From NCBI RefSeq assembly GCF_000512895.1, contig NZ_CP007033.1, positions 960,001 through 1,024,000 of the forward strand: a stretch of 64,000 bases of DNA, read 5' to 3'. Origin of the DNA: Dehalobacter restrictus DSM 9455. Its GTDB lineage: Bacteria; Bacillota; Desulfitobacteriia; Desulfitobacteriales; Syntrophobotulaceae. The notes beneath the pieces are model-generated. The model was not told where the DNA came from. It saw only the letters and a list, made by a program, of their open reading frames with translations, and did not search any database. This document shows positions 1 through 64,000 of the stretch, piece after piece (positions within the stretch are counted from its first letter, which is position 1; each line of letters opens with the position of its first letter). The position numbers and the translations under genes are program-made.

Positions 1-314
1 ACTCCCCCCCAAGAAGTTCATATTACTTGCAGCCTGGCAATCATAGCAACTTACAAGCAACCTTAGACCCATAGCTTTAGCGTCCTTCACTTTCACGAAG
101 TTTGCATCAACCTGTACAACTATATATTGTTATTTTTGCTTAAGCTTTTATATTATAACAGAAAATTATTCTTTTGAATACCCTGAATATATCCACTTTA
201 TGCTGAAGTGTCCAGGTATTTATCTTAAGTATTTTGTTTTTTAATATAATCCTTTAGCAAATCAGGCTATCTCTCAAAAATCTTCTTCCCCTTGACTTAC
301 AAAATAGTATTTTA
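1..314. other. left-edge stretch without a supported gene
   Basis: No gene is supported here. A minus-strand frame is open from about position 122 to the window edge and reads like protein in places (for example VVQVDANFVKVKDAKAMG), but it follows a TAA stop, has no convincing start codon or ribosome binding site, and leaves the window. Positions 121-314 are AT-rich and lie downstream of ablB; I see no clear terminator hairpin in them. Confidence 0.4.
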
Positions 315-1163
315 CTATTTTAAAGTTTTTACCCAAATATTCATATCTTCAAAACCGCCGCAAATATGGCAGTTGTTGATTAGTCTACCCCGATACATAT
401 ACCCCAGCTTGCTTAAAGACCTGTTGATTCCAAGATTGTTAGCTCTTGAAAGGCTATATGCTGTAGCAAAGCCATTGCGTTTCAAGTGTGTTTCCAGTTG
501 GAATATCAATTCGCTTAATATGTTTCTGCCTCTATACTTTGGATAAGTGGCGCAATCAGTTATTTCAGCGTTCATGTGTTGTTTGTCAAGATCCGCCGAA
601 GCAATACTGATAATTTTTCCTTCTTCTTCCGCTACCATATACAAAATATGATCCTGCATGACTTTTTGAAGATACTCTCTGCTGAAAATAGGAGTTGGAT
701 AGGTTTCAAATGCCGTTTGAAAAAGCTGAATTATCTGGGGAATATCGTCCGGCACGGCCTGCCTTATCGTATAGTTTTTATTCTTAGTCAGCTCGAATTT
801 ATTGGTATTCTTAACGCAATAATCGATAATTCTGTTTTCTTTCTCCTCATAGAGTGAATTTTTGCGCTTCGTATCAAGAAAAAGGGACATACAAGTTGCA
901 TCCTCTCCCTGAAAAAAACCGTCGATAACCCCCTCTGCTACAAACCCACATTCCTCAAAGAGACTAAGATCTTGTTTATAACAATTCGCAATAATCTTAC
1001 CCAGATTTTCTTTTTTGGAATAATCAATAATCTCTTTGATTATCAACTCAGACAAAAGAGAATGACTCAATATTTTAAGCCTTTTATTGCGATAATCCAC
1101 GTACATGTCCACACCCGAAAAGTTTGTATATAAATTTTTACATTCGTCTTGATCTATATTCAT
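315..1163 (-). CDS. ablB: beta-lysine N6-acetyltransferase (AblB)
   Basis: This 282-residue GNAT-family protein probably transfers an acetyl group from acetyl-CoA to beta-lysine, giving N6-acetyl-beta-lysine, a compatible solute of methanogens and some anaerobic bacteria. The C-terminal half carries the GNAT acetyl-CoA loop, seen as YPKYRGRNILSELIFQL. The N-terminal half, with no obvious cofactor motif, matches the two-part layout of AblB. The ATG start sits 3' of a good ribosome binding site (GGGAGGA) and overlaps the end of ablA by 26 bases, so the two are translationally coupled. Identity rests mainly on the pairing with lysine 2,3-aminomutase, since GNAT motifs alone would not name the substrate. 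Confidence 0.85.
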   Translation of the reverse strand: MNIDQDECKNLYTNFSGVDMYVDYRNKRLKILSHSLLSELIIKEIIDYSKKENLGKIIANCYKQDLSLFEECGFVAEGVIDGFFQGEDATCMSLFLDTKRKNSLYEEKENRIIDYCVKNTNKFELTKNKNYTIRQAVPDDIPQIIQLFQTAFETYPTPIFSREYLQKVMQDHILYMVAEEEGKIISIASADLDKQHMNAEITDCATYPKYRGRNILSELIFQLETHLKRNGFATAYSLSRANNLGINRSLSKLGYMYRGRLINNCHICGGFEDMNIWVKTLK

Positions 1164-2421
1164 GGAAGTCCTCCCTCTTGTTGAGTCTTACGTTTGTACT
1201 TGGAATCAAGCACACTTGTTCATCTCTGTATAACTTTTCTAATCCCCGGTATTCTTTATTCTTGAATTTACTGCACGTGCCGCATTTTCGGCACTGGTGC
1301 GTTTTATCCCGAGGCTCGCTATACGTGCAAATTACACCTTCATAATTTCTAAGAATGACCTTTTCAGGGGAATATGAAATCAAGTATTGTGGATTGACTG
1401 GGATCTTCCCCCCGCCTCCAGGCGCATCCACAACAAACTGTGGAATAGCTAGACCCGAGGTATGTCCACGCAGCATTTCTATGATTTCAATCCCTACAGA
1501 AACCGGAGTTCTGAAATGCTCTATTCCTTCTGAAAGGTCGCACTGATAAAGGTAATATGGTCTAATTCTGGAGCTTACCAGTTTCTGAACCAAATCACGC
1601 ATTATATAGGGGCAATCGTTAATGTCTTTTAAAAGTACAGATTGGTTGCCAAGAGGAATTCCGGCATCTGCCAATTTCTCACATGCCATGCGAGCCTCAA
1701 CTGTCAATTCCTTGGGGTGGTTAAAGTGAGTATTCAGCCAAATTGGATGATATTTTTTCAGCATTTTGCAGAGCGTATCGGTAATTCTCTGAGGCATGAC
1801 AACTGGTGTTCTTGTGCCTATCCGTATTATTTCCACATGTTTGATTTCTCGTATTGATCTTATGATTGCTTCCAGCCTTTCATCAGAGAGGCATAAGGCG
1901 TCCCCTCCTGACAAAAGTACATCTCTGACTTCTTTATGCGCTCTGATATAATTAATCGCCCGTTTGATATTGTCCTGGGAAAGAGCCCTATCCTCATGCC
2001 CGGCAAATCGTCTTCTTGTACAGTGGCGACAATACATTGAACACTGATCAGTAATAAGCAAAAGTACCCTGTCCGGATATCTGTGAGTAAGACCCGGGAC
2101 TGGCGAGTCGACTGTTTCATGCAGCGGATCACAACTGTCGAACTTGGATATTTTAGTTTCATGAACCGTCGGTATTGCTTGCCGCCGTATAGGGCAATGC
2201 GCATCATTAGGATTCATGAGCATCGCATAATAGGGTGTTATTGCCATACGTAATTTTTTAAGACTTACTTCTACTCCCTGGCGCTCATCCTGGGTAAGAT
2301 TGACCACCTGTACCAACTGATCTATTCCGGTGATTCGATTGGCAATCTGCCATTGCCAATCCTGCCATTGTTCTGTCGTTATATCTTTCCATAAAGGTAT
2401 ATCCCTGTAATCTCTCGGCAT
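1138..2421 (-). CDS. ablA: lysine 2,3-aminomutase (AblA/KamA)
   Basis: A radical-SAM, PLP-dependent enzyme that converts L-lysine to L-beta-lysine. The 427 residues show the radical-SAM cluster site CSMYCRHC (Cys127, Cys131, Cys134), the SAM-binding SGGDAL stretch near residue 171, and the PLP lysine within DAPGGGGKIP (about Lys339). The acidic residues expected to bind the substrate amine are present in YQCDLSEG and VVDAPG. A C-terminal CRKCGTC group matches the zinc-binding tail of the family. Length agrees with the Clostridium enzyme. It is followed directly by the acetyltransferase gene, which points to osmolyte synthesis rather than lysine fermentation, and it is preceded by a c-di-AMP riboswitch. 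The start is placed at the ATG after GGAGAGGAG. Confidence 0.95.
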   Translation of the reverse strand: MPRDYRDIPLWKDITTEQWQDWQWQIANRITGIDQLVQVVNLTQDERQGVEVSLKKLRMAITPYYAMLMNPNDAHCPIRRQAIPTVHETKISKFDSCDPLHETVDSPVPGLTHRYPDRVLLLITDQCSMYCRHCTRRRFAGHEDRALSQDNIKRAINYIRAHKEVRDVLLSGGDALCLSDERLEAIIRSIREIKHVEIIRIGTRTPVVMPQRITDTLCKMLKKYHPIWLNTHFNHPKELTVEARMACEKLADAGIPLGNQSVLLKDINDCPYIMRDLVQKLVSSRIRPYYLYQCDLSEGIEHFRTPVSVGIEIIEMLRGHTSGLAIPQFVVDAPGGGGKIPVNPQYLISYSPEKVILRNYEGVICTYSEPRDKTHQCRKCGTCSKFKNKEYRGLEKLYRDEQVCLIPSTNVRLNKREDFHEYRSRRM

Positions 2422-2491
2422 TTCATTATGCTCCTCTCCAATCTTTATTCAGCCTGTTCCTCCTTTAATCTCTCCTAAATGTTTGCCTCTT

Positions 2492-2608
2492 TTATGGCTG
2501 TGGGCGACTGCATATTGCCGCTACGATTCTGATATCATCTTCTTGTAATAATACTCCGGCAATTTCCTTACCTGTTCTGCCAAGACCCGAAATACATACA
2601 GAAATCAT
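2492..2608 (-). pseudogene. short Rossmann-fold remnant (dihydrodipicolinate-reductase-like N terminus)
   Basis: A 38-residue frame with a good ribosome binding site (AAGGAAGG) starts at the ATG at 2608. It begins as a classic NAD(P)-binding beta-alpha unit, ISVCISGLGRTGKEIAG, with the glycine-rich loop GxGRTG typical of DapB-like and homoserine-dehydrogenase-like folds, then stops at TAA after CSRPQP. Only the first quarter of such a domain is present, so it is read as a truncated gene rather than a working enzyme. It lies between the riboswitch terminator and ablA and would be co-transcribed with ablA. A functional leader peptide is a less likely alternative. Confidence 0.5.
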
Positions 2609-2645
2609 AGCAATCCTTCCTTTTTGATAATTGTTTTTTCTTCAA

Positions 2646-2678
2646 TAAAAAATGCTGCAGAGAGGTCCCTGCAGCATA
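2646..2678 (-). terminator. intrinsic terminator downstream of the c-di-AMP riboswitch
   Basis: On the minus strand the 9-base arms ATGCTGCAG and CTGCAGCAT form a hairpin followed directly by a run of T (positions 2647-2652 read as A on the plus strand). It lies about 65 bases past the aptamer and ahead of the coding frames, where an expression platform is expected. Confidence 0.85.
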
Positions 2679-2740
2679 TGCCTAAAAAATTTATACCCTA
2701 ACTAAAGGTGTCATCAAGCATATTAATCACCTTCTCTTCC

Positions 2741-2858
2741 AACGCTTACGAGATTAGCTGACGGATTCGGGTCGAAAGAGCCTAACCCTACCAAAGCACC
2801 TGCTATGGATTCACCCCTATTTGTTTGGGTCTCCCGTTCCATACGGATTCAGCGTTTA
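2741..2858 (-). ncRNA. cyclic-di-AMP riboswitch (ydaO/yuaA class)
   Basis: The minus strand carries the characteristic conserved blocks of the ydaO/yuaA motif in the right order: CGCTGAATCC at the 5' side, then GGAACGGGAGACCCA, GGGGTGAATCC, CTCTTTCGACCCGAATCCG, and CAGCTAATCTCGTAAGCG closing the outer stem. The class binds c-di-AMP and usually switches expression off when the ligand is high. It is followed by an intrinsic terminator and then ablA-ablB, so high c-di-AMP should reduce synthesis of N-acetyl-beta-lysine. This fits the known link between c-di-AMP and osmotic balance. Assigned by eye from conserved blocks, not by a covariance search. Confidence 0.9.
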
Positions 2859-2950
2859 AAATAAATTCAGTTTTGTTCTTTGATAAAAACATAAGGTGAA
2901 AAGCTAACACATTAAGTAGCCTCCCACCCCAGAGCCTTGTTTCTCTTGAA

Positions 2951-2966
2951 AATGGCAAGTGCCATT
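2951..2966. repeat. perfect inverted repeat upstream of the riboswitch
   Basis: AATGGCA and TGCCATT are separated by two bases. The palindrome lies about 95 bases upstream of the riboswitch on the minus strand, where a promoter or operator for the abl operon would be expected. No protein can be assigned. Confidence 0.35.
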
Positions 2967-3251
2967 CCAACCGAAAGCAAACGTATTATGTTTTGCATAT
3001 CCTATTTACTGAATCCAGCCAAAATATTAGCTGATAAATATAGAATAACAAAAGATTAATTTAATGTCAATTTAAAATGTATTTTTTTGGCAATGTTTCC
3101 TAACCATGTGAACTACAGTTTCTTGTTCACAGAAACACCTCCTGAAAATAATTGCTGCAACGATATCAACGATATGAAGAATTGTAACAAAAATCCTGAG
3201 ATTAATAAAGGAAATGACTTTTTTTCGGCGAACTTTAATACATAAAATCGG

Positions 3252-3280
3252 CCATAGATTCTGCTCTATGGTTATTTTTC
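3252..3280 (+). terminator. hairpin with T tract just upstream of recQ
   Basis: CCATAGA (3252-3258) and TCTATGG (3265-3271) form a 7-base stem with a 6-base loop followed by TTATTTTTC. It looks like a weak plus-strand intrinsic terminator. It ends 27 bases before recQ, so it may insulate recQ from upstream transcription or act as an attenuator. Confidence 0.45.
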
Positions 3281-3306
3281 TATAATCCCGGCGGATGGGA
3301 GATTGA

Positions 3307-5103
3307 TTGGATATGATTGCCAAAGCCAAAGAAGCCCTGCTCAAATATTACGGTTACCGGGAATTCAGAGGAGGGCAGGAGCAAGTGATAGAGAGCCTGC
3401 TTCAAAGGCAGGATACGTTAGCCATTATGCCTACGGGGGCAGGTAAGTCGATTGCGTACCAAATTCCGGCGGTTTTATTGGAAGGGGTGACGCTGGTCAT
3501 TTCCCCCTTAATCTCCCTTATGAAAGATCAGGTAGACAGTCTCGGTCAAACGGGTATTCAGGCGACATTGATCAATAGTTCTATTTCTCTGAAAGAAACC
3601 TGGTCGCGCATTGACCGGATGCAGCGGGGCGAGTATAAGCTGGTCTATCTGGCGCCGGAGCGCCTGGAATCCGAGGAGTTTCTTGCCAGTCTGAAGGGGT
3701 TGCCAATCCATTTTGTCGCTGTGGATGAAGCGCATTGCGTTTCTCAGTGGGGCCACGACTTTCGTCCGAGCTATTTGCGGATCAGCAAGTTTCTGCAATC
3801 CCTGCCCGCAAGGCCGTTGGTCGGAGCTTTCACAGCTACGGCCACCGAGGAAGTCAGACAGGATATCATCCGCTTGCTGGGTCTCAAGGAACCGAATTGC
3901 TTTGTCATGGGATTTGACAGGCCGAACCTAAAGTTTTCCGTCCTGCGTGGTGAAAACAAAAAGGTTTTTATCCAGGACCATCTGAAAAATAACCGTAATG
4001 ATTCGGGAATTATCTATGCCGCAACGCGTAAAGATGTCGATAAACTCTATAAATTACTGAAAGGACAGGGATTCTCAGTCGGTTGTTACCATGCCGGTTT
4101 GCCCGATCAGGAACGAAAGCGCAATCAGGAAAAGTTTATCTATGACGAGATTGCTGTGATGGTGGCGACAAACGCTTTCGGTATGGGAATCGATAAATCC
4201 AATGTCCGGTTTGTGATTCATTACAACATGCCCAAGAACATTGAAGCCTATTATCAGGAAGCTGGAAGGGCGGGCCGTGACGGAGAGCCGGCAGAATGTT
4301 TTCTGCTTTTTAGCCCCCAGGATGTGCAGATTCAAAAAATGATGATTGAAGAAACCATATTCCAGGAACAGCGTGTGGCCAATGAATATAAAAAACTGCA
4401 GGCCATGGTCGATTACTGTCATACATCGAGATGTTTAAGACAGACCATTCTGGAGTATTTTGGAGAAACAGAAAGTCCGGATAAATGCCGGCACTGCAGC
4501 AACTGCGACGACGACAGGAAAAAAGTCGATGTAACCCTGGACGCCCAAAAAATCCTTTCCTGTGTTTACCGGATGAAGGAACGCTTTGGTTCAGCATTGG
4601 TTGCTGAAGTACTTAAAGGCTCCCAGAATAAAAAGGTCCTTCAGTTTGGGTTGGACAGGTTATCTACCCATGGGATCATGAAGGACACACCGCTGCAGGA
4701 GATTAAGGACAGGATCAGTTTCCTGGCAGCCGAAGGCTATCTTGTGGTGGCAGGCGGTCAATATCCGGTTCTGAAGCTTGCTCCCAAAGCGGCGGCTGTG
4801 CTTAAGGGCCAGGAAAAAGTGTTTCAGATTCAGGTGCAGCGGGAAGAAGTATCGCTCACCGCCGCTGAACAAATATTTGAAAGACTGCGGGCTTTGCGCA
4901 GACAGATTGCCCAGCAGGAGGGATTGCCTCCGTACATGATTTTTCCGGACAGCACGCTCAGGGAAATGGCTCAAAGCTGTCCGCAGGACAGGAATGCGCT
5001 GATCCGGGTAAATGGCGTTGGCGAAAGAAAACTGCAGAAATACGGGGATCTATTTTTAGCCGAGATCAAGGAGGCCCTGCAAGGATATGAAAATATTGGT
5101 TGA
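3307..5103 (+). CDS. recQ: ATP-dependent DNA helicase RecQ
   Basis: A 3'-5' DNA helicase of the RecQ family, 598 residues, used in recombination and replication-fork repair. The Walker A motif MPTGAGKS is at residues 41-48, and the DEAH box with the RecQ-specific aromatic loop reads VDEAHCVSQWGHDFRP from about residue 139. The helicase C domain shows the AFGMGIDK and QEAGRAGRDG motifs. The zinc-binding segment has CLRQTILEYFG followed by CRHCSNCDD, and a winged-helix RQC region and a C-terminal HRDC domain (PPYMIFPDSTLREMA) follow. The TTG at 3307 and the ATG at 3313 are both possible starts after GATGGGAG. The end overlaps the next gene by 17 bases. Confidence 0.96.
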   Translation: MDMIAKAKEALLKYYGYREFRGGQEQVIESLLQRQDTLAIMPTGAGKSIAYQIPAVLLEGVTLVISPLISLMKDQVDSLGQTGIQATLINSSISLKETWSRIDRMQRGEYKLVYLAPERLESEEFLASLKGLPIHFVAVDEAHCVSQWGHDFRPSYLRISKFLQSLPARPLVGAFTATATEEVRQDIIRLLGLKEPNCFVMGFDRPNLKFSVLRGENKKVFIQDHLKNNRNDSGIIYAATRKDVDKLYKLLKGQGFSVGCYHAGLPDQERKRNQEKFIYDEIAVMVATNAFGMGIDKSNVRFVIHYNMPKNIEAYYQEAGRAGRDGEPAECFLLFSPQDVQIQKMMIEETIFQEQRVANEYKKLQAMVDYCHTSRCLRQTILEYFGETESPDKCRHCSNCDDDRKKVDVTLDAQKILSCVYRMKERFGSALVAEVLKGSQNKKVLQFGLDRLSTHGIMKDTPLQEIKDRISFLAAEGYLVVAGGQYPVLKLAPKAAAVLKGQEKVFQIQVQREEVSLTAAEQIFERLRALRRQIAQQEGLPPYMIFPDSTLREMAQSCPQDRNALIRVNGVGERKLQKYGDLFLAEIKEALQGYENIG

Positions 5104-5539
5104 CGCGGATGCCTGTCCGGTGAAGGAGCTCATTGTGAGCTGCGCGAAACAATTTGAACTTCCGGTCATCATGATCGTCGATACTTCCCATGAACTGAAG
5201 GACGACTACAGTATGGTGATCACCGTGGACCAGGATCGGGACAGTGTAGATTTCGCGCTGATGAAGCGGTTGGACAGGGAAGATATTGTTGTCACGCAGG
5301 ATCATGGACTGGCGGCGCTTGTTCTGGGGAAAGGCGCCAGGGCAATCAATCAAAATGGACTTGTTTATACGGACAGCAATATTGAACGGCTCCTTTTTGA
5401 ACGTCACGTCGGACAAAAGGTACGGCGTGGGGGAGGAAGAACCACCAATGTTAAGAAAAGAACCAAAGAAAACAATGAATGGTTCAGGACGGCCTTTATT
5501 AGGCTGATTGAAGAAACCAAAGACCGTACGTTTGAATAA
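5087..5539 (+). CDS. YaiI/YqxD family protein (DUF188, UPF0178)
   Basis: A 150-residue member of the DUF188/UPF0178 family. It begins with the conserved MKILVDADACPVK, has a central DFALMKRLDREDIVVTQDHGLA block, and ends with the RRGGGRTTNVKKRT basic segment typical of the group. The aspartates in DADACP and TQDHGLA suggest a metal-binding PIN-like nuclease fold, but no activity is established for the family. The ATG overlaps the recQ end, so the pair is probably co-translated. A ribosome binding site (AAGGAGG) lies inside recQ. Confidence 0.88.
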   Translation: MKILVDADACPVKELIVSCAKQFELPVIMIVDTSHELKDDYSMVITVDQDRDSVDFALMKRLDREDIVVTQDHGLAALVLGKGARAINQNGLVYTDSNIERLLFERHVGQKVRRGGGRTTNVKKRTKENNEWFRTAFIRLIEETKDRTFE

Positions 5540-5587
5540 TAAATACACTGTTTTAGTTGGATAATTCTCAGAGGAACGGAGAACAGG

Positions 5588-8500
5588 ATGAGTCTTAGGT
5601 TTATTTACGGACGGTCCGGCAGCGGCAAGTCCACCTATTGCCTGAATGAAATAAAGGAACACGTCAAAAACGGAGCGGATCATCCTTTGGTGCTGCTTGT
5701 GCCGGAACAGTATACGCTGCAGGCGGAGAGAGACCTGATTAACGTGCTGAAGACCGGAGGGATTCTAAAGACGGAAGTATTAAGTTTCCGCCGCCTGGCA
5801 TTCAGGGTATTTAACGAGGCGGGTGGAATCACGTACCCGCATATCCACCCAGCAGGCAAGAGCATGTTGATCTACCGTGTCCTCATGCAGATCAAAGAAG
5901 AACTGAAGGTCTATACGAGATCAGCCGAGCGCAAAGGGTTTATCAGTTCGCTTTCAGGGCTAATCACGGAGCTGAAACGGTATAATGTTACGCCGGAAGA
6001 TCTGCAGAACGCCATTGCCGTTATGGTGGACCAACCGCTCAAGGATAAACTGACTGAACTGAATGCCGTCTATTCTGGGTTCGAGGAACTGATCCGGCAA
6101 AGATACAGGGACAGTGACGATGATCTTACCCTGACGGCAGCCAAGCTGGAATCCACCACCATTTTTGACGGCGCGGAAATCTGGATTGATGGTTTTGCCG
6201 GATTTACACCGCAGGAATACAAAGTCATCACCAGGCTGCTGCTTAAGGTGAGCAGGGTAAATATCTGCCTGTGTACGGATTCCCTGGCTGAAGAAGGTCT
6301 GTTGGAAACCGATGTGTTCTCTGAGGTCAAGGGGGTGTACCGCAAGTTCAAGAAAATCTGCCAGGAGGCGGGTTTGGAGATTGAACCGCCGGTTCAGGCA
6401 GCGGGATTTCCGTTGCCCAGGTTCCGCTGCAGCGCAGAGTTGTCCCACCTCGAACGATATTATGATGCCTATCCATACCAGGTATATCCCGAAGCAACCA
6501 GGGATATCTTCCTGCATGCTTCGGTGAATATCTATGCGGAGATTGAAGCTGCAGCGGCAGACATTGTCAGGCTTTGCCGGGATCGCGGGCTCAGATACAG
6601 AGATATTGCCGTAGTCACCGGAAATCTGGACGGTTACCGGAGTTTTCTGGAGACTGTTTTTGCTGAATATGAGATCCCGTATTTTTTGGACAGAAAGACC
6701 GAGATCACGGATCAGCCGCTGGTTAGGATGATGCTGGCGATGCTCGATATTTTTAGCGACAACTGGTCTTACGAAGCGGTATTCGCTTATCTAAAAACCG
6801 GTTTAACCGGTCTGGACAGGGAGCGTATCGACCGCATCGAAAATTATGTGCTGGCCTGTGGGATCCGCGGCAACCGCTGGACGAAAAATGAAGACTGGTC
6901 GATGCATCCGGGTTTGCTGCCGGAAGAGAATCAGCGGCCCCAAGATGTGGAGAAGGCCGAAACAGAGCTGAAGGAGATCAATCAGACCAGACGTGAAATT
7001 GCAGCCCCGCTTCTTCAATTTCGCGCCAAAACCAAAAACAGAAAAAAGGCTTCGGAAATCTGCGAGGCCCTGTATGATTTTCTTGGCGGGATAGGCGTCC
7101 CGGCCAGGTTGGAAAGGATCATGGAAGAATTCAGGCGGCAGGGTATGCTGAATCTGGCCAATGAATACGACCAGGTCTGGAATATCCTGATGAACATCCT
7201 GGATCAGACCGTGGAGACCATGGGCGAGGAGCCTTTGAGTTTGGAAAGCTTTACCGACACCCTGAAAATCGGCTTTGCCGAATATCAGATCGGGCTGATA
7301 CCGGCTTCGCTGGATCAAGTTCTGATCGGCAGCATCGAGAGGTTTCGAAGCCATGAGATCAAAGCACTTTTCATTTTAGGGGTCAATGACGGGGTGTTCC
7401 CTTCCAGTGCTCAGACGGAAGGTATCTTGGCCGATGCGGACCGTGCCGCGCTGAATACGGTGGGGATCGAACTGGCTAATGATACCCGCACGCAGGCCTT
7501 TCAGGCCCAGTATCTGATTTACCGGTCTTTAACGACCGCATCTGCTTATCTTCGCCTGAGCTGGCCGATCGCCGACCAGGAGGGCCGAAGCTTACGGCCT
7601 TCGATGGTGATCTACAGGTTAAGGAAGCTGTTTCCGAAAATTACGGAAAACAGCACGCTGATTCCAATGCTATCCGGGTTTGCTGCTGGTAAAGAAAATG
7701 CTGAGACGGAGAATATAGGGACGGAGAATGCAGAGACGAAGAATACAGAAGTGGTGAATGACGGTACAGAAAATACCTGGCTAGAAAGTGCTGAATTGGA
7801 ACAGCTGACAGGGAAATCCCCTTCTTTTAAACAAATGGTTGCAGCTTTCCGCTGCAAGGCAGAAGGGCTGGAAATCAACGGCTGGTGGCAGGATGTCTAT
7901 CGCTGGTACAATGGGCTGGAAGAATGGAAACCGCGCTGTGAGGCACTTCAGACAGCATTTTCAGCCAGAAATATTGCTGAGCCGGTCAGTTCTGAAAAAA
8001 TAACGGCGCTGTATGGCGCATCGGCTCATGCCAGTGCATCGAGGCTCGAGAAATATGCGTCCTGTCAGTTCGCATTTTATCTTCAATATGGACTTGAAGC
8101 CAAAGAGAGAAAGATTTATCAGTTCAGTCCGCCGGATGTCGGGACGTTTATGCATGCCGTTCTCGAAAGATTTTCGCTGGAGGCGGCACAGCAGCAAATC
8201 TCTTGGCGAGAGATGGAAAGACCGTGGTGCCGGGAGAAAGTCTCGGAGATTGTGGATGAAATGCTTCGAAAAATGCAAGGGTCCGGCCTCACGGCCTCCC
8301 AACGGTATACTTCACTTGCCTTGAGACTGAAAAGGGTCATCACGCGTGCGGTCTGGATGATTGCGGAGCACCTCAAGCGCAGTGGCTTTGAGCCGTTGGG
8401 TTATGAGCTTGGATTTGGCGAGCGGGAAAAGTTCCCGCCAATTGTGATTGAACTTGATTCAGGCCGGAAGGTATCTTTAAGCGGAAGGATTGACAGGGTT

Positions 8501-9151
8501 GATGCGCTGGAGGCTGAAGAAGGGACCTACCTCAGAATCGTGGATTATAAATCCGGGAGCAAGGATTTCAAACTGGCCGACGTTTATTATGGACTGCAGA
8601 TCCAGTTGTTCACGTATCTCGATGCCCTCTGGCAGAACAGCGGGCTGGAGACGGAAAAACCAGTCCTGCCGGGAGGGATCCTGTATTTCCGGATCGACGA
8701 TCCTATCGTCAGAGCTGACGGCAGGCTCACGGAGGAAGAGATCGAGCTGGACATTATGAAACAACTGAAAATGAAGGGCTTGTTGCTCGCGGATGTCAAA
8801 TTGATCAAGGAAATGGACCGGACCATCGACGGCACTTCGCTGATCATTCCGGCCAGGATCAATAAGGGGGACCTTCTGGGCAAATCATCGGCAGCTACCC
8901 TGGAGCAATTTGAAATCCTCAGAAAATATGTTCGGAACCTTCTGAAAGACTTATGTGAGGAAATGATGAGTGGCAGCGTTTCGATCACGCCGTACAAGAA
9001 AAAGCGGACAACCTCGTGCACCTACTGCCGCTATGCAGCAGTCTGCCAATTTGATCCGGCCAGAAAGGAAAATAGCTTCCGGTTGCTGGCTGACCGCGGG
9101 GATGAGGAAATCTGGAACGATATCATGAAGGCGGAACAAAATCATGACTGA
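5588..9151 (+). CDS. addB: ATP-dependent helicase/nuclease subunit B (AddB)
   Basis: AddB pairs with AddA to process double-strand breaks for RecA. The 1187 residues start with the Walker A-like GRSGSGKSTYCLNEI. The C-terminal RecB-type nuclease domain shows GRIDRVDAL, IVDYKSGSKDFK and the Q-rich motif YGLQIQLFTYLDAL. The iron-sulfur cysteines are visible as ASCQFAFYLQ (about residue 825) and, near the end, SCTYCRYAAVCQFD, the arrangement that staples the nuclease domain in Bacillus AddB. An unusual run of near-repeats built on TEN/AET/NTE occupies about residues 700-735 between conserved blocks. The end overlaps addA by 8 bases. Confidence 0.96.
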   Translation: MSLRFIYGRSGSGKSTYCLNEIKEHVKNGADHPLVLLVPEQYTLQAERDLINVLKTGGILKTEVLSFRRLAFRVFNEAGGITYPHIHPAGKSMLIYRVLMQIKEELKVYTRSAERKGFISSLSGLITELKRYNVTPEDLQNAIAVMVDQPLKDKLTELNAVYSGFEELIRQRYRDSDDDLTLTAAKLESTTIFDGAEIWIDGFAGFTPQEYKVITRLLLKVSRVNICLCTDSLAEEGLLETDVFSEVKGVYRKFKKICQEAGLEIEPPVQAAGFPLPRFRCSAELSHLERYYDAYPYQVYPEATRDIFLHASVNIYAEIEAAAADIVRLCRDRGLRYRDIAVVTGNLDGYRSFLETVFAEYEIPYFLDRKTEITDQPLVRMMLAMLDIFSDNWSYEAVFAYLKTGLTGLDRERIDRIENYVLACGIRGNRWTKNEDWSMHPGLLPEENQRPQDVEKAETELKEINQTRREIAAPLLQFRAKTKNRKKASEICEALYDFLGGIGVPARLERIMEEFRRQGMLNLANEYDQVWNILMNILDQTVETMGEEPLSLESFTDTLKIGFAEYQIGLIPASLDQVLIGSIERFRSHEIKALFILGVNDGVFPSSAQTEGILADADRAALNTVGIELANDTRTQAFQAQYLIYRSLTTASAYLRLSWPIADQEGRSLRPSMVIYRLRKLFPKITENSTLIPMLSGFAAGKENAETENIGTENAETKNTEVVNDGTENTWLESAELEQLTGKSPSFKQMVAAFRCKAEGLEINGWWQDVYRWYNGLEEWKPRCEALQTAFSARNIAEPVSSEKITALYGASAHASASRLEKYASCQFAFYLQYGLEAKERKIYQFSPPDVGTFMHAVLERFSLEAAQQQISWREMERPWCREKVSEIVDEMLRKMQGSGLTASQRYTSLALRLKRVITRAVWMIAEHLKRSGFEPLGYELGFGEREKFPPIVIELDSGRKVSLSGRIDRVDALEAEEGTYLRIVDYKSGSKDFKLADVYYGLQIQLFTYLDALWQNSGLETEKPVLPGGILYFRIDDPIVRADGRLTEEEIELDIMKQLKMKGLLLADVKLIKEMDRTIDGTSLIIPARINKGDLLGKSSAATLEQFEILRKYVRNLLKDLCEEMMSGSVSITPYKKKRTTSCTYCRYAAVCQFDPARKENSFRLLADRGDEEIWNDIMKAEQNHD

Positions 9152-12100
9152 TCTGACGAAATGGACGAATGAACAAAGGGAAGCAATTACGGCCAAGGAC
9201 TGCAACCTGCTGGTCGCAGCGGCTGCCGGGGCCGGCAAGACGGCCGTGCTTGTGGAGCGTATCATTCAAAAAATTACAGACAGCCATGATCCTGTGGACA
9301 TTGACCGGTTGCTTGTGGTGACGTTTACCAATGCAGCTGCGGCAGAGATGAGGGAAAGGATTGCCGAAGCGCTCGCTGCCGTACTGGAAAGCAACCCGGG
9401 GTCTTCCAATATGCAAAAACAGCTGACGCTGTTAAGCAAAGCCAGTATTACAACCATTCACTCATTTTGTCTTGAGGTCATCCGCAGTAACTTCCAGGCC
9501 ATTAATATTGATCCGTCTTTCCGGATTGCCGATGAGACGGAAACGATGCTGATGAAAATGGAAGTGCTCAATGACCTGTTTGATGAAATGTATGAAGAGA
9601 ATGCCGAGAATCAGGATTTTCTTGAACTATTAGAGTGTTATGGCGGCAACAGGGACGATCAGGCCTTGCAGGACATGGTGCTGAATCTGCATACGTTTAT
9701 ACAAAGCAGTCCCTGGCCGGAAAAATGGCTTGCGGAGATGATCGGACGTTTCGGCATGTTCGAAGGGACGGATTTCAGTCAGACCTGCTGGGGAAAAGTC
9801 CTGCTTAAAAGTATTGGGCTCGAAATTGAGGGACTGATACAGAATATGCAGGCCGCGGTTGCCCTTCTGCAGCCTGGTACAGGACTGGATAAATACCGTC
9901 CTGTCTTCGAGGAAGAATACTGCTTTTTGCAGCATATCCGGGAGCTTTGTCTGGAAGAGCGTAATGCCAGGTGGGATGACCTTGCCCAAACAGTCCGGAA
10001 CTACCTGTTTCAAAGACTGCCGGCAGCCGGCAAAGATGCGGATAAAGCTGTTCAGGAGCAGGTCAAAGAAATCCGGGATCAGGTCAAAAAGAAAATCGGC
10101 AAATTGAAAGAAAGGTCGCTGGCAGCGAATTCGAAAGAAATCAGAACCGATTTGCAGACCCTTCAGCCGCTGATGCAGTGTCTGGGTAGACTGGTTGTTG
10201 AATTTGAACGCAGATATGCGCTGAAAAAGAATGGCAAGTCTCTGGTTGATTTTAACGATCTGGAACATTTTTGCCTCGAAATTTTGACTGTACAGGATGA
10301 AACGGGAGCGTATGTACCATCTGAAGCAGCCAAACGCTATCAGGAACGCTTCGCGGAAATTCTGGTCGATGAGTACCAGGACAGCAATCTGGTCCAGGAA
10401 ATTCTGCTTCAGATGATTTCCCGCACAGGATCAGCCAGGCCGAATGTCTTTATGGTCGGAGATGTCAAACAGAGTATTTATAGATTCAGACAGGCTAAAC
10501 CGGAACTGTTTCTGGAAAAGTATCACAGTTACTCTCCGGAACAAGGCGCCAGCCATCGGAAAATTTGCCTGTATAAGAATTTCCGCAGCCGCCGGGAAGT
10601 GGTTGATGCTGTTAACTACATTTTCAGACAGATCATGTCGGTGCAGGTCGGGGAACTGGACTACAATGACAACGAGGCTTTGAATCCAGGAGCTGTCTTT
10701 GCTGAAAATGACCAGGAACATTTGGCTGTCGGCGGGGCGGTAGAATTTCATCTTATTCAAACAGGTGATCCGGAACGGCTGGATCAGGAAAACAGGTTTT
10801 CTGACAGTTCAGGTCAGGAAGAACAGGAATTGACGGAGTTTACGGACGCCTCAAATGGCCTCTCTGATGAAACGGAACAGATTGACCCCGGTATGCTGGA
10901 TGCGATCCAGTGTGAAGCCCGCTTTACGGTCAGAAGGATACAGGAACTGTTTCATCCGGATGAAAAGGGCAGGAGGACGGCCGTCTATGATAAGGAACGT
11001 AAAGTGTACCGGGAGTTGCGCTGCAGCGACATTGTCATTCTTCTCCGGACCACCCGGAATTGGTCCGAGGTATTCACAGAGGAACTGACGGCGGCCGGCA
11101 TCCCTGCCTTTGCTGATACCGGCACAGGATTCTTCAAGTCTTCCGAGGTACAGGTGATCCTGTCACTGCTCCAGATCATTGATAATCCGTTGCAGGATAT
11201 TCCGTTATTGGCCGTTCTGAGATCGCCGCTGGCTGCTTTCTCATCCGATGAGCTCGCCGGGCTGCGGCTTACCAGACGGCATGTGCCGATCTATGAGGCG
11301 CTCAAACAGTTGGTGGAAGATCAGGATCAATCCGCGGATGGAAAATCTGAGACAGAAAAAATGAAGAACAAAACATCTGAAAAAGAAGCGCTGAAAAAGA
11401 AAGCAGCAATGTTCCTGAACAACCTTCACAGATGGCGGGACACCGCTCAATATCTGTCTGCCGACAAGCTGCTCTGGCAGCTTTATACCGAAACCGGCTA
11501 TTATGGGATTGTCGGAGCGATGCCTGGGGGCGTGCAGCGTCAGGCCAATCTCCGGATTCTATTTGAACGGGCCAGACAATATGAGGGAACAAGCTTTAAA
11601 GGGCTGTTCAATTTTATTAATTTCATCGACAAGCTAAAAAGCAACCAGGGTGATTTTGGCAGTGCCAAAATCCTTGGTGAAAATGATAATGTCGTTCGGA
11701 TCATGAGTATTCATAAAAGCAAAGGGCTGGAATTCCCGGTCGTCATTCTGGCCGGATGCGGTAAGAAATTTAACTTTCAGGATTTGAACAGGAGCATTTT
11801 ATTTCACCAGGAGCTTGGACTCGGTCCTGACGTTGCGGATCCGAGGCTCAGGATAGCGTATCCGTCTGTTCCTAAATATGCAATTCGGGAACAAATCAGG
11901 ATGGAGACCCTGTCGGAAGAAATGCGGATTCTCTATGTGGCCTTGACCAGAGCCAGGGAAAAGCTGATTATCTCCGGAGCGGTTTCCAATGCCCGGAAGG
12001 CGTTGAACAAATGGTGCAAAGCTGCTGCAGGTGATCCGGAAAAGCTGCCTGCACATGAAGTATATAAAGGAGAAAAATATTTGGACTGGATTGTACCGGC

Positions 12101-13175
12101 ACTCATGAAGCACCGGGGTTGCTGCACTGCCAGTCTGACCGGCTGGCTTGGGCATCATACCTATGCGACGGAGGGAGCATTGGGAAACGGTCAGCTTGAC
12201 GACCCGTCGGAATGGCAGATCCGCGTATGGACAAAAAATGAGCTTCTTGGCAGACCGGCTGTTTGGGGACAGGAAGAAGAAACATTCATCCAATGGCTGA
12301 CCGGTTTACGTCAGGAGACCGAAGATCACGGCAATACCGAGGATTACAGCGATACTGAAGTGAATAATGATAATAACGGTAGCAGCGATAATCGTGCTAA
12401 TAACGATTATATCAATTATATCGATAATAACGACAGTGATGGGCTTCACGGCAGAAATGTAAAGAAAGAGATTGCGCGAAGGCTTGGTTGGGAGTATCCC
12501 TTCACTGCCAGTACCCGGATACCGCCCAAAGTCTCTGTCACCGAACTGAAAAGACGGCTGGAAGTAGAGCTTATGGAAGAGCCGGAGCTGGGGCTTGCAA
12601 CCGGATCAGCTCTCCTGCCACAGCTGATCAAAAAGCCGTTGTTTCTCGAAGAAAAGAAAGGGTTGGGTGCGGCAGAAGCCGGAACGATCCTGCATTTTGT
12701 CATGCAGCACCTGGATGTTCAGCGCAATGACATTCCGAATCAGATTCAGGAAATGGTCAAAAAAGAACTGCTCACAGAGCAGCAGGCTGAAAGCGTTGAT
12801 CCGGAAAAGATAATGTTTTTCCTCGAGTCCCCGCTCGGACGCAGAATGAAGGCTTCAGGCAGTGTAAACCGTGAAGTTCGCTTTAATATAGAAATACCCT
12901 GCCGGGAAGTATTCTCTGACATGGCGGCAGGTGCCTGCGGGCAGGAAGTGGTCTTGCTGCAGGGCATTATTGACTGTTATTTTGAGGAAGAAGACGGGAT
13001 TGTTCTGGTTGACTATAAGACGGACCGGATTCCGGAAGGCGGATCCAGCATTATTCTGGAAAGGTACCGCCAGCAGATTCTCTATTACGCCAGGGCGCTG
13101 GAAATGCTGACAGGGAAAAAAGTCAAAAAAAAGTATTTTTATCTTTTTGGCTGCGGCGAGATCTTGCAGTCTTGA
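9144..13175 (+). CDS. addA: ATP-dependent helicase/nuclease subunit A (AddA)
   Basis: The UvrD-type helicase and nuclease subunit of AddAB, 1343 residues. Motif I is VAAAAGAGKTAVLVERI near residue 27, motif II is LVDEYQDSN, motif III includes GDVKQSIYRFRQA, and late helicase motifs include MSIHKSKGLEFPVV and LYVALTRAREKL. The C-terminal nuclease domain shows AGTILHFVMQHLD and LVDYKTDRI. Length is greater than the roughly 1230 residues of Bacillus AddA. The excess is largely in hydrophilic low-complexity inserts at about residues 550-585 and 725-750 and an Asn/Asp-rich one at about 1059-1100. Its 3' end overlaps the convergent Fur-family gene by 37 bases. Confidence 0.96.
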   Translation: MTDLTKWTNEQREAITAKDCNLLVAAAAGAGKTAVLVERIIQKITDSHDPVDIDRLLVVTFTNAAAAEMRERIAEALAAVLESNPGSSNMQKQLTLLSKASITTIHSFCLEVIRSNFQAINIDPSFRIADETETMLMKMEVLNDLFDEMYEENAENQDFLELLECYGGNRDDQALQDMVLNLHTFIQSSPWPEKWLAEMIGRFGMFEGTDFSQTCWGKVLLKSIGLEIEGLIQNMQAAVALLQPGTGLDKYRPVFEEEYCFLQHIRELCLEERNARWDDLAQTVRNYLFQRLPAAGKDADKAVQEQVKEIRDQVKKKIGKLKERSLAANSKEIRTDLQTLQPLMQCLGRLVVEFERRYALKKNGKSLVDFNDLEHFCLEILTVQDETGAYVPSEAAKRYQERFAEILVDEYQDSNLVQEILLQMISRTGSARPNVFMVGDVKQSIYRFRQAKPELFLEKYHSYSPEQGASHRKICLYKNFRSRREVVDAVNYIFRQIMSVQVGELDYNDNEALNPGAVFAENDQEHLAVGGAVEFHLIQTGDPERLDQENRFSDSSGQEEQELTEFTDASNGLSDETEQIDPGMLDAIQCEARFTVRRIQELFHPDEKGRRTAVYDKERKVYRELRCSDIVILLRTTRNWSEVFTEELTAAGIPAFADTGTGFFKSSEVQVILSLLQIIDNPLQDIPLLAVLRSPLAAFSSDELAGLRLTRRHVPIYEALKQLVEDQDQSADGKSETEKMKNKTSEKEALKKKAAMFLNNLHRWRDTAQYLSADKLLWQLYTETGYYGIVGAMPGGVQRQANLRILFERARQYEGTSFKGLFNFINFIDKLKSNQGDFGSAKILGENDNVVRIMSIHKSKGLEFPVVILAGCGKKFNFQDLNRSILFHQELGLGPDVADPRLRIAYPSVPKYAIREQIRMETLSEEMRILYVALTRAREKLIISGAVSNARKALNKWCKAAAGDPEKLPAHEVYKGEKYLDWIVPALMKHRGCCTASLTGWLGHHTYATEGALGNGQLDDPSEWQIRVWTKNELLGRPAVWGQEEETFIQWLTGLRQETEDHGNTEDYSDTEVNNDNNGSSDNRANNDYINYIDNNDSDGLHGRNVKKEIARRLGWEYPFTASTRIPPKVSVTELKRRLEVELMEEPELGLATGSALLPQLIKKPLFLEEKKGLGAAEAGTILHFVMQHLDVQRNDIPNQIQEMVKKELLTEQQAESVDPEKIMFFLESPLGRRMKASGSVNREVRFNIEIPCREVFSDMAAGACGQEVVLLQGIIDCYFEEEDGIVLVDYKTDRIPEGGSSIILERYRQQILYYARALEMLTGKKVKKKYFYLFGCGEILQS

Positions 13176-13588
13176 CAGTAACCGTAGATTTCCAGTTTGT
13201 GCTGGATCACATCGAAATTGGCTTGATCTTTCAGGGCCTTTTCAAATTCTTTCATTGGACAGTCCATAATCGAGATCCGTTTATTGCACTTCATACAAAT
13301 CAGATAGTGTTTGTGCTTGTCGTGATTCAGTTCATATCTGGCTTTGCCATCATCAGAGATATTCGTTTTGAGAAGGAGATTGCCCGACATCAGCTTTTCC
13401 AGCGTACGATAGACGGTAGAAAGGCAAATGGACGAACTTTTATCTTTTAGAGAAATAAAAATCTCTTCAGCCGTCAGAGGTTCTTCTGCATTCTGAAGCA
13501 GGTCAAATATCAAGTTCCTATGCTTGGTATTCTTGATCCCTGCTTTTTTCATGATTTCTTTTAATGGGTCTTGCTGGTTTTCAGGCAA
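13139..13588 (-). CDS. zur: Fur-family metal regulator, probably Zur
   Basis: A 149-residue Fur-family repressor. The N-terminal winged helix includes LTAEEIFISLK and the recognition region ICLSTVYRTLEKL. The dimerisation and metal domain has HDKHKHYLICMKCNK, with the CxxC pair completed by GYCQDCK near the end, which gives the structural zinc site of the family. It faces a znuA-znuC-znuB importer, and the intergenic region contains a perfect inverted repeat, so zinc is the likely corepressor (Zur). A PerR or Fur role cannot be excluded from sequence alone. Confidence 0.8.
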   Translation of the reverse strand: MPENQQDPLKEIMKKAGIKNTKHRNLIFDLLQNAEEPLTAEEIFISLKDKSSSICLSTVYRTLEKLMSGNLLLKTNISDDGKARYELNHDKHKHYLICMKCNKRISIMDCPMKEFEKALKDQANFDVIQHKLEIYGYCQDCKISPQPKR

Positions 13589-13611
13589 AGAATTCAGTCC
13601 TTTTAGTCAAA

Positions 13612-13660
13612 TTTTTACGTACAACGGAACAGTGCCCCCCAAATTGATCATGAGGTTGTT
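13612..13660 (-). repeat. partial copy (left half) of a dispersed structured repeat
   Basis: Read on the minus strand, this segment matches the first 41 bases of the element at 16601 at 32 of 41 positions, with mostly transition differences (shared core TGATCA, GGGGG, CAC, GTT). It lies just upstream of the Fur-family gene. Only the left half is present. Confidence 0.6.
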
Positions 13661-13817
13661 TTTGTCAGTCGCTCCCAGAAGATTTTTTATGATTTTAGCC
13701 TTATATATCTGACTCTATTGTAATACTTTTACACAGCTTCACAAAGCATTAATGACTTTGCCAAAAAATATTTGAAATAATTTCTAATCAAGAGGAATAA
13801 AATGCATACTTTTGTAG

Positions 13818-13859
13818 TATAATCGATTTATATATTAATGCAAATGCGAACCATTTGCA
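13818..13859 (+). promoter_or_regulatory. znu promoter -10 and candidate Zur operator
   Basis: A perfect -10 hexamer TATAAT is at 13818-13823. Sixteen bases further is the perfect inverted repeat TGCAAATG (13839-13846) and CATTTGCA (13852-13859) with a 5-base spacer. It overlaps the expected transcription start of znuA and would block transcription if bound. I found no good -35 box. Assignment to Zur is inferred from position between a Fur-family gene and a metal importer. Confidence 0.6.
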
Positions 13860-13881
13860 AAAAAATAGGGGAAATTAGCTG

Positions 13882-14865
13882 ATGACTGCTAAGACCGCAA
13901 AGACGGCTGTGATTGATAAAACGGCAATGAATAGGAAAAATAGGACCAATAGGACAAAAATGTTTTTTAAGTGGGCGAAACCTTTTTGCGCGGTTTTGCT
14001 GGCAATCATGGTAACCTTAAGCGGGTGCGGTGCGAAGGAGAGCGCCGCGGTGAATACGGATGACAGTCGAGGATCGCTGAAAATTGCGACTTCGTTTTAT
14101 CCGATCTATCTATTCACTTTAAACATCACAAAGGGTATCTCGAATGTGACCGTCGTCAATATGACCAAACCGACAACCGGCTGTCTCCACGATTATGCAC
14201 TGACGACCGAAGATCTGAAAAGCCTGGAAGATGCCAAGGTTCTGGTGATCAACGGCGCGGGAATGGAATCATTCCTCGCTAAGGTTACAGGGCAGATACC
14301 GGATTTGAAGATCATCGACGCCAGTGAAGGGATTACCCTGATTCAGGATGAAACAGGGAGAAATCCGCATGTGTGGCTGAGTATATCTAAAGCGATCAGA
14401 CAGGTTCAGAACATCGGCGATCAGCTGGCGGTCCTTGATCCCGAAAATGCTGAAAAATATCAGGAAAATACTGCAGAATATATTGCAAAGCTCGAACAGG
14501 AAAAAAATAAAATGCACCAGGCCCTGGATGGGGTAAAGAACCGGGATATCGTGACTTTTCATGAGGCATTCCCGTACTTTGCCGAAGAATTCCATTTGAA
14601 TGTGGCAGCTGTGATTGAGCGGGAGCCCGGATCAGAACCCAGCCCAATAGAACTGGCTGAAACGATCGAGAGAATCAAAGTATTAAAAGTTAAGGCTTTG
14701 TTCGCCGAGCCTCAGTATTCTGCGGATACAGCAGAGACAATTGCGAATGAAACAGGTGCCCGGGTCTATTACCTTGACCCAATCGTCACAGGCCCTTTGG
14801 AAATGGATGCTTACATTGATCTGATGGATAAAAATCTGCAGACGCTGCAGGAGGCTCTCCGATGA
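13882..14865 (+). CDS. znuA: zinc/manganese ABC transporter substrate-binding lipoprotein
   Basis: A cluster A-I metal-binding lipoprotein that captures Zn(II) or Mn(II) outside the membrane. The lipobox is VTLSGC, after a hydrophobic segment beginning near MFFKWAKP. Probable metal ligands are the histidines in GCLHDY, NPHVWLS and FHEAFPY and an acidic residue in FAEPQYS. The His-rich loop of many ZnuA proteins is missing. The first about 26 residues are an unusual run of K/T/N/R repeats ahead of a normal signal peptide. The start could instead be the ATG at 13927 or 13960. The stop overlaps the next start by four bases. Confidence 0.9.
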   Translation: MTAKTAKTAVIDKTAMNRKNRTNRTKMFFKWAKPFCAVLLAIMVTLSGCGAKESAAVNTDDSRGSLKIATSFYPIYLFTLNITKGISNVTVVNMTKPTTGCLHDYALTTEDLKSLEDAKVLVINGAGMESFLAKVTGQIPDLKIIDASEGITLIQDETGRNPHVWLSISKAIRQVQNIGDQLAVLDPENAEKYQENTAEYIAKLEQEKNKMHQALDGVKNRDIVTFHEAFPYFAEEFHLNVAAVIEREPGSEPSPIELAETIERIKVLKVKALFAEPQYSADTAETIANETGARVYYLDPIVTGPLEMDAYIDLMDKNLQTLQEALR

Positions 14866-15689
14866 AAAACAAATGCTGCAATCATGAATTATATGAAGAA
14901 TGCGGATGCGGCTTATGCCGTACGAGGATCAACCACCTCGGGGTAACGCTGAATAACAAAGAAATACTGCGGGATATCAATCTGGAAATATACTGCGGCG
15001 ATTTGACTGCGGTGATCGGACCGAACGGAGCTGGTAAGACAACCTTGTTTAAAGCTATCCTCGGTGAAATTCCACACACGGGAACGATTGAATTTCTTGA
15101 TCCTAAAGATAACCAAAAGGGCCGTCCGCTCATCGGCTATGTCCCGCAGAAACTTGATTTTGACAACAGTTCGCCGGTCACTGTGCTGGACTTGTTTACA
15201 GCGACTTACAACCGTTTTCCCGTCTGGCTCGGTTCTTCTCAAAAAACAAAAAAACGCGTTCAAAAGAATTTAACGCTTGTGCAGGCTGAACATCTGCTTA
15301 ACAGAAGACTGGGTGCGCTATCCGGAGGGGAGTTGCAAAGAGTATTGCTTGCGCTGGCGCTTGACCCCGTCCCAAATCTCTTGTTTCTTGATGAACCGGT
15401 GTCGGGTATCGACCAGAAAGGGTTGGAACTGTTCTATGATATTGTCTCCAGGCTGCGTCAGGACTATGACTTGTCGATTATTCTTGTTTCGCATGATCTG
15501 AATCTCGTGGCCAAATATGCAGACCGCGTGATACTGCTGAACCATGCGACCATCGAATGCTGTGGAACCGCTGCGGAAATCTTCGCCAACGAGAAAGTGA
15601 TTAAAACATTTGGTATGGGGTGGACCAAAGGAAACGCTGAATCCAAAAGAAAAGAGGAAGAACAAACCAATGATCGAACAATGGTATAG
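14862..15689 (+). CDS. znuC: metal ABC transporter ATP-binding protein
   Basis: The ATPase of the importer, 275 residues. Walker A is GPNGAGKTT, the ABC signature is LSGGELQRVLLALAL, Walker B is LLFLDEPVSGID, and the switch histidine follows in ILVSHDLNLV. The first 20 residues are unusual: CCNHELYEECGCGLC supplies six cysteines and a histidine ahead of the ATPase fold and could bind metal. The gene overlaps znuA by ATGA and its end overlaps znuB, so the three subunits are translationally coupled. Confidence 0.93.
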   Translation: MKNKCCNHELYEECGCGLCRTRINHLGVTLNNKEILRDINLEIYCGDLTAVIGPNGAGKTTLFKAILGEIPHTGTIEFLDPKDNQKGRPLIGYVPQKLDFDNSSPVTVLDLFTATYNRFPVWLGSSQKTKKRVQKNLTLVQAEHLLNRRLGALSGGELQRVLLALALDPVPNLLFLDEPVSGIDQKGLELFYDIVSRLRQDYDLSIILVSHDLNLVAKYADRVILLNHATIECCGTAAEIFANEKVIKTFGMGWTKGNAESKRKEEEQTNDRTMV

Positions 15690-16512
15690 ACTGCTGGATG
15701 CCTTGCTTCCTCTGGCCTGGCTGGAATATGATTTCATGAAGAACGCCCTGCTGGCTGTTCTTTTGGTGACGCCCATTCTAGGTATCCTCGGCACAATGAT
15801 CGTGAATAACCGGATGGCCTTTTTCTCAGATGCGTTGGGGCATTCGGCATTGACAGGCGTTGCGGCGGGAGTTGTACTCGGGATCCAAAGCCCTTTTTGG
15901 GCTCTGCTGGTTTTTTCGGTGTTGTTTGCGGTTGCGGTAATTAGTGTTAAAAATGCCAATACGGCATCGACGGATACGATCATCGGCGTATTTTCCTCAA
16001 CGGCAGTTGCATTGGGTATCGTGCTCCTGTCACGCAACGGCGGCTTTAGCAAGTACTCCGGGTATTTGATCGGGGATCTGTTAAGCATAACCCCTTCAGA
16101 GCTGGGAATTTTAGCCCTGATTTTTGTGCTGGTGCTGGTGTTTTGGGCAGGCTGGTTCAACAAGCTGCTGTTGGTAAGTGTCAATCAATCCCTGGCCAAA
16201 AGCCGGGGAATTCATGTCCGCTTTTATGAATTTGTATTTGCCATCGTGGTCGCCGTTGTGGTAACGTTCGCGATTCGTTGGGTAGGCATTCTGATTATCA
16301 GTTCCCTGCTTGTACTGCCAGCTGCTGCTTCCCGGAATATCGCGGCAAATACGAGGCAGTACCATGTCCTTGCCGTGATCATCGCCTTGATTTCCGGTCT
16401 GGCAGGACTCATCCTGTCGTACTTTTGGGGAACCGCAACAGGCGCTACCATTGTTCTGGTACTTGCCCTATTCTTTGCCGGGACATTTGTCTGGAAAGTT
16501 TCAACAAGATAG
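15670..16512 (+). CDS. znuB: metal ABC transporter permease
   Basis: A polytopic membrane protein of the ZnuB/TroC family with about eight hydrophobic segments, including AFFSDALGHSALTGVAAG, which is a family hallmark, and late segments WVGILIISSLLVLPAAAS and ATIVLVLALFFAGTF. The frame is open further upstream to 15610, but the ATG at 15670 follows AGGAAG at a suitable distance and gives the usual N terminus of about 280 residues. It overlaps the znuC end by 20 bases. Confidence 0.92.
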   Translation: MIEQWYRLLDALLPLAWLEYDFMKNALLAVLLVTPILGILGTMIVNNRMAFFSDALGHSALTGVAAGVVLGIQSPFWALLVFSVLFAVAVISVKNANTASTDTIIGVFSSTAVALGIVLLSRNGGFSKYSGYLIGDLLSITPSELGILALIFVLVLVFWAGWFNKLLLVSVNQSLAKSRGIHVRFYEFVFAIVVAVVVTFAIRWVGILIISSLLVLPAAASRNIAANTRQYHVLAVIIALISGLAGLILSYFWGTATGATIVLVLALFFAGTFVWKVSTR

Positions 16513-16600
16513 GATCTACGATGACCATTCTAGCAAAAAAGTTCTTAAAGTAACCACATAGATAATGAGCTAACTATGGCATGCAGACTTGCAGACTTAC

Positions 16601-16735
16601 AGAAGTAACCTTATGATCAGTCTGGGGGACACAGTTCTGCTGTAAGCGGAGCATGGAGTGCGCAGCGCGGCCTTTTGTACCATGGATGGCACAATGGCCG
16701 GGAAGCAGTATTGTGGCCCACAGACTATCCCCAAA
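16601..16735 (+). repeat. structured intergenic repeat, longest copy
   Basis: The 307-base gap after znuB (16513-16819) holds no gene. It contains a GC-rich element bounded by TCTGGGGGA and TATCCCCA, which are nearly complementary. Inside are several hairpins: ACAG/CTGT, GCGC/GCGC, TTGTACCAT/ATGGCACAA and GGCC/GGCC. Its left half recurs at 13612-13660 and its right half at 57243-57300, both in reverse orientation. A structured RNA, a miniature mobile element or a terminator-like repeat are all possible. Confidence 0.6.
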
Positions 16736-16819
16736 AATAGATTATTATCTCAATTTGCGCTGCCTCAATAAGAAGTTAAAATGAGCTTACCGCGTTATTT
16801 AAGAAAGGACTGACCAATC

Positions 16820-17431
16820 ATGTGCAGAGAAAAAACACCTTGGGAGAAATGTGCTGAATTTCATGGACACGAATGCATGGGGCTTGCAATTGGCTTCAGA
16901 CAGGCGTTTATCGGACTCGATGCGCTTGGTGTAGTGAGGGCGGCTGATGAAGAACTGTTTGCGGTCGTCGAAAACGATGCCTGCGGTGTCGATGCGATCC
17001 AGGTACTTACCGGCTGTACGCTCGGAAAGGGTAATCTGATTTATAAGGATTCCGGCAAACAGGCGGTCACGCTGGCCAACCGCAAATCCGGTAAAGCGGT
17101 TAGGATTTTAAGAAAACGCGGCAACAAACCCGATGATGAACAATACACGGAATTGAAGGCAAAAATATCGGCAGGTACGGCCAGTGAACAGGAAAAGATT
17201 GTTTGGGGGAGCCTGCAGAAGGAAAGAATTGAAAAATTCCTGGCCGCACCTGCAGCTGAACTATTTACGGTTACCGAAGTAGCCATGCCCCGAATTGAAC
17301 CGGCCAGAATTTTTCAGACAGTCGTATGCTCTCAATGCGGGGAGCCATTTGCAGAAGTCAAAGCACATCTTGTCGGAGGAAAAATTATCTGTTCCGACTG
17401 TAACGAAGCCTATACCAGGGGATGGCGTTAA
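16820..17431 (+). CDS. FmdE family protein with C-terminal zinc ribbon
   Basis: A 203-residue protein of the FmdE (formylmethanofuran dehydrogenase subunit E) family. The N-terminal domain has the conserved metal-site residues in AEFHGHECMGLAIGFR and NDACGVDAIQVLTGCTLGKGN. The C-terminal part is a separate zinc ribbon with paired cysteines, VCSQCGEP and ICSDCNEA. In methanogens FmdE accompanies tungsten or molybdenum formylmethanofuran dehydrogenase. In Firmicutes the role is unknown, perhaps in metal handling. The gene stands alone, downstream of the metal importer and convergent with the disrupted kinase gene. Confidence 0.88.
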   Translation: MCREKTPWEKCAEFHGHECMGLAIGFRQAFIGLDALGVVRAADEELFAVVENDACGVDAIQVLTGCTLGKGNLIYKDSGKQAVTLANRKSGKAVRILRKRGNKPDDEQYTELKAKISAGTASEQEKIVWGSLQKERIEKFLAAPAAELFTVTEVAMPRIEPARIFQTVVCSQCGEPFAEVKAHLVGGKIICSDCNEAYTRGWR

Positions 17432-17459
17432 CCGGAATGGCCCTGATTATAAACAGCCC

Positions 17460-19168
17460 TCATACTTGAAAAATTGCTTTTAGTGTTGTCCCTTTATTTA
17501 TTTGTGAAGTAATTTTCAATTGTCCGCCAACACTTTCAATACGTTGCTTCATGACAGCCAAACCCGAATGAGCACCGGAAATAAGCCAAGTTTCCAGTTC
17601 ATTTACATCAAATCCTTTACCATTATCGCTGATTATGATCTCCAAAATATTCTTTATGAGAATAATATCAACTTTAAATACATGGGACTCTGAATACCGC
17701 AGGGCGTTAACGATTCCTTTTTCGATAAAGCGAAAGGCTACAGTTTCAATTTGCTTATCAAAACGATTGCTATTTTCTATCCCAAAAGTATTGAGAATGA
17801 TTAAAGCCAATTCTTCACGCATGAAATCCTGAATCCACAATTCAATAGTTGGCAATAGCCCTGAACTATCTAACAGCGGAGGGTTGCGCTTATCAATTTT
17901 TGCTAAAATCCCCAGCTTAATATCTTGGTCGATTTCCCCAATTTTCAGCATGGTTTGCTGCTTTATACTTTCCGGTAAATTCTTTCTTTGCAAGTAGTCC
18001 AGCCAGCTGTATTGATCGAGAACATAGTGGTACGGACCGGCTAATAATTTAGGTATTAGACGATCTTGATTATTCATATTAGCAAAAAGTGAATAGACAA
18101 AATTTGGGGGAATAGTATTTTCTATTTCTGTTTCGCTTATTGTTTTCGTATCGTTTATACGTTCATTTAACACAATTAATTCTTTATTAAGGCCATTGAT
18201 CACAATTAATATCAGCAATTGATAAACCAGTTGACCGGCAAGAAGCGTGAGAAAAGATAATTCTGACTGTATAAATTTTATTTTTGAAAAACGGTGGCCG
18301 AAAAAAACGCCGCATACTGAATTATTAGACGAAAAAGGAACAAAAACTTCAGCAGGAAAATCATCTGGAAGTACTTTTGTCTCCATATCAAGTTTGTTAT
18401 GGTTGTTAAAATATTCTTCCAATATTTTACGTTCATCAAGATTTTCTTGGAAACGGCCAACAGCTTTATTTAGATTATTAAACTGGACATTATCAGTAAT
18501 AAGGAAAATCCCGTCGATTTCAAGATTTTGGGTCATTTCTATGAGTATTTGGTCATTGGCAATAAGCGAGGTCAGGTTCTCATTTAATTCCTCAATCCTT
18601 TGTTTAAAGCTCTTTTTTTCCTGAAGAAAACCGGATTTTTTAAACAATTTACTTAAAATAACTTGGAGATAATGGTAACAAGCAATCAAGATATAAATTG
18701 AGAAAAACAATTCTATATATACTTCAAATGTAATAGAAGGCACAATTTTTAATAAGTAAAGGGTTAATAACAAGATAAAGCTAAGACACACTGACGAGAG
18801 AATTTGAGAGATGAACCCTTCGTAGATTCGGCGGTAATCCGGCAGATATTTATTAACAACTACATAGTAGAGAGAGAAGGGTACAACTGCAATAAATAAC
18901 TCAGGAAAAAATGAATTCATAAACGTATAAACCCATTGTTTAGAATTACAAAGAGTAGGAAGCGCAATAAAAAGAAAAAAGGGCAAGAAGCCAATTAGTA
19001 ACCCTAATAGGATAATATTTGCTTCATTTTTCGCTGCTTGATCTTTTGACAATTTTAATATTATCAGATTAACCACAGCAAATGAGATACTAATAATCAT
19101 CGTAAATAATGCTAGTTTAACTAACAAATTTGAGAGGCTGAAAAAGCCTATGGAATGTATAATTAGTA
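17460..19168 (-). pseudogene. ComP-like receptor histidine kinase, 3' part (disrupted)
   Basis: This fragment encodes the later membrane segments and the kinase core of a ComP-like sensor. After at least four hydrophobic segments come a cytoplasmic region and the HATPase domain, with the N box FIEKGIVNALRYSES, the G box ISDNGKGFD and GAHSGLAVMKQRIESVGG, the last a hallmark of NarL/ComP-type kinases. The histidine-phosphotransfer region is unclear. Coding runs unbroken to the end of the IS element at 19169. Removing the insertion and one copy of its 5-base duplication fuses it in frame to the 5' part at 21944-22630, giving 796 residues, close to Bacillus ComP (769). Confidence 0.9.
19164..19168. 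repeat. 5-base target duplication, left copy (IS4-family element)
   Basis: TAGTA directly abuts the left inverted repeat of the IS4-family element and matches TAGTA at 21944-21948. Deleting the element and one copy restores the kinase reading frame. Confidence 0.88.
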
Positions 19169-19221
19169 ACTCAACTTTCCCACCATTAAATAATGGTTAA
19201 AGCCATGATTTTTCTGACACA

Positions 19222-19472
19222 TCAGGTTGCAAACAACAATCGTTCTTTGAAAGACCGTGGAATAGTGCTAAGAAAAGTATCCATAATCATATTGGCTAAT
19301 TCCTGGCTTATGACAGGAAAATTGCTTAGAACACGCCTGAGAGTGTCGATTAACAATACTAATGCTTGAGAAAGTTTGAGATCTTCCATTTCATCACTGT
19401 AATAGTAAAATAGTTCTCCAATTGTCCTATCATCCTGAGTATTTCTGCTTTCAACTGCTAACATAATGTATC
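19222..19472 (-). pseudogene. IS4-family transposase, 3' part
   Basis: The C-terminal about 83 codons of the split transposase. Removing the IS5-family element and one TTAG copy joins it to the part at 20677-21802, reading SIVFLR then YIMLAVESR across the junction without a frame change. The reconstructed protein has 458 residues. Confidence 0.88.
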
Positions 19473-19476
19473 TTAG
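19473..19476. repeat. 4-base target duplication of the IS5-family element, left copy
   Basis: TTAG immediately precedes the left end of the IS5-family element and recurs at 20677-20680. A TTAG/CTAA-type target is usual for this family. Confidence 0.88.
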
Positions 19477-20676
19477 GGAACCACTGATTAATAACGTTTT
19501 TTATCATCCCAATAAATAATAAAGTGGGATAATCCCAAGTTAGCGGCCCTATCGCCGCCGATTTCAGCTGCCTTTTCCGAGTAATTCTCGAAAAAAGGCG
19601 TACTTATCCCCGGATTACGCGCATTGGCTTCGCCAGCCGCCGCTTCGGGCGCACATCAGCAGGTTTGCGCTGGCGGCCAGCATATACAGTCTATTCAGAT
19701 TCTTGGCAATTCCTCTATAACAAACCTTTTTGAAGCCAAATATGTTCTTAATGATATGAAAGGCGTGCTCCACTTTGGCTCGGACAGACGCTTTCCGAAA
19801 CTCTATATGGCAATAAAAATCCCGTGCAGGGCCATTGTCCATGCTGCGTTTCTTTCCGGGACGCTCAGCGATACGGTAATCAATTTGTGATTTGTGAGGG
19901 TCCTCTGTGATTTCCGGTCGTTTATTTAGTCCCAAATATCCGGCGTCACCGTAGAAAACCTCGTCTTCCGGCCTCATTAGCTTTGACGCTTCGGCTATGT
20001 CATGCACATTTGCGCCTGTTGCCGCTATACCATGAATATAACCGGTCCCTGCGTCCACACCGATATGGCATTTCATGCCGAAATACCACTGATTACCCTT
20101 CTTTGTTTGGTGCATCTCCGGATCGCGGCTACCGCTTGCGTTCTTCGTTGAGGATGGCGCGCTGATCAGTGTGGCGTCAACAATGGTTCCACCTTTCATG
20201 ATATGTCCGCACTGTTCCAAACAACGGTTGATCGCCTCAAAGAATGCCTTCCCTAAGCCGCTTTCCTCAATCAAATGACGGAATTTGAGCAGGGTGGTCG
20301 CATCCGGCGCCTGCTCATGTATGAAGTCTATTCCCATAAATTTTCGCATGGCGTAACTGTCGTAAATGGCATCCTCTACACCTTCGTCAGAAAGGCTAAA
20401 CCATATCTGCAGCAGATACATTCTCAGCATTTTTTCAATCCCGAGCGGTGGACGACCGCGCTTACCGTCAAAATAGTGCGGCTGTATAAGCGCCACCCAT
20501 TCGTCCCAGGGGATGATCTCGTTCATTATTTCAAGAAATTCTTCTCGTTTCGTTTTCTTCCGTCGGTTTGAGTATTCTATATCCGAAAAGGTTTGTTGCC
20601 CCATTTTTACCACCTGTTACTGTTTTCTTTAATTTTACCATTTTTTTGTCCGGGGGGCGATTTAATCAGTGTTTCC
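19477..20676 (-). mobile_element. intact IS5-family insertion sequence
   Basis: A 1200-base element with imperfect inverted ends, GGAACCACTGATTAAT at the left and GGAAACACTGATTAAA at the right, flanked by TTAG duplications. It contains one full transposase gene. It sits inside the transposase gene of an older IS4-family element, so the order of the two events is clear. Confidence 0.92.
19615..20604 (-). CDS. IS5-family DDE transposase, full length
   Basis: A 329-residue transposase. The N-terminal block YFDGKRGRPPLGIEKMLRMY is typical of the IS5 group. The catalytic acids are visible in TIVDATLIS, FYGDAGYLG and the glutamate of RAKVEHAFHIIKNIFG. The frame is complete with no internal stop, so the element could still move. 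The ATG at 20604 follows AGGTGG at a good distance; a GTG nine bases upstream is less likely. Confidence 0.93.
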   Translation of the reverse strand: MGQQTFSDIEYSNRRKKTKREEFLEIMNEIIPWDEWVALIQPHYFDGKRGRPPLGIEKMLRMYLLQIWFSLSDEGVEDAIYDSYAMRKFMGIDFIHEQAPDATTLLKFRHLIEESGLGKAFFEAINRCLEQCGHIMKGGTIVDATLISAPSSTKNASGSRDPEMHQTKKGNQWYFGMKCHIGVDAGTGYIHGIAATGANVHDIAEASKLMRPEDEVFYGDAGYLGLNKRPEITEDPHKSQIDYRIAERPGKKRSMDNGPARDFYCHIEFRKASVRAKVEHAFHIIKNIFGFKKVCYRGIAKNLNRLYMLAASANLLMCARSGGWRSQCA

Positions 20677-21802
20677 TTAGAAATACGATGGATGTTGCGG
20701 CTACCTGAGCATCATAGTTTCGTCCTTGGTATTCTTTAGCCAGAGCCAAATACGACTTGCATACTTTGAAGAAAACTTCTATGTCCCAGCGTTTGCCGTA
20801 AATACGGACAATTTCTTCTTCAGATAGCTCCAAGTCCGTACTCAGGAGGGCCAGCCAGTTTTTCGATCGCCTGTCCTGAACAAAAACAATTTTCACATCG
20901 GTTAAGTCTTGAATATTTTTGGTCTCACGTATTTGAACTGTTATTGAACCGATGATCCCTGTTTTAGCATCAGCAATATCACCTGCCAATTTACGAAGTT
21001 CCTGAAGGGGCTGCCATTTTCCGTTATAGTGGTAATGAATTTTCTCTGTAATCTTCAACATGCAAATAACATCGCGCTTTTCTTGTTTGACCCTTAAGAT
21101 CGTCTTAGGATGGGCAAACCAGCTGTCAAAAAGAACGTACTTAGCTGGAATATGAGCAGCACAGTGGAGAAGATTAATCAAAGCATCGGTTGTACTCCCC
21201 ATCGCCTCGGTTCTTCTTTTGTAAGCAATCGTTCGCTTATCCAAAGGCTTGGCCGGATTCAAGATCTTCTCCGGTTTCTGGGAACTTAAGAGTGAAAAAC
21301 CAATAGGCAGAAATGTGTTTCCATCGGACCAGCCCAAAGTCAGCATTCGAAAGCCTTTCACAAATTTATGGGTTGTGTGGTCAAAGACCCGAGTCATCAG
21401 TTCAACTTTCTTACTTCGACTTCTGCTGTAAAGAGAATCATCAACAATGAGTACCGATTTCCGATCATCACTGGTCAAACCATTAACAAAATCAATGACC
21501 TTAGATGCTAGTAACAACAGGAGTTTTGACCAATTATAATGACCGGAGTTTAAGAAGCGATAGGCTGTATTTTTACGGAAAGATAATTCTTCGGGTTTCA
21601 TTTCAAGTGTTCTAAAGAGATTCTTTCCGGTAAAAACAAGGGTGAAAAGTTCTTTTAAAATAGTCACACACGGAATTCCTGATTCTTTATAAAAATTGCA
21701 ACGTTTAAGGAGCTTGGAAAATGAATTCTGGATAAAATATTGATCGATTCGTGAGGAAACAGCATTTTCGTTACTCGTCAAATCTGGTATAATACTGGTC
21801 AT
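20677..21802 (-). pseudogene. IS4-family transposase, 5' part
   Basis: The N-terminal about 375 codons of the transposase, interrupted at SIVFLR by the IS5-family element. The catalytic region shows SVLIVDDSLYSRSRS and YVLFDSWFAHPK for the two aspartates and IYGKRWDIEVFFKVCK for the glutamate. The start is the ATG at 21802 after TGGAGG. Around that site an inverted repeat (AAATCTGGTATAAT near 21855 and its complement near 21785) would fold over the ribosome binding site in transcripts entering from outside. Confidence 0.9.
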
Positions 21803-21943
21803 AGGAAACCTCCAAAGTACTGGTATTATTGGGTTTGTGGTTATTCTCATTATACCAGATTTGGTGGTTTCCTTGTTGTATTTAACCATACTTTCAAAGA
21901 CTTTCAAGGTTTCAACCTACCCGACAGGGTGGGAAAGTTGAGT

Positions 21944-21948
21944 TAGTA
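21944..21948. repeat. 5-base target duplication, right copy (IS4-family element)
   Basis: TAGTA immediately follows the right inverted repeat of the IS4-family element and matches the copy at 19164-19168. Confidence 0.88.
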
Positions 21949-22630
21949 ATATAAAAAATACTGCGGCAAGAGCGGTTACAATTTGGCAGCTTACTTTATT
22001 GATTTTATTTTCTTTATCTAACGGGAAAATCGAGAAGAAATAAATTAAAGCCACTGCGGTTAGCAAAAAAGTTATGTACTCCAATTCTTTACCTAGAAAC
22101 AAACCACGGCTGGAAGCTTGAGCCAGAAGTATTGCTAAACCAAGGAAATAATTTAACCAAAATAAAGCGCGGGCCTGTACTAAAGATGGACGTTTCAACC
22201 AGGCTATAAATCCCAGGAACCAGAAAATGAACCCAAGTAAGAAATATGGAAGTATAGCTAACATCCTTTGTAAAGCAGGTGGATTTTCTATAGTAATAGT
22301 CTGTTCTGTTGTATTTTCTTTAGCAGAAAAACTAATACTGTTAGCTCCTTCGGCCCGCCCCCATTTTCTTAAGATATGATAATTTCCTGCATCCTCCGAA
22401 TTGATTTTGAAGATCTGATCACCGAACCGGATACCCGATTTATACCCTTCTCCGTTCTGATTGGCAGTAACCACATACCAGTGACCGTCAGAGTTATTAA
22501 TATCTAAACCAATAAAAGGGCGCTGTGAACAGGAAAAGAAGTAGACTATCCCTATAAAAATAAATATTGCACTGGCTAAATAATAAACTTTTTTTTTATA
22601 AATCTTTCCAAATAAAATATTCATATTCAC
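21944..22630 (-). pseudogene. ComP-like receptor histidine kinase, 5' part (disrupted)
   Basis: This fragment encodes the N-terminal sensor portion of the split kinase. It starts at a GTG after GGGAAG, has one hydrophobic anchor (YLASAIFIFIGIVYFF), then a PDZ-like extracytoplasmic domain with GEGYKSGIRFGDQIFKINSE, then several membrane segments. A PDZ-like loop after the first membrane helix followed by a multi-span domain is the ComP layout. The coding sequence runs into the IS4-family element after FFILL, and a stop occurs 28 bases inside it. It lies 119 bases downstream of a ComX-like gene, as comP follows comX in Bacillus. Confidence 0.88.
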
Positions 22631-22650
22631 GAAACACTTCCCTTATTATG

Positions 22651-22692
22651 TATACTACCAGGCATTTCTTTACGGTCGTGCCTGGCAGTATA
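22651..22692 (-). other. stem-loop between the ComX-like and ComP-like genes
   Basis: On the minus strand TATACTGCCAGGCA pairs with TGCCTGGTAGTATA over 14 positions with a single G-U pair and a 14-base loop. No T run follows, so it is unlikely to be a full terminator. It may act as an RNA-processing or stability element that lets the short upstream gene be expressed above the kinase. The G-U pair is complementary only in minus-strand RNA. Confidence 0.6.
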
Positions 22693-22748
22693 GTCTATGT
22701 TTATATGAAAGACAATTTGATTTAAGCTGAAAGTGATAAGTTTAAATT

Positions 22749-22943
22749 TTACATCCAACTCTCCATTGGAGATGCAGTGATAAGAGCAGCGCCTCCAGAA
22801 ACTCTGTAACCGGATAAAACTTTTTGTACAGCAGTGAACTCATTTGACTTAACCTTGTTACCTTGTTGGCTGTTTTGTGCCAACAACATCTTGGGATTTC
22901 TAACACAATCATGAACCAAATTAGCAATACTCTCGTAGTTCAT
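22749..22943 (-). CDS. ComX-like prepheromone candidate (64 residues)
   Basis: A 64-residue peptide immediately upstream of a ComP-like kinase. It starts at an ATG with a strong ribosome binding site (AAGGGGG). The N-terminal part, IANLVHDCVRNPKMLL, has the amphipathic helix and the NP pattern seen in ComX precursors, and KSNEFTAVQKVLSGY resembles their middle segment. It ends ASPMESWM. A tryptophan near the C terminus is the residue that is prenylated in ComX. The length is slightly above the 53-58 residues of Bacillus ComX. Neither a comQ prenyltransferase nor a comA regulator is in the window. Assignment rests on gene order plus these features and is not proven. Confidence 0.6.
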   Translation of the reverse strand: MNYESIANLVHDCVRNPKMLLAQNSQQGNKVKSNEFTAVQKVLSGYRVSGGAALITASPMESWM

Positions 22944-23090
22944 CGAGAAAACCCCCTTTTTAAACACAAGTCATCTGCGGTGTTCTTTGTTAAGATAGTT
23001 TGACATGGGAAACTTCCAGCTTAACCAATTTTATGTAAATTTCGCCACAAAATGTATATTTCCTCCTAAAACATGTTATATATTTGAAAA

Positions 23091-23238
23091 AATGGATGAA
23101 TTGCGAAATGCCTATAGAGAGGCGTTATTTTCTGGCTCCCTAAATAAAAAAGCAAGTTTGGCGGACTTATTTTCAATGTCCTTATTTACAAGTAAAGCTA
23201 ATGCAGAAAAAGAAAGGTATACAATAACTTTTGTTTGA
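23091..23238 (+). CDS. uncertain small open reading frame
   Basis: The frame MDELRNAYREALFSGSL continues for 48 residues to a TGA at 23236 and has plausible protein composition. It lacks a ribosome binding site, and the frame is also open upstream to an ATG at 23005. I recognise no family. It may be a remnant in the rearranged region between the ComX-like gene and the aromatic operon. Confidence 0.25.
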
Positions 23239-23264
23239 CAGCCAAAGAATCTATACGGTATAAT
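23235..23264 (+). promoter_or_regulatory. consensus sigma-A promoter
   Basis: TTGACA (23235-23240) and TATAAT (23259-23264) are both perfect consensus hexamers, separated by 18 bases. Transcription should begin near 23271, ahead of a ribosome binding site and the short unit that ends at the terminator at 23512. This is the best-matching promoter I saw in the window. Confidence 0.85.
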
Positions 23265-23294
23265 GAACAAAACTCAAAAGTACCTTTTGGGAGA

Positions 23295-23511
23295 ATGAAA
23301 ATGCTTAACGGTAAGAGAATGCTAGAACAAATCAATAGCTTTACGTTTAGAAGCTTTAGCCAGTGCTATTATTACTTTTATTTTAGCACCGGTTATTTTT
23401 GGTTGTTCTACAATCGAATACTTTCTCTCTTCACTAATGAGCATCCGGAAAAATGCCTTGCGGCCTGATCCCGGTCGAGAGGAACCCGAATACGAATTGC
23501 GATACCGTTAA
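23295..23511 (+). pseudogene. small membrane peptide gene with an apparent one-base frameshift
   Basis: After TTTTGGGAG an ATG begins MKMLNGKRMLEQ. In this frame the rest reads as low-quality sequence. One base over, from 23326, a frame reads SIALRLEALASAII, then a hydrophobic helix TFILAPVIFGCSTIEYF, then a charged tail LRPDPGREEPEYELRYR ending at TAA (23509-23511) one base before the terminator stem. Dropping one base near 23331 gives a single protein of about 71 residues. Its own promoter and terminator argue it was a real gene. Function unknown; a sequencing error or a programmed shift are alternatives. Confidence 0.5.
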
Positions 23512-23548
23512 AGAAGGCTCATTAGAAATAATGAGCCTTCTGTTTTTA
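23512..23548 (+). terminator. strong intrinsic terminator upstream of aroF
   Basis: AGAAGGCTCATTA and TAATGAGCCTTCT form a perfect 13-base stem with a GAAA loop, followed by GTTTTTATT. It closes the small unit beginning near 23271 and separates it from aroF, unless it serves as an attenuator. Confidence 0.9.
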
Positions 23549-23603
23549 TTCAAGCTTGCGTAGTATCATGTAAGTAAGTAGGACAGTTTAGGAGGTAGGG
23601 AAA

Positions 23604-24617
23604 ATGATTATTGTAATGAGGCCAAAGACGCCACCAGAGGAGATCACGAAAATGAAACAGAAGATATTGGACCTGGGATGTGAGGTTCATGAGTCTTTAG
23701 GCGTGAACTACCATATTCTTGGATTGATCGGGAATACCAGCAGCATTGACCCGGACACGCTGCATGCAAATGATTATGTTGAAAAAGTCATTCATGTTCA
23801 GGAGCCTTTTAAAAAGGTTAACCGTTTATTCCACCCGGAAGATACGGTCATCAGTGTCGGGGACAGAAAAATCGGCGGCGACACCTTTGCTGTGATTGCC
23901 GGACCATGTTCGGTAGAAAGTGAAACGCAAATCGTCGGCATTGCCGAAGCGGTCAAAAAATCCGGGGCTGCTTTTTTAAGAGGTGGCGCTTTTAAGCCGC
24001 GTTCCTCACCGTACAGCTTTCAGGGTTTAAGAGAAGATGGTCTGGAACTTCTGAAAATAGCCAGAACCAAGACAGGACTGCCGATTGTATCGGAGTTAAT
24101 GTCAACCGAATATCTGGAGAGATTCGTTGAAGACGTGGATATTATTCAGATCGGCGCCCGCAATATGCAGAACTTTGAACTCTTAAAAGAAGTCGGAAAA
24201 ATCCAAAAACCGGTGATCCTAAAAAGAGGGTTATCCTCGACGATTGAGGAATTATTACTCGCTGCGGAGTATATTCTGGCGCATGGCAACGAGAATGTTA
24301 TTTTCTGTGAAAGAGGCATCCGTACTTTTGAAAATTACACCCGGAATACGCTTGACCTGACTGCTGTGCCGGTGATCAAGAAACTGAGTCACCTTCCGGT
24401 CATTGTTGATCCAAGCCACGCGGCAGGGCTCTGGTGGCTTGTCGAACCGATGGCTAAAGCAGCGATGGTCGTAGGTGCCGACGGTGTCATGATCGAAGTG
24501 CACAACGACCCGGCCAATGCCAAATGCGACGGGCAGCAGTCTATTAAACCGGAGAAATTTCAGGCTTTAATGGACTCGCTGAGACAGCTGGCGGTTATAC
24601 AGAACAAGATTATTTAA
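23604..24617 (+). CDS. aroF: 3-deoxy-7-phosphoheptulonate synthase
   Basis: This enzyme condenses phosphoenolpyruvate and erythrose 4-phosphate in the first step of the shikimate pathway. The 337 residues have an N-terminal ferredoxin-like regulatory domain (about 1-70, IIVMRPKTPPEEITKMKQ) and the type I beta-subfamily barrel with AGPCSVES, FLRGGAFKPRSSPYSFQG, ILKRGLSSTIEE and the metal-binding PVIVDPSHAAG. The pairing of such a barrel with an N-terminal regulatory domain usually means feedback control by tyrosine or related end products. A strong ribosome binding site (AGGAGGTAGGG) precedes the ATG. It opens the aroF-tyrA-aroA-aroC-pheA operon. Confidence 0.96.
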   Translation: MIIVMRPKTPPEEITKMKQKILDLGCEVHESLGVNYHILGLIGNTSSIDPDTLHANDYVEKVIHVQEPFKKVNRLFHPEDTVISVGDRKIGGDTFAVIAGPCSVESETQIVGIAEAVKKSGAAFLRGGAFKPRSSPYSFQGLREDGLELLKIARTKTGLPIVSELMSTEYLERFVEDVDIIQIGARNMQNFELLKEVGKIQKPVILKRGLSSTIEELLLAAEYILAHGNENVIFCERGIRTFENYTRNTLDLTAVPVIKKLSHLPVIVDPSHAAGLWWLVEPMAKAAMVVGADGVMIEVHNDPANAKCDGQQSIKPEKFQALMDSLRQLAVIQNKII

Positions 24618-24647
24618 TTAATGAGATGATCCCTGGAGGTGGATTTC

Positions 24648-25502
24648 TTGGAAGAACCGGACTTTGGTAGCATGGAAATTACGGTGGTAGGTCTGGGACT
24701 TATTGGCGGATCATTCGCCATGGCTTTGAATAAACTAAAACCAAAGAGAATCTGGGCAGTCGATGTTAACAGCAGCGTACTGGAACAGGTAGAAAAAACG
24801 GGTGTGATCAGCAAAGGATTCACGGAGGCAAGCATTCCGCTGCAAAGCTCGGATATTGTTGTGATCTGCATCTATCCGGAGCTTGCCGTTCAGTTTGTGA
24901 AAGACAATCTGGCCTATTTTAAAAACGGTGCCCTGATTACAGATACGGCAGGACTCAAAGAACAAGTCGTTCAGGAGATTAGTTCAGTCTTAAGGGAAGA
25001 TTTGAGCTTCGTCGGGGGACATCCGCTGGCTGGCAAAGAATCCAGCGGATTTGCCTATGCTTCTGAAGAGATTTTCCGGGGGGCCAACTATCTGATTACC
25101 CCAATCGACGGGACGAAGAATGAAAGCTTGAGACTGGTGGAAAGGTTGATTCTTGGTCTCGGCTGCAGACAGCCAATCCGAATGGAACCGCATAAACATG
25201 ACGAAATAATTGCGCTGACAAGCCAGCTTCCTCATGTCATTGCGGCCGCCCTGATGAACAGTTCCGGCTCCGAGGATACCGGCAGCTTTGTCGGAGGCAG
25301 CTTCCGCGATGCAACACGGGTGGCGAGAATGAATGCCGAGCTCTGGAGTGAACTTTTACTTGAGAATAAAGACAATATTTTAGAACAGATTGACGTGTTC
25401 ACCGAAAACGTTCGGCTGATCAGGACAGCGATCGCGGAAAAAGACCAGAATTCGCTGAAAGAAATGCTTGAGAATGCCGGCCGGGGCAGAGAAAAGTTTT
25501 AA
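24648..25502 (+). CDS. tyrA: prephenate dehydrogenase
   Basis: NAD-dependent oxidative decarboxylation of prephenate to 4-hydroxyphenylpyruvate for tyrosine. The Rossmann motif is VVGLGLIGGSFAMAL, and the TyrA-specific segments DTAGLK, FVGGHPLAGKE and ALTSQLPHVIAAAL are present. The frame is also open to a GTG at 24639, but the TTG at 24648 has GGAGGT seven bases upstream and is the better start, giving 284 residues. No ACT domain is attached. Confidence 0.95.
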   Translation: MEEPDFGSMEITVVGLGLIGGSFAMALNKLKPKRIWAVDVNSSVLEQVEKTGVISKGFTEASIPLQSSDIVVICIYPELAVQFVKDNLAYFKNGALITDTAGLKEQVVQEISSVLREDLSFVGGHPLAGKESSGFAYASEEIFRGANYLITPIDGTKNESLRLVERLILGLGCRQPIRMEPHKHDEIIALTSQLPHVIAAALMNSSGSEDTGSFVGGSFRDATRVARMNAELWSELLLENKDNILEQIDVFTENVRLIRTAIAEKDQNSLKEMLENAGRGREKF

Positions 25503-25514
25503 GGAGAGATTTTC

Positions 25515-26810
25515 TTGACGTGCTTACGCTTGCAACCTTCAACCTTAACAGGGGAGATCAGGATACCTCCTTCTAAAAGCATCAGTCACCGGGCAGTGAT
25601 ATGCGCCGCGCTGGCTGAAGGAATCAGCAGCATTGACAATCTTGTCTTCTCTGAAGATATTTCTGCAACCTTGGACGGGCTGGTGTCTCTGGGTACAACC
25701 GTCGGAGAAGTCTCGGTGAACCCTGGTGAACCAGGCGCGCTTTGGCTGGAAGGGAACCCGAAGCTTCAAATCGCGCAGGAAACAATCAACTGCCGGGAAT
25801 CCGGATCTACGCTGAGATTTCTGATACCGCTGGCCACACTGACAGGAGGCCCGGTGACCTTTACCGGTGCCGGCAAGCTGGTGGAGCGCCCGCTGGACGC
25901 ATATTATGAGCTGTTCCAACTGCACGGAATCGAATATCAGACCCGGAACGGTTATTTGCCCTTGACGATCAAAGGGAGGTTTTCACCGGGTGAGTATAAA
26001 CTGAAAGGCAATGTCAGTTCTCAATTTATTACAGGACTTATGTTTTTACTGCCGCTCTTGGACGGAGATTCCAGAATTGTCATTACAACGGAACTGGAAT
26101 CCCGCGGTTATGTTGACCTGACCATCGATGCGCTGGAAAAGTCGGGAATAACCGTACAAAACAACGCATACCGGGAATTTTTTATTCCAGGAAAGCAGCG
26201 GTATAAGGCAATTAATTGCCGCATTGAAGGAGACTACTCCCAGGCCGCGTTCTGGCTGGTGGCAGGGACACTGGGGTCCGGTCTGAAATGTCTAGATATC
26301 AACGCTCAATCCTTGCAGGGGGATAGGATGATCCTCGATATTATGTTGGCGATGGGTGCCCGAATTGTTTGGACGGATGATAGTTTGGGAGTCCTGAGCG
26401 CCCAGACTGTGGGAACAGTGATCGATGCCGGGCAGTGTCCGGATCTGGTCCCTGTACTTGCAGTCCTGGCTTCTTTAAGCAAAGGAACAACCAGAATCAT
26501 TAATGCCGGAAGACTCCGGATCAAAGAATCGGACAGACTCAAAGCAACGGCATCAGAGCTGAACAAACTTGGGGCCAGGATTCAGGAGCTGCAGGAAGGG
26601 CTCCTCATCGAAGGGGTAGAAACCCTGCATGGCGGAACCGTCGACAGTTGGAACGATCACCGGATCGCGATGGCCATGGCTGTGGCCTCCATCAGGTGTA
26701 CAGAACCTGTGTTTCTAACCGGAGCCGAAGCCGTAAAAAAATCATATCCGCATTTCTGGCAGGATTTTTGCAAATTGGGAGGTAGAGCTGATGAGTGGAA
26801 CATGGGGTGA
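25515..26810 (+). CDS. aroA: 3-phosphoshikimate 1-carboxyvinyltransferase (EPSP synthase)
   Basis: EPSP synthase joins phosphoenolpyruvate to shikimate 3-phosphate. The 431 residues include the shikimate-binding PPSKSISHRAVICAALA, the phosphoenolpyruvate loop CRESGSTLRFLIPLATL, and GRLRIKESDRLKATASEL with SWNDHRIAMAMAVASI near the end. A TTG start follows AAGGAGAG at six bases. The end overlaps aroC by 20 bases, so the two are probably co-translated. Confidence 0.96.
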   Translation: MTCLRLQPSTLTGEIRIPPSKSISHRAVICAALAEGISSIDNLVFSEDISATLDGLVSLGTTVGEVSVNPGEPGALWLEGNPKLQIAQETINCRESGSTLRFLIPLATLTGGPVTFTGAGKLVERPLDAYYELFQLHGIEYQTRNGYLPLTIKGRFSPGEYKLKGNVSSQFITGLMFLLPLLDGDSRIVITTELESRGYVDLTIDALEKSGITVQNNAYREFFIPGKQRYKAINCRIEGDYSQAAFWLVAGTLGSGLKCLDINAQSLQGDRMILDIMLAMGARIVWTDDSLGVLSAQTVGTVIDAGQCPDLVPVLAVLASLSKGTTRIINAGRLRIKESDRLKATASELNKLGARIQELQEGLLIEGVETLHGGTVDSWNDHRIAMAMAVASIRCTEPVFLTGAEAVKKSYPHFWQDFCKLGGRADEWNMG

Positions 26811-27891
26811 ATACCTTAAACTATCGTTGTTTGGGGAATCACACGGAAAATGCATCGGGATCGTACTTGATGGTCTACCGGCGGGACTAAAGCTTGATTT
26901 GCCCTTCATCGGCCGGGAACTGGCCAGAAGGGCACCAGGGAAGAATCCGCTTTCAACCCCGCGAAAGGAAAAAGACGAATTTGAAATCCTGAGTGGTTTC
27001 TTTAAAGGAACTACGACTGGAGCCCCACTCTGCTGTGTGATCTGGAATAAAGACCAGCACTCCGGGGATTATTCCGAATTGAAAGACACGGTGCGGCCCG
27101 GCCATGCGGATTATACCGCGATGGTAAAACACAGAGGCTTCAACGACTACCGGGGCGGAGGGCATTTTTCAGGCAGACTTACAGCGCCGCTGGTATTGGC
27201 TGGCGCGATTGCCAAGCAAGTCCTGGAGAAGAAGGGTATTATGATCGGCAGCCATATTTTAAATATTGGCGGTATAAGAGAGGATCATTTTGATAGCCTC
27301 CGAATTGATTCAGGGTTGCTTTGGAAACTGACAGAGCAGGAATTCCCGATTCTATCGGAAGAAGCGGGTATTCGGATGAAACAGGAGATTCTCCAGGCCA
27401 AAGCTAAAGAGGACTCTGTCGGCGGTGTGATTGAAACTGCCGTAGTCGGTTTGCCCGCCGGTTTGGGGTCACCATTCTTTGACTCAGCTGAAAGTAAAAT
27501 TGCCCATCTGCTGTTTGCTGTTCCGGCGGTGAAGGGAGTCGAATTCGGTACTGGGTTTGCAATTACGCAGATGAAAGGATCCGAAGCCAATGATCCGTAT
27601 GCTCTCGCAGATGATAAAGTAGTGACGCTTTCCAATCACAATGGCGGAATTCTTGGAGGGATCACGAATGGAATGCCTTTGCTATTCCGGGCTGCCGTGA
27701 AACCGACACCTTCGATTGGCAAAGTGCAGCAGACGGTGAATATGGCCTCCAGGGAAGAGACGCAAATTACGGTTCAGGGGAGACACGACCCTTGCATCGT
27801 CCCCCGGGCGGTTCCTGTGGTAGAAAGCGCCGCTGCACTGGCCTTATTGGACTTGATGATAGAAAAGGATGGGGTAACGTGGATGAACTAG
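26791..27891 (+). CDS. aroC: chorismate synthase
   Basis: FMN-dependent elimination of phosphate from EPSP to form chorismate, the branch point of aromatic synthesis. The 366 residues show the signature segments LFGESHGKCIGIVLDGLPAG, the arginine-rich GHADYTAMVKHRGFNDYRGG, and NHNGGILGGITNGMPL. The ATG follows GGGAGG inside aroA. The stop overlaps the pheA start by 13 bases. Confidence 0.97.
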   Translation: MSGTWGEYLKLSLFGESHGKCIGIVLDGLPAGLKLDLPFIGRELARRAPGKNPLSTPRKEKDEFEILSGFFKGTTTGAPLCCVIWNKDQHSGDYSELKDTVRPGHADYTAMVKHRGFNDYRGGGHFSGRLTAPLVLAGAIAKQVLEKKGIMIGSHILNIGGIREDHFDSLRIDSGLLWKLTEQEFPILSEEAGIRMKQEILQAKAKEDSVGGVIETAVVGLPAGLGSPFFDSAESKIAHLLFAVPAVKGVEFGTGFAITQMKGSEANDPYALADDKVVTLSNHNGGILGGITNGMPLLFRAAVKPTPSIGKVQQTVNMASREETQITVQGRHDPCIVPRAVPVVESAAALALLDLMIEKDGVTWMN

Positions 27892-29066
27892 AAAATCGGA
27901 GACTGCAGGACCTCAGGTCTAAGATAGATGAAATCGATACCGAGCTGCTTCGCCTTTTTGAAGCAAGAATGGAGACCGTCATTGAGGTAGCCGAATATAA
28001 GATTTTGAACAGCATCAATATTTTGGATGAATCCAGGGAGAATAAAGTCCTGCAAAAAATTGAGCAGGTCAAAAACAAGGATCTGGCTAAGACAGCAGAA
28101 GAATTCCTCAAAGCCGTCATGAGTATTAGCAAAGGTGTTCAGGCCGAACGCTTTTTCAGGCCAGAAACAGGTTCCTGGCAGGTCATTCCGGAAATTGAAG
28201 AGGAGTCGAAAATTGAAGAACCGGGAAAATGTGTTTCCGGAAATGTGATCGGGTTTCAAGGAATTCCGGGTTCCTATAGTGAGCAGGCGCTTAAGGAATA
28301 TTTCGGGGAAGGCAAGAATACCAAGAATTATGTGAACTTTGAAGATGTGTTTCAGGCGTTGGCTGCAGAAGAGATTGATTACGGGGTTCTTCCGCTGGAG
28401 AATTCTTTTACCGGCGGTATTGCCGACGTCTACGACCTGCTTTGCCGGTTCGGCTTTTATATCGTTGGTGAAAAATGTATCCAGATCGATCATAACCTGT
28501 TGGCGGTTAAAGGAACAAAACTCGAAGATATCAGGGAAGTATGCTCCCATACCCAGGGTTTTCAGCAGTCCAGTAATTTTTTAAGAAAACATCCCGAATG
28601 GAGCCAGGCGACCTGCAGCAATACCGCGGTAAGTGCCAAGAAAGTCGCCGATGCAGGTTCGAAAGCCCTGGCATCCATTGCAAGCAGGCGAGCGGCAGAG
28701 CTCTATGGTCTGGACATTCTGGCTGAAAAAATCAATAATAACCCGGCGAACTTTACCCGGTTTATCATTATCGGCAGAAAACCTGAGCTTAGAAGTGCGT
28801 GTAACAAGATCAGTCTCGTTGTCGCCATTTCCCATGAACCCGGTTCATTGTACAGGGTTCTCAGTCATTTTGCCCGCAATGGGCTGAATATGATGAAGAT
28901 TGAATCTCGTCCGATGACGGATAAGACCTGGGAATATCTCTTCTATATTGATTTCGAGGGTAATCTGAATAATCGTGTGGTCAAGAAAGCCGTTGAGGGG
29001 ATCGAGAAAGAAAGCGCTTACTTCCAGATGCTCGGAAACTATCCGTTGGATAAACAAGACAGGTAA
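27879..29066 (+). CDS. pheA: bifunctional chorismate mutase/prephenate dehydratase (P-protein)
   Basis: Makes phenylpyruvate from chorismate in two steps. The chorismate mutase domain (about 1-90) has LRSKIDEIDTELLRLFEARM. The prephenate dehydratase domain (about 115-300) begins GFQGIPGSYSEQA and includes GVLPLENSFTGGI and the catalytic-region NPANFTRF. The C-terminal ACT domain has the phenylalanine-binding GLNMMKIESRPM, so feedback inhibition by phenylalanine is expected. The frame is open upstream to 27792, but the GTG at 27879 with AGGATGGGG before it gives the normal N terminus and 395 residues. Confidence 0.95.
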   Translation: MDELENRRLQDLRSKIDEIDTELLRLFEARMETVIEVAEYKILNSINILDESRENKVLQKIEQVKNKDLAKTAEEFLKAVMSISKGVQAERFFRPETGSWQVIPEIEEESKIEEPGKCVSGNVIGFQGIPGSYSEQALKEYFGEGKNTKNYVNFEDVFQALAAEEIDYGVLPLENSFTGGIADVYDLLCRFGFYIVGEKCIQIDHNLLAVKGTKLEDIREVCSHTQGFQQSSNFLRKHPEWSQATCSNTAVSAKKVADAGSKALASIASRRAAELYGLDILAEKINNNPANFTRFIIIGRKPELRSACNKISLVVAISHEPGSLYRVLSHFARNGLNMMKIESRPMTDKTWEYLFYIDFEGNLNNRVVKKAVEGIEKESAYFQMLGNYPLDKQDR

Positions 29067-29088
29067 AAATAATAAAATAAATAATAAA

Positions 29089-29182
29089 ACTGAATATCAA
29101 GTTGTTTCAGGGATCCATTAATTCTTAATTACCCCAGACTAACCCGATAAGTCGATCACCGGAGTAAACTCGATATTCAGTT
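29089..29182 (+). other. long-range inverted repeat in the leader of the cupin gene
   Basis: ACTGAATATC at 29089-29098 is complementary to GATATTCAGT at 29173-29182, enclosing about 74 bases just after pheA and ahead of the cupin ribosome binding site (CGGAGG). There is no T run. It could be a folded leader or a weak processing site. Confidence 0.4.
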
Positions 29183-29216
29183 AATAAAACAGAGAAATCA
29201 GATCGGAGGCGAAACG

Positions 29217-29564
29217 ATGATCGTCGGACATGTGAACGAATTGGCAGGGGTCCCTATGCAGGGAGCAGGAATACAGGGTGCCATCAAAAAAGTACTGGTA
29301 TCTCCCAAAGAAGGCTGGGAGGGCTGGACGATGCGGCTCTTTACGCTTGAACCAGGGGGCTTTACACCCAGACATACGCATGATTGGCCCCATATTAATT
29401 ATATTGCTTCAGGCGAAGGTACACTGCATTTAGACGGTCATGATTATGCCCTGAAGGAAGGCGCGTATGCCTATGTTCCCGGAGGTGCGCTCCATCAATT
29501 TCAGAATGACTCCGGGAAAGAATTTTCATTCCTATGCATTGTACCCGAAGAAGGAGATAAGTAA
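29217..29564 (+). CDS. single-domain cupin protein
   Basis: A 115-residue cupin 2 barrel. The first metal motif reads PRHTHDWPHINYIASGEG and the second GAYAYVPGGALHQFQN, giving the histidines expected for a mononuclear metal site. Substrate unknown; such proteins can be isomerases, dioxygenases or sensors. It has its own ribosome binding site (CGGAGGCG) and a terminator downstream. It follows the aromatic operon after 150 bases and may not belong to it. Confidence 0.88.
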   Translation: MIVGHVNELAGVPMQGAGIQGAIKKVLVSPKEGWEGWTMRLFTLEPGGFTPRHTHDWPHINYIASGEGTLHLDGHDYALKEGAYAYVPGGALHQFQNDSGKEFSFLCIVPEEGDK

Positions 29565-29643
29565 CCTTTATCTTTGCCTTGGATACTATCAATTGAGAAT
29601 GTCAAGATCGCTTCATTTTTCAATTTGTTTGAATAAAGATTTA

Positions 29644-29674
29644 GGGGCTGCCAGAATAAGTGGCAGCCTCTTTC
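29644..29674 (+). terminator. intrinsic terminator after the cupin gene
   Basis: GGGGCTGCCA and TGGCAGCCTC form a 10-base stem (one G-T pair) with a 7-base loop followed by TTTC. The rest of 29565-29837 holds no gene that I can support. Confidence 0.75.
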
Positions 29675-29837
29675 AATACGTTCTTTTGGTATGTTTCTTT
29701 GTTCAAATAATTGTTACCTTACCCGGACGCCGGGTTCGATGCCCCACGGTCCTCGAAGCCGAACAGTTTGGCAGGAATTGATTCCACCAAAGGTAAAGCC
29801 TGCTGATATTAGAAAAAGCTGAGATGTCCCGCTTCTC

Positions 29838-30656
29838 TTAGGCGCTTCTACCTGTGTAGTAACTCATAACGTTTTGAACAAAATTTCTTGTTTCGGCAGG
29901 CATTTTCACAAGATCCTCCAGCCCCTGGACGCCTCTGGCCCGGATTGTTCCTGATCCAGCATTATAGGCAGCCAGAGCCATCTCCGTAGATCCGTAACGG
30001 TCGATCAGCTGCCGTAAATAACGCGTTCCACCGTCAACATTCTGTTCAATATTAAAGGGGTCGGTTACGCCCAGCCCTGAGGCTGTTGCCGGCATCATCT
30101 GCATGAGCCCGATTGCGCCTGCTGAAGAGACCGCGTTCGGGTTAAAGGATGATTCCTGACGAATGACGGCTGAGATCAAAGATTTTTCCACACCGTATTT
30201 TTCCGAAGCTCCCGTAATCGCAGCTTTAATTGAAGCATCAATCGAAGACGCGTCGAAAGAGCTGTCTGTATTATTCGTGTTGTTCATGTTATTCATGTTG
30301 TAAGCACTGTAAGCACTGTTGTATATCTGCCCGGATGAGGGCATGTTATTTGTTCCTAGGAAGTCCCCGGTTCTGGTCAGGCTTTCGGTTCCGTCTCCTG
30401 TGTTGAGCAGTGAATTCTGCAGATTGATAAGGTTATAGAGATAGAGCATTTGCATCTGGTCAGACGTGTTGGAAGGATCCGTTTGATCCATCTGACTTGA
30501 CAGATCCGATGTGACATTGCTGTCTTGCTGCATGGTCTCCAACAGCATTTTATAAACCATCTGAAAAGCTTCGGAGTTTTCAGAAGTGCCTTCCAGGGCC
30601 TGGACCATATTTTGAAGCTGCAGCTGCAGCAGTTCATTTTGAGCATCAATTTTCAT
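29838..30656 (-). CDS. lytic transglycosylase with SLT domain
   Basis: A 272-residue protein with a C-terminal SLT lysozyme-like domain (about 145-265). The catalytic glutamate is in VIRQESSFNPNAVS, followed by GAIGLMQMMPATA and ALAAYNAGSG, all standard for the family. There is no signal peptide. The N-terminal 110 residues are Gln/Asn/Met-rich, with a run of Asn and Met repeats near residues 119-130 (MNNMNNTNNT). Similar leaderless forms exist in clostridia, and export by an unusual route or a partner is possible. It stands alone on the minus strand. Confidence 0.88.
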   Translation of the reverse strand: MKIDAQNELLQLQLQNMVQALEGTSENSEAFQMVYKMLLETMQQDSNVTSDLSSQMDQTDPSNTSDQMQMLYLYNLINLQNSLLNTGDGTESLTRTGDFLGTNNMPSSGQIYNSAYSAYNMNNMNNTNNTDSSFDASSIDASIKAAITGASEKYGVEKSLISAVIRQESSFNPNAVSSAGAIGLMQMMPATASGLGVTDPFNIEQNVDGGTRYLRQLIDRYGSTEMALAAYNAGSGTIRARGVQGLEDLVKMPAETRNFVQNVMSYYTGRSA

Positions 30657-30846
30657 ACGATCACCCCGGTAAGCTTGTTTTTAGAAAGATGGAAACGTAC
30701 TGTTTGTCTTAACTATTATTATGCGATGAACAGACGCTGAAAGCAAGCATGGGATTGTCTTTATTTACCTGCACAATTTCCCGCGGACTTGTTTTATAAT
30801 AGATGAGTACTTATACAATACAACTGCAGCAGGTGGGATAATAAAG

Positions 30847-31173
30847 GTGAAACCTCTTTTTGAAAGATCGACAACCCTATTTGAGAAAGTTTTCTTAACT
30901 TTGGTTATATTGAGTTTGATAGCATTCTTAGTTGGCTGCAATGTGGATCTGGACATCCTTGTCTATGCGGGATTCGGCGCGTATGTAATCCTTGGCTTCT
31001 TTGCTTTTATGCAGCCGAAAAAAATGATGGAAGTACTGAAAAAAGAAAATGAAGATTTTTTAGTCAGAAATCAAAAAAGAATCCCGCTAATTAAAACAGG
31101 ATTCAGATTTGGTGGATTCACACTGGCCGTTCTTGGGATAGCGCTCGGCTACATTTTCACTGTTTATTATTAG
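30847..31173 (+). CDS. small membrane protein of unknown function
   Basis: A 108-residue protein with three predicted membrane helices, near residues 14-30 (VFLTLVILSLIAFLVG), 38-54 (LVYAGFGAYVILGFFAF) and 90-106 (TLAVLGIALGYIFTVYY), with a lysine-rich loop between the second and third. The GTG start has only a weak ribosome binding site. No family recognised. Confidence 0.6.
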   Translation: MKPLFERSTTLFEKVFLTLVILSLIAFLVGCNVDLDILVYAGFGAYVILGFFAFMQPKKMMEVLKKENEDFLVRNQKRIPLIKTGFRFGGFTLAVLGIALGYIFTVYY

Positions 31174-31226
31174 TCTTAGTCTTGCCTGTGGGCCTTGTAG
31201 GGATTTCCTTACAATTTTGTACGAAA

Positions 31227-33386
31227 TTAAGATTTGAACCCGGTTTCAAACGCTCTGATCAGGGCGTAAGCTGTATCAGCGCGGGTCATAGGCTGAAGCG
31301 GATAAAATTTGTTGTTGTCCGCTTTCAGAATGCCGAGACCCGTGGCGAGTGAAGCGTATCCGCGCTCTTCAACCGGGACATCATCGAAGGAAGTCTGGAA
31401 CATTGGGTTCAGCGCGGCAATCTTTTCGAGCCCGAGGAAGCGGACGATGATTTGGCTGCACAGTTCTTTGGTAACGATTTGGGACGGGGCCAGGTTATCC
31501 TGAATCCATCCTTCTTCTTTAGCTTTTTTTATGACATCGGTATCGGGAAGATTGTTCTCCGAGCCGTTTTTTATTGTGTAAAGAGCCCGCAGGAAGGCAC
31601 TGGCAGTGATATTTTCGGTCGGCCGGAACTGGCTTCCGTATTCACCGAATAATCCAGCCATCCCCAGCACGGTGATTTCTTTTTCCGCAGTGTTTCCGGC
31701 AATATCTGTGAAGATATGAGTCTGAGGCTGATCTTTTAAGGAATTTCCCTGGAAATCCAAAAATGATCCGGTTCTGGCATCTATCAGGCCGGAGGTTTGA
31801 CTGCTTTCTGAGGAGGGCTGATAGACAAGCCGGACTTCCTTGGCTTCTCCTTGATCGTACAACAGAACATAGGTCAATTGCATAGGTCTAGCCTGGAAGA
31901 GTATTTCCTGGACTTTGGCTGGAGACATTGCTTCCGACAATTGCGGGAAATCGAGATTCCACCAATTCAGATAATAAGAAGTGATTTTCTTCGTCTGCAA
32001 GTCAACAGTAATGCTGATGTTATTGGAAGGGAACAGAATGCCGTTGACGATCCGTTCATAGTTGAACGTGATGCTGGTGAATTCTGCTGATTTGACGAAA
32101 TCAGCTGTGTTGTCCGTATTGAGTTTAACCTGCTGAGATTTGGCCGGCTGGATTTTTCTGATAAAATCCAGCGCAATGGTCTGGGCCTGTTCGCTTGTAA
32201 TCGCATTCAGGCTTCCGTCGGTGTTTGCGGAAGAGGAGTAAACAGAGAAAGAGATTAATTCGCCGCTGGCTGCATTGACCCTGGAATTAATCGTTTGGGC
32301 TCCGGACCCGCTTGGGGTTCCCCATTCAAAGGACCATACCTTTCCGCCGCGTAGACTGTAGTCCTGGTAAAGATTGATGCTTTTCAACGTAACGTTCGAA
32401 GGGATTTCTACCCACTGCTTGACGGCCTCAATCGCTTTTTCCCTGGTTAAAAGCTTCGCATTTTCGGCGATTTCCTTTTGTTCCTGCGGCGTTAAAGGAA
32501 CGGATTTGGCTGCGCTTTCAGCCGAGCCAAGTCCACCCAGCGCCCGGTCATTCGTAAACAGCCATTGACCGGAGTTCAGGACCAAGGGTTTTCCGGTGAA
32601 TGCATCGATTGTTCCACCGTTTTTCAGGGTATAAACCAGCTGGACTTTCTCACTATTTTGTGCTGTGGTCAATGGCTTATAAGCCGGTGCCAGAAAGTAT
32701 TGCAGTTCCAAAAGTTTAGCGGTATTAAAGTATTCAGTTGCTTGCCCGGCATTGATGATATTATTCACTTCAGGGATCTTAAAATCATTCCAGATGATGT
32801 TATAAGCAGTGACCTTGCCGCTCGAAGCACTCACCTGTACACTGACCAGGTTGCCCTGAAACGGGATGCCGTTTTCAAACCGCTGCCAATTGTAGCTGTA
32901 AATGGTCTCGCCATAGAGATTGATCGGAACAATCGCCTTATTCTCGAGGAATTTCAATTTGGCATATTTCGTCCCGGTTAATTTTTGGACAGTAGCTTCC
33001 GCGACTTGTCTGGCCTGTTCCGGGGTTATCCGCGGAAGTGTATAGGCCTGATTGCCCTGGACAGACTGCCAGGAATATATGGACAGAATTTCTCCGCTGA
33101 CAGCGTCGACCTGGGCTGAAAAATTACCGCCGGAGCTGCCGGAAGTGTTCCAGTCCAGCGACCAAACCTGACGGGACTGATAATTGCTGAAGCTTGAAGT
33201 GAACTCGGTCAGCTCTTTAGAAATTTCAAAATTTTGTTTGACAATCTGCAGGGCTTGTTCCAGGGAGATTTTTGTTTCCGCCGAACCTGTCTGAGGCGTT
33301 ACGGTATCAGCGCCCAAAAGCGGTACCGGCAGCTGGAAGATCAAAACAAAAACCAGAGGAAGTATTAACCAGCGATGACGTTTCAT
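31227..33386 (-). CDS. exported YcdB/YcdC-repeat protein with C-terminal S-layer homology region
   Basis: A 719-residue exported protein. The signal peptide is MKRHRWLILPLVFVLIFQLP, followed by LLGA. Two long related halves (about 30-260 and 300-560) each carry PepSY/YcdB-like units, for example SLEQALQIVKQNFEI, TPEQARQVAEATVQKL and TSEQAQTIALDFIRK. The end holds S-layer homology-like motifs, FDDVPVEERGYASLATGLGI and YPLQPMTRADTAYALIRAFE, which should attach it to the cell wall. The ATG at 33386 is preferred over 33398 because the ribosome binding site AAGGATGG is correctly spaced for it. Function unknown; a protease-inhibitor or envelope role is typical of PepSY proteins. Confidence 0.85.
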   Translation of the reverse strand: MKRHRWLILPLVFVLIFQLPVPLLGADTVTPQTGSAETKISLEQALQIVKQNFEISKELTEFTSSFSNYQSRQVWSLDWNTSGSSGGNFSAQVDAVSGEILSIYSWQSVQGNQAYTLPRITPEQARQVAEATVQKLTGTKYAKLKFLENKAIVPINLYGETIYSYNWQRFENGIPFQGNLVSVQVSASSGKVTAYNIIWNDFKIPEVNNIINAGQATEYFNTAKLLELQYFLAPAYKPLTTAQNSEKVQLVYTLKNGGTIDAFTGKPLVLNSGQWLFTNDRALGGLGSAESAAKSVPLTPQEQKEIAENAKLLTREKAIEAVKQWVEIPSNVTLKSINLYQDYSLRGGKVWSFEWGTPSGSGAQTINSRVNAASGELISFSVYSSSANTDGSLNAITSEQAQTIALDFIRKIQPAKSQQVKLNTDNTADFVKSAEFTSITFNYERIVNGILFPSNNISITVDLQTKKITSYYLNWWNLDFPQLSEAMSPAKVQEILFQARPMQLTYVLLYDQGEAKEVRLVYQPSSESSQTSGLIDARTGSFLDFQGNSLKDQPQTHIFTDIAGNTAEKEITVLGMAGLFGEYGSQFRPTENITASAFLRALYTIKNGSENNLPDTDVIKKAKEEGWIQDNLAPSQIVTKELCSQIIVRFLGLEKIAALNPMFQTSFDDVPVEERGYASLATGLGILKADNNKFYPLQPMTRADTAYALIRAFETGFKS

Positions 33387-33530
33387 TTTTCCAACCATCC
33401 TTTCACAACATTTTGATCTGTATGCGTTTTCTTGCTAAAATAGACTGTAATAAGGCAGCGATTATGACGCAGCCGAAAGAAAATATTTCCTGTTTTTCCG
33501 CAAACTGATTAATCAAAAATTTTAGAGATC

Positions 33531-33558
33531 ACCAATGCCAAGAAACCAATGCCAAGAA
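33531..33558. repeat. perfect 14-base tandem duplication
   Basis: ACCAATGCCAAGAA occurs twice head to tail in the 295-base gap between two divergent genes. It looks like a recent slippage or duplication event; no function is apparent. The rest of the gap shows no gene. Confidence 0.8.
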
Positions 33559-33681
33559 AGTGGAAACTAGAAAGGAATCGGATTCAAGGCGGTTGAAATG
33601 CTGGAGGCTAAAAAGAAAAGTAAATAACAGATAGCTAATGATTAGCTGTCAAATATGAAAAATTGAGAATAGGAGTAAGAA

Positions 33682-34170
33682 ATGGAACCATATTTGATCT
33701 CGACAAAAGAAATCCAGGTAAGTTATGCCGATACCGATATGATGGGCGTAATCTACCACGCCAATTATCTGAAATGGTTTGAACTCGGAAGATGCCAGCT
33801 GGTCGAAGATGCCGGATATCATTATCTGGATATGGAAGAAGCCGGGTATTATGCTCCGGTCTATCAAGTCGAAGTAACCTATAAAAAAGCGGTACACTAC
33901 GGTGATCGTGTGTTCGTGAAAACCTGGGTCGAAGAAAATCAGGGTTTATGGACGGTATACGGCTACAAGGTTGTTAATGACAGCGGTGAAGTCTGCGCCG
34001 AAGGACACACGAAACATATTCTGGTCCGGAAAGACAATTTTAAGCCTGTCCAATTCAAAAAAGCATTTCCTGAATGGTTCCGCCGCTACGAAGAAATCAA
34101 GAAAAATAGACACAAAACATATTGCTTATTTTTTGTTTGGTATTATCAATTTTGTTCCAATGCGTCGTAA
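33682..34170 (+). CDS. acyl-CoA thioesterase of the YbgC/4-hydroxybenzoyl-CoA type
   Basis: A 162-residue hotdog-fold thioesterase. The active-site region is VSYADTDMMGVIYHANYLKWFELGR, split here as YADTDMMGVIYHANY and KWFELGR, with the catalytic aspartate of the YbgC family. EVTYKKAVHYGDRV is the second conserved block. The natural acyl-CoA is unknown. The last 20 residues after HKTYCLF look unlike the family and may reflect an extended frame. It precedes a ferredoxin-like gene. Confidence 0.88.
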   Translation: MEPYLISTKEIQVSYADTDMMGVIYHANYLKWFELGRCQLVEDAGYHYLDMEEAGYYAPVYQVEVTYKKAVHYGDRVFVKTWVEENQGLWTVYGYKVVNDSGEVCAEGHTKHILVRKDNFKPVQFKKAFPEWFRRYEEIKKNRHKTYCLFFVWYYQFCSNAS

Positions 34171-34251
34171 CGGAGGTTACCGATTTTTCCATGATCATTG
34201 CGCTATAGTAGAGATATCAAAATGACGAAGATCAAGGAAAAGGTGATAAAT

Positions 34252-34962
34252 ATGATCAGAAAGATTATAGAAATCGATCAGGAAAAATGCAACGGCTGCG
34301 GGTTATGTGTAAACGCCTGTCATGAAGGTGCGCTGCAGCTGATTAATGGCAAAGCCATTTTGGTCAGTGATGCATATTGTGACGGGCTTGGTGACTGCCT
34401 GCCGGGATGTCCGACAGGTGCAATTCAGATTATCGAAAGAGAAGCCACAGGCTATAACGAAGAGCTGGTCAAAGCCAAGCTCGCCCAGAAAAAAGAAAAA
34501 CCGGGTTGCTCTTGCCCGGGCACCATAGCCGCAATGATCAAAAAAACGCCTGCAGGGGAAAAACAGGATTCCGGAGATATCGGGGCTGAACGCCCGTCGG
34601 AACTCAGGCAATGGCCGATTCAACTGAATTTGATTAACCCGCAGGCTTCTTACCTGCAAAATGCTGATCTGCTGGTTGCGGCAGACTGTACTGCCTATGC
34701 CTATGCTTCTTTCCATGAGAAGTTCATGAAGGACAGAATCACGCTGATCGGCTGTCCCAAACTCGATGACAATGATTATTACACGGAAAAGATCGCGGAG
34801 ATCATCAGAATCAATCATCCGCAGAGTATCAAGGTGGTCCGAATGGATGTACCATGTTGTTCCGGGATTGTACGGGCTGTAAAAACAGCCATGGTCCAGG
34901 CTGGCATTTCGGTGCCGTACAGTGAAGTCATCATCGATTATCGGGGAACGCTATCCTGTTAA
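34252..34962 (+). CDS. 4Fe-4S ferredoxin-like protein with C-terminal domain
   Basis: A 236-residue cytoplasmic protein. Residues 1-62 form a two-cluster ferredoxin, with CNGCGLCVNACHEGA and CDGLGDCLPGCPTGA. A short cysteine motif CSCPG (about residue 85) follows. The C-terminal half has further conserved cysteines, ADCTAYAYASFH, IGCPKLDD and VPCCSGIV, a pattern seen in a widespread clostridial ferredoxin family of unknown role. The start is the ATG at 34252 after AAGGTG; the frame is also open to 34198. Electron transfer is likely, partner unknown. Confidence 0.85.
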   Translation: MIRKIIEIDQEKCNGCGLCVNACHEGALQLINGKAILVSDAYCDGLGDCLPGCPTGAIQIIEREATGYNEELVKAKLAQKKEKPGCSCPGTIAAMIKKTPAGEKQDSGDIGAERPSELRQWPIQLNLINPQASYLQNADLLVAADCTAYAYASFHEKFMKDRITLIGCPKLDDNDYYTEKIAEIIRINHPQSIKVVRMDVPCCSGIVRAVKTAMVQAGISVPYSEVIIDYRGTLSC

Positions 34963-34996
34963 ATCGAGCTAACGGCAACGAATAAGAAGGTAACGC

Positions 34997-36397
34997 TTAT
35001 TCGTTTCTGACAAGTGATTGAAGTGCTAGGGCGTAGATCTCAGTGCACTTGATCAGATGTTCAATCTCCATATATTCATCAGGCTGGTGCTCAACTTTAG
35101 GCATCCCGGGAAAAGTCGGACCAAAGGCAACTGCGCGTTTGAAAGCTTTGGAAAAAGTGGTTCCGCCCATTCCCAGAGGTTTTGTTTCAGTGTCTCCGGT
35201 AAAATCCTGATAGACCTGTATGAGTCTGCGAATATTGGGATCATCTTCCGGGAAACTCAAAGATTCCAGTGAATCGATGATTGTAAGGTTTCCCTGGAAA
35301 ACGCTAAAGGCTCTCTCGATTTTGGGTTTGATTATGTCAAGCCGCTCCTTGGCCGGGAAACGAATATCCACCTTCAGGATAATGTTCTTCTCGTCAATCA
35401 GGATATACCCGGGGTTAACAGTAAGTTTACCAGTCAGTTGATCTTCAAGACTGAGGCCCAGGGATTCACCATAATATTCCATTGCCATGCTTTGGGCATA
35501 GGCTTGGATGAACTCCTTTTGCCCGCCTTCAAGCTCCAGCAGACTTAAAAACATAATGAGCTGGGAAATGGCATTTCGTCCTTCATTGCAGATAAAGGCA
35601 TGGGCGGATTTTCCCTTGGATATAAGTTTGCAAACAGAAGCATTTTTTTCAAGAGAGATATCATATCCTGTTTGTTCTTGGAATAGCCTGAGTTCCTTTT
35701 TGATCTGTATTTTTTGGTCATCATTCAATCTGAGTGTAGCTTCGCAGTAATCAGGAACAATATTAAGGGACTGTCCTCCCCCTTGCATGGTTTCAATCGT
35801 AATCCCACTATAGCCGGAGGATTCCAGACTTAATGTTTTCTTGATTTCCAGCCAGACCAGGCCCTTCTCGGCAATTACAACCGGGAATTTCGAATCGGGA
35901 ACAAAAGAAAAATCAGGTTCTTTAATTTTTTTCAATAATTTGGGCGTTGTATGCCAGATACCCTCTTCATCAATCCCAATAATAATCTGAACCTTACATT
36001 CAGAGCTAATTCCTGATCCGGAATCCTTTAAGGCTTTTAAAGCATAGAGGGCTGAGAGCGCCGGCCCTTTGTCATCGATTGCGCCCCGACCATAAATTTT
36101 TCCTTCCTGAATCAGACCTCCGAAAGGGGGGGATTTCCAGCCGCTTCCCTCAGGGACAGTATCAAGATGAACAATCATCCCGTAGGTTTTTTCCCCTTCT
36201 CCATATTCGATTACTCCACCCAGATTTTCTACGTTATGTGCCGAGAATCCCATGCTATGAGCCAGGGCAAGGTAATATTCCAAGGCTCTTTGGGTACCAT
36301 CCCGATCGCTAGAGACACTTTTAATCCGAATGCAGTCTTGCACAGACTGAATCAAATCTTCTTTAAAAGAATCTATGGCATCTTTTAACCCCTTCAT
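34997..36397 (-). CDS. M20-family dipeptidase (PepV-like)
   Basis: A zinc-dependent M20 peptidase, 466 residues. The metal-binding motifs are VHLDTVPEGSGW (first histidine and adjacent aspartate), GRGAIDDKGPALSALYALKA, and GIDEEGIWH with the catalytic glutamate. Near the end GMGGTTFSKAFKRAVAFGP and EHQPDEYMEIEHL complete the site, as in PepV. It probably cleaves dipeptides in the cytoplasm. The ATG at 36397 follows ACGGAGG; an upstream ATG at 36418 is unlikely. It lies downstream of the rdhA terminator and is not part of that operon. Confidence 0.92.
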   Translation of the reverse strand: MKGLKDAIDSFKEDLIQSVQDCIRIKSVSSDRDGTQRALEYYLALAHSMGFSAHNVENLGGVIEYGEGEKTYGMIVHLDTVPEGSGWKSPPFGGLIQEGKIYGRGAIDDKGPALSALYALKALKDSGSGISSECKVQIIIGIDEEGIWHTTPKLLKKIKEPDFSFVPDSKFPVVIAEKGLVWLEIKKTLSLESSGYSGITIETMQGGGQSLNIVPDYCEATLRLNDDQKIQIKKELRLFQEQTGYDISLEKNASVCKLISKGKSAHAFICNEGRNAISQLIMFLSLLELEGGQKEFIQAYAQSMAMEYYGESLGLSLEDQLTGKLTVNPGYILIDEKNIILKVDIRFPAKERLDIIKPKIERAFSVFQGNLTIIDSLESLSFPEDDPNIRRLIQVYQDFTGDTETKPLGMGGTTFSKAFKRAVAFGPTFPGMPKVEHQPDEYMEIEHLIKCTEIYALALQSLVRNE

Positions 36398-36545
36398 AAA
36401 ACCTCCGTATGCTTGCATTATTGTCTGTAGATATTACTAGTATTGTTATTGGAACTTTGAAATATGATTTTTATTCTGAACTTTCGGTTCTGATGGAAAA
36501 TGTTCCAAGAAAATAATATTTTGGCCAAGGTATATGTTAATAAAC

Positions 36546-36592
36546 AAAAATTATTGCGGCGTATGAAGGAATACGTCGCAATAATTTTTATT
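36546..36592 (-). terminator. bidirectional terminator after rdhA
   Basis: AAAAATTATTGCGGCGTAT and ATACGTCGCAATAATTTTT form a 19-base stem (one G-T pair) with a 6-base loop, flanked by A and T runs on both strands. It closes the rdhBA unit on the minus strand. Confidence 0.9.
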
Positions 36593-36612
36593 ATGCAGTT
36601 AAACTATACTTT

Positions 36613-37995
36613 CTAGCTTGGTATATTAATTTTATGAAGCTCTGGCCATTCCAGCCACCATTTGTATTTATCAACAATTTCAGTCCCGTAGCCGAACATA
36701 TCATCAATGGCTTTCAGCATTGTTGAAGCAGTTTCTCCTTTACTGCCTATCCACAGGCCTGCTTCATGGAACCAGGAGTTTTCTTTGGAATTCCATGGAC
36801 AGACTTTCATACACCTGCCGCAGTTGACGCCTTCCTCATTACTGCAACGGAATACGGCACATTTTTTGTAGTCGCTGTTCCACCGCAGGTAGCCGTTCAT
36901 TTCCACTGGCTCTTTATCTGGGCTGATAGCTTTAGAAGGACATTCAACAGCACATTTCATGCAAACCCTGCAAAAATCCAACATTCCAAAATCAATGGGT
37001 TTATCGGCAACCAAAGGCAAATCGGTGGTAACCGCAGCACATTTGTTGCGGAATCCCATTCTGGGATGAGCAACACAGTCTCCGGTACGGGTATGTTCAC
37101 CCAGTCCGGAAGCTATAAGTGCCGGAGGAACGGCAAGACCATAATTGCCAAAATGATGGGCTCTCGCATTATAGCCTATATTTCGAATATATCGCGCCAT
37201 AATGACGGCAATATTAGCTGTGGCATGATAACAACGCATTGACTGGCTTACAGATATTCCGTCATACCCAGTCGATGCCAAATAGGTTTCCAAATGCTGT
37301 TCAACCGCGACAGTAATGACATAGGGGTACTCCGGTTCTGTATTTGGTACTTCTGCGATCGGCGTTTGTGGCGGAAGGATACCGGCAGCTATTACAGTTA
37401 TGGGAGGCATACACTTCGTGCCGTAATAACCGTATGAAGGCATTTGGCCTATACCAACATCATCTGCCCTGAGATAATAAGCGAGATCTTTGATATGCTG
37501 GGACATTTGTTCGGGGTCGGGAATAGGAAGTTTATCTTTTCTCGGCGTGCCCATGACAGTCTCATCTCCACTAATCATCCCAAGAGCCTGCATTATGCCA
37601 CCCGTTAAAGGACTTCTTTCGCCCTGACTAAGGAGTCCGAATCTCGCCTTATCACCCAGTAGACCTCTGGTAGCAAGCCCGAAACCCGAATTAAATTCTC
37701 CCGATTTTTTGATCGGCCCAACAATTTTGCTTGTTCCCAACCACTGATCGTTATTTTCTACAAAGTGAACCGTGGCACCACCATAATGGTTTACAGGGCG
37801 TAATTTCGACCATTGTCCTTTGGCAGGTGTATAGCTTAGGTCATGAATAGCCGCGTTTGCCACCTTGGACGGGGCTGCGATTGCCCCCATGACACTCATG
37901 GCGGCAGCAGCTGCCCCCGTTTTAAGAAAACCGCGGCGGCTCACTTGATATTGCGGCTTGGTTTCTTTTTCCCCATTTTTTGAAATCTCCGACAT
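36613..37995 (-). CDS. rdhA: reductive dehalogenase catalytic subunit, CprA type
   Basis: A corrinoid and iron-sulfur enzyme that removes halogen from organic compounds as terminal reductase of organohalide respiration. The 460 residues start with a Tat signal (VSRRGFLKTGAAAAAMS, cleavage after about KVANA). The two clusters are bound by CRVCMKCAVECPSKAIS and, with an unusual spacing in the second, CSNEEGVNCGRCMKVCP. Segments PIPDPEQMSQHIKD, YYLRADDVGIG and the C-terminal KYKWWLEWPE closely resemble CprA of Desulfitobacterium, the ortho-chlorophenol enzyme. A chlorophenolic substrate is therefore likely but unproven. It acts on the outer face of the membrane, bound through RdhB, whose gene is 14 bases upstream. 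Confidence 0.96.
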   Translation of the reverse strand: MSEISKNGEKETKPQYQVSRRGFLKTGAAAAAMSVMGAIAAPSKVANAAIHDLSYTPAKGQWSKLRPVNHYGGATVHFVENNDQWLGTSKIVGPIKKSGEFNSGFGLATRGLLGDKARFGLLSQGERSPLTGGIMQALGMISGDETVMGTPRKDKLPIPDPEQMSQHIKDLAYYLRADDVGIGQMPSYGYYGTKCMPPITVIAAGILPPQTPIAEVPNTEPEYPYVITVAVEQHLETYLASTGYDGISVSQSMRCYHATANIAVIMARYIRNIGYNARAHHFGNYGLAVPPALIASGLGEHTRTGDCVAHPRMGFRNKCAAVTTDLPLVADKPIDFGMLDFCRVCMKCAVECPSKAISPDKEPVEMNGYLRWNSDYKKCAVFRCSNEEGVNCGRCMKVCPWNSKENSWFHEAGLWIGSKGETASTMLKAIDDMFGYGTEIVDKYKWWLEWPELHKINIPS

Positions 37996-38009
37996 CAGTT
38001 CTCCTCCTT

Positions 38010-38327
38010 TTAAGCCTGAATTGACTCTTTTGCCTTGCTTTTTGCGCCGATAAAACCTAATATGCGGGCCAAAACAACGGCCAATATCACTGAGATTCCT
38101 CCGAACAGGAAAATCGCTGTGCTTGTTGCCTTGACATGTCCTACGCTGGCATTAATGTAAACAAATGAAATCCCCATGCATGTGATTAAAAACCAAATTA
38201 CATATAATGCCCAAACCAGCGCGGTCTGCCAATTTTTCTCTTTTTTGGCACGCGGCTTGATAAAAAGGATACCGGCCAAAAAAAGAATCCCCGCTAAAAA
38301 AATTAAGAATGTACTCATCATTCTCAC
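38010..38327 (-). CDS. rdhB: reductive dehalogenase membrane anchor (RdhB)
   Basis: A 105-residue integral membrane protein with three hydrophobic helices, near residues 5-23, 35-58 and 68-92. Small three-helix proteins encoded next to rdhA anchor the catalytic subunit. Here it precedes rdhA, the order known as cprBA in Desulfitobacterium. The ATG follows AAGGAGGTGAG. The first helix contains the repeated unit LAGILF. Confidence 0.9.
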   Translation of the reverse strand: MRMMSTFLIFLAGILFLAGILFIKPRAKKEKNWQTALVWALYVIWFLITCMGISFVYINASVGHVKATSTAIFLFGGISVILAVVLARILGFIGAKSKAKESIQA

Positions 38328-38351
38328 CTCCTTAAATTTTGCTGCCTGTTT

Positions 38352-38412
38352 TATAAGATTATTGTATTGGTCATTACATTATCGGTTATAAGTCCCGGAT
38401 TACATTGCGTAT
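38352..38412 (-). promoter_or_regulatory. candidate rdhB promoter and RdhK operator
   Basis: On the minus strand a TTATAACCGATAA element (TTAT and ATAA arms with a 5-base spacer) lies about 41 bases upstream of the start expected from a TATAAA -10 box. This is the position class II CRP/FNR activators use. The arms are close to, but not the same as, the TTAAT-N4-ATTAA dehalobox of CprK. AATGTAAT also occurs twice in this region. Tentative. Confidence 0.4.
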
Positions 38413-38435
38413 TGGGTGGAACATTTTTTTTATGA

Positions 38436-38463
38436 AGAAAAAAATAAACCGCCTTTCGGCGGT
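38436..38463 (-). terminator. terminator after rdhK
   Basis: ACCGCC and GGCGGT (38448-38463) form a short GC stem with a 4-base loop followed on the minus strand by TTTATTTTTTT. It separates rdhK from rdhBA, so the regulator and its target are separate transcription units. Confidence 0.85.
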
Positions 38464-38465
38464 AT

Positions 38466-39158
38466 TTAATGATTCATCCAATCCTCAATCAAAGCTTTTA
38501 GTTGTGGTAAGTCATATATAATAATCTTATTCCTTGTTTTATTTAAAATGTTTTCTTTTTTTAGATATCTTAAGATTTTATTGACCGTTATAAAGTGAAC
38601 CCCTGTTATTTCGGAAATTGCCCTTTGAGATATTTTCACATCGATTTCATAAACATTATCAACCAGTTTCCCTTGTGTATTGCAGAGTAAATAAAAGAAT
38701 CGTAAAATCCTGACGGATGGCTTATAAAGAACCGCCTCACTAGCCTCATGCATGAAATAACAACGTTTGGATGAAAAACACGTAATATATTCTAAAAGCA
38801 ATTCTTTGTTCTCATGAAGGAGCATAAGAAATTGAAATTTTTCAAAAAAACAGACGCTGCTATCTTCCTCCGAAACAACATGAACATAAGAGCTTGTAAA
38901 TATGCCAAGGGCTTCATCTATGAAAGTGTACGGATCCGCATGATACATAAATTTTTGCTTTCCATTCTCATGCATGAAGCTGATACCCAATTTTCCCGAA
39001 AGTACTAAGATGATACTATCAATGGTTTCTCCAAGGAAGACGATGGATTCCCCTTTGCGATAATGACGGATGATTCCCAAATGAAGGTAATCACGCAATT
39101 TCAACATCGGATAAAAATTTTGGGGCAAAATATAATGATCATTCATCATTTTTCCCAT
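38466..39158 (-). CDS. rdhK: CRP/FNR-family regulator of the dehalogenase (RdhK/CprK-like)
   Basis: A 230-residue CRP/FNR protein. The N-terminal cyclic-nucleotide-type barrel covers about 15-130 and shows RKGESIVFLGETIDS. The C-terminal winged helix reads ISQRAISEITGVHFITVNKI, close to the recognition helix region of CprK. CprK binds the chlorinated phenol and activates cprBA, so this protein probably senses the RdhA substrate and switches on rdhBA. Cysteines occur near residues 105, 127, 133 and 161, so redox control as in CprK is possible, but the N-terminal cysteine of CprK1 is absent. Confidence 0.9.
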   Translation of the reverse strand: MGKMMNDHYILPQNFYPMLKLRDYLHLGIIRHYRKGESIVFLGETIDSIILVLSGKLGISFMHENGKQKFMYHADPYTFIDEALGIFTSSYVHVVSEEDSSVCFFEKFQFLMLLHENKELLLEYITCFSSKRCYFMHEASEAVLYKPSVRILRFFYLLCNTQGKLVDNVYEIDVKISQRAISEITGVHFITVNKILRYLKKENILNKTRNKIIIYDLPQLKALIEDWMNH

Positions 39159-39289
39159 GTTTATCTCCTCCCGAAAGAGTCTTCCAATAAGATTTTAATA
39201 AGATAGCAACTATTTATTATTATCCTAGACTTATTTTGGATCGAGGGCAAGAAATATATTTTAGTAATTACTAATTCCTCCTGTGTTTA

Positions 39290-39395
39290 GCTTAAATGCC
39301 TCCTGGCTGTAACCGGCAAAGTTTACTCTGTTCCCATCATGTATGGGTCGCTAGAAGTTCTGAGGAGGTTCTGGTTTGGGCAAAAACTTTGCTTT
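39290..39395 (-). other. structured leader upstream of rdhK
   Basis: The 327-base gap between rdhK and the divergent GntR gene contains several paired segments: GCAAAGTTT (39316-39324) with AAACTTTGC (39384-39392), CCTCC (39299-39303) with GGAGG (39364-39368), and the hairpin CCCAT/ATGGG (39333-39347). The first two pairings cross, as in a pseudoknot or two alternative folds. On the minus strand it includes GGGAAC and AGCCAGGAGGC, which resemble parts of the cobalamin riboswitch core. The match is weak and incomplete. Confidence 0.35.
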
Positions 39396-39417
39396 GAAAA
39401 GGGTAAATCTGATTTAC

Positions 39418-39465
39418 TTGACTTCAACACTGTACTAGTGTACTATTTATATAGTTAACTAGTAC
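39418..39465 (+). promoter_or_regulatory. promoter and operator of the GntR/ABC unit
   Basis: TTGACT (39418-39423) and TACTAT (39441-39446) are spaced by 17 bases. Overlapping them are nested inverted repeats: GTACTAGT (39432-39439) with ACTAGTAC (39458-39465), and ACTAT with ATAGT inside. The symmetry covers the -10 box and start site, as expected for an autorepressing YtrA-type regulator. Confidence 0.75.
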
Positions 39466-39485
39466 GATGTTAAAGGGGTGACATA

Positions 39486-39854
39486 ATGAATTTTGATAAT
39501 ACTGCGCCGATTTACATTCAGATTATGAATTTGATTAAGAAAGACATAATTCTAGGAAAAATGAATTTAGGCGAAAAACTGCTGTCATCAAGGGAGTATG
39601 CCCAAAACCTGAAGGTGAATCCCAATACCATGGTAAGGGTCTTCAATGAACTGGAACGGGAAGGAGTGACCTTTACCAAACGAGGAGTAGGAACTTTTAT
39701 TACAGAATCGGAGGAGAAGGTGGAGATTATGAAGAAAGAAATGGCAGAGGATATCGTCAGAAACTTTATTGAAGGAATGATGGAATTGGGATTTAATTTT
39801 AACGACATGATTGCGCTGATAAAAAGCAGGCTGGATAAGGAGGCTGTTCAATGA
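39486..39854 (+). CDS. YtrA-type GntR-family transcriptional regulator
   Basis: A 122-residue member of the short YtrA subgroup of GntR regulators. The winged helix includes IMNLIKKDIILGKMNLGEKL and SSREYAQNLKVNPNTMVRVF, with the wing VTFTKRGVGTFI. The short C-terminal helices serve dimerisation; there is no ligand-binding domain. Its start codon lies 20 bases after the operator repeat, and it overlaps the next gene by four bases. It probably represses its own operon and the downstream exporter. Confidence 0.9.
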   Translation: MNFDNTAPIYIQIMNLIKKDIILGKMNLGEKLLSSREYAQNLKVNPNTMVRVFNELEREGVTFTKRGVGTFITESEEKVEIMKKEMAEDIVRNFIEGMMELGFNFNDMIALIKSRLDKEAVQ

Positions 39855-40549
39855 CATCTGTATTAGTTGCTGAAAATGTCAGCAAAGGATTTTTCCGGAA
39901 CAAGGCACTGCACGACCTGGATCTGCAGATTGAAGAGGGCAAAGTGTACGGGCTGCTCGGTCCTAACGGCAGTGGGAAAACCACCTTTTTCAAGATTGCC
40001 GCAGGGCTTTTTAAGCCAACTTCCGGCAGAATGACGGTTATGGGTTATCCCATCGGGGCAGAAACCAAAAAACTCACGGCTTTTATGCCAACGGATGATT
40101 TTCTGTTCGGCTGGATGAAAATTGACGGGATCCTCAGTTTTTACACAGACATGTATGAGGACTTTGATCAAAATAAAGCACTGGAATATTTAACGTTCAT
40201 GGAATTACAGGAAAATATGAAAGTCAGCAGTTTATCCACGGGCATGAAAGCCAGGCTCAAACTGGCCGTAACGATGGCCCGGAAGGCCAGGCTTTATCTT
40301 CTGGACGAACCGCTGAATGGGATTGACCCGATTTCCAGGGAAAAAATTGTAAAGATGATTATGGGTGCTTTCCGCGATGACTGTGCAGTGATTATTTCGA
40401 GCCATCTGGTCAGTGAATTGGAAACGATTCTGGATGAAGTAATTTTCCTGGATCGCGGAACGGTCGTCCTGGCTGGTGATGCGGAAAAATTCAGACTGGA
40501 GAAATCCTGCTCGATTGAGGCACTGTATAAGGAGGTTTACCATGGCTAA
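39851..40549 (+). CDS. ABC transporter ATP-binding protein
   Basis: A 232-residue ATPase. Walker A is GPNGSGKTT, the ABC signature region is LSTGMKARLKLAVTMAR (a variant of LSGGQ with LSTGM), Walker B is LYLLDEPLNGID, and the switch histidine follows in IISSHLV. Atypical signatures like this are common in exporters linked to YtrA regulators and antibiotic stress. It is paired with the membrane subunit just downstream. Confidence 0.92.
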   Translation: MTSVLVAENVSKGFFRNKALHDLDLQIEEGKVYGLLGPNGSGKTTFFKIAAGLFKPTSGRMTVMGYPIGAETKKLTAFMPTDDFLFGWMKIDGILSFYTDMYEDFDQNKALEYLTFMELQENMKVSSLSTGMKARLKLAVTMARKARLYLLDEPLNGIDPISREKIVKMIMGAFRDDCAVIISSHLVSELETILDEVIFLDRGTVVLAGDAEKFRLEKSCSIEALYKEVYHG

Positions 40550-41327
40550 TCTGATAAAATATGAATTTATCCGAAAATGGAGGGGCCTGGGCATTTTTAT
40601 GGCCATCGTCCTGATCCTGAATGCATTTGTTTTGGTGAAGCTACAAATTGGTATGCATACAACCGAAGAACAGATGATCGTGCTGGGGGCATTTTTTTCG
40701 GGAATACTTGGTATCTTTTTTGTGCTGTATATTATTGATGTGATTATGATGTACAGCCGCGATCTAGATCATAAGACAGGATATATGTTTATGCTGACAC
40801 CGAACAGTGGTTACAAAATCCTTGGGAGCAAGGTTATTACTGCAATATTGGAAGGATTACTGTTTCTACTGGTCTATATTCTGCTGCTTGCAGGCAATTT
40901 TATGGGGTTTTACGGAGAACCTCTTCGGGCTTTGGTCGGAAGTGATCTCTTTTCTAACATCATCAGTCAAGTCCATCTGGAAGGGATTAATCTGACTTCT
41001 TATTTTGCAGTGAGTCTGTTGATGATGTTTGTATCGATTGTGGGCTTGTTTTTAATGGTCTATGCCGCCATATCCATTCGCAAGAGTATCCTTGCTGAGA
41101 AAAAATTCGGCGGTTTGATCAGCTTCATCATCTTTATGCTGTTAGCCTGGGTTGACAGTGCCATAACAAATACGCTGACAACGGATATATTTAGTGCCAA
41201 TTCGATGATCAGTCCAGGGGTGCCAAGCTATACGTTTCTTTTAATTCAAATTTTAATTCAGGTGGTGCTGGGTGCCATTTTCTTCTGTGTTTCCGCCTAT
41301 TTGCTTGAGAATAAAATGGATATGTGA
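40542..41327 (+). CDS. ABC-2 type membrane subunit
   Basis: A 261-residue membrane protein with six hydrophobic segments, including IFMAIVLILNAFVLV, ILGIFFVLYIIDVIMMY, LLFLLVYILLLAGNFMGF, LLMMFVSIVGLFLMVYAAI and a last one near IQVVLGAIFFCVSAYLL. The start at 40542 follows AAGGAGG, and the upstream part of the frame is rejected. It overlaps the ATPase gene by eight bases. Substrate unknown; export of lipids, antibiotics or peptides is possible. Confidence 0.88.
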   Translation: MANLIKYEFIRKWRGLGIFMAIVLILNAFVLVKLQIGMHTTEEQMIVLGAFFSGILGIFFVLYIIDVIMMYSRDLDHKTGYMFMLTPNSGYKILGSKVITAILEGLLFLLVYILLLAGNFMGFYGEPLRALVGSDLFSNIISQVHLEGINLTSYFAVSLLMMFVSIVGLFLMVYAAISIRKSILAEKKFGGLISFIIFMLLAWVDSAITNTLTTDIFSANSMISPGVPSYTFLLIQILIQVVLGAIFFCVSAYLLENKMDM

Positions 41328-41348
41328 TCAAAAAAATATCTGAATAAC

Positions 41349-41396
41349 AAAAAAAGCTGCTGCAGACAAGGATCCGATGTCTGCAGCAGCTTTTTT
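41349..41396. terminator. strong bidirectional terminator
   Basis: A perfect 19-base inverted repeat of AAAAAAGCTGCTGCAGACA and its complement with a 9-base loop, with A and T runs on either side. It ends the GntR/ABC unit. The rest of 41328-41631 holds no gene I can support. Confidence 0.93.
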
Positions 41397-41578
41397 CTAG
41401 GTATAGGCATTTCTTCGGCAAGTGTTGATACTACTTCCGGAGGGGACGCAACAATTAAAGAACAATTCGGATCAGAAGAGTCTGAGGACATCAGTGTCTT
41501 ATATTTCTTTATAAAATTGAGGAAATGATAAAAATCGTTATAAACCGCTTAAATGCAATATAAATTATGGCATTTTAA

Positions 41579-41587
41579 TGGTATAAT
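41579..41587 (+). promoter_or_regulatory. extended -10 promoter for the HD-GYP gene
   Basis: TGGTATAAT combines a perfect -10 hexamer with the TGn extension, 45 bases before the start codon. No clear -35 box is visible, which is usual for extended -10 promoters. Confidence 0.65.
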
Positions 41588-41631
41588 TACACCAGTCAAA
41601 GTACCTTTAATCTTGATAACAAGGAGTTCAC

Positions 41632-42699
41632 ATGAGGTTAGTCAATATCAAATACGTTCAGGAAGGATCTGTGCTGGCCAGACCGATAAGAAACTCCTAC
41701 GGCAGGATACTTCTCGGTAAAGGAGTCGAGCTCAATAAGAACTATTTAGCAAAGCTTAAAGATATCGGCTACGATATGGTATTCATTCAAGATGAACGGT
41801 TTCAAGATGTTGAAATCGGTTATGCCATTATGGACAAGACCAAAGAGATTGCATATAATGCGGTTCGGGGAGTTACCGATGAACTGGAGAAACATCCGGA
41901 GGCAGAGATAGATGCGGATTCAGTCCGTTTTGCGGTTCTGAATCTAGTTCAGGATTTGTTGCACAGTTTTGATATCCTTAGTAATCTGACTGATATTAAC
42001 GGCTACGACGAATATACGTATCATCATTCGATCAACACCACAGTCCTGGCTTTGATGCTCGGAATCGGCAAAGGTTTTACACAAAACCAGCTTTTGGAGC
42101 TTGGGATGGGAGTTCTGATGCATGACATCGGAAAAACAAAAATATCGAAAGAAATTCTAAACAAAAAAGGTAAATTGGAAAAAGAAGAATTTGAGCAGAT
42201 TAAGACCCATCCGTTGCATGGTTATGAATATATCCGCGGCAATCGCGATTTCAGCATCCTGTCTGCCCATGCTGCGCTGCAGCATCATGAGAAATGGAAG
42301 GGCGGGGGCTACCCCAGGGAACTAAGAGAGAATGAAATTCATGAATACGCTAGGATCGCCTCTGTCGCCGACGTGTATGAGGCCTTGACCAGCAAGCGCC
42401 CTTATCGCGATGCAATGCCGCCTTATCTGGCATACGAATATATCATTGTTCATTCAGGGCTGCAGTTTGACCCTGAAATTGTCCGCATTTTTGCTCAGTC
42501 TGTGGCGCCGTATCCGACAGGAACAGGTATAGAGCTTAGCAATGGTTTGCGCGGTGTTGTTATCAAACAAAACCCTATTTTGCCAACAAGACCGGTGGTC
42601 AGGGTAATCACTCAAGGCAATCAAGCCCTGGACAATCCGGACGACCTGGATTTATCCAAGCATTTATCTACGATGATCACCAGCATTGTGGATCATTGA
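41632..42699 (+). CDS. HD-GYP domain protein, probable cyclic-di-GMP phosphodiesterase
   Basis: A 355-residue protein. A variable N-terminal region (about 1-115) with a PilZ-like or DUF3391-like start precedes the HD-GYP domain. There YHHSINTTVLALMLG, LMHDIGKTKI, THPLHGYEYI, LQHHEKWKGGGYP (the HHExxDGxGYP element with small changes) and ASVADVYEALTSKRPYRDAM provide the metal ligands. It has no membrane segment. It should hydrolyse c-di-GMP, affecting motility or biofilm. It ends with a short region beyond the catalytic domain and is a single-gene unit with its own promoter. Confidence 0.92.
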   Translation: MRLVNIKYVQEGSVLARPIRNSYGRILLGKGVELNKNYLAKLKDIGYDMVFIQDERFQDVEIGYAIMDKTKEIAYNAVRGVTDELEKHPEAEIDADSVRFAVLNLVQDLLHSFDILSNLTDINGYDEYTYHHSINTTVLALMLGIGKGFTQNQLLELGMGVLMHDIGKTKISKEILNKKGKLEKEEFEQIKTHPLHGYEYIRGNRDFSILSAHAALQHHEKWKGGGYPRELRENEIHEYARIASVADVYEALTSKRPYRDAMPPYLAYEYIIVHSGLQFDPEIVRIFAQSVAPYPTGTGIELSNGLRGVVIKQNPILPTRPVVRVITQGNQALDNPDDLDLSKHLSTMITSIVDH

Positions 42700-42776
42700 T
42701 GAAGTATTATTCCTCTACGAAAATTGGAACGAAGGCGGCAAGAATATGGATATCCAAGGCCTAAATGTATGAACCG

Positions 42777-42819
42777 ATAAGGAGACCTTTCGTAGCTTTG
42801 CTGTGGGAGGTCTCCTTAT
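42777..42819 (+). terminator. hairpin after the HD-GYP gene
   Basis: ATAAGGAGACCT and AGGTCTCCTTAT form a perfect 12-base stem with a 19-base loop. The T run that should follow is weak (TATTGG). Probably a terminator between the phosphodiesterase gene and the purine operon. Confidence 0.65.
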
Positions 42820-42828
42820 TATTGGTCA

Positions 42829-42872
42829 TATTCCGAACATTAGAACAAAAAAACAAAATAATGTTCGGATTC
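42829..42872 (+). promoter_or_regulatory. PurBox pair upstream of purE
   Basis: TATTCCGAACATT (42829-42841) and its inverted partner AATGTTCGGATTC (42860-42872) match the Bacillus PurR box core CCGAAC in opposite orientation with an 18-base gap. In Bacillus two such boxes 16-17 bases apart are bound by PurR and released by PRPP. They lie just upstream of the -35 box of the purine promoter. Confidence 0.8.
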
Positions 42873-42875
42873 TGA

Positions 42876-42904
42876 TTGACCCTGTATTTGTTGTCGGGTA
42901 AAAT
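42876..42904 (+). promoter_or_regulatory. sigma-A promoter of the purine operon
   Basis: TTGACC (42876-42881) and TAAAAT (42899-42904) are separated by 17 bases. The start site would be near 42911. No guanine riboswitch is seen in the 83-base leader. Confidence 0.75.
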
Positions 42905-42993
42905 ATGTTTAGAATTTATTGCAGATAATATGGTGAATTTGTGATTATTTCTGCTCACAAATAAGGAAAAGCATTTAAAGGAGGAAATAACGA

Positions 42994-43488
42994 ATGATCT
43001 CTGTTGGTGTAATCATGGGTAGTGATTCTGATTTTTCCATCATGGAAGAAGCAGCAAAAATCCTGCAGCAATTCTCAGTACCCTTTGAAATGAAAATATC
43101 TTCTGCTCACCGTACGCTGAAAAGAACCGTGGAATGGGTGGAAAGTTTTGAGAAACAGGGAGGAAAAGTGATCATCGCCGGGGCCGGTATGGCTGCGCAT
43201 CTTCCAGGTGTGATCGCCGGAGCCACGACGCTCCCTGTTATTGGTATCCCGATCAAGAGTGGTGCTTTGGAGGGTGTAGATGCGCTTTATGCGATTGTGC
43301 AAATGCCTCCCGGTATCCCGGTCGCCACGGTCGGGATCAACGGTGCCCGCAACGCAGCGCTCTTGGCTGTAGAAATGCTGGCGATCGCTGATCTGGAACT
43401 GCAGAACCAGCTGAAAGCTTTTAGACAAAAAATGGCGGCAGATGTTGAAGCCAAGGACAGTGCACTTCAGGATAAACTGAAAGCTTAG
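42994..43488 (+). CDS. purE: 5-(carboxyamino)imidazole ribonucleotide mutase
   Basis: A 164-residue PurE that moves the carboxyl group of N5-CAIR (or takes CO2 directly in class II) to give CAIR. Conserved pieces are VGVIMGSDSDFSIM, FEMKISSAHRT, IIAGAGMAAHLPGV and GIPIKSGALEGVDAL. No purK is adjacent, although class I PurE needs it. It opens the purine operon with RBS AAAGGAGG. Confidence 0.95.
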   Translation: MISVGVIMGSDSDFSIMEEAAKILQQFSVPFEMKISSAHRTLKRTVEWVESFEKQGGKVIIAGAGMAAHLPGVIAGATTLPVIGIPIKSGALEGVDALYAIVQMPPGIPVATVGINGARNAALLAVEMLAIADLELQNQLKAFRQKMAADVEAKDSALQDKLKA

Positions 43489-43515
43489 AAAATATTTAAA
43501 TAAAGGAGAATTTCT

Positions 43516-44814
43516 GTGATAGAAAGGTACACGCTTCCCGCTATGGGGAGACTATGGCAAGATGAATACCGTCTAACGCTCTGGCTGAAGATAGAAATTG
43601 CAGCCTGCGAAGGATGGGCGAAAAAAGGAAAGATCCCGCAAGAGGCTGTCGAAGTAATCCGTCAGAAGGCCGCTTTTTCCTGGGACAGGGTCAAGGAAAT
43701 TGAAGAAGTCACCCAGCACGACGTATTGGCCTTTTTGACCAATGTCGCTGAGAACGTCGGCGATGAAGCCAAATATATACATCTCGGACTGACCTCTTCC
43801 GATGTACTGGATACATCGCTCTCGCTGCAGCTGGTTGAGGCTTCCGATATCCTGCTCGAGAAGATGGATAAGCTGATTGATGTTTTGGGCAGAAAAGCCC
43901 TCGAATACAAAGATACGCTGCAAATGGGAAGATCGCACGGGATTCATGCCGAACCGATTACATTCGGCCTGAAATTCGCACTCTGGTATGACGAAATGAA
44001 ACGGCAGAGGGAGCGGCTGAAATATGCGCGCGAAGAGATTCGGGTAGGCCAGATTTCGGGTGCAGTCGGCACGTTTGCGAACGTTGATCCTGCCGTGGAA
44101 GAATGGGTCTGTGAGAGCCTGGGCTTAAAGCCGGCTCCAGTGTCAACCCAGATTATCCAGAGGGACAGGCATGCATTCTATGTAGGCGTGTTGGCCGGAA
44201 TCGCTTCTTCACTTGATAAGATTGCCACGGAAATTCGTAATCTGCAGCGGACGGACGTCCATGAGGTCGAAGAACCTTTTGGTAAGGGACAAAAAGGCTC
44301 TTCAGCGATGCCGCATAAGAAAAATCCGGTTATTTCGGAAAGAATTTGCGGAATGGCCCGCCTAATCCGCGGGAATGCCCAGGTCGCTTTTGAAAATGTC
44401 GCACTCTGGCATGAAAGAGATATATCCCATTCCTCAGCTGAACGCGTGATCCTTCCTGACAGCACCATTGCGCTGGATTATATGCTGCATAAGATGATTC
44501 AGACTTTGGAAGGATTAAGAGTGTCCCCGGAACAGATGATGACAAATATTGAAAAGGTCTATGGTCTGATCTTCTCCCAAAGGGTTATGCTGTCGCTGGT
44601 CGATAAGGGCATGAGCAGGGAAACATCCTACGCGCTGGTACAGAAAAATGCAATGAGAGCCTGGGATACCAAGGTGCCGTTTAAGGATTATGTGCTTCAG
44701 GATGCTGAGATCATGCAGTTCCTAACCAAAGAAGAAGTTGATGCGCTGTTTGATTATGAGTATCATACGAAAAACATTGACTATATTTTCCGCAGAGTCG
44801 GACTACTGAAATAA
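43516..44814 (+). CDS. purB: adenylosuccinate lyase
   Basis: A 432-residue fumarase/aspartase superfamily enzyme that releases fumarate from SAICAR and from adenylosuccinate. Conserved blocks include THDV-type QHDVLAFLTNVAE, LTSSDVLDTSLSLQL, MGRSHGIHAEP with the catalytic histidine, and the signature GSSAMPHKKNPVISERI. A GTG start follows AAAGGAG. It forms an operon with purE upstream. Confidence 0.96.
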   Translation: MIERYTLPAMGRLWQDEYRLTLWLKIEIAACEGWAKKGKIPQEAVEVIRQKAAFSWDRVKEIEEVTQHDVLAFLTNVAENVGDEAKYIHLGLTSSDVLDTSLSLQLVEASDILLEKMDKLIDVLGRKALEYKDTLQMGRSHGIHAEPITFGLKFALWYDEMKRQRERLKYAREEIRVGQISGAVGTFANVDPAVEEWVCESLGLKPAPVSTQIIQRDRHAFYVGVLAGIASSLDKIATEIRNLQRTDVHEVEEPFGKGQKGSSAMPHKKNPVISERICGMARLIRGNAQVAFENVALWHERDISHSSAERVILPDSTIALDYMLHKMIQTLEGLRVSPEQMMTNIEKVYGLIFSQRVMLSLVDKGMSRETSYALVQKNAMRAWDTKVPFKDYVLQDAEIMQFLTKEEVDALFDYEYHTKNIDYIFRRVGLLK

Positions 44815-44951
44815 TAAACATAATATCAACTTTTTGGAAATTACCTATTTAAATCACATTGTTATAGGTAGCCTTAAACTCGAACGGTTTATTAAACGAT
44901 GAAAATTGAATATGGATGTAAATTTAGACATTATTACTGGAGGGTTATGAT

Positions 44952-45671
44952 ATGGAAAAGCTCGCAATGCTGTATGAAGGCAAAGCCAAAAAAATCTATG
45001 ATACGAATGACAAAAATGTTTTCTGGGTCGAGTACAAAGATGATGCAACTGCCTTTAACGGGATAAAAAAGGGTACCATTGTTGACAAAGGGATTATCAA
45101 CAACAAGATGTCCGCGATGATGTTTTCCTATCTTCAAAAGAATGGCGTCGATACACATTTTGTTGAGCTTTTAAGTGACAGGGAACAAATTGTCCGGCGC
45201 CTGCAGATGGTTCCGCTGGAAATTGTTGTCCGCAATATTGTTGCCGGCAGTCTCGTAAAGAAGGTTGGCAAAGAAGAGGGCTATTCCCTGGCTTCGCCTG
45301 TGCTTGAGCTTTATTATAAGGACGACGCGCTCGGTGATCCGATGGTCAATGAAACCCATGCGCTTGCGATGGGATGGGCAACGATCGAACAAATCAACAA
45401 AATGAAGGAAATTGCTTTGAAGGTCAATGAGCTTATGACCAAAATTGTTGCCAAGGCCGGGATTGACCTGGTTGACTATAAGCTGGAGTTCGGTCTGATT
45501 GACGGCAAAGTCATGCTCGGAGATGAGATTTCTCCGGACACTTGCCGCTTCTGGGACAAAGATACCGGAGAAAAGCTGGACAAGGACCGTTTCCGCCGGG
45601 ATCTTGGCAAGATTGAAGAAGCGTATGCCGAAGTCTATACCCGTCTGAAGGACGCTCTAGAAAATGCTTAA
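44952..45671 (+). CDS. purC: phosphoribosylaminoimidazole-succinocarboxamide synthase
   Basis: SAICAR synthetase, 239 residues, joins aspartate to CAIR with ATP. It shows the N-terminal [29 protein letters not shown] and [20 protein letters not shown], all standard. The 137-base gap from purB contains only a weak inverted repeat (ACCTAT/ATAGGT near 44850-44880), so read-through from purE is expected. Confidence 0.96.
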
Positions 45672-45756
45672 AGCGATTGCTAAAAATACAATGCTGGAAA
45701 CATAACTGCTAGAGGACAGAGACAGTATATACAGTAGATGAAAGGAGTTCTTGACT

Positions 45757-47157
45757 GTGGATTTGCTCTGGGATGACAAGCCCAAAGAGGAGTGTGGTCT
45801 CTTCGGAATCTTTGCTCCTGAAAAGGAAATTGCCCGTCTGACTTATTATGGCCTTTATGCGTTGCAGCACAGGGGACAGGAAAGTGCGGGGATTGCTGTT
45901 TCCGATGGAAGAAAAATCGTTGTAGAAAAAGGAATGGGCTTGGTATCTGAGGTATTCTCGCCTGATTTACTCGCAGGACTGCAAGGGAAGATGGCGATTG
46001 GACATGTCCGGTATTCAACGACGGGTTCAAGCCTGTTATCGAATGCACAGCCGCTGGTTGTTCATTTCCAGAACGGAATGATGGCGCTGGCGCATAACGG
46101 AAATCTGACGAACGCCGTAGAAATCAGACAGGAGCTTGGCAGTCAGGGAACAGTCTTTCAGACAACCATTGACAGCGAAGTGATTCTAAATATGATTGCG
46201 CGTTACCGCAGGCATAGCCTGGAAGATGCGATTATCAAAACGATGATTGATATCAAGGGAGCCTACGCACTGCTGATCATGGCTGAAGACAAAATTGTCG
46301 GGGCGAGAGATCCCCATGGCCTGAGGCCCTTGTGCATCGGACGGCTGGGAGAGCGGTACTGTTTCGCTTCCGAAAGCTGTGCGCTCGATACGATCGGTGC
46401 GGAATTTGTCAGGGACGTTAAACCAGGAGAAGTCGTGACGATCGACGACGCAGGGCTTCATACCCGTTTCGGTACGCCGCAGGAACGGATTGCCCCCTGC
46501 TCTTTTGAATATATTTATTTCGCGCGGCCTGACAGTACACTGGATAATCTGAATGTCTGGGAAAGCAGGAGGCAAATGGGTGTTCAGCTGGCGAAAGAAT
46601 GCCCGATTGAGGCTGATGTGATTATTCCGGTTCCGGACTCCGGGACACCGGCCGCCCTGGGCTATGCCCAAACGCTGGGTATCCCTTTTGAGGAGGGGCT
46701 GCTCAAAAACAGGTATGTTGGACGGACGTTCATTCAGCCCACGCAGGAGTTAAGAGAAGTTGCTGTCCGGATTAAGCTGAATGCCAACAAGCAGGTCATC
46801 CATGGACGCAGGGTTGTGATGATCGATGATTCGATTGTCAGGGGGACAACAAGCTCCAAGCTTGTCGAGATGGTCAAAGGATGCGGCGCCAAGGAGGTTC
46901 ATCTTCTGATCAGCTCACCTCCGGTGAAGTATTCCTGCTATTATGGCATCGATACGGCCGAAAGGGAAAAATTGATTGCTAATCAAATGAACATCGATGA
47001 AATTCGCAGGTTTGTCGGGGCGGACACCCTGTACTATCTGTCGGAGGAAGGGCTGAAAAAGGCTTTGGGTAGTGATTCAGTTTGTCTGGCCTGTTTTAAC
47101 GGTGATTATCCGACCACTGTCCCGAAGAAGTTTTCCAAAGAAGACATGGAGTGTTAA
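45757..47157 (+). CDS. purF: amidophosphoribosyltransferase
   Basis: The first committed enzyme of purine synthesis, which uses glutamine to make phosphoribosylamine. From the GTG at 45757 the protein has 466 residues with a 12-residue propeptide ending before Cys in KEECGLFGIF, as in the iron-sulfur Bacillus type. YALQHRGQESAGIA and the PRPP motif VVMIDDSIVRGTT are present. Cluster cysteines are probably those in APCSFEY, VKYSCYYG and VCLACFNG. The frame starts at 45751, but the GTG fits AAAGGAG better. It lacks the usual upstream purL-purQ-purS. Confidence 0.96.
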   Translation: MDLLWDDKPKEECGLFGIFAPEKEIARLTYYGLYALQHRGQESAGIAVSDGRKIVVEKGMGLVSEVFSPDLLAGLQGKMAIGHVRYSTTGSSLLSNAQPLVVHFQNGMMALAHNGNLTNAVEIRQELGSQGTVFQTTIDSEVILNMIARYRRHSLEDAIIKTMIDIKGAYALLIMAEDKIVGARDPHGLRPLCIGRLGERYCFASESCALDTIGAEFVRDVKPGEVVTIDDAGLHTRFGTPQERIAPCSFEYIYFARPDSTLDNLNVWESRRQMGVQLAKECPIEADVIIPVPDSGTPAALGYAQTLGIPFEEGLLKNRYVGRTFIQPTQELREVAVRIKLNANKQVIHGRRVVMIDDSIVRGTTSSKLVEMVKGCGAKEVHLLISSPPVKYSCYYGIDTAEREKLIANQMNIDEIRRFVGADTLYYLSEEGLKKALGSDSVCLACFNGDYPTTVPKKFSKEDMEC

Positions 47158-47180
47158 ACTAGCCGTTAGGAGGAGTAATC

Positions 47181-48197
47181 ATGGGAATTACCTATAAAGA
47201 TGCCGGTGTGGATATCCAGGCCGGAAATGAAGCTGTAGAGAAAATTAAGCCTGCGGTAGCTGCAACCTGGCGGCCCGGAGTTTTAGGGGGACTCGGCGGA
47301 TTCGGCGGATTGTTCAGTCTGGATCTGCAAAAATATTCTGATCCCGTGCTGGTTTCCGGTACGGATGGTGTCGGAACAAAATTGCGGCTGGCTTTTCAGT
47401 TGGATAAGCATGATACCATCGGCCAGGACGCTGTTGCGATGTGCGTGAATGATGTTCTGGTCCAGGGCGCCGAGCCATTGTTTTTTCTGGATTATCTTGC
47501 GGTAGGGAAACTGGTTCCGGAAAGAATTGCTTCCATTGTAGGCGGCGTGGCCGAAGGCTGCCGTCTGGCAGGCTGTGCACTGATTGGCGGAGAGACTGCT
47601 GAGATGCCCGGTTTCTACGCTGAAGAAGAATATGATATTGCTGGCTTCGCTGTCGGTGCGGTGAACAGGGACAAGCTGATTGACGGCTCGGACATCCGCG
47701 AAGGGGATATCCTTCTGGGATTGAAGTCCAGCGGACTGCACAGCAACGGCTTTTCTTTGGTCCGTAAGATTTTTGCGGAATACCCCCTTGACAAGGTATT
47801 CCCCGAACTCGGGAGACCGCTCGGGGAAGTATTGATCACCCCGACCAGAATCTATGTAAAGTCAGTGCTGGCGCTTCTGGACAAGATTGCTGTTCCGGGT
47901 ATGGTACATATTACCGGTGGCGGTCTGACTGAAAATATTCCAAGGGTTCTGTCGTCCGGACTCGGAACGGAGATCGTCACTTCCACGTGGCAAGTTCCGC
48001 CGGTATTTGAATTAATGCAGAAGCTTGGCAATGTTGAAGATGAGGAAATGTTAAGGACGTTTAATATGGGAATCGGGTTTGTTCTGATCATTCATCCTGA
48101 AGATGAAAAGCAGGCCATGGATATTCTGGCTGCAAACGGCGAAGAGCCGATCAGGATAGGCAGTGTGATTTCCGGTCAAGGAGTGAGCTATCGATGA
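47181..48197 (+). CDS. purM: phosphoribosylformylglycinamidine cyclo-ligase
   Basis: AIR synthetase, 338 residues, closes the imidazole ring. [15 protein letters not shown] at the start, [16 protein letters not shown], the [11 protein letters not shown] block and [10 protein letters not shown] are characteristic. The RBS is AGGAGG. It overlaps purN by four bases. Confidence 0.97.
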
Positions 48198-48802
48198 AAG
48201 CAGCCGTACTCGCTTCAGGGCGTGGCAGCAACCTGCAAGCCTTGCTGGACGAATGGCAGGATGGCCAGCTCCCTGTAGAATTTGTCGGCGTAGGTTCGAA
48301 TAAAATAGACGCAGAGGCCCTGACTAGGGCAGAAAGATTCGGTATTCAGGTCCGGACTTTTCCGAGGGAAAGCTATGCAGACAATAGCTCTCAGGAAACG
48401 GATATCTTAAACTGGCTTGAAGTCATCGGTACGGAACTGCTGATTCTGGCCGGTTACATGCAGGTGTTAAGCTCGGATTTTATCCGCAGGGCCGAATATC
48501 CGATTCTGAACATCCATCCTTCGCTGCTGCCGTCTTTTCCGGGCTTACATCCCCAAAAACAGGCAGTGGAATATGGTGTTAAAGTCAGCGGCTGCACGGT
48601 GCATTTTGTGGACGAGGGAATGGATTCCGGACCGATTATCCTGCAGGAGACGGTGCCGGTTTTTGCTGAGGATGATGCCGACCAGCTGGCTGCAAGAATT
48701 CTGAAAGTTGAGCACACGATATATCCAGAGGCAGTCAGACTGATTGCGAATGGGAAGATAAAACGAGAGGGAAGAAGAGTGATCGTCCTCAGAGACTCAT
48801 AA
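48194..48802 (+). CDS. purN: phosphoribosylglycinamide formyltransferase
   Basis: GAR transformylase of the folate-dependent type, 202 residues. [24 protein letters not shown], the catalytic [20 protein letters not shown] (Asn-His) and [16 protein letters not shown] mark the family. The start overlaps purM, so the two are translationally coupled. Confidence 0.96.
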
Positions 48803-48993
48803 TCGCGCGTAAAATTATCATATAACGAACGCAGTATTAGGAAAAATATGCCGTTAGGATATATAAGATTTAGGGCTGACATGGCACTAATGTATTGGCG
48901 ATATCAAGGATTATTCCGGGATATTATTCTATAGGATAATTCTGAGTATTGTTCTGAGGAGTTATTTTGAGAAATGATGATAGGGGGTTGGAC

Positions 48994-50538
48994 ATGATGG
49001 CGAAAAAGGCAGTGATCAGTGTTTCGGACAAAACGGGTATTGTGGAATTTGCCGAAGGCCTTGTTGCCGAGGGGTTTGAACTGATTTCAACAGGCGGTAC
49101 GTATAAGACATTGAAAGAAGCGGATATTCCTGTTCGTTATGTCAGTGAAATTACAGGGTTTCCGGAAATTCTTGATGGCAGGGTAAAAACCTTGCATCCG
49201 AAGATTCACGGCGGAATCCTGGCAATGGATACTGAGAAACACCGGGCGCAGTGCGCGGAAAACGGAATTGATTTTATTGATTTGGTTTGCGTAAATCTTT
49301 ACCCTTTCAGAGAAACGATTGCCAAAGAAGGGGTTACCTTCGAAGAAGCGATCGAGAATATTGATATCGGCGGACCGACCATGGTCCGTTCAGCTGCGAA
49401 AAATCACAATAGAGTAACCATTATCGTCAATCCGGAAAACTACGGCAGGGTGATTGAGAGCCTCAGGGAGAACGGTCTAATCCCATTGGCCTTGCGGAAG
49501 GAACTTGCAGCCGAAGCGTTTGCGCATACGGCGGAATATGACCGTCTGATTGCTGGATATCTGGAAGGTCAAATCGGTACAAAAGCCTCTTTTCCCCAGC
49601 ATCTTCGTCTCGTGGCGGCGAAGGTGCAGGATCTTCGCTATGGAGAAAATCCCGGGCAGCTGGCGGCCTTTTATGCAGACCCGGAGGCCGGAAAAGGGAC
49701 ACTTGCTTATGGCCAGCAGCTCCAGGGCAAGGAGCTGTCCTATAATAACTGGATGGACATGGACGCGGCCTGGAAAATCGCTATGGAATATGACAAGACA
49801 GTCTGTGTAATCATTAAACATACCAATCCATGTGGTGTTGCGCTTGGGAACTCACTGCTGGAAGCTTATCAAAGAGCGCTGGAAGCGGATCCGGTCTCGG
49901 CGTACGGCGGAATTATTGCACTTAACCGCGTGGTAGATGAGGCCACAGCTGAAGCGATTAAAGAGAAATTCTACGAAGTGGTCATTGCTCCGGATTTCAG
50001 CCCGCGGGCGAAGGAAATTTTGGCTGTGAAAGTTAACCTTCGTCTGTTCGCAGTTGGCAGGGAAGCATGCGGTAAGACCCGGGGTTGGAAAATCCGTACA
50101 GTAAACGGCGGTTTTCTGGTTCAGGATGAGGATGAAGGGACGACACCGTCTGTCGAATGGGAAGTCGTTACAGAAGCCAAGCCGACTGAAGATGATTTGG
50201 CGGAACTGGAGTTTGCCTGGAAAGCCTGCAAGCATGTCAAATCCAATGCGATCGTCATTTCGGCGAAGAGACAGGTCATCGGTGTTGGAGCCGGCCAGAT
50301 GAACAGAGTCGGCTCGGCGAAAATTGCGCTTGAGCAGGCTGCAGAAAAAGCACAGGGTGCCTATATGGCTTCGGATGCTTACCTCCCGTTCCCGGATACG
50401 GTCGAACTGGCCCATTCCCATGGGATCAAAGCCATTGTTCATCCCGGTGGTTCTATCCGGGACAAAGAAGTGATTGAAACAGCCAACAGGCTTGGGATGA
50501 TTATTCTCCATACCGGAAGAAGGCATTTTGAGCACTAA
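48994..50538 (+). CDS. purH: bifunctional AICAR transformylase/IMP cyclohydrolase
   Basis: Catalyses the last two steps to IMP. The N-terminal MGS-like cyclohydrolase domain reads AVISVSDKTGIVEFAEGL and ELISTGGTYKTL, with DGRVKTLHPKIHGGIL. The C-terminal transformylase has LRYGENPGQLAAFY and IKHTNPCGVALG. From the ATG at 48994, after AGGGGG, it has 514 residues, close to Bacillus PurH. The frame is also open to a TTG at 48967 with its own AGGAG. The 191-base gap before it shows no feature. Confidence 0.96.
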   Translation: MMAKKAVISVSDKTGIVEFAEGLVAEGFELISTGGTYKTLKEADIPVRYVSEITGFPEILDGRVKTLHPKIHGGILAMDTEKHRAQCAENGIDFIDLVCVNLYPFRETIAKEGVTFEEAIENIDIGGPTMVRSAAKNHNRVTIIVNPENYGRVIESLRENGLIPLALRKELAAEAFAHTAEYDRLIAGYLEGQIGTKASFPQHLRLVAAKVQDLRYGENPGQLAAFYADPEAGKGTLAYGQQLQGKELSYNNWMDMDAAWKIAMEYDKTVCVIIKHTNPCGVALGNSLLEAYQRALEADPVSAYGGIIALNRVVDEATAEAIKEKFYEVVIAPDFSPRAKEILAVKVNLRLFAVGREACGKTRGWKIRTVNGGFLVQDEDEGTTPSVEWEVVTEAKPTEDDLAELEFAWKACKHVKSNAIVISAKRQVIGVGAGQMNRVGSAKIALEQAAEKAQGAYMASDAYLPFPDTVELAHSHGIKAIVHPGGSIRDKEVIETANRLGMIILHTGRRHFEH

Positions 50539-50570
50539 GAATAAATATTACTTATTGAGGTGGGAAAACG

Positions 50571-51857
50571 ATGGCTGACTTGTCTGGTTGTCAAAAAGAC
50601 GGGAAGAAAATTTTGATTGTAGGCTCAGGAGGAAGGGAGCATGCTCTTGCCTGGAAAATCAATCAGAGCACTTCTTGTCAGAAACTCTTTGTAGCTCCGG
50701 GTAACGCAGGAACAGAGCAATGGAATGTCCCGATCAAGGCCAATGAACTTGACGCTTTGGTTGACTTTGCCAAGGATGAAGGGATTGATCTTACGGTTGT
50801 TGGTCCTGAGGAACCGCTTAGTCTGGGAATTGTCAACGCTTTTCAGGCTGCAGGTCTCAGAGTATTTGGCCCGTCCGGAGCGGCGGCGACACTTGAAAGC
50901 AGCAAAGCTTTTGCCAAGGAAATTATGGTACAGGCGAAGGTCCCGACAGCAGACTACCGGACTTTTACCGAGAAGAGCGAAGCAGAAAGATACATCAGAC
51001 AAACCGGCGCTCCGATTGTCATTAAAGCGGATGGTCTGGCAGCAGGTAAAGGGGTTATTGTGGCAGCTACACTGGAAGAGGCGTTTGAAGGTATCGAGAC
51101 CATTATGGGTGGGGCCTTTGGTGCTGCCGGAGACAAGGTCGTGGTAGAAGAATTTCTGGAGGGGCAGGAGGTCAGTCTGCTGTGCTTTTGCGACGGTGAA
51201 AAGGCTCTCCCGATGACCCCCGTTCAGGATCACAAGAGAGCACTCGACGGGGATATGGGGTTAAATACAGGCGGAATGGGGACTTATTCTCCGCCTCCTT
51301 TCTGGACCAAAGCATTGGAACAGGAAGTTATCGATACGATCGCTCAGCCGACGCTTTCTGTTATGCGCCAAAGAGGAACCCCATTTACCGGCGTACTGTT
51401 TTTAGGCTTAATGATTACGGCCAAAGGCCCAAAACTCCTGGAATACAATGTCCGGTTCGGTGATCCTGAGACACAGGTTGTGATGACCCTGCTCAAGTCG
51501 GACTTGATCCCAATCTTCGAAGCATGTATCGACGGGAAACTGTCCGAAGTCAAAGTCGAATGGCACGATGGCACCGCGCTGTGTGTGGTCATGGCAGCTC
51601 CAGGTTATCCGGGTGAATACAGGAAGGGGATTCCGATCAGTCTTACGGTGACCCAAGAAAACCAGGTAGTTTTCCATGCCGGCACGGAGATGGAAGACGG
51701 AAAACTGGTCAGCTCAGGCGGCCGGGTACTTGGAGTTACCGTCCGTGATGCATCCATCGCGGCAGCCAGGGAGAATGTCTATGCACTAGTGGACAGCATC
51801 GATTTTCCTGATGCCCATTTCCGCACCGACATAGGGATTAAAGGACTCAACATGTGA
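50571..51857 (+). CDS. purD: phosphoribosylamine-glycine ligase
   Basis: GAR synthetase, 428 residues, an ATP-grasp enzyme. ILIVGSGGREHALAWKI at the start, LFVAPGNAGTE, the ATP-binding APIVIKADGLAAGKGV and LLEYNVRFGDPETQVVM are all present. It is the last pur gene in the cluster; purL, purQ and purS are not found in the window. Confidence 0.97.
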   Translation: MADLSGCQKDGKKILIVGSGGREHALAWKINQSTSCQKLFVAPGNAGTEQWNVPIKANELDALVDFAKDEGIDLTVVGPEEPLSLGIVNAFQAAGLRVFGPSGAAATLESSKAFAKEIMVQAKVPTADYRTFTEKSEAERYIRQTGAPIVIKADGLAAGKGVIVAATLEEAFEGIETIMGGAFGAAGDKVVVEEFLEGQEVSLLCFCDGEKALPMTPVQDHKRALDGDMGLNTGGMGTYSPPPFWTKALEQEVIDTIAQPTLSVMRQRGTPFTGVLFLGLMITAKGPKLLEYNVRFGDPETQVVMTLLKSDLIPIFEACIDGKLSEVKVEWHDGTALCVVMAAPGYPGEYRKGIPISLTVTQENQVVFHAGTEMEDGKLVSSGGRVLGVTVRDASIAAARENVYALVDSIDFPDAHFRTDIGIKGLNM

Positions 51858-51862
51858 TGATC

Positions 51863-51892
51863 CAATTCCGGAGCTTATTCCAACCGGAATTG
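51863..51892. repeat. perfect inverted repeat between purD and metF
   Basis: CAATTCCGG and CCGGAATTG, 9 bases each with a 12-base loop, lie just after the purD stop. There is no T run, so termination is uncertain. Confidence 0.55.
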
Positions 51893-51933
51893 AATGAGTT
51901 TGGGATTGTATTAAAGATGAAGGAGGTTTTAGA

Positions 51934-52842
51934 ATGTTTATCAGCGAATTGTTCCAACAGAAAAAGGTCGTATCTTTTGAGATTTTCCCACCAAAGCTTA
52001 CTTCATCTATAGAGGTCATTTACGATACGATTGATGCTCTGGCACCGCTCCGTCCTGATTTTATCAGTGTTACCTACGGTGCCGGAGGAAGTACCAGCAA
52101 AACGACCGCAGAAATTGCATCCATTGTTGAGAATAAATACAACATTAATTCTTTGGCCCATCTGACCTGTATTACCTCTTCCAAAGAACAAATTGAGGGA
52201 ACACTGACGCAGCTGGCAGACAGCAATGTCTCCAATATTCTCGCGTTACGGGGAGATATTCCAAAGGGTTCGGAAGAGACCGGCAGGGTAAGGGATTTTC
52301 AATATGCTTCCGATCTTGTCGCGTATATCCAGAACAAACATTCTTTCTGTCTGGGCGGCGCTTGTTATCCGGAAGGCCATCCCGAGTGCCCCGATAAAGA
52401 CCAGGATATTGAAAACCTTCGGCGGAAAGTGGATGCCGGAGTCGGGTTTCTTGTTACACAGTTGTTCTATGACAATGACGCCTTTTTTCGTTTCCAGGAA
52501 AAAGTTGCTAAGCTAAACATCAATGTTCCGATTCTGGCAGGGATCATGCCAATCACTAATCGGGTTCAGATTGAAAGAATATTAGCACTGTCGAATGCAC
52601 GGATGCCGCAAAAACTGATTAAAATACTTGACAAATTTGAGCATAACATGGAAGCTTTAAAAGATGCCGGTATTGCTTACGCGACCAAACAAATTGTGGA
52701 ATTGCTTGCGAATGATATTGACGGTGTCCATATCTATACAATGAACAAACCGCAGATTGCGAAGGACTTAGTCCGCAACCTCGATTCTCTTTTCTATGCG
52801 GTGAACAGCCAGGAAACCAGGAAGGTAGGCAACCTGGATTAA
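51934..52842 (+). CDS. metF: 5,10-methylenetetrahydrofolate reductase
   Basis: A flavoprotein that reduces methylene-THF to methyl-THF, 302 residues. VSFEIFPPKLTSSIE, FISVTYGAGGSTSKTT, ILALRGDIPKGS and FLVTQLFYDNDAFFRF are the family markers. It lacks the C-terminal regulatory region of the eukaryotic form. It supplies methyl groups for methionine or, in anaerobes, the methyl branch of the Wood-Ljungdahl pathway. Separated from purD by 76 bases, it may share the transcript. Confidence 0.95.
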   Translation: MFISELFQQKKVVSFEIFPPKLTSSIEVIYDTIDALAPLRPDFISVTYGAGGSTSKTTAEIASIVENKYNINSLAHLTCITSSKEQIEGTLTQLADSNVSNILALRGDIPKGSEETGRVRDFQYASDLVAYIQNKHSFCLGGACYPEGHPECPDKDQDIENLRRKVDAGVGFLVTQLFYDNDAFFRFQEKVAKLNINVPILAGIMPITNRVQIERILALSNARMPQKLIKILDKFEHNMEALKDAGIAYATKQIVELLANDIDGVHIYTMNKPQIAKDLVRNLDSLFYAVNSQETRKVGNLD

Positions 52843-52865
52843 TCTAAAGCGACAGGACTGCAGAA

Positions 52866-54833
52866 ATGGATAATCATCGAATTGATTCAAAGTTAATCGC
52901 TGAAATTCTGGGGGTATCTGTGCCAAGTATCCGCAACTGGGTCCGGCATGGCTATCTCCATCCTTCTGATCCTGACGGAAAGGTCTTTGATCTTGATGAG
53001 GTGCTCCTACTTCGGGAACGGATTGCGCAGGGAGAGCTTGACCGCTTAAGAAAAAGAGCAAACAAAGCCGGTGCTGATAAACGATTTGTCCCGACAGAAT
53101 ACATCCCAAACGAAAGAACACGTAAGCAGATCATGGATCTATTGGCTTATCTGCTCCGGCACAACATAGACCGGGGATGGGCAGTCTTCATTCTGGCTTT
53201 GAATTTTTTTCGGAGATCGGGAGACATATTGTCCGACGACCTGAAACAAATTATTGATTTCCCGGAAGCTATTTTCCAGCGACAGCATGTCCGCATAGAG
53301 CTGAAGAATTTTTATCAGGATATACTCAGGACATCTAAAAAATCTTCTTTAGAATCTTCTTTGAAGTTTTCGTACGGCAGGCCGGATTCACAGCACCTTG
53401 AATATCTTTTTAACATCCGTTTTTCTTTAGAAGAAGATATACTCGGTGTCATCTATCAATCACTGACCATGGAGGGAAATAAAGCTCGCCTTGGTTCTTA
53501 CTTTACCCCACCAGGCATTGCGTATGACGCTGTCCGGGCTTATATCCGCAGCGGACAGAAGGTGCTTGATCCTTGCTGCGGCACGGGACAGTATCTTTTA
53601 TCCTTTGCCCGGAATATGGACGAACCCGAAAACATCTACGGGATGGACCTCGATCTGACATCGGTAAGGATTGCCAGACTCAATCTTCTGTTGACATGTT
53701 CCCGGGATTTTCAGCCTAACGTTATTCACTGCAATACTTTAACCGATATGCGACGGGAATCTTCTGCTTTCGGGAAATTTGATTTTGTCGCCACGAACCC
53801 TCCGTGGGGAGCGGAGATTGATCTGGGTGTCCGCCAGAAAATGGCTGTGGAGTTTCCAGAAATAACTTCTGGGGAGTCCTTTTCTTATTTTCTCAGGGCG
53901 AGTCTTGATCTGCTGAAAGACGGAGGGGTTATCTCATTTATTCTGCCAGAATCCATTCTGAACATCCGTGCTCATGCCGATATCAGAGGATATTTGCTTG
54001 AGAATTGCCAGATCATCAGGATCGAATATCTGGGCAGGAGATTTAAAAATGTCTTCTCAGCCGTGGTCCGCCTCGATCTCAGAAAAGCCTTGCCATCGGT
54101 GCAGGACCAAGTTCTGGTGAAATTCCCGGAACAGGAATACCTGGTTTCTCAGGAAAGGTTTCGGAGTAATGACTGGCACATTTTCGATATTTACCTGAGC
54201 AGCCAGGAGGAAGTTATTTTCAGCAAGGTCTATTCGACCAGACATACTTACCTGAAAGATAAGGCCGGCTGGGCCTTGGGAATCGTCACCGGAGATAATC
54301 GGAGATACCTGCTTCAGATGAACGGGCCGGGTGCTGAGCCGGTCTACAAGGGCTCGGATGTGGACAGGTTCGTTCTGAAGAAGCCGTCTTCTTTTTTACG
54401 GTTTCAGCCGGACAAGTTCCAGCAAACAGCACCGGAGCAAAAATATAGGGCGGCGGAGAAACTGATTTACCGTTTCATTTCTGAAAGACTTGTTTTTGCC
54501 TATGATGATCAGGGCAGTCTTACCCTGAACAGTGCCAATATCCTGATCCCCGAACCAGGAAACTATCCGGTGAAATTAATTCTTGCTTTATTTAACAGCA
54601 GCCTTTATCAATTCCTTTTCCGCAAGAAATTTCATACCCTGAAAGTGCTCCGGGGAGATCTGGAACTACTTCCGCTGCCCTTATGGGAACAGGCAGTGAT
54701 TGACCATATCCTGCAATTAACAGACCGAATCATCGTTGGGGAAGATCAGTTTGAAATCCTAGATGAATTCATTATGGAACAGTTTAGGCTGACGCCCGAG
54801 GAACGCCGTCATATCAGAGATTTTTCCGCATGA
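52866..54833 (+). CDS. N6-adenine DNA methylase with N-terminal MerR-like domain
   Basis: A 655-residue DNA adenine methyltransferase. Residues 5-60 look like a MerR-type winged helix (SKLIAEILGVSVPSIRNWVR then KVFDLDEVLLLRERI). The methylase domain has GSYFTPPGIAYDAV, the SAM motif DPCCGTGQYLLSFA, YGMDLDLTSVRIARLNLLL and the catalytic NPPWG at about residue 315. A TaqI-like target-recognition region should follow (LILALFNSSLYQFLF near the end). No nuclease motif and no restriction gene were seen, so it appears to be a solitary methylase. The start is 24 bases after metF. Confidence 0.85.
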   Translation: MDNHRIDSKLIAEILGVSVPSIRNWVRHGYLHPSDPDGKVFDLDEVLLLRERIAQGELDRLRKRANKAGADKRFVPTEYIPNERTRKQIMDLLAYLLRHNIDRGWAVFILALNFFRRSGDILSDDLKQIIDFPEAIFQRQHVRIELKNFYQDILRTSKKSSLESSLKFSYGRPDSQHLEYLFNIRFSLEEDILGVIYQSLTMEGNKARLGSYFTPPGIAYDAVRAYIRSGQKVLDPCCGTGQYLLSFARNMDEPENIYGMDLDLTSVRIARLNLLLTCSRDFQPNVIHCNTLTDMRRESSAFGKFDFVATNPPWGAEIDLGVRQKMAVEFPEITSGESFSYFLRASLDLLKDGGVISFILPESILNIRAHADIRGYLLENCQIIRIEYLGRRFKNVFSAVVRLDLRKALPSVQDQVLVKFPEQEYLVSQERFRSNDWHIFDIYLSSQEEVIFSKVYSTRHTYLKDKAGWALGIVTGDNRRYLLQMNGPGAEPVYKGSDVDRFVLKKPSSFLRFQPDKFQQTAPEQKYRAAEKLIYRFISERLVFAYDDQGSLTLNSANILIPEPGNYPVKLILALFNSSLYQFLFRKKFHTLKVLRGDLELLPLPLWEQAVIDHILQLTDRIIVGEDQFEILDEFIMEQFRLTPEERRHIRDFSA

Positions 54834-54850
54834 ATAGATGACGGGTTATC

Positions 54851-54859
54851 TGCTATAAT
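54851..54859 (+). promoter_or_regulatory. extended -10 promoter for priA
   Basis: TGCTATAAT, a TGn extension with a perfect -10 hexamer, lies 39 bases ahead of priA. No clear -35 box is seen. Confidence 0.55.
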
Positions 54860-54897
54860 TGATACATCCAATTTTTTGACATCAGCAGGGAGGAGCC

Positions 54898-57225
54898 TTG
54901 AAATTGAGCGGATACGCAGAGGTGCTGATCGATGTCGCCAACAGGCGTCTTGATCAGAGTTTTCATTATTACATTCCGGACAATCTCGTAATTCATTTGG
55001 GGATGATGGTGGTTGTCCCGCTTAAGTACAGAAAAGTCCGGGGCCTCGTTGTCAGTATCAGTTCCGACCCGCCTGAACTCGACGGTGAGCCCAAATTCCG
55101 CAGCATAGAAGCGGTCTTGGAGGAAAACTATCTAATTCCACTGGAGCTCATAGAATTGGCCTGCTGGCTTTCGGAGACGACGATCTGCCCAAAAGCGCAA
55201 GCCCTTCATTCAGTGTGGCCTTTTTTAAAGGGAAAGGGAGAAACCTGGATGACTTCCATGGCCAGCATGGACGATGAGGACGTTAAAGTTTTGGAGCTTC
55301 TCGATCCGGATACATTTCAGGTCTTAAAAACCCTTAACAGGTCGCGCCGGGGAGGTCTGCCGGAAAATGTCCTGCTAAAAAGAAGCGGAGCGAAGAAAGA
55401 ACTGCTTGAGGATATGCTTAAGCAGGGATGGATCAAAAAAGAAATCCGGTTTTCCGCAAAAGCAGGCAGTCCCGACATGAATGAAAGAAAAAAAAATAAC
55501 ATAGAGAATAAAATTGATATAGACACAGATAAAGACATAGACGCCGATACAAGAAACAATATTGAGCAGATAACAGCTGGTTCCGTTTGGCACATTACAG
55601 GCACATTAAGTCCTGCCCAGGAAAAAGCTTTCCAGGATATTCTGGCGTTTCGCAATAAAAATGATGGCGGGACGGTTTTGATCCATGGGATAACCGGCAG
55701 TGGCAAGACAGAGATTTATAAAGAGCTGGTGGCAAAGGTACTGGCTGAAGGCGGCGATGTTATTCTGCTTGTACCTGAGATTTCACTTACTTCTCAGATC
55801 TCTAGAATATTTCTGGAACAGTTCGGAGATATTGTCGGAATTATTCATTCAGGCATCAGCTCCGGCGATAAACTAGCAATTTGGGAGCAAATTCTGCAAC
55901 GGAATAAGCGCGTTATTATCGGAGCGCGCTCCGCTGTTTTTGCGCCTCTGTCAAACCTTAAACTGATCATACTGGATGAGGAACACGATAACGCTTATAA
56001 ACAGGATGAAAACCCAAAATATCATGCGCGGGACGTCGCACGGAAAAGGATGGAAGACAGAGGCGGGCTTGTACTTCTGGGCAGCGCTACCCCATCCCTG
56101 GAAGCGTATGCGGCGGCCCAAAGGGATAAGATTGGTCTTGTGTCACTGGAAGAACGCTTCAATCAACGGGCTTTACCCGCTGTCGATATTGTGGATATGA
56201 AACAGGAACTGGCCAGCGGCAATAAAACAATGTTTTCCATGGTACTCAGAAACAAGCTTCAGGAGAGAATCGACAACGGAGAACAAAGTATCCTTTTTCT
56301 GAACCGCAGAGGTTATTCCACTTTTGTATTTTGCCGTGAATGCGGGTATGTCGCACGCTGCCCACATTGTGATGTTTCCCTGACATATCACAGTCATAAT
56401 CAGCAGCTGTGTTGTCACTACTGCAATTATCAACAGGATGTTTTTCACCGCTGCCCGGAATGCAACAGCCGATTTATCCGTTTCTTCGGCCAGGGAACTC
56501 AAAAAGTTGAAGAAGAGGTTTCCGCTTTGTTCCCAGGAGTTGAAGTCTTACGGCTGGATACCGATACGACCTCCGGTTCTCGGGAGTACAATAGAATTCT
56601 AGAACGGTTTCGCAGCGGAGAGGTTCCGATTCTTGTCGGGACCCAAATGCTGGCTAAAGGGCTGGATTTCCCGAACGTTACCCTTGTCGGTGTAATCTCT
56701 GCCGACCAGCTTTTCAATATGCCCGACTTTCGATCCAGAGAACGAGCTTTCCAGCTGCTGACTCAGGTTGCTGGCAGGGCAGGACGTGGGGCTAAAGGCG
56801 GCGAAGTGGTGATCCAGACCTATTCACCTGAAGAAAGATCGATCCAGCGGGCAGCCAAACAGGATTATGCAGCCTTTTTTTGGGAAGAGATCACTTACCG
56901 CAAACAGCAAAGTTATCCGCCGTTTGCTCATATCATCAGGATCATGATTTTTCATGAAAAAGAAGATCGGGTAATCAAAGCGGCTCAGGACCTGGCCAAC
57001 AGCATCCGTCTGGTGCTTGCTGATCTGAATCAGGAATATGTGATTCTGGGCCCGGCACCGGCTGTTTTGACCAGGCTGAAGAATGAATTTCGCTGGCAGG
57101 TATCGGTCAAAGGAAAGAACCCGGCGGTCCTCCGCAGGATCGTCCACCAAGGAGTCCGGGCTTTCTATCTTGGAACGGCCAGCTCAGGGATCAATATCAG
57201 TATTGAGGTGAATCCGCTATCTTAA
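54898..57225 (+). CDS. priA: primosomal protein N' (PriA helicase)
   Basis: The replication-restart helicase, 775 residues. The N-terminal DNA-binding region (about 1-110) is followed by a helicase core with GITGSGKTEIYKELV, ILDEEHDNAYKQDE, LGSATPSLEAY, GTQMLAKGLDFPNVTLVG and QVAGRAGRGAKGG. The zinc-binding insert shows CRECGYVARCPHCD, CCHYCNYQ and CPECNS. Between the N-terminal part and the helicase is an Asn/Asp/Ile-rich stretch at about residues 194-221 (NIENKIDIDTDKDIDADT). The TTG start follows GGGAGGAG. Confidence 0.96.
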   Translation: MKLSGYAEVLIDVANRRLDQSFHYYIPDNLVIHLGMMVVVPLKYRKVRGLVVSISSDPPELDGEPKFRSIEAVLEENYLIPLELIELACWLSETTICPKAQALHSVWPFLKGKGETWMTSMASMDDEDVKVLELLDPDTFQVLKTLNRSRRGGLPENVLLKRSGAKKELLEDMLKQGWIKKEIRFSAKAGSPDMNERKKNNIENKIDIDTDKDIDADTRNNIEQITAGSVWHITGTLSPAQEKAFQDILAFRNKNDGGTVLIHGITGSGKTEIYKELVAKVLAEGGDVILLVPEISLTSQISRIFLEQFGDIVGIIHSGISSGDKLAIWEQILQRNKRVIIGARSAVFAPLSNLKLIILDEEHDNAYKQDENPKYHARDVARKRMEDRGGLVLLGSATPSLEAYAAAQRDKIGLVSLEERFNQRALPAVDIVDMKQELASGNKTMFSMVLRNKLQERIDNGEQSILFLNRRGYSTFVFCRECGYVARCPHCDVSLTYHSHNQQLCCHYCNYQQDVFHRCPECNSRFIRFFGQGTQKVEEEVSALFPGVEVLRLDTDTTSGSREYNRILERFRSGEVPILVGTQMLAKGLDFPNVTLVGVISADQLFNMPDFRSRERAFQLLTQVAGRAGRGAKGGEVVIQTYSPEERSIQRAAKQDYAAFFWEEITYRKQQSYPPFAHIIRIMIFHEKEDRVIKAAQDLANSIRLVLADLNQEYVILGPAPAVLTRLKNEFRWQVSVKGKNPAVLRRIVHQGVRAFYLGTASSGINISIEVNPLS

Positions 57226-57242
57226 ATACAACATATTTGAGG

Positions 57243-57300
57243 TAGGTCAGCGTGCCACAGTAGCGCTTTCGGCCATTGTGTCATCCCTGACACGTGCTCT
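57243..57300 (-). repeat. partial copy (right half) of a dispersed structured repeat
   Basis: On the minus strand GGATGACACAATGGCCG matches GGATGGCACAATGGCCG of the element at 16601 at 16 of 17 positions, and the match continues more loosely for about 29 bases. The adjacent hairpin (GTGTCA/TGACAC) replaces TTGTACCAT/ATGGCACAA in the other copy, so the pairing is kept although bases differ. Confidence 0.55.
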
Positions 57301-57311
57301 TAAGGTGTTAA

Positions 57312-57340
57312 TTGCTTTCAGGCTTTCAGAAATGTATAAT
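57312..57340 (+). promoter_or_regulatory. sigma-A promoter for def
   Basis: TTGCTT (57312-57317) and TATAAT (57335-57340) are separated by 17 bases and lie 67 bases before def. They probably start the def-fmt transcription unit. Confidence 0.7.
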
Positions 57341-57406
57341 TCTATTATATGGTTTTATTATGGGATATTATTTTAGAAATTGCGTGAGAAGGGAGCGGAT
57401 CCAGTA

Positions 57407-57859
57407 ATGGCCGTTTACCAGATAGTAAAAATTGGAGAAGACATCCTGCGGGAAAAAGCAATAGAAGTCAAGAAAATTACCCCGAATATCATTAAATTGC
57501 TCGATAATATGGCTGAGACCATGTATGAGGCGAAAGGGGTAGGGCTGGCAGCTCCTCAGGTCGGCGTATCCAAAAGAGTTGTGGTGATCGACGTGGGAGA
57601 CGGTCTTTTGGAACTGATCAATCCGATGGTTATCAAAAAAACCGGTTCGGAAGTAGATGAGGAAGGATGTTTAAGTGTCCCAAATAAGACTGGCCGGGTG
57701 AAACGGGCGGCCGAAGTGGTGCTTCAGGCCATGGACCGCAATGGAGAGATGAAGGAATATCATGCCGATGGTTTCCTGGCCAGAGCGATGCAGCACGAAA
57801 CAGACCATCTTGACGGGATACTTTTCGTCGATATTGCAGACAAGATTTATAATGTGTAG
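57407..57859 (+). CDS. def: peptide deformylase
   Basis: Removes the formyl group from nascent proteins. The 150 residues contain all three motifs, GVGLAAPQVG, EGCLSVP with the metal cysteine, and QHETDHLDG with HExxH. The ATG at 57407 after GAAGGGAG gives a normal N terminus (VYQIVKIGEDILREKA); the frame runs to 57380. Paired with fmt as in many bacteria. Confidence 0.95.
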   Translation: MAVYQIVKIGEDILREKAIEVKKITPNIIKLLDNMAETMYEAKGVGLAAPQVGVSKRVVVIDVGDGLLELINPMVIKKTGSEVDEEGCLSVPNKTGRVKRAAEVVLQAMDRNGEMKEYHADGFLARAMQHETDHLDGILFVDIADKIYNV

Positions 57860-58002
57860 TACCTTAGTCCGCTTGACGCTGAAATTGTAGCACGCAGACA
57901 AAATATGGGGTATAAGATATAAGATTTATGGCTAAGATTTGCTAAAGGCGCGAAGAGAAAGTCTTTGCATTTAGAATACGGAACGGGAAGTGACAGTGTC
58001 AG

Positions 58003-58950
58003 ATGCGGCTTGTTTTTATGGGAACACCGGATTTTGCGGTGCCTGTCCTGGAGGCGCTCTATGCATCAGGACATCAAATCGGCGGCGTTTTTACCCAGCC
58101 CGACAAACCTGCGGGAAGAGGGAACAAATTGAAAGCGAGTCCGGTCAAAGTACTGGCTGAAAAGTATGGACTTGCTGTATTTCAGCCTGCCAGGATTAAA
58201 GCACCCGAAGCGGTCGACCAGATCAGGGATTTGCAGCCGGACTGCATTGTGGTGGTCGCTTTCGGACAAATCCTGTCCAAAGAGATTCTGGAAATACCAC
58301 CTTTTGGATGCATTAACGTGCATGCCTCACTGCTTCCGGCTTATCGCGGAGCAGCTCCGGTCCACTGGGCCGTGATGAACGGAGAGTCTAAAACCGGTGT
58401 TACAACCATGCTGATGGATGAAGGTCTGGATACGGGCGCAATGCTTATCAGCAAAGAATATGCAATCGTACCGGAGGCCACAACGGGTGAAGTTTACGAT
58501 GCGCTGGCCCAAATCGGCGCAAAGGTGTTGATTAATACACTCGAAGGATTGCAGAATGGGACCGTTCGGCCGGTACCGCAGCCTAAAGTATTTTCGTATG
58601 CACCGCTTCTGAAAAGAGAACATGAGCAGGTGGACTGGTCCTGGGACGTAGCCAAAATCCATAACAGGATTCGCGGACTGAATCCCTGGCCCGGTGCTTT
58701 TACCCTTTTCCGGGGAGAACAGGTTAAAATATGGCTAAGTGAGCTGTCCGGAAAACCTGCCTTATCCGGACAGACTGCGCAAAACGCTTTGCCGGGAAGC
58801 ATTTTGTCCCTTGCTAAGGGAGGACTGCTGGTTCAGACCGGGGAAGGTATTATAAAAATTTTAGAGCTTCAGCCTGCTGGGAAAAAGAAAATGCGTGCCC
58901 AGGACTTTTATAATGGATACAGACCTAAAGCAAATGATCGTTTTGAGTAA
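58003..58950 (+). CDS. fmt: methionyl-tRNA formyltransferase
   Basis: Formylates initiator Met-tRNA, 315 residues. MRLVFMGTPDFAVPVLEAL, FTQPDKPAGRG, the catalytic INVHASLLPAYRGAAPVHWA and GVTTMLMDEGLDTGAML mark the N-terminal domain. The C-terminal OB-fold domain starts near NRIRGLNPWPGAFT. It follows def after 143 bases. Confidence 0.96.
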   Translation: MRLVFMGTPDFAVPVLEALYASGHQIGGVFTQPDKPAGRGNKLKASPVKVLAEKYGLAVFQPARIKAPEAVDQIRDLQPDCIVVVAFGQILSKEILEIPPFGCINVHASLLPAYRGAAPVHWAVMNGESKTGVTTMLMDEGLDTGAMLISKEYAIVPEATTGEVYDALAQIGAKVLINTLEGLQNGTVRPVPQPKVFSYAPLLKREHEQVDWSWDVAKIHNRIRGLNPWPGAFTLFRGEQVKIWLSELSGKPALSGQTAQNALPGSILSLAKGGLLVQTGEGIIKILELQPAGKKKMRAQDFYNGYRPKANDRFE

Positions 58951-59108
58951 ACGATCGCACTCATCTTTCCTTCTTTTAAGCAAAATCTAAGAATAAATGG
59001 ATATACTTCTAATAGTTAAACAATGATTGTTTTAGTGCCTTGAATTATACATAAGAAGCATGACTCCTATGCTATTTGAGCAGGTCTAGCTTTTTAAGGA
59101 GGAAGATT

Positions 59109-59798
59109 ATGTTTTTATTTGATTACACGATTATACTGCTAATTCCAGCGATTATTCTTACTGTCTATGCTCAGGCCAAGATCAGTGGTGCTTACGGCAG
59201 ATATTCCAAAATGAGGAGCAGTTCGGGAGCGACGGGCGCAGACGTGGCCAGAGCGCTGCTGAATGAGAATGGCCTTTATGATGTTCAGGTAGAGCAGGTT
59301 GCCGGAAACCTTACGGATCACTACGACCCGAGGACTCATGTTGTGAGGCTCAGCAGCGGTGTATATAACAGTACGTCCATTGCAGCGCTGGCTGTCGCGG
59401 CTCACGAAACAGGTCACGCTGTGCAGCATGCTGACAGCTATGTTCCGTTGAAGCTCAGGTCGGCCTTTGTGCCAGTGGCTTCATTCGGCAGTCAGGCAGG
59501 ACCCATCTTGATCCTTGTTGGACTGTTCCTGCCGTCTATATCCTTCTTGTTGGATATTGGGATTTATGTTTTTGCGTTTGCAGTTTTGTTCCAAATCGTT
59601 ACGCTTCCTGTTGAATACAATGCCAGTAACAGAGCCTTAGCTTTTCTGGGAGACAGCGGCATTATTAAAGATACAGAAGAGATGACAGGTGCAAGAAAGA
59701 TGCTCAGTGCGGCAGCCCTGACCTATGTCGCCGCAGCACTGACTGCGATCCTGACTTTGCTGCGCTTTGTGTGGATTGCACAAGGCCGGGATGATTAA
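59109..59798 (+). CDS. zinc metallopeptidase, YugP-like
   Basis: A 229-residue membrane metallopeptidase of the YugP family. The active site is AVAAHETGHAVQHAD (HExxH), with membrane helices at the N terminus (YTIILLIPAIILTVY), two in the middle (PILILVGLFLPSISFLL and YVFAFAVLFQIVTLP) and one at the end. The third ligand is probably the glutamate in PVEYNASNRAL. The ATG at 59109 follows AAGGAGGAAG; the frame is open to 59076. It sits between fmt and rsmB, its usual place in Firmicutes. Confidence 0.9.
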   Translation: MFLFDYTIILLIPAIILTVYAQAKISGAYGRYSKMRSSSGATGADVARALLNENGLYDVQVEQVAGNLTDHYDPRTHVVRLSSGVYNSTSIAALAVAAHETGHAVQHADSYVPLKLRSAFVPVASFGSQAGPILILVGLFLPSISFLLDIGIYVFAFAVLFQIVTLPVEYNASNRALAFLGDSGIIKDTEEMTGARKMLSAAALTYVAAALTAILTLLRFVWIAQGRDD

Positions 59799-59836
59799 TA
59801 CCGAATCAAGAGAATAAAAAAGATTGGGATAGAAAA

Positions 59837-61252
59837 ATGACGGAGAAGAATAACCCTATTACTGAAGAAAAAACCAAACGTACGCGGAAACGCATAAACG
59901 ATCAAAACGCACGGCTGATAGCCGTGCGTATTCTTACGCGGGTCGAAAAAGAAGGGGCCTATGCCAATCTTCTTTTACGTTCCCAGCTTTCAGGACTGAC
60001 CCAGAGCCGGGACAGGAATCTGGCTACTGCTTTGGTCAACGGGGTATTAAAAAACAAATTGACGCTGGATTATGCGTTGAGAAAACATCTGAATAAGCCG
60101 ATGTCCGCATTGCCGCAGGAAGTCAGGGCGGTTTTAAGGACCGGTGTTTTTCAGATACTACTCATGGACAGAGTGCCGGTGCCCGCCGCGGTCAATGAGA
60201 GTGTTGACCTGATGAACCAACTGAACCGAACCTATTCCCCCCTTGTCAACAGTGTCCTGCGCAAGGCGGCTGAAACAGGCTGGAATTTTGAATGGCCAGA
60301 CCAAAAGAAGGAAACGGTCCGCTATCTTTCGGTCAGATATTCCCATCCTGAATGGATGATCAAGCGCTGGCTGGCAAGGTGGGGGCAGGAAGAAACAGAA
60401 GCTTTGCTCAAAGCCAACAACGAACCTTCCCTTACTTCTATCCGTGTAAACACCCTAAAGACAACAAGGCAGGAACTAAAAACCTTATTGGAAAGTCAGG
60501 AAATTGAGGTCGTGGACGGAGAATACACACCGGAAAGTTTAATTCTGAAAGATTTTGGCGGATTGGACCAACTTTGGGAATTCCAAAACGGATATTTCAC
60601 GGTTCAGGATCAGAGTTCTCAGTTGGCTGCTCATCTATTGGGAGCGCGGGAAGGGGACAGCGTATTGGATGTCTGCAGTGCCCCGGGAGGGAAGACAACC
60701 CATCTGGCGCAATTGATGAAAAACAAGGGAACCATTGTTGCTGTAGATATGTATCCCCAAAAGCTTGATTTGATCAAGGAATCAGCCGAGCGGCTCGGAA
60801 TTACAATGATAAAAACTGTTGAGAGCGACGCCCGGATTTTGGAAGGAATCGGAGAGAAGTTTGACCGGGTCCTGGTTGATGCGCCCTGTTCGGGCTTGGG
60901 TGTGCTTAGAAAAAGAGCTGATCTGCGCTGGCAGAAGAGAGAAGACGAGATCAGCAAACTGCCAGAACTCCAGCTGGCAATCCTGCTGAAAGCTGCCGAT
61001 CATGTGCGGGAAGGCGGAGAGCTTGTTTATTCGACCTGTACCACGGAGCCGGAAGAAAACTTTGAAGTGATTAAAGCTTTCCGGCAGCTTAAGCCCGAGT
61101 TTGTTTCCGTCGACTTGTCGGGAAGTTTGCCTTTTGCAGCAGAGGAGAGAGATCTGAAACAACTCCGGAAAGGGGTATGGCAGATCCTGCCTCATCATCA
61201 CAATATGGATGGATTCTTTATCGCTAAGTTTCGAAGGCCATGGATGGCCTAG
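59837..61252 (+). CDS. rsmB: 16S rRNA (cytosine967-C5)-methyltransferase
   Basis: Methylates C967 of 16S rRNA. The 471 residues have an N-terminal NusB-like RNA-binding domain (LIAVRILTRVEKEGAYANLL) and a C-terminal methylase with SVLDVCSAPGGKTTHLA, the catalytic VDAPCSGLGVL and the second cysteine in VYSTCTTEPEENFEVI. A charged N-terminal tail of about 20 residues precedes the domain. In the 132-base gap to rlmN a short open frame is present, but it has no start codon. Confidence 0.95.
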   Translation: MTEKNNPITEEKTKRTRKRINDQNARLIAVRILTRVEKEGAYANLLLRSQLSGLTQSRDRNLATALVNGVLKNKLTLDYALRKHLNKPMSALPQEVRAVLRTGVFQILLMDRVPVPAAVNESVDLMNQLNRTYSPLVNSVLRKAAETGWNFEWPDQKKETVRYLSVRYSHPEWMIKRWLARWGQEETEALLKANNEPSLTSIRVNTLKTTRQELKTLLESQEIEVVDGEYTPESLILKDFGGLDQLWEFQNGYFTVQDQSSQLAAHLLGAREGDSVLDVCSAPGGKTTHLAQLMKNKGTIVAVDMYPQKLDLIKESAERLGITMIKTVESDARILEGIGEKFDRVLVDAPCSGLGVLRKRADLRWQKREDEISKLPELQLAILLKAADHVREGGELVYSTCTTEPEENFEVIKAFRQLKPEFVSVDLSGSLPFAAEERDLKQLRKGVWQILPHHHNMDGFFIAKFRRPWMA

Positions 61253-61384
61253 TGACGCGATGCTACGGATAGCAAGGAGCGGCAAGAAGATTTTATAGCA
61301 AGTCTATGTGCTTTAATTGACAAAGCTTTACGTCTGGCGGAAAAACATGTTTAAGATCATGAAATTGGGAGAATAATACTAATT

Positions 61385-62467
61385 ATGGAAAAGTTGGATT
61401 GCCGCGGTTGTCTTGAAGGAGAGATGCGTGCAGCATGCCTCGAAAACGGCTTAAAAAAGTTTAGGGCCAATCAGGTTTTTAACTGGGTTAATGCCAGAGG
61501 AGTTCATCATTGGGATGAAATGAAGAATATCGGGAAACAGGACAGCGAACGGCTTGACAGGGTTTTCTTTATCCAGCCGCTGACTGTTTTAAAAGCGCAG
61601 CGCTCTGCCGATGGGACCCGGAAGTTTTTATTTCGCCTGGCTGATGGAGAAAGCATTGAAACGGTTCTGATGGACTATGATCATCTGACAAGCCGGGACA
61701 GACACACGTTATGTGTCTCGACTCAGGTAGGATGCCCTGTGGGATGCCCTTTCTGTGCAACCGGAATGGATGGATTCCGCCGAAACTTGACTGCAGGAGA
61801 GATCACCGGCCAGGTGCTCGAAATCAGTCGGCTGCTTCAGCAGGAAGACCCGAAATTCACGGTAACCAATATTGTTTTCATGGGGATGGGCGAACCTTTT
61901 CTTAATTATGATGCGGTGATGAAAGCGATTCGAATCCTGAACAGCGAGAACGGTCAGAATATCGGCATGCGGAGAATGACCATCTCGACGAGCGGTGTTG
62001 CCCCCAAGATTATTCAACTGGCACAGGACAACCCGCAAGTCGGTTTGGCTGTATCGCTTCATTCAGTCAGAAATGAAGTCAGGGATACGCTGGTTCCTAT
62101 CAACAGGAGATATCCATTGCAGGAACTGCTGGAAGCCTGCCGGTATTATTCCGATCAGACGAACAGAAGAGTTACATTTGAGTTTGCTTTACACCAACAG
62201 AATGTCTCCAAAGAGGAAGCAGAAAAACTGGTCGTTCTCCTTAAGGGCATGCTGGCCCATGTCAATTTGATCCCCATTAATCCGGTAATCGGCAGCGACG
62301 TTCAAAAAGCGGGCAAAGAGCGGTTAACGATGTTCAAAAGGGTTCTCGAAGCGGGCAAGATTCCTGTTTCGATCAGAGAAGAAAAAGGCCTGGACATTGA
62401 CGCAGCCTGTGGTCAGCTTAGACAGCGTTTGGAGTGTGAGGAGTATGCGTCTCTTAAACAAAGTTGA
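61385..62467 (+). CDS. rlmN: 23S rRNA/tRNA (adenine-C2)-methyltransferase RlmN
   Basis: A radical-SAM methylase that modifies A2503 of 23S rRNA and A37 of some tRNAs. The 360 residues contain the cluster motif CPVGCPFCATG, the preceding GTRKFLFRLADGESIETVLM, VFMGMGEPFLNYD, and the catalytic cysteine in DIDAACGQLR near the end. It overlaps the next gene by 23 bases. Confidence 0.96.
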   Translation: MEKLDCRGCLEGEMRAACLENGLKKFRANQVFNWVNARGVHHWDEMKNIGKQDSERLDRVFFIQPLTVLKAQRSADGTRKFLFRLADGESIETVLMDYDHLTSRDRHTLCVSTQVGCPVGCPFCATGMDGFRRNLTAGEITGQVLEISRLLQQEDPKFTVTNIVFMGMGEPFLNYDAVMKAIRILNSENGQNIGMRRMTISTSGVAPKIIQLAQDNPQVGLAVSLHSVRNEVRDTLVPINRRYPLQELLEACRYYSDQTNRRVTFEFALHQQNVSKEEAEKLVVLLKGMLAHVNLIPINPVIGSDVQKAGKERLTMFKRVLEAGKIPVSIREEKGLDIDAACGQLRQRLECEEYASLKQS

Positions 62468-63230
62468 ATCGATCGCCGAACAGATGGCTACATTTTTGTT
62501 CAGCAAGTCGGTAGGTACGATTCAGCCTGTTCAGGTTGCCAGGGAACTAAATAAAATCATGCTGAAAAATAAACAGGTCAGCATATCCCATGTCTATGTC
62601 CCGAATGTTTACACCGTAAGTTTAAACCCAAAGGATTATGCGGTATTGGAAAGTTTTGGAGAGACACTGCTGGTGGAGCTGGCCAAACATCTCTATGACG
62701 AAGGGACCAGGCAGGGCTACACTTTTCTGGCGCTTCCGGTTGTGCGGATGCAGCCTTCGGAGAAGATGGATGCTGGCTTAATTAAAACCCAGATTGAGTT
62801 TAAAGATTCTGTTGTCGCCAATTGGCGGATTAACGAAGAAAAACCGCCTGCGGAAGATGAAGAAATGGAAAAAACAACAGTTCTGGCGGATGCTGCAAGA
62901 TTAATCATGGCATCATCCAAAACAATCGGCAGGAAAACTCATCCTTATCTCGAAGTTATAAAAGGGACAAATGAAGGTGAGATTTACGATCTTAATAAGG
63001 ACGAGTATATCGTCGGACGCCAGGAAGATTGTGATATTGAAGTCGGAGACCTGGAGATCTCCCGTCACCATTTGAAGCTTTATACAGAGAATAGAAGGTG
63101 GTTTGTTCAGGATCTAGGCAGTACCAACGGTACCTATCTGAACAAATTAAGGGTTGACCGCTATATGGTAAATCCTGGGGACAGGATAAAGGCCGGACAA
63201 ACGCATTTTCAATTTCAGGTAGATAAGTAA
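62445..63230 (+). CDS. FHA-domain protein, FhaA-like (DUF3662 plus FHA)
   Basis: A 261-residue protein with an N-terminal DUF3662-like domain (about 1-125, MRLLNKVESIAEQMATFLFS) and a C-terminal FHA domain (about 175-260) with YIVGRQEDCDIEVGD, ISRHHLKLY and DLGSTNGTYLN. The pThr-binding GR, SRHH and NGT elements are intact. In Actinobacteria FhaA works with Ser/Thr kinases and cell-wall lipid II flippase. Here it precedes a second FHA gene and a PP2C phosphatase. The start is the ATG at 62445 after GTGAGGAG. Confidence 0.9.
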   Translation: MRLLNKVESIAEQMATFLFSKSVGTIQPVQVARELNKIMLKNKQVSISHVYVPNVYTVSLNPKDYAVLESFGETLLVELAKHLYDEGTRQGYTFLALPVVRMQPSEKMDAGLIKTQIEFKDSVVANWRINEEKPPAEDEEMEKTTVLADAARLIMASSKTIGRKTHPYLEVIKGTNEGEIYDLNKDEYIVGRQEDCDIEVGDLEISRHHLKLYTENRRWFVQDLGSTNGTYLNKLRVDRYMVNPGDRIKAGQTHFQFQVDK

Positions 63231-63243
63231 AGTCGGTGATTGA

Positions 63244-63687
63244 ATGCAAATGCTTACGGTAGTTGGAAGGATTGTATTTGTTGGTTTTATCTATCTCTTT
63301 CTCTTACGGATATTGACGGTTATGCTGGCCGATTTAAGGTCGAAGGGAATCATGAGCAAAACCGAATCTGATCTTGGCTGTATCGAGGTCTTAAGCGGAG
63401 CTGAAAAGCTGCCCAAAGGACGCAAGATCAAGATTGATTCCCGAGGGCTTTCCATCGGAAGAGGAAAGCACAACGATATCGTCGTTCCGGACCATTATTG
63501 TTCGCTGGATCATGCTGAATTCAAGCACAACAGAGGGATGACAACGCTGGAGGATGTTGGGAGCACGAATGGTACCTGGGTGAACGGAGAACGGATCAAC
63601 TCCCAGGTCCAGCTTGTTTCCGGTGACTTCATCAAGATAGGCAGCATTACTTTTCTATATTCGAGGTGGGGAAATGAAAGCAGTTAG
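63244..63687 (+). CDS. membrane-anchored FHA-domain protein, FhaB-like
   Basis: A 147-residue protein with one N-terminal membrane helix (IVFVGFIYLFLLRILTVML) and a C-terminal FHA domain (about 60-145) with LSIGRGKHNDIVV, CSLDHAEFK and DVGSTNGTWVNGERI. The SxxH site is SLDHA, with leucine-aspartate instead of the usual arginine-asparagine, so binding may be altered. It should present a pThr-binding domain at the membrane. It starts 13 bases after the first FHA gene and overlaps the phosphatase by 14 bases. Confidence 0.9.
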   Translation: MQMLTVVGRIVFVGFIYLFLLRILTVMLADLRSKGIMSKTESDLGCIEVLSGAEKLPKGRKIKIDSRGLSIGRGKHNDIVVPDHYCSLDHAEFKHNRGMTTLEDVGSTNGTWVNGERINSQVQLVSGDFIKIGSITFLYSRWGNESS

Positions 63688-64000
63688 GATTTATGAGACC
63701 GGTTGTGTTAGAAAAAACAATGAGGATTATTTTCTTATATTGCCGGAGGAGTCATTTTTTGCGGTGGCCGATGGAATGGGTGGACATAATGCCGGGGAAA
63801 TAGCTTCGAGGATCGCGGTCGAACAATTAGAGGAAAAAGCAGCTGAATTAAAATCTACGGATATTCAGGATATGCAGGACTGGATCGTTCAGGCTGTGAA
63901 TCAGGCCAACCGTGAAGTATACGAAGTATCGCTTCGGACTGAAGGGACGGAAGGCATGGGAACAACTCTGACTGCTCTGATGATCTATGACAATAAAGCC
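63674..64000 (+). CDS. prpC: PP2C-type Ser/Thr phosphatase, 5' part (runs off the window)
   Basis: The first 109 codons of a PP2C phosphatase. The start reads MKAVRIYETGCVRKNNEDYF, then FFAVADGMGGHNAGEIAS with the metal-binding aspartate and glycine, and GTEGMGTTLTALMI. This is the PrpC/Stp type that reverses PrkC kinase. In Firmicutes rlmN is commonly followed by prpC and prkC, so a kinase gene is expected past 64000. Confidence 0.93.
   Translation, partial: MKAVRIYETGCVRKNNEDYFLILPEESFFAVADGMGGHNAGEIASRIAVEQLEEKAAELKSTDIQDMQDWIVQAVNQANREVYEVSLRTEGTEGMGTTLTALMIYDNKA

Follow-up and report, generated by a model that had tools for sequence, protein, structure and literature searches.

A mobile structured repeat with two conserved GGA loops in Dehalobacter restrictus and its relatives, and CsrA as a tentative reader of the loops

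Background

Does the hairpin-rich intergenic element that follows znuB in Dehalobacter restrictus owe its paired base changes to selection on a fold, to its life as a palindromic mobile unit, or to both, and what would recognise it? Where selection on palindromic repeats of bacteria is assumed at all, it is usually taken to act on them as DNA or as generic stable hairpins. Sections of PMC3733652 describe the REP/BIME/REPIN repeats as dispersed intergenic palindromes, often in inverted pairs with spacers and sometimes inside longer palindromes, while the Correia, ERIC, BOX and RUP MITEs are presented in part of PMC10969869 as short, transposase-less, intergenic and mutually nested. The element studied here lies in the window, i.e. 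the whole 64,000-nucleotide stretch analysed, which covers positions 960001-1024000 of the single 2,943,336-bp contig of the genome (G000 hereafter).

Results

The element after znuB and its fragments in the window

A sequence-only reading had proposed a structured element after znuB, and this was borne out: the only match of covariance model R1 in the window is at 16620-16725 on the plus strand (101.9 bits, E 7.3e-21), and the fold of this copy beats 199 of 200 dinucleotide shuffles (z -2.55). Its resemblance to other copies spans 16553-16740 by BLAST, and it is composed of the following parts, with columns referring to alignment A1:

16553..16619, plus strand: 5' flank common to other G000 copies of the same subfamily (BLAST, flank listing)
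16620..16725, plus strand: structured core, a three-way-junction element of P1, P2 and P3 (covariance model R1)
16620..16639, plus strand: outer stem P1, 5' arm (columns 1-22)
16646..16666, plus strand: P2 arm GC-GGA-GCA-TGGAG-TGC-GCA-GC, loop GGA at 16655-16657 (columns 29-49)
16668..16700, plus strand: P3 hairpin, hexaloop ATGGAT at 16682-16687 (columns 51-84)
16706..16725, plus strand: outer stem P1, 3' arm (columns 90-109)
16726..16740, plus strand: 3' tail of the TATCCCCA type (BLAST, flank listing)

Neither a plus-strand sigma-70-like promoter nor a terminator-like site was found at this copy by a simple consensus scan. Rfam gave nothing above gathering score at the element, the best hit in permissive E-value mode reaching 11.2 bits against a cut-off of 40, and the plasmid collection searched with the repeat yielded no match.

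Four fragments of the repeat occur elsewhere in the window:

57231..57299, minus strand: 3'-half fragment upstream of def (BLAST best E 3.4e-10)
57862..57912, minus strand: 5'-half fragment just downstream of def (BLAST best E 5.1e-8)
61227..61286, plus strand: stand-alone extra-hairpin module, as inside P3 of larger copies (BLAST best E 3.4e-10, sequence)
13621..13651, minus strand: weak 5'-half fragment upstream of the Fur-family gene (34.6 bits)

The right half of the element had been said to recur upstream of def, which is real, and the left half upstream of the Fur-family gene, where the match is weak (31 nt, 84 percent) but above background, the maximum among 282 random window pieces being 27.4 bits. 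The second and third fragments listed were absent from that reading, and a reversed-window control gave no match at E<=1e-3. The gene def lies between a 3'-half and a 5'-half fragment, both on the minus strand, a pairing that is either chance or an old split copy. The module at 61227-61286 overlaps an rsmB/sun-like ORF in its last codons and, since it stands alone, may be able to move on its own.

Copy number and distribution

A BLAST search of the genome with the window element returned 53 matches at E<=10. A covariance model was built from an alignment of 33 copies, outside of which stood eight extra-hairpin or odd-structure copies, one duplicate, the divergent copy at 740359 and two copies missed in parsing. 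The genome-wide search that had been suggested as a check, run with this model, revealed further copies: 76 matches at E<=1 in G000, corresponding to 66 distinct places after the removal of ten, of which seven were antisense hits to places counted before and three were weak (E 0.15-0.37).

The repeat was found in 12 of the 61 genomes searched, namely all five members of the genus, G000 included, six others of the family and one of another family, with 48-64 matches per genome across the genus (64 being the number scored). Among named genomes, a pattern scan picked out 22 stretches, in Peptococcaceae MAGs, Candidatus Dichloromethanomonas and a Gracilibacter MAG, with one probable chance match, the hit in a Proteobacteria MAG (L112), which had no model match and was treated as chance. 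Nearly all copies are intergenic, many of them between co-directional genes. Ten of the 54 clusters of G000 are divergent pairs 135-327 bp apart, and some divergent pairs have collapsed to simple palindromes. Two copies of a rare P1 subfamily (G000 656008 and 1843292; L033, L032) lie within a nearly identical larger duplicated stretch.

A three-way junction supported by covariation

The consensus fold is a three-way junction formed by the long outer stem P1, the short arm P2 (consensus GC-GGA-GC[A-NGGA-N]GC-GNA-GC) and the hairpin P3, whose consensus loop ANGGAN is usually closed by a C-G pair. Larger copies carry added hairpins within P3, mostly with NGGA loops too; in one of them (G013 L088, 1501-1653) the extra P3 module is inverted relative to the other copies seen.

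Across the 33 sequences, pairing holds in 96.3 percent of cells and two-sided changes affect 23 of the 35 pairs, with a covariation of 0.391 versus 0.132 after shuffling and at most 0.092 in slid controls. An alignment of 41 matches, of which 30 are distinct and most come from other genera, gave 0.644 versus 0.170; this alignment leans towards the model because it was fitted to it. The hairpin originally singled out as compensatory was correctly recognised: at model pairs 61/74 and 63/72 some copies have C-G and others U-A. In the window copy this hairpin contains one A-C mismatch. The P1 subfamilies (GTCTGGGGGCCACAG.., GTCTCCGTAATGG.., AGCTACACCGTAG.., GCGGAGGGCAGGC..) are unrelated in sequence with complementarity kept, so that the letters differ wholly between subfamilies and genera while the pairing is maintained. 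Of the outcomes named beforehand as refuting, neither a lack of further copies nor differences that break the pairing occurred.

Insertion polymorphism and old positions

All 20 loci fetched from G001 fall at G000 sites with a copy or remnant, as do 18 of the 20 fetched from G004; the remaining two G004 loci correspond in G000 to a remnant and to an empty site near window position 5539. In G003, whose flanks mostly show about 70-75 percent DNA identity to G000 at shared sites, 21 loci were compared: four of them, the znuB site among these, hold a copy in the corresponding intergenic region, one more is a doubtful case and the others have no match to the G000 loci examined. At the znuB site of G003 the sequence of P1 is largely different yet paired.

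Two insertion polymorphisms between sister genomes support the proposal of a palindromic mobile unit: a G004 copy is missing from G000 and G002, and a 228-bp unit of G000 (2752782-2753009) is absent from G001 and G002 and collapsed in G004. The latter unit carries terminal inverted repeats, starting with CTAGTACAACGTTCC and ending with GAACCTTGTACTAG. Ends of the CTAGTACAACGTTC type were located at 11 places in G000, against none for the reversed control pattern; such repeats are established for one subfamily, and the window copy is not among the copies showing them. Both CTAG and GTAC fit as target-site duplication candidates at the insertions, the empty sites having diverged.

A pattern search of G000 found no autonomous element with CTAGTACAACGTTC ends, the ORFs being read at two of the 11 end places (L247 and L253), where neither looked transposase-like by eye. 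The two Y1 transposase genes of G000 (PF01797) have no model match within 1.5 kb, and a REP-type Y1 transposase partner was rejected, none being adjacent to copies in this genome. Between the two members of a divergent element pair in G004 (L137, 1370-2170) lie several hundred bp that G000 lacks and that may contain a small ORF; this stretch might conceivably be the cargo of a composite.

GGA loops fixed in place while stems turn over

A positional search of 177 distinct simple copies detected A(N)GGAN in P3 of 171 and GGA in P2 of 176, the two GGA loops being separated by 22-33 nt (median 29). Orthologous sites were compared in 47 pairs at the top-scoring loci of the model list; choosing loci by their similarity to the family favours conserved cores. 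In these pairs the GGA of P3 had 0/138 substitutions and that of P2 3/132, while the same type of count gave 289/4569 in the rest of the element, 606/6165 in the adjacent flank and 1791/27675 in the wider flank. The A and GGA columns of the P3 loop showed 0/160 changes in 40 ortholog pairs. Neighbouring N positions vary (10/36 at column 66, 7/40 at column 70 and 16/40 at column 46). Because the original loci headed the model list, the count was repeated on 20 loci with weaker BLAST scores; the resulting six pairs pointed in the same direction (both loops 0/36 versus 99/803; P3 alone not significant, p 0.15).

The stems, in contrast, have changed in 76 distinct paired-change events at orthologous sites, among which 21 are double changes from one Watson-Crick pair to another and 24 are single changes away from Watson-Crick pairing (nine to G-U, three to A-C, 12 to other mismatches). 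Together with covariation far above the shuffles, these double changes support the selection on structure that had been suspected at the outset. Elements 12, 18, 27 and 28 each have two linked pair changes, and whole P3 hairpins appear swapped between copies; with several double changes linked inside a single hairpin, gene conversion among copies is part of their origin.

Strand asymmetry

With the habitual G-U pair left out, G-U outnumbers A-C by 30:10 in alignment A2, 11:1 in A4 and 79:25 in A5, sets that overlap in ancestry, and shows no significant excess in A1 (18:13, p 0.47). In 172 of the 177 copies the fold of the GGA strand is more stable than that of the complementary strand (mean -58.3 versus -51.7 kcal/mol), a comparison that is descriptive because the copies are related. 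Both asymmetries favour a folded single strand, either RNA or single-stranded DNA, and we lean towards RNA with the GGA sequence, and not DNA, as what selection acts on.

Discussion

Our analyses make it highly probable that the element after znuB belongs to a family of mobile, structured repeats on which selection acts. In each genome some 60 copies hold identical unpaired loop bases at old sites despite the turnover of their stems, which implies a specific reader.

The leading guess for this reader is CsrA. According to part of PMC7652899, a high-affinity CsrA site is an ANGGAN hexaloop on a hairpin, in which the A and the GGA are contacted and N is variable, a rule reported for RsmE; the best loop spacing for one CsrA dimer is given there as >18 nt. 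The fixed and free loop positions of the repeat follow this rule and the spacing of 22-33 nt fits, hence the guess. A csrA gene is present in G000, in ten of the 12 repeat-bearing genomes and in 40 of the 49 others, a co-occurrence that says little given how widespread csrA is in the group (50 of 61); it was undetected in two repeat-bearing genomes, both drafts (G018, 84 percent complete, and G041, 91 percent). Single copies between co-directional genes, the genes being our own ORF picks without annotation, display no orientation bias (12 sense, 14 antisense), which is odd for a cis-acting RNA. The P3 stems are also longer than most CsrA SELEX hairpins described in the same part of PMC7652899, which counts against CsrA. 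Owing to the two repeat-bearing drafts in which csrA is missing, the even orientations, the lack of promoter- and terminator-like sites at the window copy and the stable stems, we name CsrA as the putative reader with more reserve than conviction.

The repeat as a whole is best described, at a confidence somewhat short of even, as a MITE/REP-like mobile palindromic repeat whose branched single-strand core presents two GGA loops for CsrA-type binding. As a single strand, its core would form a branched hairpin exposing both loops at the distance observed. A single dimer of CsrA, or of a protein like it, might then bind the two A(N)GGAN loops, which is the least certain step. Transcribed copies could serve as local CsrA sites or, with about 60 of them taken together, as a dispersed decoy for CsrA, and the transposition of new copies would spread CsrA regulation. 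That the repeat is in this full sense a transposable CsrA-binding RNA module, planting CsrA control or forming a genome-wide decoy of >100 loops, seems to us rather unlikely. We know of no CsrB-type RNA in such bacteria.

The strongest alternative, which is doubtful but deserves serious consideration, is that the repeat is selfish DNA only, its hairpin and GGA loops being recognised as single-stranded DNA by a transposase supplied in trans (HUH-like or other), so that the loops are conserved since only such copies spread. The insertion polymorphisms, the terminal inverted repeats, the absence of orientation bias and the wholesale exchange of P1 between genera all agree with this scenario, and the G-U preference fits single-stranded DNA as well. 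However, the positions are mostly old (20/20 in G001, 18/20 in G004) and the loops are nevertheless fixed in place, whereas selection on transposition alone would make no such demand of a copy once inserted; moreover, the Y1 transposase genes of G000 have no element nearby, and no autonomous partner with the same ends was seen there at the places read.

An mRNA stability or processing element of the ERIC or Correia type, in which the stable hairpin marks where transcripts are processed or protected and loop identity is secondary, is improbable. The intergenic location of the copies, often between co-directional genes, would suit it, and cleavage of MITE-carrying transcripts by RNase III or RNase E is known from part of PMC10969869; it leaves unexplained, however, why constraint is strongest on the unpaired bases of the loops and the stem letters keep changing. 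Least probable of all is a purely mechanical origin of the paired changes by template-switch correction of imperfect palindromes and gene conversion between copies, for although double changes occur almost as often as single changes off Watson-Crick pairing, P3 hairpins look swapped and collapsed palindromes indicate that inverted copies do recombine, such correction cannot hold the unpaired loop bases, which are fixed, and double-stranded correction is not expected to favour G-U over A-C.

Compared with known systems, the repeat works like a MITE/REP-type element with an unusually specific branched core. It shares with the GTAG- or CGTC-tagged REP/BIME/REPIN repeats, as portrayed in sections of PMC3733652, the dispersed intergenic palindromes and the inverted pairs with spacers, but those measure 20-40 bp, whereas its core is about 105 nt and branched, has no REP-associated tyrosine transposase beside its copies and fixes its loops rather than an end tag; it was not classed as REP because of core size and the absence of an adjacent transposase. 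Like the Correia, ERIC, BOX and RUP MITEs it is short, transposase-less, intergenic and nested, with insertion polymorphism and, in one subfamily, terminal inverted repeats; unlike them, its outer stem is replaced wholesale between subfamilies and genera round one conserved core, and no autonomous parent was found. The CsrB/RsmZ-type RNAs offer a parallel for the loops, several ANGGA-loop hairpins being spaced for a CsrA dimer, with larger copies adding two GGA hairpins; they differ in being encoded by one or a few genes rather than by many small dispersed mobile copies, whose CsrA sites are candidates only. Since the window copy lacks promoter-like (plus-strand) and terminator-like sites and CsrA binding is putative, the repeat was not assigned to this class.

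In the open-licence literature we found neither an earlier description of the repeat nor a link between CsrA and such repeats. Were CsrA the reader, transposition would offer a route for global RNA-binding control to spread; were it a transposase, the repeat would be an unusual single-strand substrate.

The window also contains other structured elements identified with Rfam. A Na+ riboswitch (RF03071) adjoins a c-di-AMP riboswitch (RF00379) on the same strand at 2727-2972 (minus), possibly as a two-input leader, and a c-di-GMP-I riboswitch aptamer (RF01051) lies at the start of the window, at 25-116 on the minus strand.
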